A DNA stretch of 64,000 nucleotides from Selenomonas timonae (lineage in GTDB: Bacteria; Bacillota; Negativicutes; Selenomonadales; Selenomonadaceae), in contig NZ_CP060204.1 in assembly GCF_014250475.1 (NCBI RefSeq), forward strand, positions 1,873,001 through 1,937,000, given 5' to 3'. A program made the position numbers and the translations under genes. The notes beneath the pieces are model-generated. The model had not been told where the DNA came from, did no database searches, and saw only the letters and a list, made by a program, of their open reading frames with translations. Positions 1 to 64,000 of this stretch are shown here, in pieces (position 1 is the first letter of the stretch; each line of letters opens with the position of its first letter).

Positions 1-5
1 AGCAG

Positions 6-1094
6 ATGACACGCGAAGAGGCTCTGGAGAATGCACTCAAGCAAATTGAGAAAACGCATGGCAAAGGCGCGATCATGCGTCTCGGCGAAGCAAAGGCGAA
101 TATGAATATCGATGTCATATCGACCGGTATTCTGCCGCTGGACATTGCACTTGGCGTCGGCGGCATCCCGCGCGGACGTATCATCGAGGTGTACGGTCCC
201 GAGTCCTCCGGAAAGACAACCGTCACCCTCCATATGATTGCTGAGGCACAGAAGGCAGGAGGGCTTGCCGCGTTCATCGACGCCGAACACGCCCTTGACC
301 CCGAGTATGCGCGCAAATTGGGCGTCAATACGGAGGATCTTCTGATCTCTCAGCCGGACACAGGGGAACAGGCTCTTGAGATTGTGGATGCGCTTGTACG
401 CAGCGGTGCCATTGACATCATCGTCGTTGACTCCGTTGCTGCGCTGGTGCCAAAATCCGAGATTGAGGGGGACATGGGCTCCTCCGTTGTTGGAATGCAG
501 GCGCGTCTTATGAGTCAGGCAATGCGCAAACTCACGGGTATCATCAGCAAGACGCGCACGGTCGCAATCTTCATTAATCAGCTGCGCGAGAAAATTGGCG
601 TATCCTACGGCAATCCCGAGACGACGACGGGCGGTCGGGCTCTCAAATTCTATGCCTCCGTGCGCATTGATGTGCGACGTGCAGACTCCATTAAGCAGGG
701 GACGGAATCCCTCGGCAACCGCACACGCGCGAAGATTGTCAAGAACAAGGTTGCACCGCCGTTCAAGACGGCAGAATTTGACATCATTTACGGTGAAGGT
801 GTCTCGCGCCTGGGCAGCATCATCGACATGGGCGTCGAGCTGGACATCGTGAACAAGAGCGGTGCATGGTATGCCTATGAGGGGGAGCGCCTCGGTCAGG
901 GCAAGGAAAATGCAAAGGCGACCTTAGAGGAAAAGCCGGAGCTGATTGCCGAAATCGAGGAGAAGATTCGCACGAAAATTCTCGTAGAGGGAGCTGCGTC
1001 AAAAAAGAAAGGTTCGAAAAAAACTTCTGCAGATACGGATCAAGATGCAACGGATATTCCTGAGGAAGAGGCAATGCCGGAGATGGATGAATGA
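6..1094 (+). CDS. recA: Recombinase RecA
   Basis: ATP-dependent recombinase that coats single-stranded DNA, searches for homology and triggers LexA cleavage in the SOS response. The 362 residues carry Walker [10 protein letters not shown] at 64-72, a Walker B strand ending IIVVDS near 138-143, the DNA-binding motif [13 protein letters not shown], and a basic then acidic C-tail. Length fits the family. The ATG at 6 gives the usual N-terminus (ALKQIEK near residue 10), but only five bases precede it, so the ribosome site is outside the window and a slightly longer start cannot be ruled out. It overlaps recX by four bases (ATGA), which implies translational coupling. Confidence 0.97.
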
Positions 1095-1582
1095 ATGGCA
1101 CGGGCGACGCGCCGAAGAAACGTGGTCGAAAATCGCAGGCAAAGACCGCACTTGTGACTGCTGTTGACTATCTTGCGCGGCAGGCACATAGCGAAAAGAA
1201 ACTGCGTGAGAAGCTCGAGCGCAAGGGTTTTCCGGAGGAGGAGATCGATGCTGCCATCGCACGCCTGATCGAACGCGGCTATCTGGACGATTCGGATCTC
1301 TGCGCGCAGCAGTTCATGTACCTCTACAACGAGAAACGAAACTCTGTCCGACAGATCTGTGCAAAGCTGATCCAGCGTGGATTCAATCATGACCTCGTAT
1401 GGAGTGTTGTGCCGGAGGATACCTTCGAGCGGGAGATTGCCACAGCAGAGCGCGTACTTGCAATGAAGTATCAGCCGACGGACAATCGTCAAAAGATGAT
1501 GGCGAATCTCTATCAAAAGGGGTTCTCCGTCGATGCGGCACGTCATGCCGTGGAAAACTATACAGAGGGTGCAGAAGAATAA
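1091..1582 (+). CDS. recX: Regulatory protein RecX
   Basis: Small helical modulator of RecA that binds the RecA filament and limits its activity. The 163-residue product has the RecX three-helix repeats: [19 protein letters not shown], then [23 protein letters not shown], and a C-terminal repeat ending [15 protein letters not shown] basic N-terminal stretch ([10 protein letters not shown]) precedes the first repeat. The start codon overlaps the recA stop, the classical recA-recX pairing, so expression is presumably tied to recA. No oddities seen. Confidence 0.93.
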
Positions 1583-1600
1583 AAGTAGGAAAGGACTTCC

Positions 1601-3160
1601 ATGATGAACAGACCCGATGCCGCCGAAATGATCTTAGTGCTCGATTTCGGAGGACAGTACAACCAGCTCATTGCGCGCCGTGTACGCGAGAACTCCGTAT
1701 ATTGTGAAGTACATCCACATACATTGTCATTGGATCGTATTCGTGAACTTGCACCGCGCGGCATTATTCTGACGGGCGGTCCGAACAGTGTCTACGGCGA
1801 GGATGCCGTTACTGCGCCAAACGAGCTCTTTTCGCTCGGGATTCCCGTCCTCGGCATCTGCTACGGCGCGCAGCTGATAGCGTATCTCTGCGGGGGACGC
1901 GTCGAAACTGCGCCAACAAGCGAGTACGGTAAAACGGAAGTAGACATCACGGACAAGAATTCACTTCTGTTTGACGGTATTCCTGCGAAAAACATCTGCT
2001 GGATGAGCCACACGGACTATATCAGCGAATTGCCCGCAGGATTTCATGCGACGGCAAGTACGCCCGTCTGTCCGATTGCAGCCATGGAGAACGCAGAGGA
2101 GAAGCTCTATGCCGTGCAATTCCATCCCGAAGTCATGCACACGGAAAACGGCACGGAGATTCTGCGCAACTTTGTCTATCATGTCTGCAAATGCACGGGT
2201 AAGTGGCGCATGGATTCCTTCGTCCAAAAGACGGTGGAGGAGCTGCATCAAAAGATCGGAACGGGGCGTGCGCTCTGTGCGCTCTCGGGCGGTGTGGACT
2301 CCTCCGTCGCCGCCGTCCTGCTTTCCAAGGCAATCGGCAGCCAGCTCACCTGCGTCTTTGTCGATCACGGTCTCCTGCGCAAGAACGAAGGGGATGAGGT
2401 CGAGGCGGTCTTTGGCAAATCCGGAACCTATGATGTCAACTTTGTACGTATCAATGCACGCGACCGCTTCTATGCAAAACTCAAGGGCATAACAGAGCCG
2501 GAGCAGAAACGCAAGATCATCGGGGAAGAATTCATCCGCGTCTTTGAGGAGGCAGCACGCGAGATCGGTGCAGTCGATTTCCTCGTGCAGGGAACGATCT
2601 ACCCCGATGTCATCGAAAGTGGTCTTGGAAAATCCGCTGTCATCAAATCGCATCACAACGTCGGAGGACTTCCCGATCACGTCGACTTCAAGGAGATCGT
2701 CGAGCCGCTCCGCCTCCTCTTTAAGGATGAAGTGCGTGCCGCAGGGCGTGAACTCGGCATTCCGGACTATCTCGTCGACCGTCAGCCCTTCCCTGGGCCG
2801 GGGCTCGGCATCCGCATCATCGGCGAAGTCACGGCGGAGAAGGTACACATTGTGCAGGAGGCAGACGCCATCTATCGCGAGGAAATTGCAAAAGCAGGCA
2901 TCCAAAAGAACCTCGGACAGTATTTCGCCGCACTCACGAATATGCGCTCCGTCGGCGTCATGGGAGACGGACGCACCTACGATTATGCCGTCGTTCTGCG
3001 CGCGGTCGAGACCAGCGACTTCATGACGGCAGAGGCGGCACAGCTCCCGTGGGACGTGCTGTCGAGGGTCACGACCCGCATTGTCAACGAAGTGCGCGGC
3101 GTGAATCGCGTTCTGTATGACTGCACGGCCAAACCGCCCAGCACGATCGAGCTCGAGTGA
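1601..3160 (+). CDS. guaA: GMP synthase (glutamine-hydrolysing)
   Basis: Converts XMP to GMP using ATP and glutamine, the last step of guanine nucleotide synthesis in the cytosol. The N-terminal class I glutamine amidotransferase domain shows the nucleophile in GICYGAQ (Cys87) and the His/Glu pair in QFHPEV (about 175-177). The synthetase domain has the PP-loop SGGVDSS at 229-235 and ends with the dimerisation domain and the typical KPPSTIELE tail. The 519 residues are full length. Start: ATGATG at 1601 behind a purine-rich AGGAAAGG. It sits 18 bases after recX, away from the purine operon at 13.4-19.6 kb. Confidence 0.97.
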
Positions 3161-3190
3161 CGGAAGAGCTGACGGTTTCCTAAAGAAAAG

Positions 3191-3219
3191 TTGACAGCAA
3201 GTCATGAATATGCTATTAT
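3191..3219 (+). promoter_or_regulatory. Sigma-A type promoter of the rplU-prp-rpmA operon
   Basis: A perfect -35 TTGACA (3191-3196), a 17-base spacer and -10 TATTAT (3214-3219) lie 120 bases upstream of rplU. Transcription would begin near 3226 and run through the structured leader. Confidence 0.85.
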
Positions 3220-3225
3220 CCTCTA

Positions 3226-3338
3226 ACGTAGGCGTATAGCCTGTTTGGGCGTGAGCCCATCCCCAACCGCACGGCGAGGTCATGTAATCGGCATAGCCGA
3301 ACCACAGCCGGCGAGTAACCATATAGGGAGGTGTTTTC
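3226..3338 (+). ncRNA. Ribosomal protein L21 leader (structured 5' UTR)
   Basis: A 110-base untranslated leader between the promoter and rplU. It contains several compact hairpins: AGGC-gtat-AGCCT around 3230-3242, TGGGC-gtga-GCCCA at 3246-3259, and TCGGC-ata-GCCGA at 3288-3300, followed by the strong ribosome site GGGAGG just before the ATG. Position and architecture match the L21 leader family of Firmicutes, thought to give autogenous control by L21. I assign the family from context and fold. A covariance-model search would confirm it. Confidence 0.65.
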
Positions 3339-3650
3339 ATGTATGCAATCGTAAAGACGGGCGGCAAGCAGTACAAGGTCGCTGAGGGCGATACCATCTT
3401 CGTGGAGAAGCTCGAGGCGGGCGAGGGCGAGACCGTTGTTTTCGATCAGGTGCTGACTGTTGTGAATGACGCAGACGTCAAGGTCGGTCGTCCGATGGTG
3501 GACGGTGCGAAGGTGACGGGTAAGGTCATGGCACACGGCAAGGGCAAGAAGATTCTGATCTTCAAGTACAAGGCGAAGTCCAACTACCGCAAGCGTCAGG
3601 GTCATCGTCAGCCGTTCACGAAGGTCGTCATCGAGAAGATCGAGGCGTAA
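3339..3650 (+). CDS. rplU: 50S ribosomal protein L21
   Basis: Large-subunit ribosomal protein that binds 23S rRNA. The 103 residues begin [14 protein letters not shown], the family N-terminus, and include the near-universal K-F-K-Y-K and [11 protein letters not shown] signature toward the C-terminus. Full length. It is the first gene of rplU-prp-rpmA, has a strong GGGAGG ribosome site, and is probably autoregulated through the leader RNA upstream. Confidence 0.97.
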
Positions 3651-3653
3651 TTT

Positions 3654-3971
3654 GTGATCTCGGTTGAAATCTTCACGAATGAAGACGGGAGGATCACGGG
3701 GTATACTGTTGCAGGGCACAGCGGCACAGCGAAGCGCGGGCAGGATATTGTCTGCGCCGGTGTATCGGCTCTGACCCAGTCGGCGCTTCTCGGAATCATG
3801 GAGCATCTGCATCGCACCGTCGATTATGACATTGCGAGCGGGAATCTCAAAATGCGGCTGAAAGAGCCGGACGATTCCACCGAGGCGATTCTGCGCACCA
3901 TGTATATGGGGCTTGCAGAAATTGAGAAGATCAGCCCGAAAGGTATTCGAATTCAGGAAGTAAAGGGGTGA
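3654..3971 (+). CDS. prp: Ribosomal-processing cysteine protease Prp (YsxB)
   Basis: Cysteine protease that removes the N-terminal extension of ribosomal protein L27 in Firmicutes and relatives. The 105-residue product has the catalytic His in AGHSG (His22) and the catalytic Cys in [12 protein letters not shown] (Cys34), both in the expected family spacing. The start is GTG, three bases after the rplU stop. It lies between L21 and its substrate L27, and the L27 here does carry a cleavable extension, so enzyme and substrate are both accounted for. Confidence 0.93.
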
Positions 3972-3976
3972 ACAGA

Positions 3977-4270
3977 TTGTTCTCGTTTGATTTGCAGCTT
4001 TTTGCACATAAAAAGGGTGTCAGCTCGACACGCAATGGACGCGACAGCCATTCCAAGCGCCTCGGCGTAAAGGAGCAGGCAGGTACGCATGTGACTGCAG
4101 GCAGCATCATCGTTCGTCAGCGCGGCACGCATTTCCATCCGGGGCACAACGTTGGCATCGGCAAGGACGACACGATCTTTGCAAAGATCGACGGCAAGGT
4201 TGCCTTCGAGCGCAAGGGGCGTCATCAGCGCCAGATTAGTGTGTATCCGCTTGCGGAGGCCGCTGTTTAA
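3977..4270 (+). CDS. rpmA: 50S ribosomal protein L27 (precursor with cleavable N-extension)
   Basis: Large-subunit protein whose mature N-terminus reaches the peptidyl transferase centre. The precursor has a short hydrophobic leader FSFDLQLF followed by [15 protein letters not shown]. Cleavage by Prp after the final Phe would expose the conserved AHKKG. I prefer TTG at 3977 because the ribosome site AAGGGGTG (3963-3970) is six bases upstream. The GTG at 3968, giving a three-residue longer leader, lies inside that ribosome site. The end of prp overlaps this region. Confidence 0.95.
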
Positions 4271-4287
4271 TCTTGTTATATGTGGAT

Positions 4288-4318
4288 GCCTGTGCCCCTC
4301 CGGGTACAGGCTCTTTTA
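4288..4318 (+). terminator. Intrinsic terminator of the rplU-prp-rpmA operon
   Basis: A ten-base stem GCCTGTGCCC (4288-4297) pairs with GGGTACAGGC (4302-4311) across a four-base loop, with one wobble, and is followed by TCTTTTAG. It lies 17 bases after the rpmA stop. Confidence 0.75.
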
Positions 4319-4365
4319 GAAGCTGTTTTCACAAGTGAAATGCTACACTTGCGAAAGCAGCTTCT
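4318..4365 (+). repeat. Long imperfect hairpin in front of obgE
   Basis: Two 20-base arms (4318-4337 and 4346-4365) pair at all but one position, with one G-U, around an eight-base loop. The outer arms are AGAAGCTG and CAGCTTCT. No T-run follows, and the hairpin ends six bases before the obgE ribosome site AGGGGGA (4371-4377). It could be a small palindromic repeat or a translation-control element. Its role is unknown. Confidence 0.6.
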
Positions 4366-4380
4366 TATGTAGGGGGACGT

Positions 4381-5664
4381 ATGCAGTTCATTGACCGCGC
4401 ACAGATTACGGTGAAGGCAGGAGACGGCGGACACGGCAAGTCTGCCTTCCGTCACGAGAAATTCATGCCGAAGGGCGGTCCGTCGGGCGGAGACGGCGGG
4501 CGCGGGGGAGATGTCATCTTCCGCGCTGACCGCAATCTGAATACGCTTCTCTCGTTCCGTTTTCACCGCAAATTCATCGCGAAAAACGGCGAGAACGGCG
4601 AGCATAAGAACCAGTTCGGCAGGAATGCCCCGAACCTCTATGTCGATGTCCCGCCCGGTACGATTGTCACCGATGATGCGACGGGGGAGGTGCTTGCCGA
4701 TCTTACGGAGATCGGCGCAGAGGCGGTCATTGTGCGCGGGGGACGCGGGGGACGCGGCAATGCGAAGTTTGCAAATGCAGCGAACCGTGCCCCATCATTT
4801 GCCGAGTTCGGTGAGCCGGGCGAGAGCCGCAAGCTGCGTCTGGAACTCAAGCTCCTCGCAGATGTCGGTCTGGTCGGCTATCCGAGCGTCGGTAAGTCGA
4901 GCCTTGTCGCCTCCTGCTCTGCAGCACGTCCCGAGATTGCGGACTACCACTTTACGACGCTCACACCCGTTCTCGGCGTTGTCCAGACGGACTACGAGAA
5001 GAGCTTCGTCATGGCAGATATCCCCGGACTCATCGAGGGGGCTGCCGACGGCGTTGGTCTGGGGCATGATTTTCTGCGCCATGTCGAGCGCACACGTCTT
5101 ATCCTGCATATTGTGGATGCCTCAGCCATCGAGGGGCGCGATCCTGTCGAGGACTACTACAAGATCAATACGGAACTCGCGCGCTACAGTGAGAAGATTG
5201 CACGGCGCACACAAATTCTGGTAGCGAACAAGATTGACCTCCCCTCTGCGGAGGAGCATCTGCCGCGTCTGAAGGAGCTTGCTGAACGCGAGAGACTGGA
5301 ATTCTTTGCCATCTCAGCGGCGACCCGTGCAGGCGTGCAGGGGCTGATCGACCACGTCGGCGCATGGCTCGATGCCTATGTCCCGGAACCGGAGTCCGAG
5401 GAGGAGGAAGTCGCCGTCTTTGACCAGAATGCCGAGGATGACGAAAAGGTGACAATCTCGCGCAACGATGCGGGCGACTTTATCGTTTCCGGCAAGGCGA
5501 TTGAAAAACTCGTTGCCATGACGAATTTCAACAACGATGAAGCGGTACGGCGTTTCCAGTATATCTGGCGCCTCAAGGGGCTGGACGAAAAGCTGCGTGC
5601 ACGCGGCATCAAAGAAGGCATGACCGTACATATCGGAGATATGGCGTTCGACTATCAGGATTAG
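4381..5664 (+). CDS. obgE: GTPase ObgE/CgtA
   Basis: Essential GTPase linked to late 50S assembly and the stringent response. The order is a glycine-rich Obg domain (1-158, many GDGG/GGRGG turns), a G domain with P-loop GYPSVGKSS (166-174), G3 DIPG (213-216) and G4 NKID, and a C-terminal OCT domain (about 350-427). Full length at 427 residues. It follows rpmA, the conserved order in Firmicutes, but is separated from it by a terminator and a long hairpin, so it may have its own promoter or depend on read-through. Confidence 0.96.
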   Translation: MQFIDRAQITVKAGDGGHGKSAFRHEKFMPKGGPSGGDGGRGGDVIFRADRNLNTLLSFRFHRKFIAKNGENGEHKNQFGRNAPNLYVDVPPGTIVTDDATGEVLADLTEIGAEAVIVRGGRGGRGNAKFANAANRAPSFAEFGEPGESRKLRLELKLLADVGLVGYPSVGKSSLVASCSAARPEIADYHFTTLTPVLGVVQTDYEKSFVMADIPGLIEGAADGVGLGHDFLRHVERTRLILHIVDASAIEGRDPVEDYYKINTELARYSEKIARRTQILVANKIDLPSAEEHLPRLKELAERERLEFFAISAATRAGVQGLIDHVGAWLDAYVPEPESEEEEVAVFDQNAEDDEKVTISRNDAGDFIVSGKAIEKLVAMTNFNNDEAVRRFQYIWRLKGLDEKLRARGIKEGMTVHIGDMAFDYQD

Positions 5665-5677
5665 GGGAGGAAGACCT

Positions 5678-5977
5678 TTGCTGCGAAACTCTCTAACCAG
5701 TAAACAGATTCGTAAGCTGCGCTCGCTCGGCATGACGGAGGACGCTGTCGTCATGATCGGGAAAGATGGAGTGACACCTACAGTCGTTGCCTCCGCCCGC
5801 GAGGCGATCAAGAAGCGTGAGCTCATCAAGGTGCGCGTCCTGCAAAATGCACCAGACGATCCGGAGGATGCCATCACCGTTCTTGCAGAGCGAGCCGATG
5901 CGAATCTCGTTCAGGTGATCGGGCGGAACGGACTGCTCTTCCGTCGGAATTTTGACAAGCCCAGGATTGAGCTATGA
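5678..5977 (+). CDS. yhbY: YhbY family RNA-binding protein (CRM domain)
   Basis: Small CRM-domain protein associated with pre-50S ribosomal particles. The 99 residues show the family pattern LTSKQIRKLRSLGM near the start, the GKDGVTP segment, and a C-terminal VIGRNGLLFRRN loop containing the conserved G-x-x-G-like turn. The start is TTG at 5678, about eight bases after GGGGAGG. The stop overlaps proB by four bases, so obgE, yhbY and proB form one operon. Confidence 0.9.
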   Translation: MLRNSLTSKQIRKLRSLGMTEDAVVMIGKDGVTPTVVASAREAIKKRELIKVRVLQNAPDDPEDAITVLAERADANLVQVIGRNGLLFRRNFDKPRIEL

Positions 5978-7098
5978 GTACGCGCAATCAACTCCGCTCT
6001 GCAAAGCGCATCGTCGTCAAGGTAGGAACGAGCACGCTCACGCATCCATCGGGCGGCATGAATCTACATCGCATCGAGCATCTCGTGCGCGAACTCATCG
6101 ACGAAGCAAATCAAGGCAAGGATATCCTGCTCGTTTCCTCCGGTGCAATTGCAGCGGGGATGAATGCGCTTGGACTTGCCGAGCGTCCTGCGAGCGTCCC
6201 TGCGCGACAGGCACTTGCGGCAATCGGGCAAGGGGCACTCCTGCACATCTATGAGAAATTCTTTCACGAGTACGGGCGTACCATGGCACAGGTGCTCCTC
6301 ACGAAGGAGAATGCCGCACGTCATCATCAGTATATGAATTCACGCAACGCCCTCCTTGCGCTTCTCGGGATGAATGTCATTCCGGTCATCAACGAGAATG
6401 ACGCCGTAGCAGTCGATGAGATCAAGATTGGGGACAACGACAATCTGTCCGCCGTCGTTGCCGCACTCGTCGATGCCGATGTGCTGATTATCCTTTCTGA
6501 TATTGACGGCGTCTATACAGCGAACCCACGCACAGATCTATCTGCAAGGCTGATCTCGGAGATTCCGGAGATCACGCCCGAGATCGAGAGCATCGCAGGC
6601 GGGGCAGGCTCCGCACAGGGCACAGGAGGTATGCAGACGAAGATCGAGGCTGCAAAGATTGCCCAGAATGCCGGCGTGACGATGGTGATTACACGCGGTG
6701 ATGAGGACGGTATCGTTCGCAGTATCCTGCGCGGAGAAAAAGTCGGAACTCTCTTTCCGGCGCGTGAGGCACATCTCAGAACGCGCAAGAGCTGGCTCGC
6801 ATTCGGCCAGCGTCTAATGGGCGAAGTCTCCGTCGATGCGGGCTGTGTTTCCGCCATGCGGGGCGGTGCGAGCTTGCTTGCGGTCGGTGTGACCGACGTT
6901 TACGGTGAATTCTCAGAGGGAGACACCATACGCGTTCTCAGCCCCGATGGCCAGGAGATTGCACGTGGCATTGCGGCGTATGATGCCGCAGATATTGCGC
7001 GCCTGATGGGACATCAGACGGCAGATTTTCATGCGCTCGTCGCGGATGCAGCGCATGAGGAGATCATTCATCGAGATAATATGGTGCTGATGGTATAA
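5974..7098 (+). CDS. proB: Glutamate 5-kinase
   Basis: First enzyme of proline synthesis: phosphorylates glutamate to glutamyl-5-phosphate, normally feedback-inhibited by proline. The 374 residues comprise an amino-acid kinase domain (VVKVGTSTLTHPSGG near the start, NENDAVAVDEIKIGDND for the active site, GTGGMQTKIEAA) and a C-terminal PUA domain (about 285-374). Full length. Its TAA stop is part of the short duplication flanking the inserted element that now separates it from proA. Confidence 0.96.
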   Translation: MSTRNQLRSAKRIVVKVGTSTLTHPSGGMNLHRIEHLVRELIDEANQGKDILLVSSGAIAAGMNALGLAERPASVPARQALAAIGQGALLHIYEKFFHEYGRTMAQVLLTKENAARHHQYMNSRNALLALLGMNVIPVINENDAVAVDEIKIGDNDNLSAVVAALVDADVLIILSDIDGVYTANPRTDLSARLISEIPEITPEIESIAGGAGSAQGTGGMQTKIEAAKIAQNAGVTMVITRGDEDGIVRSILRGEKVGTLFPAREAHLRTRKSWLAFGQRLMGEVSVDAGCVSAMRGGASLLAVGVTDVYGEFSEGDTIRVLSPDGQEIARGIAAYDAADIARLMGHQTADFHALVADAAHEEIIHRDNMVLMV

Positions 7099-7099
7099 G

Positions 7100-7259
7100 G
7101 GAATCACTGATAAATTCAGTCTCGCCGACTTGGCGCATCTTTTTCGCCCTGCCATCGTCAACAAATCCTCCACAGAGCACCACTCTGGGTTCGGTTTGTT
7201 TCCTTGGCAGGACAAAAATCTGTTACCAATCCGGAGAACTTCATTTTATCAGTGATTCC
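7100..7259. mobile_element. MITE-like element inserted between proB and proA
   Basis: A 160-base non-coding element has perfect 15-base terminal inverted repeats: GGAATCACTGATAAA at 7100-7114 and its complement at 7245-7259. It is flanked by the direct repeat TAAG (7096-7099 and 7260-7263), possibly five bases TAAGG. Removing it with one repeat copy would join the proB stop straight to the proA ribosome site (TAAGGAG then ATG), so insertion between the two genes is well supported. An internal dyad, CCTGCCA (7148-7154) with TGGCAGG (7205-7211), lets the RNA fold back. No transposase is encoded, so it would need one in trans. Confidence 0.85.
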
Positions 7260-7274
7260 TAAGGAGTGTGGACG

Positions 7275-8546
7275 ATGATGGAGCAGGAGATTCACGCACA
7301 GGCAGAGGCGGCAAAGGCGGCATCCTATCGGCTTGCAGTGCTACGGACGGACGAGCGGAATGCGGCGCTCTCTGCGATGGCAGATGCACTGACCGCGCAC
7401 ACGGATGAGATTCTCCGTGAAAATGCAGCGGATGTCGCGGAGGCGGCCAGCGCGGGAACACGCGCGTCCTATCTGGATCGTCTGCGCCTTGATGAGGAGC
7501 GCGTTGCTGCTATGGCGGAGGGGCTTCGCCTGACGGCAGCTCTGCCCGACCCGCTTGGCAGAGAGGACTACTCGGTTCGCCGCCCCAATGGTCTTGAGAT
7601 CAGGCGTATGTGTGTCCCGCTCGGCGTCATTGGAATGATCTACGAGGCGCGACCAAATGTGACCGCCGACGCCATCGGTCTCTGCCTAAAGTCGGGCAAT
7701 GCAGTCCTGCTGCGCGGCGGCTCTGACGCACTCCGCTCCAATCGTGTGATTGCAGATACCCTTTCACATGCCGCATATGGTGCAGGCATCCCACAGGGGG
7801 CAATTCAGCTGCTTGCAATGAAGGATCGCGCCGCTGTCGACGTTATGACGCATCTGACGGGACTGCTCGATGTTATCATTCCGCGCGGCGGCGCGGGGCT
7901 CATCCGCCGTATCGTCGAGAGTAGCACGGTTCCCGTCATAGAGACAGGCGCGGGCGTCTGTCATATCTACGTAGACCGTGCGGCTGATACCGCGATGGCA
8001 CTCCGCATTGTGGAGAATGCGAAGGTCGCACGTCCCTCCGTCTGCAATGCGGCGGAAACGCTGCTCGTCCACGAAAGCATTGCAGCGGAGTTCCTGCCGC
8101 AGATGGCGACGCTCCTCTGTGCAGACGGCGTGGAACTGCGCGGATGTGCTAATACCTGCCGCATCCTGCCGAACATCGCTGCGGCAACGGAGGAGGATTG
8201 GTCAACCGAGTACGGGGATCTCATCCTGTCCATCCGCATCGTGGAGGATCTCGATGCAGCTGTCACGCATATCAATCGCTATAATACGGGGCACTCCGAA
8301 ACGATTGTCACGAACGACATACGGGCGGCACATGACTTTCAGCAGAGAGTGGATGCCTCGACCGTCTATGTCAATGCCTCGACACGATTTACGGACGGCT
8401 TCGAGTTCGGCTTTGGCGCAGAAATCGGCATCAGTACGCAAAAGCTCCATGTACGCGGTCCGATGGGGCTGGATGCCCTGACCAGCACGAAGTATCTCGT
8501 CTATGGGGAGGGGCAGATCCGCGGGAGTGTCCCCGCGAAAAAATGA
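7275..8546 (+). CDS. proA: Glutamate-5-semialdehyde dehydrogenase (gamma-glutamyl phosphate reductase)
   Basis: Second enzyme of proline synthesis: NADPH reduction of glutamyl-5-phosphate. The aldehyde-dehydrogenase fold is full length (about 423 residues) with the catalytic Cys in ARPSVCNAAET, the cofactor region LKSGNAVLLRGGSDA, and the C-terminal GFGAEIGISTQKLHVRGPMG signature. The start is taken as ATG 7275, eight bases after AAGGAG (7261-7266). GTG 7266 would overlap that ribosome site. The ribosome site is supplied by the right-hand target duplication of the upstream element. Confidence 0.96.
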   Translation: MMEQEIHAQAEAAKAASYRLAVLRTDERNAALSAMADALTAHTDEILRENAADVAEAASAGTRASYLDRLRLDEERVAAMAEGLRLTAALPDPLGREDYSVRRPNGLEIRRMCVPLGVIGMIYEARPNVTADAIGLCLKSGNAVLLRGGSDALRSNRVIADTLSHAAYGAGIPQGAIQLLAMKDRAAVDVMTHLTGLLDVIIPRGGAGLIRRIVESSTVPVIETGAGVCHIYVDRAADTAMALRIVENAKVARPSVCNAAETLLVHESIAAEFLPQMATLLCADGVELRGCANTCRILPNIAAATEEDWSTEYGDLILSIRIVEDLDAAVTHINRYNTGHSETIVTNDIRAAHDFQQRVDASTVYVNASTRFTDGFEFGFGAEIGISTQKLHVRGPMGLDALTSTKYLVYGEGQIRGSVPAKK

Positions 8547-8550
8547 GCGC

Positions 8551-8700
8551 ATGCGACACCTGAATGCTTATCTGCGTACGATCAGGCAATATGCAACGTC
8601 GCCAAAAGGGCGTCACGATATACTTGACTATCTGTATGCAGGCGTTATATTTATATTGACGACTGTACTCATAATGCTATTTCTGCGGATCGTGAGGTGA
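8551..8700 (+). CDS. Small single-span membrane protein, unknown function
   Basis: A 49-residue product with a basic, hydrophilic N-terminal half (MRHLNAYLRTIRQYATSPKGR) and one strongly hydrophobic helix near the C-terminus (YAGVIFILTTVLIMLFL). It starts four bases after the proA stop and its stop overlaps the nadD ribosome site, so it is placed as a real link in the operon. The ribosome site is weak, and I recognise no family. It could be a small regulator or chaperone of a membrane protein. Coding status rests on position and hydrophobicity only. Confidence 0.55.
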   Translation: MRHLNAYLRTIRQYATSPKGRHDILDYLYAGVIFILTTVLIMLFLRIVR

Positions 8701-8705
8701 GTGCG

Positions 8706-9326
8706 TTGAAGCGGCGCATCGGAATTATGGGCGGCACATTTGACCCAATCCATATGGGACACCTCATCACTGCGGAAATGGTGCGCGCTGACGCGCATTT
8801 GGACGAGATTCTCTTCATTCCGTCCGCACGTCCGCCACATAAGGATGGGGCGCGTGCGGCATCCGCCGAGGATCGCCTTATCATGACGGAGTATGCGGTC
8901 GCAGAGAATCCGTATTTTTCTGTATCCGACGTCGAACTGCGGAGAGATGGTCCTTCCTATACAGTGGATACGATTGCGCAGCTGCGCGCTGATTTGGGAG
9001 ATGCGGAGCTCTTCTTTATCACGGGCGCAGATGCCATGAACGACCTCTATCTCTGGCACGAGCCGGAGCAGCTGCTGCGTTCCTGCCGCTTCATCGTTGC
9101 GACACGGCAGGGTGTTCCGCTGGACGAGGTGCTGATTGCAGAAAAATTTACGGTGGAGGATCGCAGTCACATCGAGGTGCTGCCGACGCCGCATTTGGAG
9201 ATCTCCTCGACCGTTATTCGCGCACGCATCCGTGCGGGACTGTCCATCCGCCATCTTGTGCCGCGTGTCGTAGAGGAGTATATTGAGAAACGGGGGCTGT
9301 ATCGTGAGTATGACAAAGAGCTATGA
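8706..9326 (+). CDS. nadD: Nicotinate-nucleotide adenylyltransferase
   Basis: Transfers AMP from ATP to nicotinate mononucleotide, making deamido-NAD. The nucleotidyltransferase fold shows GGTFDPIHMGH (residues 9-19, HxGH motif) and the C-terminal ISSTVIRARI (SSTxxR) motif. TTG at 8706 is preferred because GAGGTGA (8694-8700) lies five bases upstream. GTG at 8697 would sit inside the ribosome site and add three residues. It overlaps yqeK by 17 bases, the conserved nadD-yqeK-(LCP)-rsfS order of Firmicutes. Confidence 0.95.
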   Translation: MKRRIGIMGGTFDPIHMGHLITAEMVRADAHLDEILFIPSARPPHKDGARAASAEDRLIMTEYAVAENPYFSVSDVELRRDGPSYTVDTIAQLRADLGDAELFFITGADAMNDLYLWHEPEQLLRSCRFIVATRQGVPLDEVLIAEKFTVEDRSHIEVLPTPHLEISSTVIRARIRAGLSIRHLVPRVVEEYIEKRGLYREYDKEL

Positions 9327-9885
9327 GGAGATGCGTGTCATTCTGGAACAGCAGCTGACCCCAAGCCGCTATCAGCATTCTCTCGGCGTTGCGGATACGG
9401 CTGCCGCGCTGGCACGCCGCTTCGGCATGAATGAGGAACGTGCACACGTTGCGGGGCTCCTGCATGACTGCGGACGCGTATACGGAACTGCGGAACTTCC
9501 TACAGAGGCTCGCCGACGCGGGATTCCCATCGGAAAAATCGAGGCTGCCATGCCGCTCCTCCTCCATGCCTATGTAGGTGCCTATCTGATCTACGAGGTC
9601 TACGGCGTGAACGATGCGGCGATTGCGCAGGCCGTCTGGCGGCATACGGTCGGCGGGGCGAACATGACGGCACTGGACAAGATCATCTACTATGCGGATA
9701 TGATCGAGCCGTCGCGCGCGTACCCCGAGGTGGAGCATCTGCGTGAACTTGCCCGCACGGCATCTTTAGATGAGATGATGCTCGTCGGACTGACGGAGTC
9801 CATCCTCTTTGTTGCGCAAAAGGGCGGTCTCATTCATCCCGATACGATCACGGCGCGAAATGAACTTATTCTGAATCGCCGTTGA
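9310..9885 (+). CDS. yqeK: HD-domain hydrolase YqeK (symmetrical Ap4A hydrolase type)
   Basis: Metal-dependent HD phosphohydrolase of the family shown to split diadenosine tetraphosphate into two ADP. Metal ligands are visible: His23 (RYQHSLGV), His46, and the His52-Asp53 pair in LLHDCGRV. Further conserved His/Asp occur in RHTVGG and YYADMIEP. The 191 residues are full length. The start is chosen at ATG 9310 inside the end of nadD; GTG 9304 is possible. Coupled to nadD and followed by the LCP gene. Confidence 0.9.
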   Translation: MTKSYEEMRVILEQQLTPSRYQHSLGVADTAAALARRFGMNEERAHVAGLLHDCGRVYGTAELPTEARRRGIPIGKIEAAMPLLLHAYVGAYLIYEVYGVNDAAIAQAVWRHTVGGANMTALDKIIYYADMIEPSRAYPEVEHLRELARTASLDEMMLVGLTESILFVAQKGGLIHPDTITARNELILNRR

Positions 9886-9909
9886 CAAACGTGCTATGCT
9901 GTAAATAAG
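9882..9909 (+). promoter_or_regulatory. Possible promoter of the LCP-rsfS-cvfB genes
   Basis: TTGACA (9882-9887) overlaps the yqeK stop. A 4/6 match AATAAG (9904-9909) lies at a 16-base spacing. The -10 is weak, so read-through from nadD-yqeK remains the alternative. Confidence 0.35.
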
Positions 9910-9922
9910 AGAGGGGGTGGCG

Positions 9923-10981
9923 ATGTCGGAATACGATGCAGAGGAGCTTGCTGCACAACTACAGAGCGAAAATTCGCGTGAGAATATAAAAAAGCGTCGC
10001 AGTCAGCGGACACGCCGCCGCCGCATGGCATTTCTGAAGGGAATCTTCCGCCTTATCTGCACGATCTTCTTGCTTGCGGCAGTCGGAATTGGCGGCTATT
10101 ACGTCGTGGGCTGGGGCGTTCAGGCATATCGAGATGTACGCGATATGTACGAGGCGTACCTCATCAGGCAGGAGGCAAATCGGGGCGAGGTGGATGTCCG
10201 CTTTGACGGTTACACCAACGTACTCGTTCTCGGTCTGGATGATGCTGTCAACATGGATAACGCGGAGGAGAAGCGTGCTGATGCCATTCTCCTGATCAGC
10301 ATGGAAAATGCGACGGGCAAGGTACGTATTCTCAACATCCCGCGCGATACATGGGTCAAAATGGCTCAGGACAAGGGAGAGACGCGGCTCGCCAATGTCT
10401 ACGCCGTGGGGGGGGCGCCCCTAATGGTGCGGACAATCAATCAGATGTTTGATATCTCCATTCATCAATATGTCGTCATCGACCTTGCAACATTCGGACA
10501 GATTGTCGATGCCGTCGGCGGCATTGATCTCTATATCGAGCGCAATATGGACTATGACGATCCGGAGGCAGGACTGTCCATCCATATGAAGCAGGGCTAC
10601 CGCCATCTGGACGGGGTAGGTGCAGAGCATTATTTGCGCTATCGCAGCGACGATCTCGGCGATCTCGGGCGCACGCAGCGCCAGCAGAAATTTGTCAAGG
10701 CATTCTATGCCAAGCTGCTGCGCGTTGATACACTGCCAAAGGTTCCTGCCATTGCAGATATTCTAAAGAAGAACGTCACGACGAGCGCCGAGCTCTTTGA
10801 CTCTGTGCATATTGGCAACGTCATCCGAAAGCTGAACATCGAGCCGCCGCGCACCATCATGCTGCCCGGGGACTTTTCACGGGACGATGATACCGTTTGG
10901 ATTATGGATCGTGCGGCAACAGATGAGATTATTCATGAACTTTTCCCGCCGGAGGCGGGTACGGAGAAGCAGGAGGAATAA
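9923..10981 (+). CDS. LytR-CpsA-Psr (LCP) family cell-wall ligase
   Basis: Membrane-anchored enzyme of the family that transfers undecaprenyl-linked glycopolymers to peptidoglycan. A basic cytoplasmic N-terminus (KKRRSQRTRRRR, about 23-34) precedes one membrane helix (about 40-64). The extracytoplasmic LCP domain follows, with LGLDD (103-107), RADAILL (118-124), IPRDTWV (139-145) and RYRSDDLGDLGRTQRQQ, which include the conserved Asp/Arg residues for the lipid pyrophosphate. ATG 9923 has GAGGGGG five bases upstream. Its exact substrate in a diderm envelope is unknown. Confidence 0.9.
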   Translation: MSEYDAEELAAQLQSENSRENIKKRRSQRTRRRRMAFLKGIFRLICTIFLLAAVGIGGYYVVGWGVQAYRDVRDMYEAYLIRQEANRGEVDVRFDGYTNVLVLGLDDAVNMDNAEEKRADAILLISMENATGKVRILNIPRDTWVKMAQDKGETRLANVYAVGGAPLMVRTINQMFDISIHQYVVIDLATFGQIVDAVGGIDLYIERNMDYDDPEAGLSIHMKQGYRHLDGVGAEHYLRYRSDDLGDLGRTQRQQKFVKAFYAKLLRVDTLPKVPAIADILKKNVTTSAELFDSVHIGNVIRKLNIEPPRTIMLPGDFSRDDDTVWIMDRAATDEIIHELFPPEAGTEKQEE

Positions 10982-10984
10982 GAT

Positions 10985-11329
10985 TTGACAGAGCAGCAAA
11001 AATGCCGCGTGATTTGTGCAGCGGCAGATGAGAAAAAGGCTCGCGATATCGTGGAGATGGACATGATCGGTCTCATGTCGACGAATGATTATTTTGTGAT
11101 CTGCTCTGCGAATACGGCGACGCAGGTACGCGCAATCGCAGACAACATTGAGGAGAAAATGGAGGAAGCGGGTATTTCGTTCCTGCACAAGGAGGGCTAC
11201 CGCGAGGGCGAGTGGGTTCTGCTCGACTACGGCGATACCGTCGCACATATCTTCCAGCATGAGGCACGCGAATACTACGCCCTAGAGCGCCTGTGGGGCG
11301 ATGCGAGGCTGACCCCGTACGAGGAATAG
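10985..11329 (+). CDS. rsfS: Ribosomal silencing factor RsfS
   Basis: Binds L14 on free 50S subunits and blocks subunit joining during starvation. The 114 residues match the RsfS/Iojap fold: ICAAADEKKARDIVEMDM near the start, DYFVICSANTATQVRAIADNIEE, and the C-terminal GEWVLLDYGDTVAHIFQHEAR, the family hallmark. The start is TTG 10985, with GGAGG eight bases upstream. It is three bases after the LCP gene, the usual nadD-yqeK-LCP-rsfS neighbourhood. Confidence 0.95.
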   Translation: MTEQQKCRVICAAADEKKARDIVEMDMIGLMSTNDYFVICSANTATQVRAIADNIEEKMEEAGISFLHKEGYREGEWVLLDYGDTVAHIFQHEAREYYALERLWGDARLTPYEE

Positions 11330-11334
11330 AATTC

Positions 11335-12231
11335 ATGCAGGAAAGAACGCAGAGGGACAAAGCGGCACGGCGTCCGTGCAAATACGGGCCAAGTCAGGTT
11401 GCCGAGCTCACCGCCGTGCGCGAAAGTGAGCTAGGCGTATTTCTGGATGCGGAGACGGGCAATACAAACGACGATATCCTGCTGCATACCATCCAGCAGA
11501 CTGCGCCTGTCAAGGTTGGCGATCGCGTCCGCGTCTTTCTCTATCTGGATCCGAAGCGCAGGCTGACTGCGAGCATGCGCACCCCCCGCATGAAGGAGGG
11601 ACAGGTCGCCCGTCTGCGCGTCATCAACGTCACGAAGGAGGGCGCGTTCCTCGATGTCGGCGCGGAGCGCGGCATCTTCCTGCCCTATGCGGGGATGCGC
11701 GGCCGTCCGCAGATCGGCGAAACCGTATGGGCAAAGCTTTACACGGATAAATCCGGACGGCTCGCGGTGACAATGGAGGTTGAGGACGAGCTCCGCCGCG
11801 CCTCACGTCCTGCCGAAGGAGTACGCGTGGGAGATCACCTGAAAGCATCGGTCTATAATATCACCGAGCGCGGTATCTTCCTCTTTACCGAGGAACGTTA
11901 CATCGCATTTATCGATCATCGCGAGGTTCAAAATCGTCCGCGCGTAGGAGAGACCGTGGAGATACGCGTGACCTATCTACGTGAGGATGGACGCCTAAAC
12001 GCGTCGCTCAGACCTCCCAAGGAGACCGCCCGCATCGAGGATGCGGATCGTCTGCTCGCCCTCCTGATGGAACATGACGGAAAGATGCCCTACACCGATG
12101 ACACATCGCCCGAGGTCATTCAGGATCGATTTCATATCAGCAAGGGGGCGTTCAAGCGCGCACTTGGCAGACTCATGAAAGACGGTCTCGTTGAGCAGCG
12201 CGATGGATGGACATATTTAACAGAGAAATAG
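11335..12231 (+). CDS. cvfB: S1-domain RNA-binding protein, CvfB/YitL type
   Basis: RNA-binding regulator related to CvfB (conserved virulence factor B). Three S1-like OB domains are visible, the second with GQVARLRVINVTKEGAFLDV and the third with GDHLKASVYNITERGIFLF. A C-terminal winged-helix domain follows (about 235-298, ISKGAFKRALGRLMKDGLVEQ). About 298 residues from ATG 11335, matching the family. An upstream in-frame ATG at 11293 would overlap rsfS by 37 bases and is less likely. Function in this lineage is not established. Confidence 0.85.
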   Translation: MQERTQRDKAARRPCKYGPSQVAELTAVRESELGVFLDAETGNTNDDILLHTIQQTAPVKVGDRVRVFLYLDPKRRLTASMRTPRMKEGQVARLRVINVTKEGAFLDVGAERGIFLPYAGMRGRPQIGETVWAKLYTDKSGRLAVTMEVEDELRRASRPAEGVRVGDHLKASVYNITERGIFLFTEERYIAFIDHREVQNRPRVGETVEIRVTYLREDGRLNASLRPPKETARIEDADRLLALLMEHDGKMPYTDDTSPEVIQDRFHISKGAFKRALGRLMKDGLVEQRDGWTYLTEK

Positions 12232-12320
12232 TTTTTTATCAAAACAGGCAGGATTTTTTTCCTGAAGGGCGAATAGAGAGCATAGCAAACAATGTTTACG
12301 AGCATGGGGGAGAGAGATAA

Positions 12321-13271
12321 ATGGCAGATACGGTTACAGAAGAGAGAAAAGGCATCCTGCTTGAGACAGGCACGAATGAATTTGAGATTGTCGAGTTCAG
12401 CATTGGGAAGGTGAACTACGGCATCAATGTTGCCAAGGTGCGTGAGGTCATCACGCGCGCACCGGTGACGGCAATGCCCGAGGCGCATCCATACGTCGAC
12501 GGACTGTTCACGCTGCGCGGCAAGGCGATCCCACTGGTTAACATGGCACGTTGCCTCAATCTCCAGACAGCAGACGAGCTTCAGAACATCATTGTCACGG
12601 AGATCAACAATTACGATATTGGCTTCCTCGTCGGCAGTGTCTACCGCATTCACCGCATCTCGTGGAAGAACATGGAACCCGCGCCGAACGTCGGAGAAGG
12701 CTCGCGCGTTGTCGGCATCATCAAAATGGAAGATCGCATTGTCCTCCTGCTCGACTTCGAGACGATCATTGCCGAGATCAACCCGGAGATCAATCAGAAG
12801 CTCACAACGGTTACGGAGGCAACACAGGATGCGAAGACGCGCCGTGGTACAGCTCATATCGTCGTTGCAGAGGACTCCAAGATGCTCCGCGACCTCCTCG
12901 TCAGCACCTTGCACGAAGCAGGCTACAAGTTCATCCGTGACTTCGGCAATGGACAGGACGCTTGGGACTATTTGCAGGATCTTGCACGCAAGAACGGGCC
13001 GATTGAGAACCATGTGCGCATCATCATCTCCGACGTTGAGATGCCGAAGATGGACGGACACCGTCTCCTTAAACTCGTCCGAGAGGACAATCGCCTAAGC
13101 GAGGTTCCTCTCGTGCTCTTCTCCTCTCTCATCAGTGAGGAGATGAGGCGCAAAGGCGAAAGCCTCGGTGCATCTGGACAGGTGTCGAAGCCGGAGATCA
13201 ATCAGCTCATCGACCTCCTGGACACGCTCACCTTTGGCGAGCCGCTCCACGATGTCGTAGACGAACACTAA
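12321..13271 (+). CDS. cheV: Chemotaxis coupling protein CheV
   Basis: Couples methyl-accepting receptors to the CheA kinase and has a receiver domain for adaptation. A CheW-like domain occupies about 20-160 (FEIVEFSIGKVNYGINVAKVRE, PYVDGLFTLRGKAIPLVN). The receiver domain (177-310) has the acidic pair Glu184-Asp185, phospho-acceptor Asp238 in ISDVEMPKMDG, and Lys in VSKPEI. Full length at 316. No other chemotaxis or flagellar gene is in the window; a stand-alone cheV implies those genes lie elsewhere and the organism is motile. Confidence 0.93.
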   Translation: MADTVTEERKGILLETGTNEFEIVEFSIGKVNYGINVAKVREVITRAPVTAMPEAHPYVDGLFTLRGKAIPLVNMARCLNLQTADELQNIIVTEINNYDIGFLVGSVYRIHRISWKNMEPAPNVGEGSRVVGIIKMEDRIVLLLDFETIIAEINPEINQKLTTVTEATQDAKTRRGTAHIVVAEDSKMLRDLLVSTLHEAGYKFIRDFGNGQDAWDYLQDLARKNGPIENHVRIIISDVEMPKMDGHRLLKLVREDNRLSEVPLVLFSSLISEEMRRKGESLGASGQVSKPEINQLIDLLDTLTFGEPLHDVVDEH

Positions 13272-13285
13272 TTGAATATTTATGA

Positions 13286-13320
13286 GGGACTGCTGTACTC
13301 CGGTATGGCAGTCCCTTTGT
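13286..13320 (+). terminator. Intrinsic terminator after cheV
   Basis: The stem GGGACTGC (13286-13293) pairs perfectly with GCAGTCCC (13308-13315) and is followed by TTTGTT. It separates cheV from the purine operon promoter eight bases further on. Confidence 0.8.
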
Positions 13321-13328
13321 TCATTCTA

Positions 13329-13357
13329 TTGACATGACTCTAAAATCTCGTTATCAT
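13329..13357 (+). promoter_or_regulatory. Promoter of the purine operon
   Basis: TTGACA (13329-13334), a 17-base spacer and TATCAT (13352-13357) lead to a start near 13364, only about 15 bases before the purE ATG. The leader is therefore too short for a guanine riboswitch, and I see no PurBox-like CGAA dyad. Regulation, if any, should act at this promoter. Confidence 0.8.
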
Positions 13358-13378
13358 AGGATTCAAGGAGATGGTAAA

Positions 13379-13867
13379 ATGAAGGTAGCAGTTCTCATGG
13401 GAAGCGACTCCGACTGGCCAATCTTAAAGCCTGCGGTCGAGCTCCTTAAGCAATTCGGCATTGAGCCTGTGGTGAAGGTTGCCTCGGCACATCGCACACC
13501 GTCCAATGTGCGTGACTTTGTCATGGAGGCCGACCATAACAAGGATTTTGCGGCATTTATCGTTGCTGCAGGTGCAGCGGCGCATCTCGCAGGCGTTGTT
13601 GCAAGCTACACGATCAAACCTGTCATCGGTATTCCGGTCAATGCGACACCGCTCAACGGCATGGATGCCTTGCTCAGTACGGTACAGATGCCATCGGGCG
13701 TGCCCGTGGCCTCCATGGCGATCAACGGTGCAAAGAATGCTGCGATTTTCGCAGCGGAGATTCTTGCGGTCTATGATGCTTCGATTGCAGAGGCGTTGAT
13801 GGACTATCGCGAAAAGATGGTACTCGATGTCGAGGCAAAGGCAGATCGCGTTGCAGCTCAGCTGTAA
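13379..13867 (+). CDS. purE: N5-carboxyaminoimidazole ribonucleotide mutase
   Basis: Interconverts N5-CAIR and CAIR, or carboxylates AIR directly in class II enzymes. The 162 residues have MGSDSDWP near the N-terminus and ASAHRTP in the active-site loop, then [28 protein letters not shown], typical of PurE. ATG 13379 follows AAGGAG by about eight bases. No purK is present here. The [12 protein letters not shown] segment looks class I, so purK would be expected elsewhere. It is the first gene of purE-C-F-M-N-H-D. Confidence 0.95.
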
Positions 13868-13927
13868 ACTGTTGTGAATCATGGAATAGGATTTTCCTCT
13901 GATTGGGAATAATGGAAAGGCAGGCCT

Positions 13928-14644
13928 ATGATGGAACGCAAAGAGGCTCTTTATGAGGGTAAGGCAAAGATCATCTATGCAACGGATCATCCGGATGAGT
14001 ATCTCGTCTATTACAAGGACGACGCAACGGCAGGGAATGGTGCAAAACGCGGCACGATCGCGGACAAAGGTGTCATGAACAATAAGATGACGGCATTCTT
14101 CTTCGACCTTCTTGCAAAAGAGGGGATTGCACATCACTATATCTCCATGCCGAGCGATCGTGAGATGATTGTCAAGAAACTCACAATCATTCCGCTGGAG
14201 GTCATCATCCGCAACGTGGCGGCAGGTTCGCTGGCGCAGCGCCTTGGACTTGAGGAAGGCGTTCCGATGCCGTTCCCTGTCATCGAATACTGCTACAAGA
14301 ACGATGATCTCGGCGATCCCATGCTCAATCGCTATCACATTCGTGCGATGAAGATTGCAACAGACGCGGAGCTGGATGAGATTGAGCGGATGTCGCTCAA
14401 GATCAACGATGTCCTGACCAAGTTCCTCAAGACGAAAAAGGTTGATCTCATCGACTTTAAGCTGGAATTTGGCAAGGACGCGCAGGGGAATATCATCCTC
14501 GCCGATGAGATTTCGCCGGACAATTGCAGGTTCTGGGACAGCGACACAAAGGAGAAACTGGATAAGGATCGTTTCCGCCGCGACCTCGGCAATGTAGAGG
14601 ATGCCTATAAGGAGATGCTCCACAGGCTGACAGGAGAAGCATAA
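13928..14644 (+). CDS. purC: SAICAR synthetase
   Basis: Phosphoribosylaminoimidazole-succinocarboxamide synthase: joins CAIR and aspartate using ATP. The 238 residues show EALYEGKAKIIYATD at the N-terminus, PLEVIIRNVAAGSLAQRLG (SAICAR synthetase signature 1) and LIDFKLEFG with LADEISPDNCRFWD (signature 2). Full length. The start is ATGATG at 13928, 60 bases after purE, with GGAAAGG upstream. Co-transcribed with purE. Confidence 0.96.
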   Translation: MMERKEALYEGKAKIIYATDHPDEYLVYYKDDATAGNGAKRGTIADKGVMNNKMTAFFFDLLAKEGIAHHYISMPSDREMIVKKLTIIPLEVIIRNVAAGSLAQRLGLEEGVPMPFPVIEYCYKNDDLGDPMLNRYHIRAMKIATDAELDEIERMSLKINDVLTKFLKTKKVDLIDFKLEFGKDAQGNIILADEISPDNCRFWDSDTKEKLDKDRFRRDLGNVEDAYKEMLHRLTGEA

Positions 14645-14649
14645 GCACA

Positions 14650-16101
14650 ATGTACGAAAAAGTGCCAAAGTGGAAGGAAGAATGCGGCATCTACGGGGTA
14701 TACTCCCATGCGGAGGATGTCTCGGAGATGACGTATCTTGGACTCTTTGCGCTCCAGCACCGCGGTCAAGAGAGTGCGGGCATTGCGCTGACGGACGGCT
14801 ATTGGATTGATGTGAAAAAGGGGATGGGGCTGGTCAGCGAGGTCTTTCGCGAACAGCTCCCACATCTCGACAATGCGAAGATTGCCATCGGGCACGTCCG
14901 CTATGCGACAACCGGATTCAGCCTTGCTGCAAATGCGCAGCCGCTCCGTGTCAACTATGCGGGCGGCGCACTCGCTCTTGCACACAACGGTGACCTTACG
15001 AATGCGGCGCTGATTCGACGCGACCTCGAGAGCAAGGGAACAGTCTTTCAGACGACGATCGATTCTGAGGTCTTTGTCCACCTGATTGCGCGTTCACAGA
15101 AGCCCTCCATCGAGGAGCGTATCCTTGAGGCAATGAGCGTTGTACGCGGCGCATTTTGTCTCAGCATTATGACCGAGGATAAGCTGATCGGCGTGCGTGA
15201 CCCTCAGGGCTTCCGCCCGCTGTGCATTGGCCGCACACCCGACGGCGGCTGGATTCTGTCCTCGGAGACCTGCGCCCTTGATGTCAACAGTGCGGAATTC
15301 GTGCGCGACGTGCTGCCGGGCGAAATGGTGGTCATCAGCAGTGAGGGATTGAAATCCTACCGCTTTTCCAATGGTGAAGATGTTGCCTCCTGTATCTTTG
15401 AGTACATATATTTTGCGCGTCCCGACTCCATCATCGACGGACAGAGTGTTCATGCTGCACGATTCGAGATGGGGCGCGTTTTGGCGCGCGAATCTGCCTT
15501 CCGTGGGGATGTCGTGATCTCCGTCCCCGATTCGGGGACAACGGCAGCAACGGGCTTTGCCTATGAGACAGGGATTCCATTTGCGGAGGGGCTCATCAAA
15601 AACCGCTATATTGGGCGTACCTTCATCCAACCCACGCAGAAGCAACGCGATGCGGCGGTCAAGCTGAAGCTGAGTCCCGTGCGTTCCGTCGTTGCTGGAA
15701 AGGCTGTCATCATGGTGGACGATTCCATCGTGCGCGGCACGACGAGCGGCAAAATCGTGCGTCTCCTGCGAAATGCGGGCGCACGGGAGATCCACGTCTG
15801 TATCAGCAGCCCGCCGATCACAGATCCGTGCTACTACGGCATAGATACATCCATCCGCAAGGAGCTCATCTCTGCGACAAAGAGTGTCGAGGAAATCTGC
15901 TCCTTTATTGGCGCTGATTCCCTTCATTTCATATCCATCGAAGGGCTGCGGCAATGTGTTCCGGCACTCAATCCGGATCATATGTGTTATGCCTGCTTTA
16001 ACAACGATTATCCCGTTCCCGAGGAGGATGCGACACTCAGCGAGGATGACAAAATCATCCTTGAGCGCAGACGGATTGCACAGCGTGAAAGGGGACTCTG
16101 A
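14650..16101 (+). CDS. purF: Amidophosphoribosyltransferase
   Basis: Commits PRPP to purine synthesis by adding ammonia from glutamine. The short N-terminal propeptide MYEKVPKWKEE precedes the nucleophile Cys12 of ECGIYG, which becomes the N-terminus on maturation. The glutaminase domain has RYATTG and HNGDLTN. The PRTase domain has VMVDDSIVRGTT (PRPP-binding). The C-terminal CYACFNND provides two of the Cys expected for the iron-sulfur cluster of Bacillus-type PurF. 483 residues, full length, five bases after purC. Confidence 0.96.
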   Translation: MYEKVPKWKEECGIYGVYSHAEDVSEMTYLGLFALQHRGQESAGIALTDGYWIDVKKGMGLVSEVFREQLPHLDNAKIAIGHVRYATTGFSLAANAQPLRVNYAGGALALAHNGDLTNAALIRRDLESKGTVFQTTIDSEVFVHLIARSQKPSIEERILEAMSVVRGAFCLSIMTEDKLIGVRDPQGFRPLCIGRTPDGGWILSSETCALDVNSAEFVRDVLPGEMVVISSEGLKSYRFSNGEDVASCIFEYIYFARPDSIIDGQSVHAARFEMGRVLARESAFRGDVVISVPDSGTTAATGFAYETGIPFAEGLIKNRYIGRTFIQPTQKQRDAAVKLKLSPVRSVVAGKAVIMVDDSIVRGTTSGKIVRLLRNAGAREIHVCISSPPITDPCYYGIDTSIRKELISATKSVEEICSFIGADSLHFISIEGLRQCVPALNPDHMCYACFNNDYPVPEEDATLSEDDKIILERRRIAQRERGL

Positions 16102-16106
16102 GACCG

Positions 16107-17156
16107 ATGGAGAAAATGACCTACCGCGATGCGGGCGTTGACATTGATGCCGGAAATGAATCCGTGTCCATGATAAAGGACTGTGTACGCGCGACCTACC
16201 GACCCGAGGTACTGGGCGATCTCGGCGGCTTCGGCGGATTGTTTGCCCTCAATACGAAGGACTATAAAGAACCCGTACTCGTATCCGGTACGGATGGTGT
16301 CGGAACGAAACTGCGCCTTGCCTTCCTGTTGAACAAACACGATACGATCGGACAGGATGCCGTCGCCATGTGCGTGAACGACATCCTTGTGCAGGGCGCA
16401 GAGCCTCTGTTCTTTCTTGACTATCTCGCCGTCGGCAAGCTCGAACCTGCTCAGGTCGCCGAAGTGGTCACAGGCGTTGCACGCGCCTGTAAGGAATCCG
16501 GCTGCGCCCTGATTGGCGGTGAGACAGCAGAGATGGCAGGCTTCTATCCCGTCGGGGAATATGATATTGCAGGCTTCTCGGTCGGTGTGGCGGAGCGCTC
16601 CAAGCTCATTACGAGCGCACGTGTCAAGGCGGGAGACATGCTGCTCGGTCTGCCATCCTCGGGCGTGCACTCGAACGGCTACTCGCTGGTACGTAAAATT
16701 GTATTTGAACACAAGGGATTCAAGGGCAATGAGTTCATAGAGGAACTCGGCAAGAGCATCGGCGAGGAACTGCTGACGCCGACCCGCCTCTATCCGCGCA
16801 TCTGTCTGCCTCTGATTCGAGAATTTGACATTCACGGCATGGTGCATATTACGGGCGGCGGATTCTATGAGAATATTCCGCGTGCACTTCCCGAGAACAG
16901 GGGCGCAGAGGTGGACGGCGCTGCCTGGCAGATGCCGCCAATCTTCCGTCTGCTCCAGGAGTGGGGCAATGTGGACTGGGCGGAGATGTACCGCACGTTC
17001 AACATGGGCATCGGCATGGTGCTGATCGCTGCACCCGAGGAAGCGGAGCGCATTGTATCCCATCTGCACGCACAGGGCGAGATCGTTCACCGCATCGGCC
17101 ATGTGACCGAGGGCGCACACGCAGTCGTCATCAAGGGCGGTGTCTTTGATGTGTAA
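16107..17156 (+). CDS. purM: AIR synthetase (phosphoribosylformylglycinamidine cyclo-ligase)
   Basis: Closes the imidazole ring: FGAM plus ATP gives AIR. The 349 residues show the PurM fold with YRDAGVDIDAGNE at the N-terminus, SGTDGVGTKLRLA, the N-D motif MCVNDILVQGAEPLFFLDY, GCALIGGETAEMAG, LPSSGVHSNGYSLVR and HITGGGFYENIPR. Full length. Five bases after purF. Its last codons overlap the purN start. Confidence 0.96.
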   Translation: MEKMTYRDAGVDIDAGNESVSMIKDCVRATYRPEVLGDLGGFGGLFALNTKDYKEPVLVSGTDGVGTKLRLAFLLNKHDTIGQDAVAMCVNDILVQGAEPLFFLDYLAVGKLEPAQVAEVVTGVARACKESGCALIGGETAEMAGFYPVGEYDIAGFSVGVAERSKLITSARVKAGDMLLGLPSSGVHSNGYSLVRKIVFEHKGFKGNEFIEELGKSIGEELLTPTRLYPRICLPLIREFDIHGMVHITGGGFYENIPRALPENRGAEVDGAAWQMPPIFRLLQEWGNVDWAEMYRTFNMGIGMVLIAAPEEAERIVSHLHAQGEIVHRIGHVTEGAHAVVIKGGVFDV

Positions 17157-17781
17157 GGAGAGGCTGGGTATTCTCTGCTCGGGACGAGGTTCTAATCTCG
17201 CCTCCATCATCGAGGCGGTCGAGCGCGGCGATATTCCTGCGGAGATCGCCATCGTCATCGCGGACAAGGCGGATGCCTATGCACTTGAACGCGCACGTGA
17301 AAAGGGCATCCCCGCCGTGCCCGTCATCTATCGGGACTATGCGGAGCGTGCGGATTTCGAGCGGGCTCTGCTCAAAGAATTGCAGGCACACGGCGTGACC
17401 CTTGTCGTTCTTGCAGGATTTATGCGCATCCTGTCGCCGATCTTCGTCCACGCATATACGGGGCGCATATTGAACATTCATCCCGCACTTCTGCCGAGTT
17501 TTCCCGGGGCACACGCCCATCGCGACGCACTCGCATACGGTGTCAAGGTCAGTGGATGTACCGTGCACTTCGTGGATGAGGGCATGGATTCCGGTCCCAT
17601 CATCATGCAGGCGGCAGTGCCTGTTCTGGAAGGGGATACGGAAGAGACGCTTGCCGCAAGGGTGCTGGAACAGGAGCATCGGATATTTCCTGCATCCATC
17701 AAACTCTATGTCGAAGGCAGACTGCGTACTGATGGGCGAAAAGTACAGATTCTGCACGTCGCTGAAGGAGGATCATTATGA
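17149..17781 (+). CDS. purN: Phosphoribosylglycinamide formyltransferase
   Basis: Transfers formyl from 10-formyl-THF to GAR. The active-site residues are visible: Asn and His in [16 protein letters not shown], His in [17 protein letters not shown], and Asp in the same motif. An N-terminal LCSGRGSNL binds the substrate phosphate. The start is taken at ATG 17149, inside the last codons of purM. GTG 17140 is an alternative. About 210 residues, full length. The stop overlaps purH by four bases. Confidence 0.94.
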
Positions 17782-18371
17782 AGATAAAACGTGCCCTAAT
17801 CAGTGTGTCCGATAAGACCGGCGTTGTTGAGTTTGCACGCGTTCTGCACAAGGCAGGCGTAGAGATCGTATCTACGGGGGGAACGATGAAGGCGCTGCGA
17901 GAGGCAGGTATTCCTGTCGTCTATGTCAGCGATGTGACGGGATTCCCGGAGATTATGGACGGCCGCGTCAAGACCTTGCACCCGTTCGTGCACGGGGGAA
18001 TTCTTGCCGTTCGCGGGAATCAGACGCACGAGAAGGCATTGCGCGAGCTGAAGATCACGCCGATCGATCTCGTTGCCGTCAACCTCTATCCCTTTAAGGA
18101 GACGGTTGCAAACCCGAACGTGACCCTTGCAGAGGCTGTCGAGCAGATTGACATCGGCGGGCCTGCGATGATCCGCGCGGCGGCGAAGAATTTCAAATTT
18201 GTCACCGTTATTACGAACCCCGCGCGCTATACAGAGATTGCGGAGAAGATTCAGAAGGACTGCGCTGTCGACGGTATGACGCGCATGCGGCTTGCCCATG
18301 AGGCGTTTGCACATACGGCGGATTATGACAGTGCCATCAATGCCTATCTTTCACAGCAGCTAGAAAAATGA
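17778..18371 (+). CDS. purH: IMP cyclohydrolase (PurH N-terminal domain only)
   Basis: Closes FAICAR to IMP. The 197-residue protein is the MGS-like IMP cyclohydrolase domain alone: [42 protein letters not shown], and [15 protein letters not shown]. Canonical PurH is about 515 residues with a C-terminal AICAR transformylase, which is absent here. The reading frame ends cleanly after the first domain, the stop is followed by a normal ribosome site, and purD starts ten bases later. This is a domain split rather than a frameshift. The formyltransferase must be encoded elsewhere. Confidence 0.93.
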
Positions 18372-18381
18372 GGAACGCAAC

Positions 18382-19639
<1,258 letters not shown>

Positions 19640-19641
<2 letters not shown>

Positions 19642-19684
19642 AAAAGAACTTCTGTCGAATTTGCTCGGCAGAAGTTCTTTTTTA
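19640..19684. terminator. Bidirectional terminator between purD and the HAD gene
   Basis: AAAAAGAACTTCTG (19641-19654) pairs with CAGAAGTTCTTTTT (19669-19682). The A-run on one side and T-run on the other allow termination in both directions for the converging genes. Confidence 0.88.
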
Positions 19685-19696
19685 GTGGTAATTATT

Positions 19697-20455
19697 TTAT
19701 AGATAATCGCGCAGCATTGCACCGACTGAATCGTAGACCGCACGCGCCGCCTCGTGCATAAACGGCTGAGCGCGGCGCACGGTATAGCCGCCATATTCTT
19801 CGATCATCGCGAGATCGTTGCGGTCATCTCCGATGATGAACAGATCGTACGCCTCCCAGCCCATATGACGGACAAAATCTGCAATGCCCATACTTTTATT
19901 TACACCTGCACGATTGAGATCAAGAAATTGGCGATTCATATTTCCCGTAAATATGTTCGGGAAATCCGAATCAATCGCTGCAAAAGCCGCAAGCGTTTCT
20001 TCTCGGTCACGGAATCGCATCCCCATCTGGACAACGTCCTTGAGACGCAGTGCCTCCTCTATTGTATTCAGCGGCGTAAGATAGGAGGACGGGACATCCG
20101 TACGCAGACGGTAGGTATAGGCATGCTCAGGCGTAAAAAAGAGCATGCCGTCTGTGTAGCTGCGAACGTGTTCCGAGCGGAAAAAGTCTTTCATTACCTC
20201 GCGGGAGAGCGGTGTAGAAATAAGGGGCGTACCATCCGTATGATGAATTGCCGCGCCGTTGCAGCAGATATAGAAATCTACAGGAATGTTATGTGCTCTC
20301 GTCTCCATCGCGATCAGGCTATAATCCCGCCCCGTCACAATGCCGAATTTATTTCCCGCACTGCGCCAGTCATGAATGGCTGTGATCGTCTCTGCAGCAA
20401 CGCCTTCATGAGGAACAGACAATGTGCCATCATAATCACTGAATGCTATTTTCAT
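19697..20455 (-). CDS. HAD-superfamily hydrolase, Cof type
   Basis: Cytosolic phosphatase of the HAD IIB (Cof) group, usually acting on sugar phosphates or similar small substrates. Motif I is FSDYDGTL with nucleophile Asp7 and Asp9, and motif IV is IGDDRNDLAMIEEYGG. A cap domain lies between (about 85-190). The 252 residues are full length. It is divergent from the MATE gene; the two share a 125-base intergenic region with an inverted repeat. The substrate cannot be read from sequence. Confidence 0.88.
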   Translation of the reverse strand: MKIAFSDYDGTLSVPHEGVAAETITAIHDWRSAGNKFGIVTGRDYSLIAMETRAHNIPVDFYICCNGAAIHHTDGTPLISTPLSREVMKDFFRSEHVRSYTDGMLFFTPEHAYTYRLRTDVPSSYLTPLNTIEEALRLKDVVQMGMRFRDREETLAAFAAIDSDFPNIFTGNMNRQFLDLNRAGVNKSMGIADFVRHMGWEAYDLFIIGDDRNDLAMIEEYGGYTVRRAQPFMHEAARAVYDSVGAMLRDYL

Positions 20456-20520
20456 AGACTTTCTCCCTCCGATTGATCCTCCATATTCCCGCTAAGACCA
20501 AACTACAGTATTTCAGGTCA

Positions 20521-20573
20521 CTTGTCAATTCATATTCATATATGGTTGACAAGAATTATCATTGTGTGATAGT
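20521..20573. promoter_or_regulatory. Divergent promoter region with inverted repeat
   Basis: CTTGTCAA (20521-20528) and TTGACAAG (20546-20553) form a perfect eight-base inverted repeat, 17 bases apart. The right arm contains the -35 of the MATE promoter (TTGACA 20546-20551, 16-base spacer, GATAGT 20568-20573). The left arm reads TTGACA on the minus strand, toward the HAD gene, though its -10 is poor. The symmetry may just be two -35 boxes, or an operator shared by both genes. Confidence 0.55.
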
Positions 20574-20614
20574 TTGTTGACTTGGAATCATGGGAAAATA
20601 TGGGGGATAATATT

Positions 20615-21952
20615 GTGCTGACATCCTACGACAGGAATTATTTGCGGATCGGTCTGCCTGCAGCGCTCGAGGGCGTGCTTATGATCTTCCTCAGCAACGC
20701 GGATATCATCATGGTCGGAACGCTCGGGGCAGGGGCGATTGCGGCTGTCAGCATCTTTACGCAGCCGCGCATGATCCTGCTCACCGTTGCACGTTCAGTG
20801 GCGGCAGCTGTGACCATCCTGATTGCAGAACGGTTTGGACAAGACCGACACGATACCTACGGGGATATTTTGAAAAAGACCATAGTCTTAGTCGTCGTTT
20901 TTCTTGGACTTGCACATATTGTATTTTTCATCCATCTTGATTCCATCCTGATCTGGATGGGGGCACAGCAGGACTACCTTTCCGACGCGATGATCTACGG
21001 TCTCTGGACGCTGCCCGCTGTCTTTATCACATCCGTCACGACGCTGATGCAGGCGGTCATGTTCGGGCGAGGCGAGTCCATGCGTGTTCTCTCGATCAAC
21101 ATACAGGGGAATGTCGTCAACGTCATCCTCAATGCACTCCTGATCTTTGGCCTTGGACCATTCCCACAGCTCGGTGTTCTTGGTGCTGCACTTGGAACAA
21201 TCGGCGGAACACTTTGGTCATTCTACCTCACCCTGCGTATACTCTATGCATGGGGCATCTTTGCGCAGGGAAATTATTGTCTGACGCGCGCCTATCTGCG
21301 TGAATTCCTCAGCGTATTCGGTGGTATCTTCAGTGAGCAGGGATTTGAACGCATTGGCATGGTCGTCTACACCCGCATGGTTGCGGAACTGGGGACGATT
21401 CCGTATGCCATCCATGCAATTGCAATGAACTTCTGTGATTTCTATTACAGCTTCTGCAATGGGATGGGAAAGGCAAGCACGGTTCTCGCCGGACACAACA
21501 GAGACAGCCACAAGCAGAATGAATGGCGCCGCTATCTCTGGACAGGGATGCGTTGGAGTCTGATTTTCTCCATCATTGTATTCCTCATAACCTTCTTACT
21601 GCGTGAGGAAATCTTTGCCGTCTATGCACGTGATGCAGCTCTCCTTCCTCTTGGCAGCCTGATTATCGCATACGTCGCAGCGGTCAGTTTTCCCGAGGCG
21701 TACCAGATGGTCTGTGCCGGTATTCTGCGCGCAAGCGGAAAGACAACACAGGTAGCAGCCTATTCCTTTATCAGCATAACGGTACTGCGGCCAATTATCA
21801 CCTATATTTTCCTCTATAAGTACAATATGGGACTTGAGGGGGCATGGCTTTCACTGGCACTCGATCAGAGTATGCGCGCCATCTGTGCAGCCATACTCCT
21901 GCGCAAGGTATATCATGAAAGAAATTACAAGCATGCATTGAATCCATGTTAA
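20615..21952 (+). CDS. MATE-family multidrug/toxin efflux transporter
   Basis: Cation-coupled exporter of the inner membrane. About 445 residues contain around 12 hydrophobic helices in two similar halves (first half from LPAALEGVLMIFLSNADIIMVGTLG, second from GIFSEQGFERIGMVVYTRMV), as in MATE proteins. GTG 20615 is preferred because GGGGGA (20602-20607) is seven bases upstream. TTG 20582 and ATG 20600 lack a ribosome site. Monocistronic, followed by the riboswitch promoter. Substrate unknown. Confidence 0.88.
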   Translation: MLTSYDRNYLRIGLPAALEGVLMIFLSNADIIMVGTLGAGAIAAVSIFTQPRMILLTVARSVAAAVTILIAERFGQDRHDTYGDILKKTIVLVVVFLGLAHIVFFIHLDSILIWMGAQQDYLSDAMIYGLWTLPAVFITSVTTLMQAVMFGRGESMRVLSINIQGNVVNVILNALLIFGLGPFPQLGVLGAALGTIGGTLWSFYLTLRILYAWGIFAQGNYCLTRAYLREFLSVFGGIFSEQGFERIGMVVYTRMVAELGTIPYAIHAIAMNFCDFYYSFCNGMGKASTVLAGHNRDSHKQNEWRRYLWTGMRWSLIFSIIVFLITFLLREEIFAVYARDAALLPLGSLIIAYVAAVSFPEAYQMVCAGILRASGKTTQVAAYSFISITVLRPIITYIFLYKYNMGLEGAWLSLALDQSMRAICAAILLRKVYHERNYKHALNPC

Positions 21953-22019
21953 GAAAGAATCAAGATGAAGTACAAGGGACTTTCTGACTATCCAAATACA
22001 ATAATCTGAAATAGGTGTA

Positions 22020-22048
22020 TTGACAAGTATATCTAATATGGATATACT
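22020..22048 (+). promoter_or_regulatory. Promoter of the cobalamin-riboswitch transcript
   Basis: TTGACA (22020-22025), a 17-base spacer and TATACT (22043-22048) predict a start near 22055, thirty bases ahead of the riboswitch aptamer. Confidence 0.82.
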
Positions 22049-22084
22049 ACGTTTGAATTGATATTGAAAATTGAATACATGACG

Positions 22085-22289
22085 TTGCGAGTGTCGACGG
22101 ATGAATATAGCTTTATACGCATTCCGTTGAGCGATGAGAGGAAAATGGATGAAATGCCCATGCTGTCCCGCAGCCGTAAATAGGGAGTGTTCTTCCACAG
22201 GCGCAGAGCCTGTGCCTGTAAAGTCACTGGGATAACCCCGGGAAGGCGGAAGAATGCATCGATCTATGAGCCGGAAAGCCTGCTCGCAA
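22085..22289 (+). ncRNA. Cobalamin (B12) riboswitch aptamer
   Basis: The closing stem P1 is TTGCGAG (22085-22091) with CTCGCAA (22283-22289). Inside are conserved blocks of the adenosylcobalamin class: GATGAGAGG near 22132, GTCCCGCAGCCGTAAAT near 22164-22181, a CACAGGC/GCCTGTG hairpin (22196-22214), AGTCACTGGG with CCCGGGAAGGC (22221-22247), and a B12-box variant GAGCCGGAAAGCCTGCT (22268-22284). Ligand binding should lower expression of the transporter downstream. Confidence 0.93.
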
Positions 22290-22392
22290 TAAGATTCATT
22301 GATGGACTCACGAGAGATGGGGAGATGGATGCGCGATTTACAGCGCTAGGGGAGTGCCGTAAGATCGTTATTTTTTATGTGCATTCTTCCGC
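22246..22392 (+). promoter_or_regulatory. Antiterminator pairing of the riboswitch
   Basis: GCGGAAGAATGCA (22246-22258), which includes the end of the conserved GAAGGC block, is perfectly complementary to TGCATTCTTCCGC (22380-22392). The second strand overlaps the 5' arm of the terminator. This pairing excludes both the ligand-bound aptamer fold and the terminator, and so would be the ON state without cobalamin. Confidence 0.75.
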
Positions 22393-22423
22393 TTGTCTTA
22401 AAAGAGACAGGCGGTTTTATTTT
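22389..22423 (+). terminator. Riboswitch-controlled intrinsic terminator
   Basis: CCGCTTGTCT (22389-22398) pairs with AGACAGGCGG (22405-22414, one G-U) and is followed by TTTTATTTT. It lies 28 bases ahead of the first transporter start codon. Confidence 0.88.
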
Positions 22424-22450
22424 CTACATGACAACAAAGGAGTTGGGGAG

Positions 22451-23395
22451 TTGAGTGCAAAAGCGATCCTGATGCGTCTGGGGCAGATGATCATTACCCT
22501 GTTGGGGGTCAGTTTTCTGACGTTCAGTCTGACATTCATTGCGCCGGGCGATCCTGTGGATGCGATTCTCGAAACCGGCGATACGATTGTATCACAAGAG
22601 ACCATCGAGCGTACACGCCACGAGTTGGGGCTGGATCGACCATTCCACGAACAGTATCTCAGTTGGCTGAACGGTGTGGTACACGGAGATATGGGGCGTT
22701 CCTACTCGGCAAAAATTCCGGTACAGGATAAACTCTTGCAGAATCTGCCGGGAACACTTTTTCTTGCGGGAACGGCAATCGTGATGATGCTGATCATCTC
22801 ACTTCCGGCAGGAGTTATCTCAGCACTCTATCGTAATCGGTGGCCGGATCAAGTCATACGATTCTTCACCTTTCTCGGTGTCTCCATGCCGAGCTTCTGG
22901 GTGGGACTTATTCTGCTCTATGTATTTGGTCTGAAGTTGGGGCTTTTCCCGATTGCAGGCGGCGAGGTCAGCCTTGATCGTATGATTCTCCCTGCCTTTA
23001 CACTTGCCATCCTGCTGTCGTCGAAGTATACGCGTCAGGTACGTACAGCGGTACTTGAGGAGCTCGGGCAGGACTACGTCACGGGTCTCAAGGCACGCGG
23101 CATGTCGATGACACGCATCCTCCTTCGTCACGTTCTGCCGAATGCGTTCCTGCCGCTTATCACACTGCTTGGGCTTTCCATTGGCTGGCTGCTCGGCGGT
23201 GTCGCCGTTATCGAGATCGTATTCTCGTGGCCGGGCATCGGACGTGTTGCGGTGCGTGCGATCGAAGCGCGCGACTATCCGCTCCTGCAGGGCTTTGTCC
23301 TCTGGATTGCAACGCTCTATATGTTTGTGAACCTCATCGTTGATATATCCTATGCGTATCTTGATCCAAGACTCAGGAAGGGGGCGAAAGCATGA
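22451..23395 (+). CDS. Nik/Opp-type ABC transporter permease 1 (NikB-like)
   Basis: Inner-membrane permease of the peptide/nickel class. The 314 residues have the family N-terminal helix (RLGQMIITLLGVSFLTFSL, then APGDPVDAI), about six membrane spans, and the EAA loop LKARGMSMTRILLRHVLPNAF that docks the ATPases. The start is TTG 22451: AAAGGAG (22436-22442) is eight bases upstream, and any earlier in-frame start would run through the terminator and riboswitch. First gene of a five-gene operon. B12 control points to cobalt or a cobalt complex rather than peptides. Confidence 0.88.
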   Translation: MSAKAILMRLGQMIITLLGVSFLTFSLTFIAPGDPVDAILETGDTIVSQETIERTRHELGLDRPFHEQYLSWLNGVVHGDMGRSYSAKIPVQDKLLQNLPGTLFLAGTAIVMMLIISLPAGVISALYRNRWPDQVIRFFTFLGVSMPSFWVGLILLYVFGLKLGLFPIAGGEVSLDRMILPAFTLAILLSSKYTRQVRTAVLEELGQDYVTGLKARGMSMTRILLRHVLPNAFLPLITLLGLSIGWLLGGVAVIEIVFSWPGIGRVAVRAIEARDYPLLQGFVLWIATLYMFVNLIVDISYAYLDPRLRKGAKA

Positions 23396-24204
23396 TGCGG
23401 GATCAACTGCTGTTTCGTATCTATACAGGCATCATCCTGTTGATTGTGCTTGTCGCCATCTGTGCGCCGCTGATCTCGTCATACGATCCGTATGAGTCGC
23501 AGATTCAGAATTCGCTCCTGCCGCCATCCGCTGAGCATTACTTTGGTACAGATAAGCTCGGGCGCGATATCTTTACGCGTATTCTCTACGGTGCGCGCAT
23601 CTCGATTACGATGGCGCTCACAGTTGTCATCATCTCGTCAGGACTTGGCACACTGATTGGTGTCATCTCCGCCTATATTGGCGGCAAGGTCGACAATGCC
23701 ATCATGCGTCTGACCGACGTGTTCCTTGCATTTCCGGGCATCGTGCTTGCAATTGCAATTGCGGGTGTGCTGGGCGGAAGTGCCGTCAACGCTGTTCTTG
23801 CCGTTGTTATCGTGGGCTGGACAAAGTATGCGCGTCTTGCACGCAGTATGACGCTGAAGGTTAAGCAGCAGGATTTCCTAGCTGCTGCAATTACAAATGG
23901 TACACGACCGATTGCGATGATTCGTCGGCATATCCTGCCGAATATTATACCGATTATCATTGTGACTGCCGCACTCGACATCGGCGCACTCATGATGGAG
24001 CTTGCTGGGCTCTCCTTCCTCGGATTTGGCGCACAGCCGCCGACACCGGAATGGGGACTCATGCTGAATGAGGGACGTCAGCTGATTCAGACGGCACCCT
24101 GGCTTATGATTTTCCCAGGACTTGCAATTGCTTCTGTGGTTGCAATCTTTAATCTATGGGGAGATAGTCTGCGGGATATTATGGACCCGCGCAAGGCAAA
24201 TTAA
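23392..24204 (+). CDS. Nik/Opp-type ABC transporter permease 2 (NikC-like)
   Basis: Partner permease. The 270 residues open with one membrane helix, then the family segment HYFGTDKLGRDIFTRILYGARIS typical of NikC/DppC/OppC. Further helices follow, with the EAA loop AAITNGTRPIAMIRRHILPNI and the conserved FLGFGAQPPTPEWG near the C-terminus. It overlaps permease 1 by four bases (ATGA). With the first permease it would form the heterodimeric channel. Confidence 0.9.
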   Translation: MMRDQLLFRIYTGIILLIVLVAICAPLISSYDPYESQIQNSLLPPSAEHYFGTDKLGRDIFTRILYGARISITMALTVVIISSGLGTLIGVISAYIGGKVDNAIMRLTDVFLAFPGIVLAIAIAGVLGGSAVNAVLAVVIVGWTKYARLARSMTLKVKQQDFLAAAITNGTRPIAMIRRHILPNIIPIIIVTAALDIGALMMELAGLSFLGFGAQPPTPEWGLMLNEGRQLIQTAPWLMIFPGLAIASVVAIFNLWGDSLRDIMDPRKAN

Positions 24205-24215
24205 AGGAGGAACAT

Positions 24216-25778
24216 ATGGGAAAGAAAAAACGATGGCTGACAGCACTGCTGACAGGCTGTATGGCAGCTGCACTGCTGACGGGATGCGGCGGCGGTCAGT
24301 CGACAGAGGACAAGACGACGCTGAAGGTTGGCGTAACGAACTTTGCAGACTCGCTCGAACCGACGGAAAATGCCTTCGGATGGGTCGTCATGCGCTACGG
24401 TATGGGCGAGACACTAACTCAGTTTGATGAGAAAATGAATATCCAGCCGTGGCTTGCTGAGAGCTGGGAAATCAGCGATGACAAGCTGACGTGGACATTT
24501 AAGATTCGCGATGTCAAATTCTCGAACGGGCGCCCACTTACGGCAGAGGCGGTCAAAGCATCACTTGAGCGTGCGTTTGCAAAGAATACACGCGCAGCAA
24601 CATTCTTCACGTATACAAATATGACTGCAGACGGGCAGATACTCAAAATTACAACGGATAAACCTGCACCGAGCATGCTCGGCTACCTTGCAGATCCGCT
24701 TTTTCTCATTGTCGACGTTGAGAGTGAGAAGGAGCGCAACTTCGCAACACAGGGTCCCATCTGCACGGGTCCCTATGTGTGCGAGTCCTTCGTGAAGGAA
24801 AAGGCCGTCATGAAGAAGAACCCGAACTATTGGGGTGGCGAAGTGCCTTATGAGACGGTCGAGATCCCGTCGATCGACGATCCGAACACGCGCGCAATGG
24901 CACTCCAGTCGGGAGAAGTCGATATGGCGGTCAACATCGCTGCAGGTGATCTTGGCCTCTTTAATGATACGTCGAAGTTCCATGTAGATCGTATCGCATC
25001 GCTGCGTACGGTTCTCGCACGCATTAATCAGAAGGGGATTCTCGGCGATCCGAAGGTACGCGCTGCATTTATCTCAATGACAGATCGCAAGGCATACAAT
25101 GAGGTAATCCTGAAGGGAACGTTCATCCCGGGCAAGGCTCCTGTCCCGCCCTCTCTCGACTATGGCTTCGATCAGCTCACCGACCCGAATGCATACAATG
25201 TCGACCGTGCAAAGCAGCTTCTCGACGAGGCAGGCTGGAAGGATACGGATGGCGATGGCATCCGTGATAAGGACGGCAAACCGCTGTCTGTGGACTTTAT
25301 CATCTACAACAGCCGTGCAGAGCTGCCGATCTATGCAGAGGCAGTACAGGCAGATGCCAAGAAGGTCGGTATCGACGTAAAGGTAAAGTCTGTCGATTAC
25401 AATTTGCTCGACAAAATTGGGATCAATGGCGAGTACGATCTTCTGATTTCCAACATCACCACAGCGAATACAGGCGATCCTGAGATCTATCTCAATTGGT
25501 ACTGGCGCACAAACGTGAACGGCAACAACCCGCAGAACGGCTCAGGATACAGCAACCCAGAATATGATGCACTTTGCGCACAGCTTGCTGTTGAGTTTGA
25601 CCGTGCAAAGCGCCGTCAACTAATGATCAATATGCAACAGATTCTGCTGAATGATGGAGCTGCATTGTTCCTCGGCTATCCCGAGACAAACATCGTCAGC
25701 TCGACAAAGATCACGGGTGCGATTATGCATCCGGCAGATTACTACTGGATCACCAACAAGATCAAACCTGCGAAGTAA
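24216..25778 (+). CDS. Substrate-binding lipoprotein of the Nik/Opp-type ABC transporter
   Basis: Periplasm-facing ligand-binding lipoprotein, family 5 (NikA/DppA/OppA class). A basic N-terminus and hydrophobic core end in the lipobox LLTGC (Cys24). The duplicated LLTGC at 11-15 is within the signal core. The mature part carries ALEPTENAFGWVVMRYGMGETL, LAESWEISDDKLTWTFKIRD and DEAGWKDTDGDGIRDKDGKPL, standard in this family. 520 residues. An AAAGGAGG ribosome site precedes ATG 24216. Ligand is not readable from sequence; the riboswitch suggests cobalt. Confidence 0.9.
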   Translation: MGKKKRWLTALLTGCMAAALLTGCGGGQSTEDKTTLKVGVTNFADSLEPTENAFGWVVMRYGMGETLTQFDEKMNIQPWLAESWEISDDKLTWTFKIRDVKFSNGRPLTAEAVKASLERAFAKNTRAATFFTYTNMTADGQILKITTDKPAPSMLGYLADPLFLIVDVESEKERNFATQGPICTGPYVCESFVKEKAVMKKNPNYWGGEVPYETVEIPSIDDPNTRAMALQSGEVDMAVNIAAGDLGLFNDTSKFHVDRIASLRTVLARINQKGILGDPKVRAAFISMTDRKAYNEVILKGTFIPGKAPVPPSLDYGFDQLTDPNAYNVDRAKQLLDEAGWKDTDGDGIRDKDGKPLSVDFIIYNSRAELPIYAEAVQADAKKVGIDVKVKSVDYNLLDKIGINGEYDLLISNITTANTGDPEIYLNWYWRTNVNGNNPQNGSGYSNPEYDALCAQLAVEFDRAKRRQLMINMQQILLNDGAALFLGYPETNIVSSTKITGAIMHPADYYWITNKIKPAK

Positions 25779-25796
25779 TAAGGAGGAGAAGCCCGA

Positions 25797-26594
25797 ATGT
25801 TGATTGAGGTGAGAGGGCTAAAAATCGCATACGAAGGCACGGAAATGGTGCACGGTGTGGACTTCACCCTCAAGGACGGGGAAGTGCTGACCATTGTCGG
25901 CGAAAGCGGCAGCGGAAAGACCACCGTCATTCGGGCGATGCTCGGCTGCCTGCCGCATGTCGGCAGAGTAACGGCGGGCGAGATCCTCTATGACGGGAAG
26001 GATATGACAAAGTGCAGCTCTGAGGAGTGGCGTCACGTGAGCGGCAAGACCGCTGCGATGATCTTCCAGGACAGCGGCAGCATGATGGATCCGATTCGTA
26101 CCATCGGCGAGCAGTTCGTCGAGTACATTCAGACCCATGATACGATGGGGGCGAAGGAGGCGGCGGCGCAGGCACAGGATATGCTTGCACGCATGCATCT
26201 GTCCAATCCCGCAAATGTAATGAAGAGCTTTCCGTTTGAACTCTCGGGCGGCATGCGTCAGCGTGTCGGGGTCGCAATGGCGATGTTCTTCAAACCGGCA
26301 CTCCTGCTTGCTGACGAACCAACGTCCGCGTTGGACGTGACCACGCAAGCACAGGTCGTCAATGAGATGATGGATATCTGCCAGAAGGATGGCACATCCA
26401 TTGTCCTTGTGACGCACAACCTCGGTGTCGCGGCCTATATGTCGGATCAGATCATGGTCATGCAGAACGGCAATGTCATTGAGCATGGCACTGCTGAAGA
26501 AGTTATTGAACATGCACAGAAGGACTACACGAAGGAGCTTCTGCGTGCCGTACCACAGATTGGAGGGGAGCGTTATGACACAGTCGGAGCGTGA
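25797..26594 (+). CDS. ABC transporter ATPase 1 (NikD/DppD-like)
   Basis: First ATPase of the importer. It has Walker A GESGSGKTT (about 38-46), signature LSGGMRQRVGVAMAMF, Walker B LLLADEPTSALDVTT and the switch histidine in LVTHNL. 265 residues, somewhat short because it lacks the extended C-terminal oligopeptide-transporter tail with Fe-S cysteines seen in some Dpp/Opp ATPases. AAGGAGGAG precedes ATG 25797. Its end overlaps ATPase 2 by 20 bases. Confidence 0.9.
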   Translation: MLIEVRGLKIAYEGTEMVHGVDFTLKDGEVLTIVGESGSGKTTVIRAMLGCLPHVGRVTAGEILYDGKDMTKCSSEEWRHVSGKTAAMIFQDSGSMMDPIRTIGEQFVEYIQTHDTMGAKEAAAQAQDMLARMHLSNPANVMKSFPFELSGGMRQRVGVAMAMFFKPALLLADEPTSALDVTTQAQVVNEMMDICQKDGTSIVLVTHNLGVAAYMSDQIMVMQNGNVIEHGTAEEVIEHAQKDYTKELLRAVPQIGGERYDTVGA

Positions 26595-27405
26595 GATTAT
26601 CCTGCGCATCGAGCATATCACTAAACGCTTCCCCCTTGAGGGCGGCAAAGTTCTTACGGCATGTGACGATGTGACATTTCCCGTATATCGTGGGGAAATC
26701 CTAGGCATTGTTGGTGAAAGCGGCTGTGGAAAAAGTACACTTGTACGCACGCTGATGCAGCTTCATGCACCATCCGAGGGTCAAATCTTCTTCAGAGACA
26801 AGGAGATTACGGGGCTGAAGGGCGAGGGTGCCCGCAATATGCGGCGCAATATCCAGATGGTCTTTCAGGATCCTACAACATCCTTCAATCCGAAAATGAA
26901 GATTAAGGACATCATCTGTGAACCGTTGCGGAACTTCGGACTCCTCAAAGGGAGCGCACATGACAAGGCAGCTGAGCTACTGCGTCTTGTCGATCTGCCC
27001 GAGGACTTTGCCGAACGCTATCCCGCAAATATGAGCGGGGGACAGCGTCAGCGTGTAGGAATTGCGCGTGCACTGGCATTGGAGCCGGAGATTCTGGTCT
27101 GTGACGAGGCGACAAGTGCTCTTGACGTTTCCGTTCAGGAAACAATTGTAGAGCTTCTGGTACGTATTCAGCAGGAACGAAATCTGACAATCCTGTTCAT
27201 CTGTCATGACCTTGCACTCGTGTCGCGTTTATGCACGCGTGTTGTCGTCATGTACTTTGGAAAGGTTGTGGAGCAGCTGGATGGACAGGAGCTTGCTCAC
27301 GCAAAGCATCCCTACACCCAAAAGCTCCTCTCGTCCGTATTTACACTCCTGCCGAAAGGGAAAGCTCCACGCATTGTCGTTCCGGAACTCGAAATCCCTG
27401 CATAG
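26575..27405 (+). CDS. ABC transporter ATPase 2 (NikE/DppF-like)
   Basis: Second ATPase of the importer. It has Walker A GESGCGKST, Q-loop MVFQDPTTSFNPKM, signature MSGGQRQRVGIARAL, Walker B ILVCDEATSALDVS and the switch His in FICHDL. 276 residues from ATG 26575, with GGAGGGG upstream; in-frame codons further upstream lie inside the preceding gene. It closes the operon ahead of a terminator, giving a complete importer: two permeases, binding protein, two ATPases. Confidence 0.9.
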   Translation: MTQSEREIILRIEHITKRFPLEGGKVLTACDDVTFPVYRGEILGIVGESGCGKSTLVRTLMQLHAPSEGQIFFRDKEITGLKGEGARNMRRNIQMVFQDPTTSFNPKMKIKDIICEPLRNFGLLKGSAHDKAAELLRLVDLPEDFAERYPANMSGGQRQRVGIARALALEPEILVCDEATSALDVSVQETIVELLVRIQQERNLTILFICHDLALVSRLCTRVVVMYFGKVVEQLDGQELAHAKHPYTQKLLSSVFTLLPKGKAPRIVVPELEIPA

Positions 27406-27446
27406 CAGGCAACTAATATGACAGATAGATAAATTATATGATAGAA

Positions 27447-27474
27447 GAGCAGCGATCTCATACGCTGCTCTTTT
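27447..27474 (+). terminator. Terminator of the B12-controlled transporter operon
   Basis: GAGCAGCG (27447-27454) pairs perfectly with CGCTGCTC (27463-27470), followed by TTTT. Confidence 0.8.
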
Positions 27475-27528
27475 ACTATGCCTTAGATAAATATTGAATT
27501 ATAGCCGGAAAGCTTTTCAATTTATATC

Positions 27529-27557
27529 TTGCTGTCAATCTGAAATAATGATATTAT
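27529..27557 (+). promoter_or_regulatory. Promoter of the DUF47-pit operon
   Basis: TTGCTG (27529-27534), a 17-base spacer and TATTAT (27552-27557) sit about 65 bases before the DUF47 start. No clear Pho-box direct repeats were seen. Confidence 0.55.
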
Positions 27558-27620
27558 TAGCTTGCGAGTTTTATTGTATATGCCTCCGATATTACATCTT
27601 CTTAGGGAGGATCCGGGTTT

Positions 27621-28247
27621 ATGTTTAATTTCAAACAGAAGGATGACGAATTCTTCGACTTATTCCTTGAGAGTGCAAAATTCTTCCATGCAGGCGCATT
27701 GGTGCTGGATGATGTTATGAAGGATTACACTACAGCAAGCAAGAAAGTGGAAGAAATCAATCGCATTGAGCATGAAGCAGATGCCATTAATGACCGCATC
27801 ATCGATAAGCTGAATCTCACGTTTATTACCCCGATTGATCGTGAAGACATATACGCGTTGGCAAACGATCTGGACGATGGTGTCGACCTCCTGCAAGGGA
27901 TTTTGCAGCGCTATGATATGTACCGAATGGGGAAGCCCATGCCGGGTGCAATCAACCTAACGAAGCTCCTTCTCTCTTCTACAGAAGAGGTCGTTCGTGC
28001 AGTGTCCTATCTCGAAAATATTCGAAAAAACCAAGTCCAAATACTGGATGCGTCCCACAAAATCGAACGCTATGAAAGCGAGGGGGATCTCATCTATCGG
28101 AGTGAGGTTGCCTACCTTTTTGAAAATGAAAAAGACCCCATCGAACTGATTCGATGGAAAGATGTCTTGGAGCAGTTGGAGGATACGCTGGATCATTGTG
28201 AACTCATTGCGGATATGCTGCGGGGAGTGGTAATGAAATATGCCTGA
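27621..28247 (+). CDS. DUF47 family PhoU-like protein, partner of the phosphate transporter
   Basis: All-helical PhoU-related protein (208 residues) that usually accompanies PiT transporters and is thought to modulate them. The sequence shows the DUF47 pattern: DDEFFDLFLESAKFFHAGA near the start, KVEEINRIEHEADAINDRII, FITPIDREDIYALANDLDDGVD, and the C-terminal RWKDVLEQLEDTLDHCELIADML. A GGGAGG ribosome site precedes ATG 27621. It overlaps pit by eight bases. Confidence 0.9.
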   Translation: MFNFKQKDDEFFDLFLESAKFFHAGALVLDDVMKDYTTASKKVEEINRIEHEADAINDRIIDKLNLTFITPIDREDIYALANDLDDGVDLLQGILQRYDMYRMGKPMPGAINLTKLLLSSTEEVVRAVSYLENIRKNQVQILDASHKIERYESEGDLIYRSEVAYLFENEKDPIELIRWKDVLEQLEDTLDHCELIADMLRGVVMKYA

Positions 28248-29238
28248 TTTCCAGCTCTTGATTTTTTTGGTTATACTCTTAGCGCTCATATTTGATTTCA
28301 TCAACGGCTTTCACGATACTGCAAATGCGATTGCTACTTCCGTTTCTACCCGCGCCATCCATCCGCAGCATGCAATCATCATGGCTGCCGTACTCAACTT
28401 CTTCGGTGCTATGTATAGTACGGGGGTTGCAAAGACCATTGGTTCCGATATTGTCAAATCGGCTTCCCATGTAGATGAACACGTTTTGATTGCAGCGCTC
28501 TTCGGCTCTATTATCTGGAATATTATTACATGGAGATTTGGCATACCGTCCAGCAGTTCCCATGCCCTGATTGGCGGCCTGATCGGAGCGGTCATGATGT
28601 CTGCCTCCGGTGCTGATGGATTGAACTTTTATGGGATTGGCAAAATCATCCTGTCTCTGATTCTTTCCCCACTTGTCGGAATGGCATTGGGATGCGTCAT
28701 TATGTTGCTGTTATTCCGCTTTTTTGGTCGTTTTCGACCTACGGCGATTAACGGTAAATTTAAGAAAATGCAAATTTTAACAGCAGCAACCATGGCGTTT
28801 TCACACGGCTCCAACGATGCGCAGAAATCAATGGGTATTATTACATTGGCGCTCCTTGCTGGCGGATATATTGATGTCTTTGAAGTTCCGACCTATGTCA
28901 AGGTACTCGCAGCCACTGCTATGGCCTGTGGAACGGCGGTAGGCGGCTGGCGTATCATCAAGACAATTGGCGGAAAAATATTTAAGCTCCAGCCGATTTC
29001 TGGATTTGCGGCAGACCTCAATTCTTCCATCATCATATTCGGTGCAACCCTTTTGCATCTCCCGGTCAGCACCACACATGTTGTTTCCGGCTCGATCATG
29101 GGGGTTGGTGCGGCAAAGCGCATCAACGCTGTCCGTTGGGGCGTAGCGCAGCAAATGGTTGTCGCTTGGGTGATGACGATTCCCTGCACTGCGGTTATGG
29201 GAGCAATTACATATCATTTTGTTCTGTTATTCATATAA
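28240..29238 (+). CDS. pit: PiT-family inorganic phosphate transporter
   Basis: Low-affinity, cation-coupled phosphate permease. The two inverted family signatures are present: FDFINGFHDTANAIATSVST near the N-terminus and AFSHGSNDAQKSMGIITLAL in the second half, together with around ten hydrophobic segments. 332 residues, in the size range of bacterial PiT. Translationally coupled to DUF47, the common pairing, and followed by a strong terminator. Confidence 0.93.
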   Translation: MPDFQLLIFLVILLALIFDFINGFHDTANAIATSVSTRAIHPQHAIIMAAVLNFFGAMYSTGVAKTIGSDIVKSASHVDEHVLIAALFGSIIWNIITWRFGIPSSSSHALIGGLIGAVMMSASGADGLNFYGIGKIILSLILSPLVGMALGCVIMLLLFRFFGRFRPTAINGKFKKMQILTAATMAFSHGSNDAQKSMGIITLALLAGGYIDVFEVPTYVKVLAATAMACGTAVGGWRIIKTIGGKIFKLQPISGFAADLNSSIIIFGATLLHLPVSTTHVVSGSIMGVGAAKRINAVRWGVAQQMVVAWVMTIPCTAVMGAITYHFVLLFI

Positions 29239-29249
29239 TATGAATTTGA

Positions 29250-29285
29250 AAAATCCTGCTCTGCCAATGAGCAGGATTTTTATAT
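29250..29285. terminator. Terminator after pit
   Basis: AAAATCCTGCTC (29250-29261) and GAGCAGGATTTT (29269-29280) form a perfect stem with a seven-base loop and a T-rich tail. Confidence 0.85.
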
Positions 29286-29310
29286 AAAGAGAAAGAAAAG
29301 GGGATTCATC

Positions 29311-30927
29311 ATGGAAAAAAGATTGATTCAAATGGCTGAAAAAGCACAGGGGGACTATTCCAGTCCGATCGTTGCAGTAAAGCTCAATGGTGAAGTGCGT
29401 GATATTCAAACGCCATTCTCCGAAAGCGATACCATAAGTTTTATTGAACTTAATTCATCACTGGGATGGAAGATTTATCGGCGCTCTGTACTTTTTCTAT
29501 TAATTGCTGCAGTAAGCAAAATAGAAAAAAATGCCGAGGTTATTGCAAAGTTTACGGTAAACAAAGGTCTCTATTGTGAGATCAAGCTTCCCGGCAGGGA
29601 GATTGATCCTGCGTTTATTGCAAAAGTGGATCGCACCATGCGCGCAATGATCTCAGAGAATATTCCCATTATCAAGCATAGTATTCAACGAACAGAAGCG
29701 ATTGAACGCTTTCAAAAACTAGGCCAATCAGGTAAAGTAAATCTGCTCTCCGAACTCTCCCAGGATATCATCAGCATATATACCTGCGAGGAATATACTG
29801 ATTATCTATATGGCCCTATGCTTTATGAAACAAAGTATCTGGATCGTTTCGAGCTGGACCATGAGCCCTTTGGTGTCCTGATCCGAACACCGGATGAGAG
29901 AACGCATGGGCAGATCAGAAAGCGTGTCAGTCAGCCTAAGTTTGGCTCAATCCTTGCAGAATCTAAAGCATGGGCTGATATTTTGGACTGTCGCTTTATC
30001 TCTGATCTGAATCGCATCAATAGGGAGCAAGCCATTGGTGAGCTGATCCGAATCTCGGAAGGGCTGCAGGAAAAACGAATTGCCCAGATTGCAGATCATA
30101 TTGCTTCCAATCGTGAAGATGTTCGTCTGATCCTGATTGCGGGTCCCTCCTCATCCGGAAAGACTTCCTTTGCGCAGCGACTTCGCATTCAGCTGCGTGT
30201 CAACGGTCTTCGTCCAGTGATGATCTCTCTGGATGATTATTTCCTCAACCGCGAGGATACACCGCTCAACGAAAAGGGACTGTATGACTATGAGTCCCTT
30301 GATGCCCTTGATACGAAGCTGTTTAATCAGGATATGCTTGCGCTTCTGGCAGGGCAGGAAGTACAGATTCCACGGTATAATTTTATTACTGGCATGCGCG
30401 AATGGAAGGAAGATGCATTCCTCTCCATTCACAGCGATCAGCCTATCATTATCGAAGGAATTCACGGACTCAATGAATATCTAACAAAGGATATCCCGCG
30501 CAAGAACAAGTATAAGATCTATATCAGCGCATTGACCCAGCTGAACATCGATGCACACAATCGAATTCCGACGACAGAGGTGCGTTTTCTGCGGCGTCTT
30601 GTACGCGACTATCAATTCCGCGGTGCAAAAGCACTCAAGAGTATTCGTCAATGGCCTGATGTCAGAGATGGAGAAGAGAAGTACATCTTTCCATTTCAGG
30701 AGGATGCAGATGTCTTGTTCAATTCTGCACTGATTTATGAAATCGGCGTCTTGAAGAAATATGCTGTACCGCTTTTGGAAGAGATTGAGCGTGGGGAAGA
30801 GGGGTATACCGAAGCACGGCTGATCCTTCGTTTTCTGCAATACGTCAATGAAATCTCCGCCATTGACGATATCCCAAACAACTCCATCCTCAGAGAATTT
30901 ATCGGTAAATCGGTATTCTTTTCATAA
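29311..30927 (+). CDS. Nucleoside kinase with threonyl-tRNA-synthetase-like N-terminus
   Basis: A 538-residue fusion: an N-terminal TGS-like region (about 18-50, VAVKLNGEVRDIQTPFSESD) and a ThrRS editing-like region, then a uridine kinase/phosphoribulokinase-type P-loop domain with GPSSSGKT at 278-285 and the LDDYFLNREDTPLNEKG lid segment. Proteins with this layout in Firmicutes and Thermotogae are annotated as uridine-type kinases. The role of the tRNA-synthetase-like part is not known. AAAGGGG precedes ATG 29311. Monocistronic between two terminators. Confidence 0.85.
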   Translation: MEKRLIQMAEKAQGDYSSPIVAVKLNGEVRDIQTPFSESDTISFIELNSSLGWKIYRRSVLFLLIAAVSKIEKNAEVIAKFTVNKGLYCEIKLPGREIDPAFIAKVDRTMRAMISENIPIIKHSIQRTEAIERFQKLGQSGKVNLLSELSQDIISIYTCEEYTDYLYGPMLYETKYLDRFELDHEPFGVLIRTPDERTHGQIRKRVSQPKFGSILAESKAWADILDCRFISDLNRINREQAIGELIRISEGLQEKRIAQIADHIASNREDVRLILIAGPSSSGKTSFAQRLRIQLRVNGLRPVMISLDDYFLNREDTPLNEKGLYDYESLDALDTKLFNQDMLALLAGQEVQIPRYNFITGMREWKEDAFLSIHSDQPIIIEGIHGLNEYLTKDIPRKNKYKIYISALTQLNIDAHNRIPTTEVRFLRRLVRDYQFRGAKALKSIRQWPDVRDGEEKYIFPFQEDADVLFNSALIYEIGVLKKYAVPLLEEIERGEEGYTEARLILRFLQYVNEISAIDDIPNNSILREFIGKSVFFS

Positions 30928-30943
30928 CATCTCTATAGATATC

Positions 30944-30983
30944 AAAAAAGCTAGGGCTTCTTTGATGAAACCCTAGCTTTTTT
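30944..30983. terminator. Bidirectional terminator between the kinase and the carboxyltransferase gene
   Basis: AAAAAAGCTAGGG (30944-30956) pairs with CCCTAGCTTTTTT (30971-30983), giving T-runs on both strands for converging genes. Confidence 0.88.
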
Positions 30984-31001
30984 AGTGCAATCTTCTGCGT
31001 A

Positions 31002-32390
31002 TTACTCTTTGACGTAGGCCGTGATCGGCTTGTAGTGCTTCTGGAAGAACTCCTCTGCAACCTGCGGGAAGAGCGCGTAGGAGAGGACATCCTCATCCGA
31101 CGGATTGATATAGCCCTTGTTCTTGAGCTCCTCCTTGAACTCCGCAAACGTCGTTGCCTTTGCATCCTCGATGGAGCAGTCCTCAATGATGTCCTCGGGC
31201 GCAATGTGGAGGGTATCCGTCAAGAACTTGCGGTCAACCTCGACCGGCGTTCTGCCAAACTTGCCACGTGCGAGATCCTTGAACTCGTTCGGAACCATCT
31301 TGTAGCGCTCGCCGCTCATGACATTGAAGGTTGCCATCGTGCCGACGATCTGAGAGGACGGCGTAACGAGCGGGGGATAACCGACATCTTTGCGCACGCG
31401 CGGCATTTCGTCGAGCAGATCCTGATACTTGTCCTCCATACCGGCTTCCTTGAGCTGGTTCGCGAGATTGGAAAGCATTCCGCCTGGAATCTGGAAGTCC
31501 AGAACATTCGGGTTGACATCGAAATAACCCTTGAGGTTGAAGGTCTTGATGAGATCCTGCTTGACCCCGAGGAAGTACTTGGAAATCGGTGTCATCGCCT
31601 GACGGTCGAGCCCTGTATCGCGCTCCTCTCCTTCGAGCATAGCAACCATGGTCTCCGTGCACGGCTGCGAGGTGTCGCTGGAGAAGGGAGCGAGAGCTGT
31701 GTCGATGATGTCGACGCCAGCTTCGATCGCTTTCAGATAGGTTGCATGACCGAATCCAGAGGTGCAGTGCGTATGAAGATCAATGGGAATCTTTACCGCA
31801 GCCTTGAGCTTCTTAACAAGATCCTCTGCCACGTACGGCTTCAAAAGGCCTGACATATCCTTGATACAGACGGAATGACAGCCCATTTTCTCGAGTTCAA
31901 CAGCCAGCTCGACAAAGCTCTCATTCGTGTGAACAGGGCTGATTGTATAGACCAGACAGCCTTGAACATGCGGCTTCTCAGGGCACTTGAGTGCCGCGTC
32001 AATCGCAACTTTGAGGTTGCGAATGTCATTGAGAGCATCAAAAATACGGAATACACCAATGCCATGCTCCGACGCCTTCTGGACGAACTTTTCCACGACA
32101 TCATTGGAGTAATGATTATAACCAAGCAGGTTCTGACCACGGAGAAGCATTTGGATCGGAGTTTTGAGATTCTTCTTCAAAATATCCAAGCGCTCCCACG
32201 GATCTTCATCAAGGAAGCGCAGGCAGCTATCAAACGTAGCACCGCCCCATGCTTCAAGAGAATTGTAGCCAATGGCATCAAGTGCCGCAAGCTGCGGAAG
32301 CATATCCGAAATTCTCATGCGGGTTGCCAGCAGTGACTGGTGACCATCACGGAGGACAGTCTCAGTGATTTTGACCGGATTCTTTGCCAT
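31002..32390 (-). CDS. Carboxyltransferase subunit (oxaloacetate decarboxylase alpha / pyruvate carboxylase subunit B type)
   Basis: TIM-barrel carboxyltransferase that moves CO2 between biotin and oxaloacetate/pyruvate. The 461 residues have TETVLRDGHQSLLATRMR (metal-ligand Asp15), the Lys in VCIKDMSGLL, which is carboxylated in the family, and the metal-binding His pair in DLHTHCTSGFG. They include the conserved C-terminal PYC/OADA region but not a biotin-carrier domain (no MKM motif), so the biotin protein must be separate. In Negativicutes such subunits serve propionate-forming pathways. The promoter is near consensus, suggesting high expression. Confidence 0.9.
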   Translation of the reverse strand: MAKNPVKITETVLRDGHQSLLATRMRISDMLPQLAALDAIGYNSLEAWGGATFDSCLRFLDEDPWERLDILKKNLKTPIQMLLRGQNLLGYNHYSNDVVEKFVQKASEHGIGVFRIFDALNDIRNLKVAIDAALKCPEKPHVQGCLVYTISPVHTNESFVELAVELEKMGCHSVCIKDMSGLLKPYVAEDLVKKLKAAVKIPIDLHTHCTSGFGHATYLKAIEAGVDIIDTALAPFSSDTSQPCTETMVAMLEGEERDTGLDRQAMTPISKYFLGVKQDLIKTFNLKGYFDVNPNVLDFQIPGGMLSNLANQLKEAGMEDKYQDLLDEMPRVRKDVGYPPLVTPSSQIVGTMATFNVMSGERYKMVPNEFKDLARGKFGRTPVEVDRKFLTDTLHIAPEDIIEDCSIEDAKATTFAEFKEELKNKGYINPSDEDVLSYALFPQVAEEFFQKHYKPITAYVKE

Positions 32391-32449
32391 AAAAGAACAC
32401 TCTCCTTGATTAAATAGTATAATCAAAAATTATATAACCCAATATCTAA

Positions 32450-32478
32450 ATTATAGAATCAAATTGCGTTATTGTCAA
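32450..32478 (-). promoter_or_regulatory. Consensus promoter of the carboxyltransferase gene
   Basis: On the minus strand: a perfect -35 TTGACA (32473-32478), a 17-base spacer and a perfect -10 TATAAT (32450-32455). It is the only promoter in the window matching both hexamers exactly. Confidence 0.88.
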
Positions 32479-32532
32479 TGACAAGTTATAAAATTCACAT
32501 ATTTTTAGATGTCGCTTTCCGCTAAATTTTAC

Positions 32533-32582
32533 CCCTCCCTCCAACTATCCATAATTACCATTATGGATAGTTGGAGGGAGGG
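32533..32582. repeat. Perfect 22-bp inverted repeat downstream of hisIE
   Basis: Arms 32533-32554 and 32561-32582 are exact complements around the six-base loop TTACCA. The outer part is CCCTCCCTCC and its complement. It lies 12 bases after the hisIE stop. Neither strand has a proper T-run after the stem (TAAAATTT on the minus strand), so it is not a textbook terminator, though it could end or protect the his mRNA. It may also be a copy of a palindromic repeat family. Confidence 0.75.
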
Positions 32583-32593
32583 AACGGGAAAAA

Positions 32594-33298
32594 TTACATA
32601 TCCGGACGTACCCCTGTTTTTCCTGCGAACTTGTGATAGTTCCCGCCGTTGTGTCTGCGCTTCAATTCTTCGAGCAGATCCTCCGGTGTCATGTTGTGAT
32701 ATGCGAGCAGTACCAGACAGTGATACCAGAGATCACCCATCTCATACAGTACATCCTCGCGGATATTGTTTTTGGATGCAATGATGGTCTCTGCCGTCTC
32801 TTCGCCGAGCTTTTTCAAAATCTTGTCCTGTCCCTTATCGAAGAGATAGTTCGTATAGGAGCCTTCGACCGGATGCAGTCTGCGGCTCTGAATCACTTGG
32901 TAGAGATCAGACAGGATCTCTGTCAGGGACATTTCATCCTCCGGCACAATCGGAACGATGCTGTTTTCGTCTGTACGATAGAGTTTGCGTCCGCTGAAGC
33001 ACGAATACGTCCCCGTATGGCAGGACACACCTGTCTGCTTTACACGCAGCAAAATCGTATCGCCGTCGCAGTCATACGCGATCTCCTGCACACGCTGAAC
33101 ATTTCCTGATGTCTCGCCCTTTTTCCACAGTTTATTGCGGCTGCGGCTGTAGTAATACGCAAAGCCTGTTTCAATCGTTTTCTCAAGAGACTCGCGATTC
33201 ATATATGCGAGCATGAGAACCTGATTATTTTCTTCTTGGACGACCACTGGTACAAGCCCACGCTCGTCAAATTTAATCACAGAGATGTCAATATCCAT
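32594..33298 (-). CDS. hisIE: Bifunctional phosphoribosyl-AMP cyclohydrolase / phosphoribosyl-ATP pyrophosphatase
   Basis: Catalyses steps 2 and 3 of histidine synthesis. HisI domain (about 1-115) with the zinc-site Cys in DCDGD-containing loop and [16 protein letters not shown]. HisE domain (about 130-225) with [25 protein letters not shown] and the [12 protein letters not shown] helix. The last gene of the his operon; its start overlaps the hisF stop by one base. 234 residues, full length. Confidence 0.95.
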
Positions 33299-34065
33299 TA
33301 GAATCGTACCTCCAAACCGCGTGATTTTAGATATGTCTTTACTTCTTTTATGGATAACTTTCCATAGTGAAAGAGTGAGGCTGCCAGTACGGCATCCGCT
33401 TTTCCCTCGGAGAGTACATCATAAAAATGCTCCAATTTACCCGCGCCGCCCGAAGCAATTACGGGTACATTCACACTCTCAGAGACCGCTCGCGTCAGTG
33501 CAATGTCATAGCCATTCTTTGTTCCGTCGGCATCCATACTGGTCAGCAGGATCTCTCCTGCACCAAGCGCGACAACATCCTTCGCCCACGCAATACAGTC
33601 TATCCCTGTAGGCATCCTGCCGCCGTTGATATAGACTTCCCACGAGTCTGCGCCCCTACGACGCGCATCAATCGCAACAACAATGCATTGACTGCCGAAG
33701 CGCAATGCTCCCTCGCGAATGATTTCCGGATGCTTCACCGCCGCTGTATTGACCGAAATCTTATCCGCCCCTGCATTTAGCATACGATGCATATCTTCTG
33801 CACTGCGAATTCCGCCTCCAACAGTAAGCGGGATAAAGACTTTCGAGGCACAGTCGGACACAACCTCAACCATTGTGTTTCGCTCTTCGTTCGAGGCGGT
33901 AATATCCAGAAATACAAGCTCATCCGCGCGCTCCTTATCGTAGCGTTCGGCAAGTTCCGTCGGGCTGCCCGCATCTCTCAGCCCGACAAAGTTTGTGCCC
34001 TTGACAACGCGCCCGTCTTTGACATCAAGGCAAGGGATAATTCGTTTCGCAAAGGTTTTCTTCAA
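33298..34065 (-). CDS. hisF: Imidazole glycerol phosphate synthase, cyclase subunit
   Basis: TIM-barrel subunit that uses ammonia from HisH to form IGP and AICAR from PRFAR. The two phosphate-binding half-barrels are evident. The first is [19 protein letters not shown], with catalytic Asp in CLDVKDG, and the second is [16 protein letters not shown], with catalytic Asp in SMDADGT. 255 residues, full length. Downstream of hisA by 27 bases. Confidence 0.96.
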
Positions 34066-34092
34066 GATGAAACCAATCCTTTCGAAATGCAG

Positions 34093-34815
34093 TCAACGTG
34101 CAGCTGCAATCGCCTCAGACAGCACAAGCGTACCTTCATAGATGGATTTACCGGCAATAACCCCGACAATCCCTTTCGATTCGTACTTCTTCAGTGCATG
34201 GATATCATCCAGCGATCGAACGCCGCCCGATGCGATGATGTCGATGCCTGATTCGGCTGCCAGTTTGGACGTTGCCTCAATGTTTACGCCCGAGAGCGTA
34301 CCATCCCTTGAAATATCGGTATATATAATGGTCTTCAGCCCGAAGGATGCAAGTTTTTTTGCAAGCGCAGCGGCTGTAATCCCACCCGATACGCCCCATC
34401 CATCAATGGCGACAATACCGTCCTTGGCATCAATTCCGACAGCGATACGATCACCATATCGATGACATGCCTCTTTGACAAGATCACGATTCTGCACGGC
34501 AGCAGAGCCAAGAATAACGCGATGTACACCCAATTCCAAGGTCTTCTCAATCGTTTCAAGGCTGCGAATCCCGCCGCCGACCTCGATCGGAATCTGCACG
34601 GCACTGAGAATTTTCTTGATCACATCTGTATTGCGCGGTTTGCCTGCAAGCGCACCGTCCAGATCGACAACATGAAGGAACTCCGCCCCCTCCCGTTCCC
34701 AGCGAAGGGCAGTTTCCTCAGGTCGGTCACTGTATACGGTTTCTTGGGCAAAATCTCCTCGGAGCAGGCGGACACATTTTCCATCACACAGATCAATCGC
34801 GGGAAAAATAATCAT
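34093..34815 (-). CDS. hisA: ProFAR isomerase (HisA)
   Basis: TIM-barrel isomerase of step 4. MIIFPAIDLCDGKCVRLLRGDF places catalytic Asp8 in PAIDL; the second catalytic Asp is in IIYTDISRDGTLSG. GGIRSLE and SGGVRSLDD provide the two phosphate sites. 240 residues, full length. The start overlaps hisH by four bases. Confidence 0.96.
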   Translation of the reverse strand: MIIFPAIDLCDGKCVRLLRGDFAQETVYSDRPEETALRWEREGAEFLHVVDLDGALAGKPRNTDVIKKILSAVQIPIEVGGGIRSLETIEKTLELGVHRVILGSAAVQNRDLVKEACHRYGDRIAVGIDAKDGIVAIDGWGVSGGITAAALAKKLASFGLKTIIYTDISRDGTLSGVNIEATSKLAAESGIDIIASGGVRSLDDIHALKKYESKGIVGVIAGKSIYEGTLVLSEAIAAAR

Positions 34816-35435
34816 GTGCTTCCCTCCTGATGAATAAAATTATGAATGATCTTCAGTCCAATATCCCCCGATTTTTCGGGATGGAATTGCGTCGCCATGA
34901 TATTTCCGGCGGATATGGATGCCGTAATCTCCTCGCCATAGAAGCAGGTTGAGGAAATAATCGCTCGATCCTTCGGCAGCGCGTGATAGCTGTGGACAAA
35001 GTACGCGTAGGAATCCTGCGGAATTCCCGCAAACAAGCCTTTTTCCCTATGGTTTTCGGCGATATTCAAAGCATTCCAGCCCATATGGGGGATTTTTTCA
35101 TGCGGGGCAGCAATTCTGGATACTCTCCCTTGCAGCAGTCCCAGCCCCTCTACGCCCGAGGATTCCTCGCTGCCTTCAAACAGTATTTGAAGTCCTACAC
35201 AGATTCCAAGGAGTGGGATCCCGCGTGCACCCCCCTCCCGAATGGCAGGAATCAATCCCGACGCATTCAACTGCTCCATGCAGTCACCAAAAGCGCCCAC
35301 ACCCGGCAGAACGATTTTGTCCGCAGAGAGAATATCCGAAGGCGTACTGCTGACACGGACGTCTGCCCCTAAAGCAGAAAAGGCTTTCTCTACGCTGAAC
35401 AGATTCCCCGCCCCATAATTTATAATTGTAATCAT
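34812..35435 (-). CDS. hisH: Imidazole glycerol phosphate synthase, glutaminase subunit
   Basis: Class I glutamine amidotransferase feeding ammonia to HisF. Nucleophile Cys in LLGICVGLQILF, oxyanion region PGVGAFGDCM, and His/Glu in TQFHPEKSGDIG. 207 residues, full length. It lies ten bases after hisB and is coupled to hisA. Confidence 0.96.
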   Translation of the reverse strand: MITIINYGAGNLFSVEKAFSALGADVRVSSTPSDILSADKIVLPGVGAFGDCMEQLNASGLIPAIREGGARGIPLLGICVGLQILFEGSEESSGVEGLGLLQGRVSRIAAPHEKIPHMGWNALNIAENHREKGLFAGIPQDSYAYFVHSYHALPKDRAIISSTCFYGEEITASISAGNIMATQFHPEKSGDIGLKIIHNFIHQEGST

Positions 35436-35444
35436 AGGATCACC

Positions 35445-36044
35445 TTACAAAACGCCTTTAGTAGACGGAATCGCATCACCCAGTCGCTCATCTTTCCCCA
35501 CGGCAGTCCGCAGTGCGTGTGCAACGGCCTTAAAGACCGCCTCTACCTTGTGATGTGAATTCGTCCCATATAGGATCTTCACATGAAGTGTGATTCCCGC
35601 GTGAAACGCGAATGCGCGAAGGAACTCCTCCGTCAGCTCCGTATCATATCCGCCGATCATGGGCGCCATGGGTGCATCTCCAGGATCGTAGACGAGGAAT
35701 GGACGTCCGCTGATATCCAGAGCCGCCAGCACAAGAGTCTCGTCCATCGGGAGGTAAAACGATCCATAGCGGGATATGCCGCGCTTGTCTCCAATGGCCT
35801 CGTGGAATGCCTGCCCCATCGTAATTCCGATGTCCTCGATCGAATGATGCCCGTCGACTTCGATGTCCCCATCGCATTTGACATTCAGATCGAATTGCCC
35901 ATGTGAAGCAAACAGCGTGAGCATATGGTCAAAAAAACCGAGGCCCGTATCGATCTCAGATACTCCGCTACCATCCAGATCAATGGAGACTGCGACGTCC
36001 GTTTCCGCTGTCGTGCGATGTATCTCTGCAAACCGTCTGCTCAT
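35445..36044 (-). CDS. hisB: Imidazoleglycerol-phosphate dehydratase
   Basis: Manganese-dependent dehydratase of step 6. The duplicated His-rich metal motifs are both present: DGHHSIEDIGI and NSHHKVEAVFKA, with GFFDHMLTLFASHG before them. 199 residues, a monofunctional enzyme without the histidinol-phosphatase domain, so that phosphatase (HisK/HisJ type) must lie elsewhere. Overlaps hisC by four bases. Confidence 0.96.
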   Translation of the reverse strand: MSRRFAEIHRTTAETDVAVSIDLDGSGVSEIDTGLGFFDHMLTLFASHGQFDLNVKCDGDIEVDGHHSIEDIGITMGQAFHEAIGDKRGISRYGSFYLPMDETLVLAALDISGRPFLVYDPGDAPMAPMIGGYDTELTEEFLRAFAFHAGITLHVKILYGTNSHHKVEAVFKAVAHALRTAVGKDERLGDAIPSTKGVL

Positions 36045-37111
36045 GAATGTCCCTCCACAAAGGCTTTGATGATGCGATGTACCTCGTCATTTTGATCCGC
36101 TCGTCCGATGGAGATGCGCAGCATATTTTCCAGCCCCGGGGCTTTTCCAAAGCTGCGCACGCCGATCCCATATCTGATGAGGTCTTCATTGAGCGCCTCT
36201 GCCTGTGCGTAATGAATCAGGAGAAAATTCGCATGGGACGGATAGACGGTCAAGCCTGTAAGAGCTTGATACTGTTCCTGCATACGTTCACGCTCGGCAC
36301 AGATCATCTGAATCTGCGGCTCAAACTCCGTCCGCATCTGGAACACGGTATCTGCAACGACCAGCGACGGCACATTCATATGATATGGCATGTATGTCTT
36401 CGCAAGCATATCAATCACATCCTCGTGTGCCAACATGTAGCCAACACGGCAGGAGGCAAGTGCGTACGCTTTTGAAAAAGTGCGCGCAACCATCATATGA
36501 GGATATTTTTTTAAAAGTGCTATGACGCTGTGCTCACAGAATTCCGCATACGCCTCATCGACAAGGAGTGCACAGGATATATGCGATGCAATATATTCGA
36601 CTTCCTCCACTGTCAATATCTGCCCCGTTGGATTATTCGGATTGCAGATAACGGCAAGAGATGCCTGGCTTTGATTGACCTGCTGAACAAAGGCCTCCAC
36701 ATCAAGCTGGTAATCAGGTCGCAAAGGAACAGGTACACCTGTGGCATCGGCAGCGGCAGCATAGATCGCATACATGGAAAAGGACGGGCTGGGATATACG
36801 ATCCTATGCTCCTGATTGCCGCCGAACGCATGGAATACCTTCTCTATGATTTCACTGGAACCGTTTCCGATGATGACGTTTTCCCGTCGATATCCATACG
36901 CTTCTCCAATCTGCTCACAGAGCAAATCATATTCTTCGTTTGGATAGCGCGGAAATGCAATGCGTGACAGCCGTGTCATAACGCGGTCTTCAACCAGCGG
37001 CGGCAACCCTATATTAGATTCGTTTGCGTTTACTTTGATGTTCCAATCCTGTTCGCGTGTGTCGTACAGGGGCATATCTGCCAATCCGTCACGGTAGTTC
37101 AGCATCAGCAT
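36041..37111 (-). CDS. hisC: Histidinol-phosphate aminotransferase
   Basis: PLP-dependent aminotransferase of step 7. The PLP-anchoring Lys is in ARTFSKAYALASCRVGY; the cofactor contacts are NPNNPTGQ and LLVDEAYAEF. 356 residues, full length. Its start overlaps the hisD stop by seven bases. Confidence 0.94.
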   Translation of the reverse strand: MLMLNYRDGLADMPLYDTREQDWNIKVNANESNIGLPPLVEDRVMTRLSRIAFPRYPNEEYDLLCEQIGEAYGYRRENVIIGNGSSEIIEKVFHAFGGNQEHRIVYPSPSFSMYAIYAAAADATGVPVPLRPDYQLDVEAFVQQVNQSQASLAVICNPNNPTGQILTVEEVEYIASHISCALLVDEAYAEFCEHSVIALLKKYPHMMVARTFSKAYALASCRVGYMLAHEDVIDMLAKTYMPYHMNVPSLVVADTVFQMRTEFEPQIQMICAERERMQEQYQALTGLTVYPSHANFLLIHYAQAEALNEDLIRYGIGVRSFGKAPGLENMLRISIGRADQNDEVHRIIKAFVEGHS

Positions 37112-38445
37112 CCCCTCCTCATCTGAATTGCACGCGCATGTGCATCAAGCCCTTCTGTTTCGGCAAGATAGATGATGTCCTCACTCACATCATTCAGAGC
37201 CTCCTGCGTGTAGGATATGATACTTGTACGCTTCATAAAGGTCTCCACATTCAGCACAGAGTAGAAACGCGCCGTCCCGCCTGTCGGCAGCACATGATTC
37301 GGTCCTGCGAAGTAATCGCCAAGCGGTTCGGGAGAATACGGCCCGAGAAAAATCGCACCGGCACAGCGAATCTTTGGAAGGATATGGAACGAATCTCCAA
37401 CAAGCAGCTCGATATGCTCCGGTCCCGACACATTGGCAAGATGTATCGCCTGATCCATATTTTCTGTGACGATGATGCGCCCGTGTCCCTCGAGCGAAGC
37501 GCGCGCTATATCCTTGCGCGGCAGCGTTTCCAGCTGCTTCCGAACCTCTGCCAGAGACTCTTGTGCCAACTCCATATCAGTGGTGATGAGAATGCTCGAT
37601 GCGAGAGGATCGTGTTCTGCCTGACTGAGCAGATCGGCTGCAACATATTCAGCGGAGGCACTTTCATCTGCCAAAATGAGGATCTCACTCGGTCCTGCCA
37701 GCATATCGATATCTACATGGCCGTACACCTCTTTTTTGGCAAGTGTCACAAAGATATTTCCGGGACCCGTAATTTTGTCCACGCGCGGAACGCTCTCCGT
37801 GCCATACGCCATTGCCGCGATTGCCTGCGCGCCGCCGATCTTGAAGATCTTCTTTACGCCGAGCAGACGCGCTGCGACAAGAACGTACGGATTTATGACG
37901 CCATCCTTTGTCGGAACGGACATGATAATTTCCTCGACGCCCGCGACAACGGCAGGTATTGCATTCATGAGAACGGACGACGGGTATGCCGCCGTACCGC
38001 CCGGGACGTAGATGCCAATGCGTGCGAGAGGCAGGACTGCCTGTCCCAGAATCGAACCGTGTGCGCGATAGGTCATCCATGAGCGCGGCTTCTGCTCTTC
38101 GTGATAGGCAAAGATATTGTCTGCCGCCTTTTTAAGCGAGGCAACGATCTTCGGGTCGGCAGCACGCTCTGCAGACAGAAACTCTTCCTCCGATACCATA
38201 AGATTACCATGGGTTAGTTCCACGCGATCCAATAATTCGGTATAGCGAAAAAGCGCCCGATCTCCCTCATGGCGAACTTCCTGAACAATGCGATGAACGA
38301 GTTCTGTGGCAGAAAGATCTTCTCCAAATATCTCCTGATTCTTCTTGCGGATGCCGTCACTGAGCGTGAGTTCATCAAAGGCTTTCTTCTTAAGCAGAAG
38401 TTCTGCCGCCTCCATTCCGACATCTGCAACAGAAACGATATTCAT
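37105..38445 (-). CDS. hisD: Histidinol dehydrogenase
   Basis: Zinc-dependent, NAD-linked oxidation of histidinol to histidine. [48 protein letters not shown] and [14 protein letters not shown] are family signatures, with zinc ligands (Gln-Glu-His) in the last segment and [13 protein letters not shown] further on. 446 residues, full length. The start overlaps the hisG stop by four bases. Confidence 0.96.
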
Positions 38446-39107
38446 CGGCCTTCCCCACTTTCCAAAATGCGTTTCAAATCATTTACGATCCCGTATATGC
38501 GCTCAAATTTCAGCTTGAAGCTGACTCGATTGACGATGAGACGTGCGCTTACATCCATGATATGCACAATCTCCTCCAAGTCATTTTCGACAAGCGTCGT
38601 CCCTGTTTCCACGATATCGACAATGCTCTCCGACAAACCAACGATAGGTCCCAATTCGATGGAGCCATTGAGCTTGATATACTCCATCTGCATCCCCTGC
38701 TGCGCAAAGAATTTCTCCGCAATATGCGGATATTTCGTTGCAACGCGCGTATGTGCATAGTCCGTGAGACAACTGCGTTTTTCCTTGCGCGGCACAGCCA
38801 TCATCAGACGGCATTTCCCAAATCCAAGATCCAGCAGTTCATAGACATCCTGCCCCGCTTCCAACAGCACATCCTTGCCGATGATGCCAATATCTGCAGC
38901 ACCGTATTCCACATAAGTCGGTACATCCGAAGTCTTAGCGATGATGAACCGCACTTTGATCGCATCATTTGATATGATGAGTTTACGAGATTTTTCACTC
39001 ATATGCTCCGCAGTAATCCCGACCTTCTCAAACAGATCCGTGGATAGCGAAAACAGTTTTCCCTTGGGCAATGCAATCGTTAAATAATCATCAATACGTT
39101 GTTCCAT
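38442..39107 (-). CDS. hisG: ATP phosphoribosyltransferase, short catalytic subunit
   Basis: First and committed step of histidine synthesis. The 221 residues form only the catalytic type: DDYLTIALPKGKLFSLS, YVEYGAADIGIIGKDVL and the PRPP site DIVETGTTLVENDL. The C-terminal ACT-like regulatory domain of the long form is missing, so it should require HisZ, which is encoded at 40762-41943. It leads the eight-gene his operon and has AAGGGG before the ATG. Confidence 0.95.
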   Translation of the reverse strand: MEQRIDDYLTIALPKGKLFSLSTDLFEKVGITAEHMSEKSRKLIISNDAIKVRFIIAKTSDVPTYVEYGAADIGIIGKDVLLEAGQDVYELLDLGFGKCRLMMAVPRKEKRSCLTDYAHTRVATKYPHIAEKFFAQQGMQMEYIKLNGSIELGPIVGLSESIVDIVETGTTLVENDLEEIVHIMDVSARLIVNRVSFKLKFERIYGIVNDLKRILESGEGR

Positions 39108-39123
39108 ATAATCCCCTTGTATC

Positions 39124-39139
39124 CTTTAGTTAATTAAAG
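39124..39139. promoter_or_regulatory. Candidate HisR operator in the his leader
   Basis: CTTTAGTTAATTAAAG is a 16-base palindrome with a single mismatched pair. It lies just downstream of the predicted hisG start point (about +9 to +24), 17 bases before the ATG. Its centre resembles the AGTTAACT core of the E. coli TrpR operator, and a TrpR-fold regulator gene is nearby (41940-42254). The assignment is inference. Confidence 0.5.
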
Positions 39140-39154
39140 AGTTAATACAGATGT

Positions 39155-39183
39155 ATACTACCACGTTGTATGTAATAGGTCAA
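39155..39183 (-). promoter_or_regulatory. Promoter of the his operon
   Basis: Minus strand: TTGACC (39178-39183), a 17-base spacer and TAGTAT (39155-39160), predicting a start near 39148. Confidence 0.75.
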
Positions 39184-39203
39184 TGCTTCCTTAAAGAGGA
39201 TTT

Positions 39204-39233
39204 TTGGCACTCATCTCGAATAGACGATATAAA
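39204..39233 (+). promoter_or_regulatory. Promoter of the D-2-hydroxyacid dehydrogenase gene
   Basis: TTGGCA (39204-39209), an 18-base spacer and TATAAA (39228-39233), 35 bases before the start codon. Confidence 0.65.
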
Positions 39234-39267
39234 CCTAAAAACTCATCCTCATGAAAAGGAGTATCAG

Positions 39268-40224
39268 ATGACACTTCAAATACTATCATTGGTGAGATTG
39301 AGCGAGCAACAGATAGAACTTCTGTATCAGAGCTATCCCGACTGCAATGTCAGATGTATCCGCCCAACGGAACTCGGAGACGACATTCCCGATGTCAACA
39401 TCCTGCTGGGCTATGATGCACAGATGGATTTGGAGAGATTTCTCCCACGTATGCCGCATCTGCAATGGATTCATACCTACAGTGCCGGAGTCGAGAAGCT
39501 GCTCTCAGACAAATCGTTCTCTCAATCCGAGATCTTGCTGACAAATTCGCGCGGCATTCACGGCATACCGATGGCGGAACACGTTCTCGGAACAATGCTT
39601 GCCTCCAGCCGCTGTCTCATCGAAGCGTGGGAAAATCAAAAGGCACACGCATGGAAGCGCTTGAGTGCTGCCGATGAACTGTTTGGAAAAACGGCTGCAA
39701 TCATCGGTCTGGGAAGCATCGGGCGGGAGATTGCAAAACATCTCAAAAACATGGGCATGCGTATCGTGGCTGTGAAGCAGAAGGAATCCACGGAGCCGTT
39801 TGTCGATCAACTGTTCAGCATTGACCATCTGCCCGATGCACTGTCCTGTGCGGACTACGTTATCGTCACGTTGCCACTGACACCTCAGACGAAAAAACTG
39901 TTCAACCTCCGTACGTTCAACATGATGAAAGAAAATGCCTTTTTCATCAATGTGTCCCGAGGCGATGTCGTAGAGGAAGCTGATTTAATCAAGGTACTCA
40001 CAGAAAAACGCATTCGCGGCGCAGCTCTCGATGTCTTTACGACGGAACCTCTGCCGGAGGATTCCCCGCTATGGGACGTGCCGAATCTCTTCATTACGCC
40101 GCATTACTCGGCAATATCTCCCATGTACTTAGACCGATCGCTCAAGATATTCCGCAACAATCTGCAAATCTTTCCGCAGCGCATCGGCATGCTGAACGTC
40201 GTCGACAAACTGCGTGGCTATTGA
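39268..40224 (+). CDS. D-2-hydroxyacid dehydrogenase family protein
   Basis: NAD(P)-dependent oxidoreductase of the D-isomer 2-hydroxyacid dehydrogenase family. The Rossmann motif is IIGLGSIGREIAKHLKNMGM (about 152-171). The catalytic Arg is in NVSRGDVVEEADL. The catalytic His is in TPHYSA, where the usual HxxG is replaced by HYSA. 318 residues from ATG 39268, with AAAAGGAG upstream; the frame is open further back to 39151 but has no ribosome site there. The substrate (2-oxoacid, glyoxylate or phosphoglycerate-like) is not determined. Divergent from hisG. Confidence 0.85.
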   Translation: MTLQILSLVRLSEQQIELLYQSYPDCNVRCIRPTELGDDIPDVNILLGYDAQMDLERFLPRMPHLQWIHTYSAGVEKLLSDKSFSQSEILLTNSRGIHGIPMAEHVLGTMLASSRCLIEAWENQKAHAWKRLSAADELFGKTAAIIGLGSIGREIAKHLKNMGMRIVAVKQKESTEPFVDQLFSIDHLPDALSCADYVIVTLPLTPQTKKLFNLRTFNMMKENAFFINVSRGDVVEEADLIKVLTEKRIRGAALDVFTTEPLPEDSPLWDVPNLFITPHYSAISPMYLDRSLKIFRNNLQIFPQRIGMLNVVDKLRGY

Positions 40225-40228
40225 CCCT

Positions 40229-40765
40229 CTAGTTGCGCGCATCTGCCGCCTTTAACAGGGACAGCACCAGAGAATCCTCTGGTGCTGCTTTTTTTTGATG
40301 GTGCTGAATGATTTCGGCTACATGAGCAGCGCCAATCGCGCGCAATTTGTCAGCGCCTATATATGGATGGCTGATATGGACATGAAGAGCCCTCCCTATT
40401 CTTCCCAAAACACTGGCCGTGTCTTTTTTTCGGACAAAATACGGAATCAGAGACGGAATGAAGCGATAGAAAAGGACAGCTAGCACCTTGCCCCAGATAT
40501 CCGCATCCCCTTTGACACGTCCTATATCATGGAGGAGCGAACAGCGAATCAGGAGGATGTATTCGTCCGAATCGTCACGAGACTGCTTTGCATAAAGCTC
40601 CTTTGCCGTGAGTGCAACGCGAAAAGCGTGCAGCTGATCCGCCTCATGCATCGCATAGAACAGCCTCTGTTCGGGAGTGCTCAGATAAGTGCGGATAAAA
40701 GTGTGCCCCTCCGCATTCAGTCGTCCGAATACGGCCTGTATAAACTGCCGTATGCGCTGTCTCAT
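40229..40765 (-). CDS. HD-domain phosphohydrolase family protein, unknown substrate
   Basis: The 178 residues show an HD-type metal site: His in ADQLHAFRVAL, the His-Asp pair in CSLLHDIGRVKGD, and His residues in HISHPYIGADKL and IIQHHQKKA. A hydrophobic stretch (VLAVLFYRFIPSLIPYFV) may contact a membrane. No specific family recognised. It overlaps hisZ by four bases, so it is the last gene of hisR-hisZ-HD, although nothing links it chemically to histidine. Confidence 0.75.
   Translation of the reverse strand: MRQRIRQFIQAVFGRLNAEGHTFIRTYLSTPEQRLFYAMHEADQLHAFRVALTAKELYAKQSRDDSDEYILLIRCSLLHDIGRVKGDADIWGKVLAVLFYRFIPSLIPYFVRKKDTASVLGRIGRALHVHISHPYIGADKLRAIGAAHVAEIIQHHQKKAAPEDSLVLSLLKAADARN
40262..40296 (+). 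terminator. Terminator of the dehydrogenase gene, inside the convergent HD gene
   Basis: CAGCACCAGAG (40262-40272) pairs perfectly with CTCTGGTGCTG (40277-40287) and is followed by C and eight T. The element lies within the last codons of the minus-strand HD gene, so it is coding on the other strand. Confidence 0.85.
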
Positions 40766-41943
40766 TGGAAATACTCAAGGGCGGCATATCCGCGCGCTTC
40801 TCTGGAAGATTCTGCCTCCTCATAGGACTGCCCCTTCAGCCCCAATTCGACGATCTTTCCTGTCTGACGCAGCTCCATTGCCCGCCTGATTGCCTCGCCG
40901 ATGGATTGCTCGGCATATCCGATATAAACATCGCGCGATACAGACGGAATCTGAATACCCTGACGGTCGAGTGTCAACAGGATTCTCTCCATGCCGAGCG
41001 CAAATCCCGTTGCCGACATCGGATGTCCATATTCTGTCAGGAGGCGGTCATAACGGCCTCCGCCGCACAGGGGGAAGCCAAGTCCCGGTGAATAGCCCTC
41101 GAAGACCATCCCCGTATAATAGTTGAAATCGCGGATAATACCGAGATCGAAACGCACATAGTCTGCCACGCCATAGGATTTGAGCAGCGCATATATTTCT
41201 GCCAAATTATCAATGGCACGTCGGCTTTGCTCATTGCGTGGGAAATCATAGAGACGGCGCAAAAGTTCTTCCCGCCCATTGAGCAGGGGAAGTTCCTTCA
41301 GCATTCCCCTGTCCTGCTCTGAGAGCGGCAAGGCGTCAATCAAACTGTCCATGAGAACAAAATTGTGACGCTCAATCGCAGACTTGATTTCCCGCTGGCA
41401 CTGTTCGTCAATCTCAAAGTACGACAGGAGACCATCGAGAAAATCCACCTGCCCCATGTGTATTTGAAAATCCTTGATGCCGCATGCAAGAACAGAGGCA
41501 ATCGCAAGTGAAACAATCTCCGCATCTGCTGCAGGGCGTTCGCTCCCCATGAGTTCGACACCCGCCTGATGAAATTCACACTGGCGCCCCATCTGCGTCT
41601 GCTCCACACGAAACACATTGCCGATATAGGATAATTTCAAGGGGACGGGTGCGTCTTTCAGCCGACTGCTGACGAGTCGCGCAATTGGTGTCGTCATTTC
41701 ATTGCGGAGGGCGAGGATCTTGTTCTGATTGCCCAGGAGCATGAAGAGAGAGTTTTCCTCCTGCACGCGCGGTGCCAATGTCTCCAGATGCTCAATCGTC
41801 GGCGTGACCACCTCATCATATCCCCAAGAGCGGAACAGAGAGGACAGCATGTTCTCCATATGCCGCATCTCCGCCGCATCTCTCGGCAGGAGATCCCGCG
41901 TTCCATAGGGCGTTTCCAGGATGAGCTTTTCGGGATTCATCAT
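40762..41943 (-). CDS. hisZ: ATP phosphoribosyltransferase regulatory subunit HisZ
   Basis: HisRS-like protein without tRNA charging activity that binds the short HisG and carries the histidine feedback site. The class II synthetase fold is clear: TPYGTRDLLPRDAAEMRHME, QEENSLFMLLGNQNKILALRNEMTTPIARLV, CEFHQAGVELMG, and SPGLGFPLCGGGRYDRL. 393 residues, lacking the C-terminal anticodon domain of true HisRS. Overlaps hisR by four bases. It complements the short hisG at 38442-39107. Confidence 0.93.
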   Translation of the reverse strand: MMNPEKLILETPYGTRDLLPRDAAEMRHMENMLSSLFRSWGYDEVVTPTIEHLETLAPRVQEENSLFMLLGNQNKILALRNEMTTPIARLVSSRLKDAPVPLKLSYIGNVFRVEQTQMGRQCEFHQAGVELMGSERPAADAEIVSLAIASVLACGIKDFQIHMGQVDFLDGLLSYFEIDEQCQREIKSAIERHNFVLMDSLIDALPLSEQDRGMLKELPLLNGREELLRRLYDFPRNEQSRRAIDNLAEIYALLKSYGVADYVRFDLGIIRDFNYYTGMVFEGYSPGLGFPLCGGGRYDRLLTEYGHPMSATGFALGMERILLTLDRQGIQIPSVSRDVYIGYAEQSIGEAIRRAMELRQTGKIVELGLKGQSYEEAESSREARGYAALEYFQ

Positions 41944-42254
41944 GCTTTCTCCTTATCATCGAGAGGCGTGGAAATACCTTTGAGCACAAGCGTATATCCA
42001 TCTGCTCCATAGTTCAGGCAGCGCTTCACGCGGCTGATCGTTGCCGTACTGGCACCCGTCTGTGCGACAATATCATCATAGGTGAAGCCCTCGTGAAGCA
42101 TACGAGCGACATCCAGACGCTGCGCCATGGCACGAAGCTCCCCGATGGTGCAGACATCCTCAAAGAATTGATAGCATTCTTCCATCGTTTCCAGTGAAAG
42201 AACAGCACGACAAAGTTGATCGGTCAGATCATCTCTCAATTTTTGATTTACCAT
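41940..42254 (-). CDS. yerC: TrpR-fold regulator YerC/YecD (probable HisR)
   Basis: The 104 residues belong to the TrpR/YerC/YecD family. An N-terminal helical dimer region is followed by a helix-turn-helix at about 58-80 (FTYDDIVAQTGASTATISRV). Comparative genomics has proposed members of this family as the histidine regulator HisR in Firmicutes. Its coupling here to hisZ, next to a his operon with a TrpR-like palindrome, agrees with that. Actual DNA-binding and histidine response are not shown by the sequence. Confidence 0.88.
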   Translation of the reverse strand: MVNQKLRDDLTDQLCRAVLSLETMEECYQFFEDVCTIGELRAMAQRLDVARMLHEGFTYDDIVAQTGASTATISRVKRCLNYGADGYTLVLKGISTPLDDKEKA

Positions 42255-42268
42255 AACAGATCCCTCTC

Positions 42269-42286
42269 ATGAACACTTCGGTTCAT
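42269..42286. promoter_or_regulatory. Dyad upstream of hisR
   Basis: ATGAAC (42269-42274) and GTTCAT (42281-42286) flank ACTTCG. The dyad lies 15 bases before the hisR start and close to its ribosome site GAGAGGG, so it could be an operator or an RNA hairpin. It does not resemble the palindrome in front of hisG. Confidence 0.4.
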
Positions 42287-42351
42287 ATCGTTGATTCGTT
42301 CACAGTATAACACAGAATAGGACGAGCGAAAAGGCGCATCCGTACAGCAGG

Positions 42352-43305
42352 TTAGGAAGAGAAGTGCAATATGATATCAGATATCGATTCACCTATTGAT
42401 GCATTCTCTTGAGGTACTGATATGCGAACACATTTTTCGACTGCTCCGTTATCATCCACCTGCTCTGTCACAATGTCCGTAATCTCCTCTACCGTTCCCT
42501 CAAAATGCAGACCATTGATTTCATATCGTACAATTTGACCTAAGTAGACACGTCGTGCCTCTTCTTCTGATAGCCTTGCTTCAATCCAACAATGGTCTGT
42601 GATATTGAGCGCTAGAATATCATCGCCTGCGGCAAGTATATCCCCTGCCTTTACAGAGACTTTTGAGATGATCCCCGTGCGTTGTGCATAAAGCTCTGTG
42701 ATACCTGTATTGCGCGCTTTCTCCAATGCAAGCTCCGCTTTTTTCAGCTGCTCCTCTGCCACCTGCACAGCCTTCGGATCCGCTCTCCTGACCGCTTGTA
42801 CACTGCCGAGTGCAGCCTTCTCCTGTTCATATGCAGCAGCAGCCTCATTTCGCTTCGCTGCACTGACTGCCCCCATTTCATAAAGTTCATTCATTCGCTC
42901 CATCCGTCGCCGTGCGGCCTCCAACTCCTCCTGCGCGTCGGGAGATTGATTGGACAATGTATCGATAAAGCCGGATTGAATTTGTGCAAGATTCATGCGC
43001 GCAAGGTCTGCGTTTTTCTGTAAACGCAGAAGCTCTTCATCTGATACGATGTTCTGTATGCTGAGAAGCGCCTCTCCCTGCTGCACAGAGTCTCCCTCCG
43101 TGATATGCACGTCCTGCACAAGGAGCGGATGCGGTGCCTGTATGGATTGCTGCTCAAATACAAGGCGGGCATTGGAGATAGTGGATTCGCCTGTCCGCCC
43201 TGTTCCACGGAGCAGAAGGAAGGAGATGAACAGTATGAATATAAGAAAGACGACAAAGAATAGGAGTGCTCTCTTCTTTAGAAAATTTGTGATGTCAATT
43301 TCCAT
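42352..43305 (-). CDS. HlyD/AcrA-type membrane fusion (periplasmic adaptor) protein
   Basis: Adaptor that bridges an inner-membrane exporter to the outer membrane in diderms. One N-terminal membrane helix (about 13-33) precedes a lipoyl half-motif (HITEGDSVQQGEALLSIQN), a long coiled coil (about 85-185, rich in Glu/Ala/Arg heptads), the second lipoyl half (ISKVSVKAGDILAAGDDILALN) and a beta-barrel domain. 317 residues. No exporter or outer-membrane partner is adjacent. The gene starts 15 bases after the alaS terminator. Confidence 0.85.
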   Translation of the reverse strand: MEIDITNFLKKRALLFFVVFLIFILFISFLLLRGTGRTGESTISNARLVFEQQSIQAPHPLLVQDVHITEGDSVQQGEALLSIQNIVSDEELLRLQKNADLARMNLAQIQSGFIDTLSNQSPDAQEELEAARRRMERMNELYEMGAVSAAKRNEAAAAYEQEKAALGSVQAVRRADPKAVQVAEEQLKKAELALEKARNTGITELYAQRTGIISKVSVKAGDILAAGDDILALNITDHCWIEARLSEEEARRVYLGQIVRYEINGLHFEGTVEEITDIVTEQVDDNGAVEKCVRISVPQENASIGESISDIILHFSS

Positions 43306-43321
43306 GGCTGCTGATCCTATG

Positions 43322-43350
43322 AAAAAAGGCTGTCAACGCTGTGACAGCCT
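43322..43350 (-). terminator. Terminator after alaS
   Basis: On the minus strand the stem AGGCTGTCA / TGACAGCCT (43342-43350 and 43327-43335) has a six-base loop and is followed by TTTTTTC. It stands between alaS and the HlyD gene. Confidence 0.82.
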
Positions 43351-43365
43351 AATAAACACCTTCGA

Positions 43366-45993
43366 TTAGGCAGAAATCTGCCGACGGATGACCGCAACAG
43401 CCGCTTCAAACGCCTGCGGCAGCTGCGCAGGAATCTTGCCGCCTGCCTGTGCCATATCAGGACGTCCGCCGCCACCGCCGCCAACCGCTTTCGCCGCTTC
43501 CTTGATGATATTGCCCGCATGAGCACCCATCTGTACGGCAGCTTTGTCGGCCTTGACGACAAGGTTGACCTTATCCTCGATGATTGCTCCGAGCACGACG
43601 ATGCCCGCTTCAAGCTTCTCGCATGTCAGATCTGCAATCTTGCGTAGTTCATCCATCGAGTCAACATTGGCTTTGCCAACCACTACATGGAAATCGCCAA
43701 TGTTCTGGACACCCATGAGGAGCTTCTGCGCATCTGCCTGATCGCGGAAGGTGGCAAAGTTACGCAGCTGTTCCTGCATGGACTTTCTCTCATCCATGAA
43801 CTTATCCACCTGAGAAACAAGATCCTCCGACCTCGTTTTCAGCTTACGCGAGAGTTCCTGAACCATACGGGACATTTCTGCTGCATATGCAAATGCTGCC
43901 CGTCCCGTGATTGCCTCAATACGTCGCACACCTGCTGCAACGCCGGACTCACTGACGATCTTGAACAGACCGATCTGTCCCGTGTTGCTCACATGGGAGC
44001 CACCGCACAGCTCGATGCTGAAATCCGGAACGCTTACGACACGTACCACATCCCCATACTTCTCGCCGAAGAGTGCCATAGCGCCCAGTTCCTTTGCCTC
44101 ATCAATCGGCATCATGGAAATGTGGAGATCGTTCGAGCGCAGAATCTCCTCGTTGACAAGTTCCTCGACATCGCGCAGCTGCTGCTCCATCACAGGCTCG
44201 AAATTCGTGAAGTCAAAGCGAAGGCGTTCGGGTGTAACGAGCGACCCCGCCTGCTGTACGTGCTCACCCACAACGCGGCGCAGTGCTGCCTGCAGCAGAT
44301 GCGTTGCAGTGTGATTCCGCGCAGACGAAAGTTTTTTCTTCGCATCAAGGCAGATGTCTACAGCGTCGCCGCGCTGGATCTGTCCTTCCTCGACGTATGC
44401 CACATGATAGATTGTCCCATCGGGCAGACGCTTCGTATTGCTGACGGATAGATAGCCGAGCTCGCTGCGCAGAATGCCCTCGTCCCCGACCTGTCCGCCG
44501 CCTTCGGGATGGAACGGCGTCGTACTGAGAATGACCCCTGCGCTCTCACCATCGTGCAGGGCATCCACAAGCCCGCCATCGCGCCAAATCGCAACGACTG
44601 TGGCTTTCACCGCATCTGCATCCTCGGTCAGGCTTCCGGTATCTACGCCTGACAAATCCGGAACGGAGACCGCCTGATTTTCCGCACGCGCACTTCTTGC
44701 GCGGGTACGCTGTTTCTCCATCTCCTGATGGAAGCCCTCGCCATCGAGCGTGATTCCATTCTCGTGCAGGATCTCCTCGGTGAGTTCCCGCGGGAAACCG
44801 TAGGTATCATAGAGCTTGAAGCCAACCTCACCGTGCAGAACGGTCTCGTGGGCGTCCTTCAGGCGTGCTACCTCTTCATTCAGTAGTTCAATGCCCTGTG
44901 CCAGCGTCGAGGCAAAACGATCCTCCTCGACACGAATCACGCGCTTGATATAATCCTGTTTTGCGAGAATCTCGCTGAAGTCCTTCGCGTTACGGAAGAT
45001 CTCGACAACGGCATCGACCGCACCGTCAAGAAACGGCTTCGTAATGCCAAGCATGCGCCCATGACGAATTGCGCGGCGCAGCGTACGGCGGAGGACATAA
45101 CCACGACCTTCGTTCGAAGGCAGAATGCCATCCATGATCATAATGGAAACCGAGCGAGCATGATCCGCAATCACCTTATGGGAAATATCCTTTTTCGGAT
45201 CTGTGCCATAGGGTACATCTGCAATTTTAGACGTATATTCAATGATTGGATAGAGAAGATCCGTCTCAAAATTCGTCCTCTTGTTCTGCACAACAGAGGC
45301 AAGACGCTCCAGACCGCAGCCCGTATCAATATTCTTGTGCGCGAGAAGGTTATACTCGCCTTCCTCCGTGCGGTCATACTGCGTAAAGACGAGATTCCAA
45401 ATTTCGAGGAAGCGGTCGCAGTCACAGCCAATACCGCATGTCGGCTCACCGCATCCCCTCTCCTCACCGAGATCAATGTAGATCTCAGAGTCGGGGCCGC
45501 AGGGACCGGGACCAATCTCCCAAAAGTTGTCCTCCAACGCGACAATATGGTCGGGATTTACATCCGTCTCTTTCAGCCAGATTTCACGCGCCTCATCATC
45601 CTCCGGATAGATGGAGACCCACAGCTTGTCCTTGGGAAGCTCGACAACCTCGGTCAGGAACTCCCAAGCCCAAGGAATTGCCTCCTGCTTGAAATAATCT
45701 CCGAAGGAAAAATTTCCAAGCATCTCGAAGAAGGTCTGATGTCGTGCGGTACGGCCGACATTCTCGATATCGCCTGTACGAACACAGCGCTGACAGGTGA
45801 CAATGCGATTGCGGGGGGGCTTCATCTTGCCCGTGAAAAACGGCTTCAGAGGTGCCATACCGGCGCCGATCAGGAGCAATGTGGGATCATTGTCCGGGAC
45901 AAGAGAATAACTGGACAACCGAAGATGGTCTTTTTTCTCTGCGAAAAACTGAAGATATGCTTCTCGCAGCTCATTTCCAGTCATATATTTCAA
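43366..45993 (-). CDS. alaS: Alanyl-tRNA synthetase
   Basis: Charges tRNA-Ala and edits mischarged Ser/Gly. The class II catalytic core (1-240) opens MTGNELREAYLQFFAEKKDHL and contains ALEDNFWEIG. The tRNA-binding region follows. The editing domain has HTATHLLQAALR and CGGSHVSNTGQIG zinc-ligand motifs. The C-Ala domain ends with the glycine-rich AVGGGGGGRPDMAQAGG. 875 residues, full length. The TTG start at 45993 has AGGAGG nine bases upstream; ATG 45984 is an alternative. No T-box precedes it. Confidence 0.96.
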   Translation of the reverse strand: MKYMTGNELREAYLQFFAEKKDHLRLSSYSLVPDNDPTLLLIGAGMAPLKPFFTGKMKPPRNRIVTCQRCVRTGDIENVGRTARHQTFFEMLGNFSFGDYFKQEAIPWAWEFLTEVVELPKDKLWVSIYPEDDEAREIWLKETDVNPDHIVALEDNFWEIGPGPCGPDSEIYIDLGEERGCGEPTCGIGCDCDRFLEIWNLVFTQYDRTEEGEYNLLAHKNIDTGCGLERLASVVQNKRTNFETDLLYPIIEYTSKIADVPYGTDPKKDISHKVIADHARSVSIMIMDGILPSNEGRGYVLRRTLRRAIRHGRMLGITKPFLDGAVDAVVEIFRNAKDFSEILAKQDYIKRVIRVEEDRFASTLAQGIELLNEEVARLKDAHETVLHGEVGFKLYDTYGFPRELTEEILHENGITLDGEGFHQEMEKQRTRARSARAENQAVSVPDLSGVDTGSLTEDADAVKATVVAIWRDGGLVDALHDGESAGVILSTTPFHPEGGGQVGDEGILRSELGYLSVSNTKRLPDGTIYHVAYVEEGQIQRGDAVDICLDAKKKLSSARNHTATHLLQAALRRVVGEHVQQAGSLVTPERLRFDFTNFEPVMEQQLRDVEELVNEEILRSNDLHISMMPIDEAKELGAMALFGEKYGDVVRVVSVPDFSIELCGGSHVSNTGQIGLFKIVSESGVAAGVRRIEAITGRAAFAYAAEMSRMVQELSRKLKTRSEDLVSQVDKFMDERKSMQEQLRNFATFRDQADAQKLLMGVQNIGDFHVVVGKANVDSMDELRKIADLTCEKLEAGIVVLGAIIEDKVNLVVKADKAAVQMGAHAGNIIKEAAKAVGGGGGGRPDMAQAGGKIPAQLPQAFEAAVAVIRRQISA

Positions 45994-46041
45994 CGTAATC
46001 GCCCTCCTAAAGCTATGTTCTTAAAGAACTGAGTGTGCGTA

Positions 46042-46071
46042 AGTATAGCACAAAATTTAGCAAAAAGACAA
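46042..46071 (-). promoter_or_regulatory. Promoter of alaS
   Basis: Minus strand: TTGTCT (46066-46071), an 18-base spacer and TATACT (46042-46047), about 50 bases before the start codon. Confidence 0.6.
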
Positions 46072-46117
46072 GAATCCCCAGTCCCGTGAAACGGTATACA
46101 TACACTAAATTCCCATA

Positions 46118-48751
46118 TCACATGACGCTTTTCAAGAGTTCCTGTGCCTGCTCCGAGGTCATCAGAATCTCACGGGGCTTGTTTCCTCCGGCGCTCGGGC
46201 CGATGATACGCAGCTCTTCCATTGTGTCGACCAATCGAGCCGCTCTAGAATATCCGACACTTAGCCTTCTCTGAATGCTCGAGGTGGATGCCTGTCCTGT
46301 GGACATGACCAGATCGACGGCATCGGGAAGCAGTTTATCCTGCTTTACGAGAAGTTCATCGTCCTCGGATCTGTCCTCTTCCTCCGCCTCGCTCTCCATG
46401 AAGTCAATGAGCTCCTCGTTTTCACAGATTTCCTGCCCTTGTGCACGAATGTAATCCAAGAGCATCTCGACTTCCTCATCGCTGATGAACGCCCCCTGCA
46501 CACGAATCGGCTTGGAGACGCCTTGCGGCGAGAACAGCATATCCCCTTTGCCGAGCAAGGTCTCTGCTCCGCCGCGATCCAATATGGTGCGGGAATCCAC
46601 CTGTGACGAAACAGCAAAGGAAATACGGGACGGCAGATTCGCCTTAATGATGCCCGTGATGACGTTGACGGACGGGCGTTGCGTCGCGAGAATCATGTGT
46701 ATGCCGGCAGCGCGTGCCTTTTGGAGGATACGGCAGATGGCATCCTCCACATCTTTGGGCGAAACCATCATCAAATCAGCCAATTCGTCGATGACAATAA
46801 CGATAAAGGGCATTGTCTCTTCCGCATAGCGCCGATTGAAGGATTTAATATCCCGAACGCCGTGCGTTGCAAAGATCGAATAGCGCTTCTCCATCTCCTG
46901 CACCGCCCAGTTCAGCACAGAGGAGGCTTTCTTCGGATCGGTCACAACAGGCACCATGAGATGCGGTATTCCGTTGTAATTCGAGAGCTCTACCATCTTC
47001 GGGTCGATCAGTATGAACTTCACCTCATCGGGTGTTGCCTTGAACAGGATGCTCGAGATCAACGTGTTGATGCACACGGATTTACCTGAGCCCGTTGCAC
47101 CTGCAACCAGGAGATGCGGCATCTTCCCAATATCTGCAAATATTGCCTGCCCGCTGATATCCATGCCCAGACCAACTGTGAGTTTGGATGATGCCTCTTG
47201 AAACTGAGGATTTTCCAAAACTTCACGGAGCTGAACGCCCTCAAGCGTGCGGTTGGGTATCTCGATGCCAATCGCGGCTTTTCCGGGAACGGGTTCAATA
47301 CGAACAGAGGATGTTGCCAGCTGTAGCGCGATATCCTCCGCGAGATTCGTGACCTTGCTCACCTTGACGCCGGGTGCCGGCTCAAGATCATAACGCGTCA
47401 CTGCAGGTCCGTGGCATGCGCTGATGACCTTCGCGTTCACGTGAAAGCTTTCGAGTGTCTGCTGCAAAATACGCGCATTCTCTTCAATTTCCTGCGCCAA
47501 CGATGCGTTCTCTTTCTTGATATGCTTCGAAAGGATGTGCGTAACCTTTGGAATTTCATAGGGATGCTGACCGCCCTCCTCTGCCTCTGGAGGAAGATGG
47601 GTTGGAGGAACTGAGACAGATGGCAGAGCCTCAGCCTGATCTTCATGGTCGTTTTCAGATGATGCATCCGGAGAGATTATATCCTGCTCAAACGAAGATT
47701 CCTGTTCTTCCGTTGGAATCATCATTTGAGGTTCTATCTCGTCCTGCATAAACTCCTGTTCATCAGTGACTGTAATATCTGCAACAGGAGGAACGTCCCC
47801 CTGCGAGATAATAATTTCATCATGTGGTGCTTCTTCGACAGTCCCATAGTCAATCGGAAACGGCGCGGAAGAGGTTTCTTCGGTTGTATCTGATGGCAGC
47901 GTTTCATTCGGCATGGTAATCTCCGTAACCTGCACCGACGCTGTTTCAGGTTCTTCCTCGACAGAATTTGCAATGGGCGGCTCGCTAACAGGCGGATCTG
48001 CCACCTGTTCCTGCACAGGTGCAGACTCCTCCAAAAACATCGGATCTTTTTCCTGATTATATGGGACAGCAGACAGTGTATCACTGACGATTGCTGCCGT
48101 TTTTGTCTCGATTTTTTCTGCTGCGGCACTTACTTTTTCACGCGTTGTATGAAGGACAGCACCCGCCGCATTTGCCCCTTTCTTTGCCTGCTCCCTCGTT
48201 TTCATATAACCGGAGGCAAGTGACCATGTTGTAGACAGGAGAACTGATCCGACAATGATGGTGCTCAGCAAAATAATGGCACCATCCACACCGAAGCAGG
48301 AGCGCAGGAACAGAAGGAATGCTCCGCCGATCAATCCCCCGCCGTCTGCAAGGTTCTGCGGAAGTATTTCCTCATCCACAGGGATGACAAAGTGATGCCA
48401 TACGGCAAGCAGAGAAATAAACAAGCCGATGACACCAAAGAATTTTTTTGTATAGAGCAAACCGCGATGATGGATAATATACTGCAGACTGATCAGGGCG
48501 ATAAGCAGAATGGCAAAGGGAGCGCCCCAGCCAAAAAAATAGCGAAAGAAATCTGCAAAAAAGAAGCCGACAAAGCCGACATTCAGCCCGAGAATACCGA
48601 TCCCTGAAAGAAGTGCAAAAGCAAGAAGGATAAGTCCTATGAGTTCATACTTCCGTCCTGATCCGTTTGGCGCCGTGTTCCTTCGCTTGGCAGGAACCGA
48701 CCGCGACGTTCGTCGGCCAGAACTTTTCTTTCCCAAAAAGAATCCCTCCAT
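46118..48751 (-). CDS. ftsK: DNA translocase FtsK/SpoIIIE
   Basis: Hexameric septum-located DNA pump that clears chromosomes during division. An N-terminal block has four membrane helices (about 35-185). A long acidic, Pro/Glu-rich linker follows (about 215-410). The motor domain has Walker A VAGATGSGKSV, Walker B FIVIVIDELADLMM and ILATQRPSVNVITG. The C-terminal winged-helix gamma domain carries STGQASTSSIQRRLSVGYSRAARLVD. 877 residues, full length. Downstream of mtaD, with a hairpin covering its leader. Confidence 0.95.
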   Translation of the reverse strand: MEGFFLGKKSSGRRTSRSVPAKRRNTAPNGSGRKYELIGLILLAFALLSGIGILGLNVGFVGFFFADFFRYFFGWGAPFAILLIALISLQYIIHHRGLLYTKKFFGVIGLFISLLAVWHHFVIPVDEEILPQNLADGGGLIGGAFLLFLRSCFGVDGAIILLSTIIVGSVLLSTTWSLASGYMKTREQAKKGANAAGAVLHTTREKVSAAAEKIETKTAAIVSDTLSAVPYNQEKDPMFLEESAPVQEQVADPPVSEPPIANSVEEEPETASVQVTEITMPNETLPSDTTEETSSAPFPIDYGTVEEAPHDEIIISQGDVPPVADITVTDEQEFMQDEIEPQMMIPTEEQESSFEQDIISPDASSENDHEDQAEALPSVSVPPTHLPPEAEEGGQHPYEIPKVTHILSKHIKKENASLAQEIEENARILQQTLESFHVNAKVISACHGPAVTRYDLEPAPGVKVSKVTNLAEDIALQLATSSVRIEPVPGKAAIGIEIPNRTLEGVQLREVLENPQFQEASSKLTVGLGMDISGQAIFADIGKMPHLLVAGATGSGKSVCINTLISSILFKATPDEVKFILIDPKMVELSNYNGIPHLMVPVVTDPKKASSVLNWAVQEMEKRYSIFATHGVRDIKSFNRRYAEETMPFIVIVIDELADLMMVSPKDVEDAICRILQKARAAGIHMILATQRPSVNVITGIIKANLPSRISFAVSSQVDSRTILDRGGAETLLGKGDMLFSPQGVSKPIRVQGAFISDEEVEMLLDYIRAQGQEICENEELIDFMESEAEEEDRSEDDELLVKQDKLLPDAVDLVMSTGQASTSSIQRRLSVGYSRAARLVDTMEELRIIGPSAGGNKPREILMTSEQAQELLKSVM

Positions 48752-48758
48752 ATCACAT

Positions 48759-48789
48759 TATGCCCCCGCCCTCAGAGAGCGGAGGCATA
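48759..48789 (-). promoter_or_regulatory. Hairpin immediately upstream of ftsK
   Basis: TATGCCCCCGC (48759-48769) and GCGGAGGCATA (48779-48789) form an eleven-base stem with one mismatch. It ends seven bases before the ftsK ATG and includes the only G-rich stretch that could serve as ribosome site, so it may hide that site. There is no T-run for termination. Confidence 0.5.
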
Positions 48790-48819
48790 GCAAAAATCAT
48801 TTGTCCATATGTCAGTATA

Positions 48820-50097
48820 CTATTTTGTCAGCCGATCTGCAACTCTTTGCGCCTCGTACAGGATGCGTTCCTCGTCAAGCGTCTTGAGCACACCGTTCTC
48901 CATGAGAATCTTGCCGTCGACCATGACCGTATCGACAGATGAGGATTTCGCAGAATACGCAAGAAGTGACACGGGGTTATAACAGGGTGTCCACGCTGCC
49001 CCATGCATGGAAAAGAGTACGATGTCTGCCTTATCCCCCGCCTGCAGGCGACCGACATCATGGAGCGAAAGAGCCTGCGCCCCGTACTCCGTCCCCATCT
49101 TCACCGCAGTCAGTGCGGGAACGGCAAGCGGATCCAGGGTGTGTACCTTGTGCATAAGCGCGGCGAGCTGAACTTCATCCAGCATATCCAGATTGTTGTT
49201 GCTCGACGCACCGTCCGTACCGAGCGCAACGCAAATGCCCTCTTCCAACAGGCGCGGCACCGGAGCGGTACCGCTCGCCAGCTTCATATTGCTTCCGGGG
49301 TTATGGGCGACACGAATATGATACTTCTTGATGATATCAATATCCTCATCATCCAAGTGGACGCAGTGCGCGGCAAGCGTCCCGTTTTCAAACAATCCCG
49401 TGGAGGCGACGTGTGCAAAGGGGCGTTTTCCATACTGGTTGATACAGTTCTCCACCTCTCCCACGGTCTCCGACATATGGATGTGGACTTCGGCACCAAG
49501 CGCCTGCGCTTTCTCCGCGACCCTCTTTAGATAGTCAGGAGGACAGGTATAGAGTGCATGAGGGCCGAACATCACGGTGATGCGACCATCAGCCGCACCA
49601 TGAAAATTCTCATAGAGGGCGGCGTTCTCCTCCAGCTTCTTGTCACTGTCCGGCGCAACGCCGATGAGACCGCGCGAGAGCACGCCGCGCATCCCCGACT
49701 GCTCGACCACCTCGGCAACGCGCTCCATATCAGGTCCGTACATATCGGCAAAGCACGTCGTTCCGCTGTGGATCATCTCGACGGCGGCAAGCATTGCACC
49801 CCAGTAGATATCATCGGAGCGGAGTTTTGCCTCGACCGGCCAGATCATTTGCTCCAGCCAGTCCATGAGCTTCATATCGTCTGCATAGCTGCGCAGGAGG
49901 GTCATCGATGCATGTGTATGCGCATTCACAAAGCCGGGGATTGCAAAATGCGCCGTACCATCAATGACCTTGTCTGCGTGAAAGTCATGCGGTACATCTC
50001 CAACAGCCGTGATACGATCATCCGTAATGGCGATATTGGCAGTCGCAGTCGTCCCATCAGGCAGAAGCGCAGTGACGTTCTTAATCAGCGTATTCAA
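48820..50097 (-). CDS. mtaD: 5-methylthioadenosine / S-adenosylhomocysteine deaminase
   Basis: Amidohydrolase that deaminates MTA or SAH, giving methylthioinosine or S-inosylhomocysteine. Metal ligands: HxH in VNAHTHASMTLL, His residues in HIHMSETVGE and HCVHLDDEDI, and Asp in LGTDGASSNNNLDMLDE. 425 residues, family length. It follows ahcY by 11 bases in the same operon, which suggests SAH as the relevant substrate. Confidence 0.9.
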   Translation of the reverse strand: MNTLIKNVTALLPDGTTATANIAITDDRITAVGDVPHDFHADKVIDGTAHFAIPGFVNAHTHASMTLLRSYADDMKLMDWLEQMIWPVEAKLRSDDIYWGAMLAAVEMIHSGTTCFADMYGPDMERVAEVVEQSGMRGVLSRGLIGVAPDSDKKLEENAALYENFHGAADGRITVMFGPHALYTCPPDYLKRVAEKAQALGAEVHIHMSETVGEVENCINQYGKRPFAHVASTGLFENGTLAAHCVHLDDEDIDIIKKYHIRVAHNPGSNMKLASGTAPVPRLLEEGICVALGTDGASSNNNLDMLDEVQLAALMHKVHTLDPLAVPALTAVKMGTEYGAQALSLHDVGRLQAGDKADIVLFSMHGAAWTPCYNPVSLLAYSAKSSSVDTVMVDGKILMENGVLKTLDEERILYEAQRVADRLTK

Positions 50098-50108
50098 TGC
50101 ACACTCTC

Positions 50109-51350
50109 CTATGCCAGCCCGAGATATTCTTTTTGCTCCGCGCTCAGCTCGTCAATGGAAACGCCAAGCGAGTTCAGTTTGATATTTGCAATCTCGACAT
50201 TGATCTCATCCGGCATGAGATGGACGCCCTTTTTCATCTCGCGCCCGTGACGTACCAGATGAAGAGCTGAGAAGAACTGCACACCGAAGGAGAGATCCAT
50301 GATCTCTGCGGGATGCCCGTCTCCTGCCGCAAGGTTGACCAGACGCCCCTCAGCGAGAAGATAGAGACGGCGTCCATCCGGCTGGACGAATTCTCTGATA
50401 TTCTCACGCACGATATCGTTGGACACGGAGCCCTCTGTCAGCTCCGGAATGTTGATCTCAACGTCAAAATGTCCGGAGTTCGCCATCATCGCGCCGTCCT
50501 TCATCACATCGAAGTGACGCTTGCAGAGGATGTCCTTATTGCCCGTCAGCGTCAGGAAGATATCGCCGACCTTTGCGGCTTCATCCATCGGCATGACATA
50601 GAAGCCGTCAAAAACAGCCTCGATTGCCTTGATCGGATCGACCTCCGTGATGATGACGTTCGCGCCGAGTCCGCGTGCACGCATAGCGCCGCCCTTGCCG
50701 CACCAGCCATATCCGGCGATGACAACGGTCTTGCCTGCAATGACGAGATTCGTCGTACGCATGATTCCGTCCCATGTCGACTGACCCGTGCCATAGCGAT
50801 TGTCAAAGAGATATTTGCAGTATGCGTCATTTGCCGCAATCATTGGGAATTCAAGTTTTCCCTGACGCTCGAGCGCCTTCAGGCGATGAACGCCTGTGGT
50901 CGTCTCCTCTGAACCGCCGATGAGGGATGGAAGCAGCTCACGGCGCGTCGTATGCAGCATATCAACCAGATCGCCGCCGTCGTCGATGACAATATCTGGT
51001 TTGATATCGAGTGCGCGGTTGAGGAATACATCATACTCCTCCTCCGTGCATCCGTGCCATGCAAAGACATGGATGCCCTCCTCCACAAGCGCCGCGGCAA
51101 CATCGTCCTGCGTGGACAGTGGGTTGCTGCCCGTGACAGCGACATCCGCACCTGCATGCTTGAAAATTGTCGCCATATAGGCGGTCTTTGCCTCGAGATG
51201 CAGCGTAATGACCATCTTGATTCCGGCAAACGGCTTGGTCACAGAGTACTCCTTGTCGGCAGCCGCCATCACCGGCATAAAGCGCTTGACCCAGTCGATC
51301 TTTGCATGACCGGACGGTGCCAGATTAATATCGCGAATCATCGACTTCAT
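50109..51350 (-). CDS. ahcY: S-adenosylhomocysteine (or S-inosylhomocysteine) hydrolase
   Basis: NAD-containing hydrolase splitting SAH to homocysteine and adenosine, or its deaminated form to inosine. AKTAYMATIFKHAGADVAVTGSNP, DDGGDLVDML, TTTGVHRLK, YGTGQSTWDGIMRTTN and the NAD-binding GYGWCGKGGAMRARG are all present. 413 residues, the short type. It ends at QKEYLGLA and lacks the C-terminal Lys/Tyr tail that contacts NAD of the neighbouring subunit in classical enzymes. That feature is shared with archaeal/Thermotoga forms, at least one of which prefers SIH. Confidence 0.92.
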   Translation of the reverse strand: MKSMIRDINLAPSGHAKIDWVKRFMPVMAAADKEYSVTKPFAGIKMVITLHLEAKTAYMATIFKHAGADVAVTGSNPLSTQDDVAAALVEEGIHVFAWHGCTEEEYDVFLNRALDIKPDIVIDDGGDLVDMLHTTRRELLPSLIGGSEETTTGVHRLKALERQGKLEFPMIAANDAYCKYLFDNRYGTGQSTWDGIMRTTNLVIAGKTVVIAGYGWCGKGGAMRARGLGANVIITEVDPIKAIEAVFDGFYVMPMDEAAKVGDIFLTLTGNKDILCKRHFDVMKDGAMMANSGHFDVEINIPELTEGSVSNDIVRENIREFVQPDGRRLYLLAEGRLVNLAAGDGHPAEIMDLSFGVQFFSALHLVRHGREMKKGVHLMPDEINVEIANIKLNSLGVSIDELSAEQKEYLGLA

Positions 51351-51362
51351 ATAAAATCACCT

Positions 51363-51932
51363 CTAGTTTTCAATCCCTCTGCGGGCACTGATTCCACGTT
51401 CGTAATAGTGCCGCACTTCCCTCATCTCTGTGATAAGATCCGCACGATCAAGCAGCCATTGCGGCGCATTGCGCCCCGTACAGACAAGCTCCATTTCCGA
51501 AGGCAGCGCGTGCAGAATCTCCTCCATCTGTTCTCTCCGCAAGAGCCCGAAGGAGAGCGCAATATTGATCTCATCGAGAATGATGAGATTCGTCTCTCCC
51601 TTGGATATAACATCCATCACCCTATCAAGTCCCGATGTGAGCAAGGCAACATAATCATCGGGCGGATGCCCCTTGGGGAAAATGACAACATCTGCCCCCA
51701 GCGCTTCTCTCGCACGCTCATCCATCATCCCCTCTTCTGCAATAAAGAAGGGCTTTCCTGTGGTCTCAAGCGTCAGATTCGGCATTTTCTGCAAAATATG
51801 CTGCTCGCTATAGGCAAGGCTCTTCATAAACTGCATAAGAAAAGCCTTGTGCCCTGCTCCCAAGGCACGAATGGCAAGCCCAATTGCCGCCGTAGTCTTT
51901 CCCTTTCCGTTTCCGGTATAGACCTGAATCAT
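51363..51932 (-). CDS. cobO: Corrinoid adenosyltransferase CobO/CobA (copy 1)
   Basis: ATP:cob(I)alamin/cob(I)yrinic acid a,c-diamide adenosyltransferase of the CobA/BtuR fold. P-loop TGNGKGKTT (6-14), LIILDEINIALSFGLL for the substrate region, LVCTGRNAPQWLLDRADLITEM, and the C-terminal RGISARRGIE. 189 residues. Its start overlaps the pnp stop (ATGA type). A second copy at 58834-59370 is closer to the canonical sequence, so the two may differ in substrate or regulation. Confidence 0.9.
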   Translation of the reverse strand: MIQVYTGNGKGKTTAAIGLAIRALGAGHKAFLMQFMKSLAYSEQHILQKMPNLTLETTGKPFFIAEEGMMDERAREALGADVVIFPKGHPPDDYVALLTSGLDRVMDVISKGETNLIILDEINIALSFGLLRREQMEEILHALPSEMELVCTGRNAPQWLLDRADLITEMREVRHYYERGISARRGIEN

Positions 51933-54001
51933 CAGAGAAGCGCCTTGTGGCTGACGTTGATACGTCCCTTCTCGTCGATTTCGATGACCTTGACCTCAAG
52001 CTGATCGCCGATCTTCACAACATCTTCGACGCTCTCAACGCGATGTTTTGCAAGCTGCGAGATGTGGCAAAGCCCCTCTTTGCCAGGAAGGAGCTCGACG
52101 AATGCGCCGAATTTCAGGAAGCGCGTGACGCGCCCCGTATACACCTCGCCGACCTCGACCTCGCGCACAATATCCTCGATCATCTTGCGTGCGCGATCCA
52201 TCGCCTCCATGTTGGGCGATGTGATGAAGATGTTGCCGTCCTCATGAATATCGACATCGACGCCTGTTTCATCAATGATCTTGCGGACAACCTTGCCGCC
52301 CGTTCCAATGACATCGCGAATCTTCTCGATGTCAATGGTGATAACCTCCACGCGCGGCGCATATGGGGAGAGTTCTGCCGCAGGCTGGGCGATGCATTCG
52401 AGCATCTTTTCAAGGATGAACGCCCGCCCCTGCTTTGCCTGAGCAAGAGCCGAGGCGAGAATATCACGTGTGATGCCGGCAATCTTGATGTCCATCTGGA
52501 TGGCCGTAATGCCCTTGGATGTGCCGGCGACCTTGAAATCCATGTCGCCGAGCGCGTCCTCCATCCCCTGAATATCGGTCAGGATGGAATAGTCATCCCC
52601 ATCGCGCACAAGCCCCATCGCAACGCCGGAAACGGGGCGCTTGATCGGAACGCCCGCACACATCAGGGAAAGCGTACTGCCGCAAACACTGCCCATCGAG
52701 CTCGACCCGTTCGACTCGAGAATCTCCGATACGAGACGAATTGTATACGGGAAGTCCTCAATCGACGGAATCATCGGGAAGAGCGCACGCTCCGCGAGTG
52801 CACCGTGTCCGATCTCACGCCGTCCGGGGCTGCGCATGGGGCGCGCCTCTCCAACACTGTAGCCCGGGAAATTATAGTGGTGCAGATAATGCTTCGTCGT
52901 CTCGGGTCCAAGCCCGTCGATAATCTGTTCATCTCCGATCGAGCCGAGCGTGGTGACGGTGAGCACCTGTGTCTGACCTCTTGTAAAGAGTCCGGAGCCA
53001 TGCGTGCGCGGCAGAATACCAACCTCACAGCTGACAGGGCGCACCTCATCAAGCGCACGGCCGTCCGGACGGATCTTCTCGTGCGTGATCATATGACGGA
53101 CGATCCCCTTTTCGATCTTATAGAGAATCTGCGAAATTTCCTTCGCTGCGTCCGGATATTCCTCGATGAAATGCTCAACGGTTTCTGATTTAATAGCGGC
53201 AATATCTGCATCGCGCATCAGCTTGTCGCTGTTGCGTGTCGCGGCATCGAGGCGCTCCTCGGCATAGGAGCGCACCTTGGATTCGAGCTCCTCGGAAACA
53301 GTGAAGATGGCGGGCGTCTGTTTCTCCTTGCCGCAGGCTGTTTGGATGTCGTTCTGGAACGCGACAAGGCGGCGAATCTCGGCATGGCCAAAGAGGATGG
53401 CATCGAGAACGATCTCTTCGGAGAGCTCATTTGCTCCCGCCTCAACCATCATCACAGCATCATAGGAACCTGCTACCGTCAGATTGAGTTCCGACACCTC
53501 CCTCTGTGCTTCCGTCGGATTGATGACAAATGAGCCGTCAACATAGCCGACACGAACACCGGCAATCGGCCCCATAAAGGGAATGTCCGACACAGTGAGA
53601 GCACAGGAAGCACCGAGCATGGCGGCGATCTCCGGAGGATTGTCCTGCTCTACGCAGAGAACTGTTGCCACGATTTGAACGTCATTCCGAAAGCCCTCTG
53701 GGAACAGCGGGCGGATGGGACGGTCGATCAGGCGCGCGCAGAGCACGGCATCGCTGCTTGGGCGTCCTTCTCTCTTGATGAAGCCGCCGGGAATCTTTCC
53801 CGCCGCATACATCTTCTCCTCGTAGTCCACCGTCAGCGGGAAGAAGTCAACGCCCTCACGCGGAGCACTCGAAGCCGTCGCCGTCACCAAGACTACGGTA
53901 TCGCCATAGCGAACCAGAACAGCGCCATTTGCCTGCTTTGCCATTTTCCCATGTTCTACGGTGAGCTTTCGTCCGCCCAACTCAATTTCGAAACACTGCA
54001 T
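51932..54001 (-). CDS. pnp: Polyribonucleotide nucleotidyltransferase (PNPase)
   Basis: 3'-5' phosphorolytic exoribonuclease. Two RNase PH domains (about 1-230 and 310-540) with [22 protein letters not shown] and the [15 protein letters not shown] catalytic segment, a KH domain (about 553-612, [16 protein letters not shown]) and a C-terminal S1 domain (about 620-689, [20 protein letters not shown]). 689 residues, full length. Follows rpsO, as in most bacteria, across a terminator-like hairpin. Confidence 0.96.
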
Positions 54002-54081
54002 AATATCCTCCTAGGTCTCTCTATTCGTTCCATATGACAAAAGCATTCGACAAAATATCATAGAATCCTTGTCCCAACAGC

Positions 54082-54104
54082 AAAAAAGCGGGGAATCCCC
54101 CGCT
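54082..54104 (-). terminator. Terminator between rpsO and pnp
   Basis: Minus strand: AGCGGGG / CCCCGCT stem (54098-54104 and 54087-54093) with a four-base loop and a run of T. Some read-through would be needed if pnp lacks its own promoter. Confidence 0.78.
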
Positions 54105-54126
54105 CTTTCTCTCCGTGTTCGGAATA

Positions 54127-54393
54127 TTACTTACGCAGATTGAGCTTCATGATGATCGAGCGATAGCGCTCAATATCCGTCTGATACAGATAGCTCAGAA
54201 GGCGACGACGATGTCCAACCATCTTCAGAAGCCCACGGCGCGAGTGATGATCTTTCTTGTGTTCTTTCAGGTGCTCCGTCAAATACTGGATGCGTGCCGT
54301 CAGAACGGCGATCTGCACCTCCGGCGAGCCCGTGTCGCCCTCATGGACGGCATGTTCCTTGATGATTTCCTGTTTCTTTTCCTGTGTGAGCAT
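54127..54393 (-). CDS. rpsO: 30S ribosomal protein S15
   Basis: Small-subunit protein binding the 16S central domain. The 88 residues show [41 protein letters not shown] and [14 protein letters not shown], the complete S15 signature. ATG 54393 has GAGGAGG upstream; the frame runs back to 54429 but without a ribosome site. The 85-base leader contains a possible hairpin (CCATGAC with GTCAGTGG) that could be an autoregulatory S15 site. Confidence 0.96.
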
Positions 54394-54478
54394 TGGAATC
54401 CTCCTCATAATTTTTTCACCACTGACCAAGAAAACGTCGGATTATTCGTCATCTGAGTCATGGTTCTGTTAGCGCTCA

Positions 54479-55438
54479 TCATATTACCATAGAAATATTT
54501 TCTTGTAAATGAAAACTTTTTTCAAACTTTCGTTCGACTTCTCGTTTATCCTCTGCAATCTGAGCGATGAGCGCATCAACGGATGCAAATCGCAGTTCAT
54601 CCCGTATTTTCTCATAGAATGTGACCATGATCTCGCTGTCATAAAGATTTCCCGAAAAATCGAAAAGATGAACTTCGAGGCGTCGGTCGCAGCCGTCGAA
54701 TGTAGGATTGTTTCCTATGTTGGCAACACCGCAGTAAAGCAGCCCCTGATGCATCACCGTCACAGCGTAGACACCGTTCGGCAGACGCTCATAGTCCTCG
54801 CGCAGAGCAATGTTCGCAGTGGGAAAGCCGAGTGTCCGCCCTCGTGCCTGTCCGTGAATCACCGTGCCGATGATGGTAAAGGGATAGCCGAGATACTCTC
54901 TCACACGCACAAGTTCTCCCTGTGCAATCAAGGCGCGAATCCGCGTACTGCTCACAGGTGCGCCGTCGCGCATCATGGAGGGGCATACGATCAGCTGAAA
55001 TCCATACGTTTCGGATTTCTCCCGCAAAAGTGCAGTTGTTCCCTTCCCGCCGCGTCCAAACGTATAGTTTTCTCCCACGACAATATACTTCGGGGCAAAA
55101 CAGCGCTGCAGCAGCTGCATGAAATCATCGGCAGACGTTTCGGCAAAATCGGAGGTAAAGGGGATTTCAACGAGGGCGTCTGCACCGAGATGATTGAGTA
55201 TGCGGGCGCGCACGGCGTCGCTCCCAATGCGACGCGGTGCACCTTCGGGTGCAATCACAGAACGTGGATGATTTGCAAACGAAAAAACAAGCGCAGTTCC
55301 ATTAATTTCATGCGCTTTCGCGACGGCAGTCCGAATGATTTCCTGATGCCCGATATGAAGGCCGTCAAACATGCCAAGTGCAACGACGATATTAGGATGT
55401 TTTGATGAAAAATCAACAAGCTGACTGTATTTTTCCAT
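54479..55438 (-). CDS. ribF: Bifunctional riboflavin kinase / FAD synthetase
   Basis: Makes FMN and FAD from riboflavin. The N-terminal FAD synthetase domain has ALGMFDGLHIGHQEII (HxGH type) and PVSSTRIRALIAQGE (SSTxxR). The C-terminal flavokinase domain begins near 180 with GRTLGFPTANIAL and contains GVYAVTV. 319 residues, full length. Conserved order ribF-rpsO-pnp. Confidence 0.95.
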   Translation of the reverse strand: MEKYSQLVDFSSKHPNIVVALGMFDGLHIGHQEIIRTAVAKAHEINGTALVFSFANHPRSVIAPEGAPRRIGSDAVRARILNHLGADALVEIPFTSDFAETSADDFMQLLQRCFAPKYIVVGENYTFGRGGKGTTALLREKSETYGFQLIVCPSMMRDGAPVSSTRIRALIAQGELVRVREYLGYPFTIIGTVIHGQARGRTLGFPTANIALREDYERLPNGVYAVTVMHQGLLYCGVANIGNNPTFDGCDRRLEVHLFDFSGNLYDSEIMVTFYEKIRDELRFASVDALIAQIAEDKREVERKFEKSFHLQENISMVI

Positions 55439-55481
55439 GCAGAAGAAACATACTCCTCAAAAATGTGTTGGCAACTTCCTC

Positions 55482-56393
55482 TTAGGCTTCTCCGATGATG
55501 CGCAGCTCCGGAAAAAGCTGTACGCCATGCGCTGCATAGACCCGCTTCTGAACGATCGAGATCAGCTGCTGCACATCGTCTGCCGTAGCATTGCCGATGT
55601 TGATCACAAAGCCCGCGTGTTTTTGTGAAACCTGTGCGCCGCCGACCGTGAGACCCTTTAATCCCGTCTGATCGATCAGCGTCCCCGCAAAGTATCCGGG
55701 CGGTCGCTTGAACGTACTTCCCGCACTCGGATAAGACAAGGGCTGCTTGCTCTCGCGCCGCTGATTCAGATCTTCCATCCGTGCAAGGATCAGAGCCTTG
55801 TCATCTTCGTGCAAATGCAGGCGCGTTTCACAGATCGCCTCATCGCAGCCATGAAAAATGCTGTGCCGATACCCAAAATCGAGATCCTCTGCAGAATACA
55901 GATGGAGCTCCCCGTCCCGTGTGACCGTCTTTACGGACACAACGACAGACTTCATCTCATCGTCATAAGCCCCCGCATTCATAAAGATCGCACCGCCAAT
56001 GCTTCCCGGAATGCCGCAGGCAAACTCAAGCCCCGAGAGTCCATACTCCTGTGCACGCGCAGCGGCATCACGCAGAAGAGCCCCTGCGCCAATGATGAGA
56101 TCCGTGCCCTCACGTACAACAGCCGCCATCTTGTAACTGAACTGTATGACAAGCCCTCGTATCCCGCCGTCACGCACCAAAAGATTGGAACCGTTTCCGA
56201 GTAGCGTGACCTTCTCGCCATATTCCCTTGCCATGCGGATAATCCGCTGGACTTCTTCCGTAGTTTTCGGGTAGAACAGCAGATCCGCAGGACCGCCGAT
56301 CCGAAACGTCGTATGAAAGCGCATGGGGGCATCGGCAAAGAGCCGCGCGGCATCAAATTCTCTGTAACAGGCACGCACGAATTCCTTGTTCAT
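55482..56393 (-). CDS. murB: UDP-N-acetylenolpyruvoylglucosamine reductase
   Basis: FAD/NADPH reductase making UDP-MurNAc for peptidoglycan. FRIGGPADLLFYPKTTEE and VTLLGNGSNLLVRDGGI bind FAD; GIPGSIGGAIFMNAGAY follows. The type II (no insertion) C-terminal half has SYPSAGSTFKRPPG with the catalytic Ser and SQKHAGFVINIGNATA. 303 residues from ATG 56393, with GGGGGAGA upstream. Overlaps trmL by one base. Confidence 0.95.
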   Translation of the reverse strand: MNKEFVRACYREFDAARLFADAPMRFHTTFRIGGPADLLFYPKTTEEVQRIIRMAREYGEKVTLLGNGSNLLVRDGGIRGLVIQFSYKMAAVVREGTDLIIGAGALLRDAAARAQEYGLSGLEFACGIPGSIGGAIFMNAGAYDDEMKSVVVSVKTVTRDGELHLYSAEDLDFGYRHSIFHGCDEAICETRLHLHEDDKALILARMEDLNQRRESKQPLSYPSAGSTFKRPPGYFAGTLIDQTGLKGLTVGGAQVSQKHAGFVINIGNATADDVQQLISIVQKRVYAAHGVQLFPELRIIGEA

Positions 56394-56884
56394 CAATGAT
56401 CTCCCCCATTGCAGCCCGTTCCTGCAAGACATAATTCAGCAAAAGAATTTTGACGCAGCGCCTCATATGCAACAACGGCAACAGCATTGGACAAATTCAG
56501 CGAACGTGCGCCTGCATGCATCGGTATGCGTATCGTATGCTCCTCATTTGCAGCCAACAGAGACTCCGGCAGCCCTGCAGTCTCCTTGCCAAAGACAAGA
56601 AGAGCATCCGATGTATAGCGAATATCGGAGTAGATATGCGCAGACTTCGTCGTACAGAAGTAGAAGGGATGCCCCTCATACTGCCTCTGCACATCCGCAA
56701 ACGAGTCATGATAGTGCACCTTGACAAGATGCCAGTAATCCAGTCCCGCACGCTTCAAATGTCTGTCATCCGTTGAAAAACCGAGCGGGCGTACGAGATG
56801 AAGCTCCATCCCCGTGCCAGCGCATAGGCGTGCAATATTCCCCGTATTGCCGGGAATTTCCGGCTCGACAAGGACGATGTGCAT
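56393..56884 (-). CDS. trmL: tRNA (cytidine/uridine-34-2'-O)-methyltransferase TrmL
   Basis: SPOUT methyltransferase modifying the wobble ribose of certain tRNA-Leu. MHIVLVEPEIPGNTGNIARLC at the start, LVFGKETAGLPESLL and IPMHAGARSLNLSNAVAVVAYEALRQ form the trefoil-knot SAM site. 163 residues, full length. First gene of trmL-murB. Confidence 0.93.
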   Translation of the reverse strand: MHIVLVEPEIPGNTGNIARLCAGTGMELHLVRPLGFSTDDRHLKRAGLDYWHLVKVHYHDSFADVQRQYEGHPFYFCTTKSAHIYSDIRYTSDALLVFGKETAGLPESLLAANEEHTIRIPMHAGARSLNLSNAVAVVAYEALRQNSFAELCLAGTGCNGGDH

Positions 56885-56925
56885 GGATATGAGACCTCAC
56901 TCTCTTCCAGAAATAATGCAACGCC

Positions 56926-56954
56926 ATTATAGCGAATTATGTTCATAAAAACAA
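56926..56954 (-). promoter_or_regulatory. Probable promoter of trmL-murB
   Basis: Minus strand: perfect TATAAT (56926-56931) with a 17-base spacer to TTGTTT (56949-56954). The -35 is weak and is formed by the T-run of the ilvD terminator. Confidence 0.45.
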
Positions 56955-56980
56955 CCCACAGGAGCAGAAACTCCCGTGGG
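56945..56980 (-). terminator. Terminator of ilvD
   Basis: Minus strand: CCCACGGGAG (56971-56980) pairs with CTCCTGTGGG (56955-56964, one G-U), followed by TTGTTTTTAT. Confidence 0.82.
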
Positions 56981-56989
56981 CTGGGCTTC

Positions 56990-58642
56990 TTATTGCAAAA
57001 CAGCGCCCGTATTGGCAGACGTTGTGAGCTTTGCATAGCGCGCAAGGTAGCCCGTATTGATCTTCGGTTCCGGCTGTACCCAGTTCGCACGACGACGCGC
57101 CAGTTCTTCATCGCTGACCTCGAGCTCGAGCTTTCGATTCGGAATGTCGATCAGAATCGTGTCGCCGTCCTCAATGAGCGCAATCGGACCGCCCGACATC
57201 GCCTCAGGCGAGATGTGTCCGACGCAGGCGCCCTGACTCGCGCCGCTGAAGCGCCCGTCCGTGATGAGACCGACCTTCAGCCCCATGCCCGTGATGACCG
57301 CCGTCGGATTCAGCATTTCCTGCATCCCGGGACCGCCCTTCGGGCCTTCATAGCGGATGACGACAACGTCTCCATCATGGATCTTCCCCTCCATAATGGC
57401 GTTGACGCCTTCCTCCTCGGAGTTAAAGCATCTCGCCGTCCCGCGATAGGTGAGCATGTCGTCCGCCACCGCCGATGCCTTGACAACGGCGCAGTCCGGC
57501 GCGAGATTCCCGCGCAGAATGGCAAGACCGCCCTGCGGACGATAGGGATTTTCAACACTGTGGATCACCGTAGAATCCAGAACCTCTGCGTGTGCAATTC
57601 GATCGCGCACTGTTCCCGTAACGGTCAGTGCATCCAGGTGCAGCAGATCCTTCTTCGACAGCTCCTTCATCACCGCCGAGATGCCGCCTGCCTCGTTCAG
57701 ATCCTGCATATGATGCGTTCCCGCAGGGCTCAGCTTCGTGATGTACGGCGTGCGTCTGCTGATCTCATCAAAGAGCGGCGGCGGAAGCTCAATGCCCGCC
57801 TCATGTGCAATCGCCGTGAGATGCAGAACGGTATTGGAAGAGCCGCCAATGCCCATATCTACGGTAATCGCATTCTCGAATGCCTCGCGCGTCATAATAT
57901 CACGCGGACAGATATTTTTCTCAATGAGTTCGATAATGACCGCACCTGCATGCTTGGCAAGCAGGCGGCGCTCCCCCGTATAGGGGGCGGGAATCGTACC
58001 GTTGCCGGGAAGTCCCATGCCGAGCACCTCGGTCAGGGAGTTCATCGTATTTGCCGTGAACAGACCGGAGCAGGAGCCGCAGCTGGGGCAGGCGTGCTCC
58101 TCAATCGCAGTCATTTCACGCGCGTCCATTTTTCCCGCCGCGAACATGCCTGCCGCCTCGAACGCCTGACTGACACTGATGTCACGCCCGCGATGACGCC
58201 CTGCAAGCATGGGGCCACCGCTGACGAGAATGGCGGGAATATTGAGCCGCGCGGCAGCCATGAGCATGCCCGGTACAACCTTGTCGCAGTTCGGGATGAG
58301 GACGAGCCCATCAAATCCTGACGCCATCGTGACGGACTCGATGGAGTCCGCAATCAGTTCGCGGCTCGCAAGGGAGTATTTCATCCCCGTGTGCCCCATG
58401 GCAATGCCGTCGCAGACCCCGATGGACGGGAATTCAATCGGCGTTCCGCCAGCTGCTGCTACACCAAGCTTTACAGCTTCTGCGATCGTATTCAGGTGAA
58501 AGTGCCCCGGAATAATCTCGTTGAACGAATTGCAGACACCAATCAGCGGCTTTCTGAGATCCTCGGAGCCATATCCGTTTGCATGAAAAAGCGAGCGATG
58601 TGCACAGCGTGTCGCTCCCTTTTTTACGACATCACTTCTCAT
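56990..58642 (-). CDS. ilvD: Dihydroxy-acid dehydratase
   Basis: Iron-sulfur dehydratase of valine, isoleucine and leucine synthesis. The cluster cysteines are visible in [18 protein letters not shown] and [17 protein letters not shown]. The C-terminal barrel has [22 protein letters not shown]. 550 residues, full length. The only branched-chain gene in the window, transcribed from its own promoter behind a dyad. Confidence 0.95.
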
Positions 58643-58666
58643 AAAAACTCTCCTAATTCTACTATC

Positions 58667-58695
58667 ATTTATGGAAGCTATGCTCTTCCATAAAT
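58667..58695. promoter_or_regulatory. Perfect dyad in the ilvD leader
   Basis: ATTTATGGAAG (58667-58677) and CTTCCATAAAT (58685-58695) are exact inverted copies seven bases apart, between the ilvD promoter and its start codon. There is no T-run after it. It could be an operator or an mRNA-stabilising hairpin. Confidence 0.6.
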
Positions 58696-58722
58696 AAAAG
58701 ATAACATAAACACATGACAGAG

Positions 58723-58751
58723 ATTTTACCGCATTCTATGTTTTTTTTCAA
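58723..58751 (-). promoter_or_regulatory. Promoter of ilvD
   Basis: Minus strand: TTGAAA (58746-58751), a 17-base spacer and TAAAAT (58723-58728). Confidence 0.7.
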
Positions 58752-58833
58752 TAGCTTATATCAAAGAGCACTGTTCTCACGTGGAATACAATGAGTGAAT
58801 GTGTTATAATCTGATTGCTTCTTTGTATTCCTA

Positions 58834-59370
58834 TTAAAATTCAATCCCTCTCTGAGCCTTGATTCCCTTTTGAAAGGGATGCTTCACAAGCCGCATCTCC
58901 GTGACGAGATCAGCCTGATCGATGAGCTCCTCTGAGGCGTTGCGCCCCGTAAAGATCAGGTGCGTATGCGCGGGACGTGCTGAGAGAAGCTGCGCCAAAT
59001 CATCCGCATGGATGAACCCAAAGGAATATGCGTAGTTGAACTCATCGAGGATGACCATATCCCACGCATCGCTCTGAAGCTCATCCATTGCCATTTGGAG
59101 TAGTTCGACAGCAGCACGGCGATGTTCCTCCTGTGCACCGTCGCCGCGCTGCGAAAACCCAAGCCCTCCCTGCCTAATCTCGATGCAGCCATCTGCAGAT
59201 GAAAGGGCTTCGATTGCGGCGAGTTCGCCATAGTTCCAGCTTCCTTTGATGAATTGCAGGATGAGCACGCGCATATGATTTCCCCATGCACGCAGTGCCA
59301 TGCCAAGAGCTGCAGTTGTCTTTCCCTTCCCTTCACCGGTGTGAACGATGATAAGACCTTTGTTTTCCAT
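58834..59370 (-). CDS. cobO: Corrinoid adenosyltransferase CobO/CobA (copy 2)
   Basis: Second CobA/BtuR-type adenosyltransferase. P-loop HTGEGKGKTT (about 10-19), ILQFIKGSWNYGE, VILDEFNYAYSFG, LIFTGRNASEELIDQADLVTEM and the canonical C-terminus HPFQKGIKAQRGIEF. 178 residues, full length. Monocistronic and divergent from the SGNH gene; ilvD lies downstream with its own promoter. Closer to typical CobO than copy 1. Confidence 0.93.
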   Translation of the reverse strand: MENKGLIIVHTGEGKGKTTAALGMALRAWGNHMRVLILQFIKGSWNYGELAAIEALSSADGCIEIRQGGLGFSQRGDGAQEEHRRAAVELLQMAMDELQSDAWDMVILDEFNYAYSFGFIHADDLAQLLSARPAHTHLIFTGRNASEELIDQADLVTEMRLVKHPFQKGIKAQRGIEF

Positions 59371-59415
59371 ATGAATTCCTCAACTTTCTGAAATACAAAA
59401 TATTTGGGTGAATGT

Positions 59416-61035
59416 ATGAAGCATTATTTCTTTTTCACGGGCATTATTTTTCTCGCCGTCCTCGGCTGTATTTTCCTCATCGAGAAAATGGACGTCCTGC
59501 ACTTGAAACAGATGGACATTGCAGCCGAAGTCCTCGAAGCTGACGGAACGTCCACTCTCGTATGGGAGCGTCTTCCCTATCCCTGCTATTATCGCATTGA
59601 TACCTATATCAAGACAACTGGGGCGATTGCCGAAGAGTCTATCTATGAACACGTAAAGACCGAGTTTAGCACTACGCCCTCCTGCAAGGTCTCCTCCGCT
59701 CCCATTCCATTCTATTATCGCATTACAGCCTATGGAATGTTTGGTGCCGTAACTGCCCCGTCAACACCAATTGCAGCGCCATATTTCATGGCAAAAGCCC
59801 CCATTCCAATCTTTCATTATACGGAAGATCATCCTGCCAGCCTCAAGCCCTTTCTGCTCTGGCACAGCATTCCGAATGCCGTTCTCTATGAGGTTGAACT
59901 TCTCTCCGCACCGCCGGCACAGGATGGCGGCACGACGCCATCACCGACGAATCACCTGACGAGTACGCGCAGCATTTTTACAAACGGCTGGCAGGCTGAT
60001 CTGCGCGCCTATCAGAACTATGAAAAGATATACTGGCGCGTGCGGGCGCTCGGGCTGAAGCTTGAGCCAATCGGAGAATTCTCCCCTGCTGAGGAGCTTT
60101 ATTTGGATAAATCCGCAGATGTTCCAAATCGTCCGATCCCGAATACCTACGATCAGGTAATGAACTTCCATCAGCCCATCTATCCTGTATATCAATGGAT
60201 TCCGTTAAATGGCGTAACACGTTATGAGGTCGAACTGCTGACAGAGCCTCCTGCAAAGGAGCACAATACAGAACCGGATCCAAATCGTGCATGGGCACAG
60301 ACGATCACGGCCGCCAATGCAGTCTATGATGAATATGCGCGTCCCTATGCGGGCACATATTACTGGCGGGTACGAGGTCTGGACGAGGAGGACAATACCA
60401 TTGGAACGTGGTCAGATCTCGCCTCATTCACTGTCGATGCTGTGAATGATCGCATCTATGCAGCGGCGCTCGGGGACAGCATCACGCACGGCGGGGGCGC
60501 TATATCAAGCTCGCCCGCATTCCTCGAATACAGCTATACAACATATCTGCCGTTCGAATGCCTCAATCTCGGACGCAGCGGCGATACGGCACATACAACA
60601 CTGGAGCGTTTTGAGCAGGATGTACTTCCGCTGCACCCGGTGAACCTGTTGATCCTGACCGGATCGAACAGTCTGCGCGCCTATGGTGTCACGGCACAGG
60701 ACATCATTGACGATTTGGATGACCTGCAAAAGAAGTGTCTAAACCACGGCATTCGCCCCATTTTCCTGACTCTCCTGCCGATCAACCCTGAACACATTTC
60801 GCTTGCCTTCCACACCGAGACAGATCCATCATGGAAATGGAAGATGATGGCTGTAAACACCTGGATCAGAACGCAGGAATTCTATGTGGACATGGAGCCA
60901 TATTTCTACGACAAAGAATGGCGTATTCTGGATCCGCTACTCTCCACGGATGGTCTGCATCCCGATATCAACGGAAAGCGGATGATGGCGGAAATCATCA
61001 ATGAGCACCGCGATCTGTTTCGTGAGCTTCCATAA
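59416..61035 (+). CDS. Membrane-anchored SGNH/GDSL hydrolase with FN3-like repeats
   Basis: An N-terminal helix (YFFFTGIIFLAVLGCIFLI, about 4-22) anchors a periplasmic protein. Two to three fibronectin-III-like units follow. Two are clearly duplicated, each with a W-x-x-I-P start, YEVELL and PPA, and IYWRVRALG or YYWRVRGLD. The C-terminal SGNH domain (about 350-539) has GDSIT (Ser nucleophile), LNLGRSGDT, LTGSNSL (block III Asn) and DGLHPD (Asp/His). Likely an esterase acting on an envelope glycan or lipid; substrate unknown. Start ATG 59416; TTG 59404 possible. Confidence 0.8.
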   Translation: MKHYFFFTGIIFLAVLGCIFLIEKMDVLHLKQMDIAAEVLEADGTSTLVWERLPYPCYYRIDTYIKTTGAIAEESIYEHVKTEFSTTPSCKVSSAPIPFYYRITAYGMFGAVTAPSTPIAAPYFMAKAPIPIFHYTEDHPASLKPFLLWHSIPNAVLYEVELLSAPPAQDGGTTPSPTNHLTSTRSIFTNGWQADLRAYQNYEKIYWRVRALGLKLEPIGEFSPAEELYLDKSADVPNRPIPNTYDQVMNFHQPIYPVYQWIPLNGVTRYEVELLTEPPAKEHNTEPDPNRAWAQTITAANAVYDEYARPYAGTYYWRVRGLDEEDNTIGTWSDLASFTVDAVNDRIYAAALGDSITHGGGAISSSPAFLEYSYTTYLPFECLNLGRSGDTAHTTLERFEQDVLPLHPVNLLILTGSNSLRAYGVTAQDIIDDLDDLQKKCLNHGIRPIFLTLLPINPEHISLAFHTETDPSWKWKMMAVNTWIRTQEFYVDMEPYFYDKEWRILDPLLSTDGLHPDINGKRMMAEIINEHRDLFRELP

Positions 61036-61040
61036 GCAGA

Positions 61041-61074
61041 AACAACGCGATTTTTCATCGCGTTGTTTTTTATT
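61041..61074 (+). terminator. Terminator of the SGNH gene
   Basis: AACAACGCGAT (61041-61051) and ATCGCGTTGTT (61057-61067) form a perfect stem with a five-base loop, then TTTTAT. The convergent queA stop codon sits in the T-run. Confidence 0.88.
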
Positions 61075-62098
61075 GCCGTGATTGGATAAGCATGGCATCA
61101 CCAAAGGAAAAGAAGCGATACTTTTCTGCTACAGCCGTGCGATATGCCTCCAGTGTGAACGCACGTCCCGCAAAGGCGCTGATCAGCATAATGAGAGTAG
61201 ACTTCGGAAGATGAAAGTTTGTGATTACAGCGTCTACCACTTTGAACTCATATCCCGGATAGATGAATATATTTGTCCATCCGCTCCCCGCCTCGACAGT
61301 CCCCGTAGATGAGGCTGCGGCTTCCAGTGTACGGATGGACGTTGTGCCGACAGCAACAACACGTCGCCCATCTTTTTTCGCCGAACGAATGAGTTCGGCA
61401 GTATCTGTTGGAACCGAATAAAACTCACTGTGCATCACATGGTCTTCAATGGTATCGACATGAACAGGACGAAATGTGCCAAGCCCGACGTGAAGGGTGA
61501 TAAAGCCAAATTGGATGCCCTTTCTGCGCAGCTCCGCCATCAGTAACTCTGTAAAGTGCAGCCCCGCTGTCGGCGCTGCAGCCGAGCCTTTTACACGGCT
61601 GTAGATCGTCTGATATCGCTCCCGATCCTCCAGTTTCTCATGAATATATGGGGGAAGCGGCATATTGCCCAAGCGATCCAGAATCTCCTCAAAGATGCCG
61701 TCGTAGATAAATCGTACGATACGCCCGCCAAAATCCGTATGAGCGACAATCTCGCAGGACAGTTCTTCGCCAAAGTGGACGACGGAACCGATGCGCATCT
61801 TTTTCCCGGGTTTGACCAATGCCTCCCATCGATCTTTATCCATTTGACGCAGGAGGAAGACCTCGACCTTTCCGCCCGTATCACGCGCTCCGATGAGACG
61901 TGCCGGAATGACGCGCGTATCATTGAAGATCAGCACATCACCCTGCTTCAGAAAGTCTCCAAGCTGAAAAAACCGCCGATGCTCTATCGTATGATTTGAT
62001 GGATCCAATACCATCAGGCGGGAGCTGTCGCGCGGCTCGACAGGCAGCTGAGCGATGCGTTCCTCCGGAAGATCGTAGTCAAAATCAGAAATATCCAT
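61070..62098 (-). CDS. queA: S-adenosylmethionine:tRNA ribosyltransferase-isomerase
   Basis: Adds the ribosyl moiety of SAM to preQ1 in tRNA, making epoxyqueuosine. [27 protein letters not shown] at the N-terminus is characteristic; also [30 protein letters not shown] and [16 protein letters not shown]. 342 residues from ATG 62098, full length. With queH two genes upstream it covers the last two steps of queuosine synthesis. Confidence 0.95.
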
Positions 62099-62115
62099 GT
62101 AAATAAGCACCTTGC

Positions 62116-63264
62116 CTAGTATAATTTTTCAAGTGTTACGCCGGAATAGTAATAGAGCAGAATGTCCTTGTATCCTTTCCCGCTGTCTGCAAGCGCCTTG
62201 GCGCCCCATTGGGACAGCCCGAGCCCGTGCCCCGATCCGTATCCGCTGAAAACGACTTCTGTCCGACCGGCTCGTATGTCAAAAAGCGTACTGGGCAGAG
62301 AGAACATAGAGCGCAGATCATTGCCCGAGAGACTGATACGCCCCTTCGTTCCAACAAATTCTGCCGCACGCACACGTCCTGACGGTGTTCGGTCTGTGCT
62401 CCCCTTTCCAACGGTCAAAGGAGAAAGTCGTATCTCCTTGAGCATACCGAGATTTTTACCTCCTGCCTCGATTTTCTGCACAAAGGATGCCATGGAGACC
62501 GTACGGCTCCACGGCTGTGTCTGCGTGCGGAGTTCCTTCACGGCGCGCAGATAGGGCACAGAGCTGCCCCATACATGCTCGCTGAACTCTGTCATCCCTC
62601 CTGAATCCGTATGGAAGAGAGCGTCGATGATTGCCCCCTTATAGAAGAGAACCTCGCCGCGCGTGCTGTTGACGGCTTCTGTTGTAGACTGCATTTCAGC
62701 GGACATGCCCTCATAGACCTGACAATGTGCAGTGCTGCAGAGATCAAAGCCCTCCGCGCTGTGACGCTTGCGATTCTTCAGGGCAAAGGTACGCGCTGCG
62801 ACACTCTGAGCACGCAACGCTTCGGCAGACCAGCTTGGAGGCATCTCCTTCGGAACGACGCCATAGAGATAGTCCTCCACAGGCACATTGTTGACGACGA
62901 TCATCCCCTGCTTCTTCAAAAGGGTGATAAATCCGCGGTAGGGCATCCCGTTCACCTTAACAAAACCCGTGGATTCGGGCTGAATCACCAAACGCTCGGC
63001 CTTGAGCTCCTTTTCGTTTGCTAAAAAACGATCCCGCATCATACGAACAGAAAGCTCTTGTCCCTGCGGAATTTTCATCATCGGCTCTTTCTCCGGATCG
63101 TCATAGACGTATAGAGCTCCGTTCGTTGCCGAGAGACGTATTTCCGATACACCCTGACTGAGCCCGATCGTGATTTCAGGCTGCCATGACGCTGCAGCCG
63201 TCATAGGAAGAACTGTAATTGCAGCAAAGAGCACGGAAACACATAGGAAAAGATACCGATTCAT
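62116..63264 (-). CDS. SpoIID/LytB-domain protein
   Basis: Secreted protein with an N-terminal signal peptide ([25 protein letters not shown]). The SpoIID domain (about 125-370) shows [50 protein letters not shown] and the C-terminal [20 protein letters not shown]. SpoIID is a lytic transglycosylase for denuded peptidoglycan in sporulators; homologues occur in non-sporulating Negativicutes. 382 residues. AAGGGGAG precedes the ATG. Probably acts on the cell wall; not evidence of sporulation by itself. Confidence 0.88.
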
Positions 63265-63285
63265 AGCAAACTCCCCTTCTGACCG

Positions 63286-63882
63286 TTATGCCATTAACCG
63301 CAGACGTTTCTTCTCTTTGTTTTCCTTGCGCTGCAGCTTGCGCAGCGCCCGACTGTACCGCTCCTCTTCGCTGAATACGCAGCCGCAGTAAGATTGGCGA
63401 TAGAGTCCCATCTCCTTGCTGATATCGATTCCCTCCTGCCAGCCGACACGAAAGTCCTCGTAGTAAAATGCAACACCGTATCGCTTCGCAAATTGTTCCG
63501 CAACGGAGCGCATGAGATCATGCTGCTGATAAATGCTGTAAAAGAGCGTAGATGTGAACGTATCAAAGCCGTGTGCTGCAGCATAGCGTGCCGTTTCCTC
63601 CAACCGCCATGTATAGCACATACGGCAGCGGCCTTTGCGCGTCCCCTCCGCCGGCAGCGCCCGTTTCAGGAACTCACGCATTGCATATTCCTCGTCTGCG
63701 ATAAAGGCCATCTGCGAGAGCTCGGCAAATTTCCGTGCATTTTGCAGGCGTTCCTCCCACTCCTGATAGGGGTGGATATTGGGATTGAAGAAGTATCCTG
63801 TGGGCTCGATTCCATCAGAGCGCAATTTTTTTAGAGGATAGCAGGAACATGGTCCGCAGCACATGTGCATGAGCAGATTCAT
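63286..63882 (-). CDS. queH: Epoxyqueuosine reductase QueH
   Basis: Cobalamin-independent reductase converting epoxyqueuosine to queuosine in tRNA. The N-terminal HMCCGPCSC cluster (Cys8, 9, 12, 14), a middle RCRMCYTWRLEET and a C-terminal SYCGCVF give the conserved cysteines for metal and Fe-S binding. 198 residues from ATG 63882, full length. The ribosome site GGAGA lies in the end of ruvB; the start is one base after the ruvB stop. Confidence 0.92.
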   Translation of the reverse strand: MNLLMHMCCGPCSCYPLKKLRSDGIEPTGYFFNPNIHPYQEWEERLQNARKFAELSQMAFIADEEYAMREFLKRALPAEGTRKGRCRMCYTWRLEETARYAAAHGFDTFTSTLFYSIYQQHDLMRSVAEQFAKRYGVAFYYEDFRVGWQEGIDISKEMGLYRQSYCGCVFSEEERYSRALRKLQRKENKEKKRLRLMA

Positions 63883-63883
63883 C

Positions 63884-64000
63884 TCAGAGCAGTTCTCCTT
63901 GTCTGTCGTCGTTTTGTGGAAATGGAATACCCATATGCTCGTATCCGCCGCGCGTGACAATGCGGCCGCGTGCTGTACGTGCGATAAACCCCAGCTGAAT
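63884..64000 (-). CDS. ruvB: Holliday junction helicase RuvB, 3' end only
   Basis: The last 38 codons of a minus-strand gene running off the window edge. The translation begins IQLGFIARTARGRIVTRGGYEHMGI, wait-free match to the winged-helix C-terminus of RuvB (consensus LxQxGFxxRTxRGR...Ax.HxG). It ends with a polar tail and TGA at 63884-63886. The rest of the gene lies outside. Upstream of queH in the same operon, a common ruvAB-que arrangement. Confidence 0.85.
   Translation of the reverse strand: MQLGFIARTARGRIVTRGGYEHMGIPFPQNDDRQGELL

Follow-up and report, generated by a model that had tools for sequence, protein, structure and literature searches.

An element between proB and proA

The spacer between proB and proA in Selenomonas timonae raises the question of how an element of 160 bp could come to lie between two genes and leave both usable, and of what kind of element it is. 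In bacteria, a MITE is usually regarded as the passive remnant of a single insertion sequence. We analyzed the junction in its window, the whole stretch of 64,000 nucleotides, and followed the element through its own genome, the genus and more distant genomes. The original prediction had described an insertion between the proB stop and the proA ribosome site with perfect 15-base ends and a duplicated TAAG or TAAGG, and the sequence bears this out. The element occupies 7100–7259 and is bounded by GGAATCACTGATAAA ... TTTATCAGTGATTCC, its ends are exact 15-base reverse complements, and TAAG flanks it on both sides, at 7096–7099 on the left and at 7260–7263 on the right, where GAG follows. With the proB ORF ending at 7098, the TAA stop falls within the left TAAG; the right TAAG opens a TAAGGAG that contains the proA ribosome site, likely to be AGGAG at 7262–7266. 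The element as a whole encloses no ORF of 60 aa or more. The features of the junction are as follows.

5974–7098, plus strand: proB, a 374-aa ORF with the stop TAA at 7096–7098, named from the original prediction and from orthologous junctions
7096–7099: left copy of the TAAG target duplication, from the sequence and the empty site in relatives
7100–7259: IS5-type MITE of 160 bp, predicted to form a single long imperfect hairpin, from the sequence, folding and family copies
7100–7114, plus strand: left terminal inverted repeat, 15 bp, from the sequence
7137–7236, minus strand: conserved structured core, from the match of model R1 at G000:C1:1880137-1880236 (minus strand; the window starts at 1873001)
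7243–7272, minus strand: weak promoter-like site, TCCACA, 18 nt and TAAAAT preceded by TG, with the −10 in the right end and the −35 in host DNA
7245–7259, minus strand: right terminal inverted repeat, 15 bp, from the sequence
7260–7263: right copy of the TAAG target duplication, from the sequence and the empty site in relatives
7262–7266, plus strand: probable proA ribosome site AGGAG, partly within the right TAAG, from the sequence; retained in several relatives
7275–8546, plus strand: proA, whose start is probably the ATG at 7275 or 7278; in the ORF list the frame opens with GTG at 7266

The 3' end of proB was used to locate the same junction in relatives, and the sample comprised 14 genomes of the genus, the own genome (G000) and 13 others (G001–G013). 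The element was absent from the junction in all 13 others. In nine of them, counted by eye, TAAGGAG is unbroken at the end of proB (L111–L116, L118, L120 and L121), which agrees with the claim that a formerly continuous TAAGGAG had been split; in the remaining four the bases after the stop differ, and the element is likewise absent. The insertion is private to the own genome within this sample of 14, and the closest copy of the element elsewhere in the genus, among the matches listed, is 91% identical (G005). The position of the insert, its TAAG duplication and its empty site can be read directly from these sequences. Because the duplicated target overlaps the stop codon and the ribosome site, each gene keeps what it needs, one TAAG copy holding the proB stop and the other the proA ribosome site, as had been proposed. 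Taken by itself, the proB-proA event is a neat but ordinary MITE insertion.

The element together with its two TAAG copies (168 nt) folds at −66.7 kcal/mol on the plus strand (z −8.9) and at −76.4 kcal/mol on the minus strand (z −8.3). None of 200 shuffles folded as well on either strand, in line with the idea that the insert could add structure between the two genes. The accompanying suggestion of promoter activity is reduced to one weak pattern match (0.3 expected in shuffles), which lies on the antisense strand with its −10 in the right end. Two weak terminator-like sites were also found inside the element, where 0.4 were expected. The insertion would have turned the tight stop-to-start spacing of the relatives into a long spacer that contains a hairpin of very high stability, and this hairpin may uncouple translation of proA from that of proB. 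The effect on proBA is nevertheless likely to be mild, since both reading frames and the proA ribosome site survive, as the original prediction had held.

A family with four-base target duplications

A search for the 15-base ends elsewhere in the genome, which the original prediction had proposed, found many further copies. The first look at the own genome gave at least 40 matches to the element (40 of the 69 candidates were scored), and R1, a covariance model of the core built from 30 copies, found 41 core copies there plus one weak match on the wrong strand. Both standard ends are present in 33 of these 41 cores, the left end only in one, and neither in seven. Among the seven, two (755551 and 647802) have other, related palindromic ends, two (567363 and 497189) are bounded by unlike palindromes, and three (704614, 1085794 and 1307969) have no clear ends. 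Within the genus, R1 gave at least 67 matches in each of six genomes, two in G013 and none in G002. The exact core pattern was carried, among the matches listed, by Selenomonas flueggei, S. infelix, S. felix, S. massiliensis and Centipeda periodontii, and further by S. ruminantium MAGs and a Schwartzia MAG. The many genome copies and the empty sites in relatives rule out a single-copy or fixed spacer, and the hairpin touches many operons because copy numbers are high.

Target duplications were examined in 182 deduplicated full-length family members, all with GGAAGC-type ends. Exact flanking repeats of 4 bp were found in 100 of them, whereas 1000 shuffles of the flanks averaged 15.2 and never exceeded 28. 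Repeats of 3 bp stood at the chance level (10 against 10.8 in shuffles), and repeats of 5 bp were found in four members (0.8 in shuffles). With 100 members matching at 4 bp and four at 5 bp, TAAG is a better reading of the duplication at proB-proA than TAAGG. In the own genome, 18 of the 33 two-ended copies have exact 4-bp flanks. The commonest 4-bp repeats of the family are TTAA, TATA, TTAG, CTAA and TTTA. The target preference of IS5 is YTAR; TTAA, TTAG, CTAA and CTAG fit this preference, but the TAAG of proB-proA does not.

Some cores and ends of the own genome stand in unusual surroundings. For the cores in L029 (1524–1624, G000:755551) and L054 (1501–1601, G000:647802), the likeness of the flanking DNA continues past the element ends, as though a larger unit had been duplicated. 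The core in L058 (1501–1601, G000:567363) is enclosed by a 14-bp palindrome (GGCGTCCCTCATGG/CCATGAGGGACGCC) with TTTT after it and looks as if it had been placed within a terminator stem. In L062 (G000:C1:474955-474974, minus strand), a left end stands alone, directly against the 3' end of what looks like a gene for a small heavy-metal-binding protein; judged by eye, the end appears to supply the TGA stop of this gene.

The same ends also bound much shorter elements in the own genome, of 55–58 bp at five places and of 35–36 bp at two. Among four internally alike 55–58-bp copies, three have TTCTG instead of TTCAG, and this common change suggests that the 55–58-bp form itself spread. Four further forms are 27 bp long (lengths by eye).

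27-bp palindromes, each of two merged ends: L066, L067, L071 and L074, at G000:205090, 404384, 811126 and 1517012

The 27-bp form looks like the result of a deletion between the TCAG copies of the two arms. These palindromes may be scars that a collapsing palindrome leaves behind, or else remnants of a mobile element that rank among the smallest in bacteria.

A probable IS5-family partner

A full insertion sequence with identical ends, also proposed as something to look for, was found in the own genome and in relatives. The own copy, at G000:1731276, is 1235 bp long; the part of its transposase that has no stops gives matches to PF05598 and PF01609 and a score of 242.8 bits against the IS5 model NF033581 (cut-off 140). 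Uninterrupted transposase frames of 343–350 aa are present in G002, G005, G006 and G007, in IS copies with the same ends. At E ≤ 1e-40, no intact partner was found in the own genome, where one copy is stop-bounded, one has an internal stop and one is partial, and such a transposase was absent from eight of the 14 genus genomes. Four genomes without it (G001, G004, G009 and G010) are rich in core matches, with 63 to at least 67; since copies are abundant there and the transposase was not found, the partner in these genomes would be a different or more distant one, or would have been lost. Identical 4-bp flanks are present in one of the five two-ended IS copies that were inspected, and the flanks of the IS copies are nearly all TTAA, TTAG or CTAA. 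G002 (L152) has an IS5 transposase in an unbroken frame and a short form of 59 bp, but no R1 core match; this genome appears to have the IS and to lack the full MITE.

We rejected the idea that the element arose from the resident IS by simple internal deletion, as the two have only their ends in common. The term MITE is supported for the 160-bp element by the empty sites, the many copies, the 4-bp repeats and the ends that match those of an IS5-family IS. Because these ends are shared, we infer that an IS5-family transposase would move the MITE in trans.

The core changes in the manner of a folded RNA

Pairing within the core was analyzed in alignment A3, in which 47 diverse cores were fitted to R1 after five wrong-strand palindrome matches had been excluded by a stricter E limit. 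Standard pairs made up 95.3% of 1327 cells, and both sides had changed in 27 of the 29 pairs; in controls with the partner slid by 1–3 columns, 37.0–47.5% of cells paired. G-U cells numbered 130 and A-C cells 10, about 13:1 in this model-fitted alignment. A DNA palindrome without strand-specific pressure would be expected to show G-U and A-C equally.

As R1 itself favours G-U, the comparison was repeated without the model. Folding and strand-neutral arm pairing were applied to 30 own, 46 diverse and 20 Anammoxibacter rows, and these 96 rows represent 94 distinct elements, with L006 and L029 each in two of the three sets. The diverse set leaves out L099 and L100, which are cut by contig ends, and the short loci L138 and L139; its boundaries are arbitrary for copies without recognisable ends. 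The same strand was the better folded in all 96 rows, with an average gain of 27.8 to 32.3 kcal/mol; at proB-proA this strand is antisense to proBA. Strand-neutral pairing of the arms gave G-U:A-C ratios of 196:78 for the own copies, 291:108 for the diverse set and 181:32 for the Anammoxibacter copies. Row by row, G-U was in excess in 89, A-C in one, and six were ties; these rows are not independent, because the copies share ancestry. In the pair columns of the own copies, there were 190 G-U and 98 A-C cells, 26 columns with any G-U and 13 with any A-C, and five against four columns in which the one or the other was the majority. The strand bias in the own and Negativicutes cores is about 2.5:1 without the model; it is genuine, though less marked than in the fitted alignment.

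Transcription from host genes is thought unlikely as the cause of this bias, since the orientation of the insertions is even. Relative to neighbouring ORFs (n = 164), elements lay in tandem in 49 and 43 cases, between convergent ORFs in 40, between divergent ORFs in 26 and inside an ORF in six; the count covers GGAAGC-type ends, and the ORFs were picked by length and are not annotated genes. Compensatory changes and strand-specific wobble pairs, the marks of a conserved structured RNA, were both seen in the core, although among related rows. A known RNA family was rejected as its identity: Rfam 15 gave no match at the gathering threshold over the element or its core in the window, nine own loci and 16 loci of other genomes.

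The core with other ends and in another phylum

The core of about 100 nt is not confined to the ends seen at proB-proA. R1 found it in 23 of 60 relatives and, across the class Negativicutes, in 54 of 300 genomes. Among the ends that enclose it in other genera are GGCGTGTTGATTAA (L095), GGAACCGCTGATTAA (L096) and GGCGTGTTGAAAAA (L102), and CTAG or CTAA often flanks these elements on both sides. The ends are partly related, several sharing an inner TGATTAA-like stretch. At least one Candidatus Anammoxibacter MAG (L252) is among the 120 loci listed for the exact core pattern; Ca. Anammoxibacter belongs to the phylum Planctomycetota, and Centipeda to the Negativicutes of the Bacillota. R1 matched this MAG 62 times at E ≤ 1, and in a search centred on it, 11 of 78 genomes (the MAG included) gave matches at E ≤ 1e-4. 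The best 20 of the 62 copies have at least five end variants, in which the outer bases differ and a AATAACTTG-like stretch is often shared. Exact 3-bp flanks of TAA or TTA occur in seven of these 20, and none of the seven extends to 4 bp. Since the ends of different hosts share inner stretches, exchange of ends and slow divergence both fit.

The core gave no match in plasmid and phage collections, nor did a looser core pattern in a scan of viral contigs. Two exact core matches (L301 and L302) lie on one 114.6-kb contig of a viral collection (IMGVR_UViG_649989997_000001).

Cores in ribosomal-protein operons

At two places in ribosomal-protein operons, R1 found cores that have no mobile ends.

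L077, 1495–1596: core without mobile ends between rplB and rpsS
L080, 1570–1668: core without mobile ends between the L10 leader and rplJ

The rplA-rplJ core was found in seven of the 14 genus genomes, with a shortened hairpin in three and none of that kind in four, and the rplB-rpsS core in six, with a short G+C-rich hairpin in five and none in three (hairpins judged by eye). At rplB-rpsS, both sides had changed in four of 41 pairs, and three of 246 cells were broken. The core is oriented oppositely at the two sites. The L10 leader was rejected as the identity of the core in L080; its match (41.7 bits against a gathering threshold of 44) lies just upstream and adjoins the core rather than covering it. 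We read the cores at both sites as old insertions that were kept, and partly trimmed, and they are natural cases in which to study domestication.

Explanations of the element and its core

The account that we consider the probable one combines a MITE insertion that duplicated TAAG with a core that acts as folded RNA or single strand, aids spread or tolerance, and has replaceable ends. A non-autonomous MITE would have entered where the proB stop and the proA ribosome site overlap, duplicating TAAG. Its structured core would be the part that also lies in elements with other, partly related IS5-like ends, in Negativicutes and in the planctomycete MAG. Compensatory changes and G-U pairs would preserve the long imperfect hairpin on one strand of this core, and the core presumably has, or had in the past, a function as a folded RNA or single strand. 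In that form it would help the element to spread or make its insertions tolerable, and the ends would diverge or be exchanged to suit the resident transposase. A wider claim, which we advance tentatively, is that of a mobile structured RNA: a hairpin core of about 100 nt, under selection on one strand as RNA or as single strand, present in Negativicutes and an anammox planctomycete, carried between IS5-like ends that vary with the host, and occasionally domesticated in ribosomal operons.

An ordinary DNA-level MITE, with the core as a passenger and the strand bias as an inherited accident of one ancestral copy, would account through its mobile copies for most observations within the genus. Shared G-U pairs are counted many times among related copies, and the majority columns of the own copies are nearly equal (G-U 5, A-C 4). 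We nevertheless think this explanation rather unlikely: the core occurs with other ends and in another phylum, changes on both sides affect 27 of 29 pairs, slid controls reach 37–48% against 95.3%, and the diverged Anammoxibacter copies show the same bias (G-U 181, A-C 32). Capture by IS5-type ends of a former host RNA or intercistronic hairpin of ribosomal-protein operons, followed by spread, is improbable. The cores without mobile ends at rplA-rplJ (7 of 14) and rplB-rpsS (6 of 14) speak for it, but the core points in opposite directions at the two sites and the other genomes of the genus have no such hairpins or short ones, so old insertions fit better than a single ancestral host element. 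We give least credence of all to a selected regulatory part that sets the ratio of ProB to ProA. The very stable hairpin, the promoter-like site and the two weak terminator-like sites would suit such a role, but the pattern matches are few and weak, and the element is at proB-proA in one of the 14 genomes, which gives no sign of long retention there.

If the favoured account of a mobile element with an RNA-like core is true, such elements would have a functional RNA of their own and the transposase partner would be a replaceable part; persistence of the core through changes of the ends, together with covariation on one strand, would imply this.

Comparison with known systems

The nearest relatives by their ends are IS5-family insertion sequences (NF033581 transpos_IS5_4; PF01609 and PF05598), which have ends of 15–18 bp in common with the element in copies of 1235–1247 bp. 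The IS carries a transposase; the element does not, and the common part is the ends only. REP and REPIN elements are palindromes of 20–40 bp with an end tag and a RAYT transposase; by inspection, their size and ends differ from those of the element. We found no description in the open-licence literature of a two-phylum core with changing IS5-like ends and strand-specific covariation, although an earlier description is possible, and among the matches listed for Selenomonas and MITE no title concerned genomic repeats.

MITEAba12 of Acinetobacter, an element of 113 bp with 9-bp duplications and ISAba12 as its partner, is likewise small and non-coding, with ends that match a resident IS and copies with target duplications; in the available part of that source, no core common to elements with different ends is described (PMC6382973). 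The transcripts of QMITE1 and QMITE2 of Coxiella form stable stem-loops, and these elements can provide a small RNA with a −10 box (PMC5896051). The element resembles them as a MITE with a stable stem-loop and a −10 box, both predicted here, but they differ in host and ends, and the accessible text reports no strand-specific covariation across phyla (PMC5896051). IStrons, so far as the consulted portion of the source describes them, carry a self-splicing group I intron, whereas the core here has no Rfam match; the likeness lies in a structured RNA that is carried by an insertion sequence (PMC4227781).
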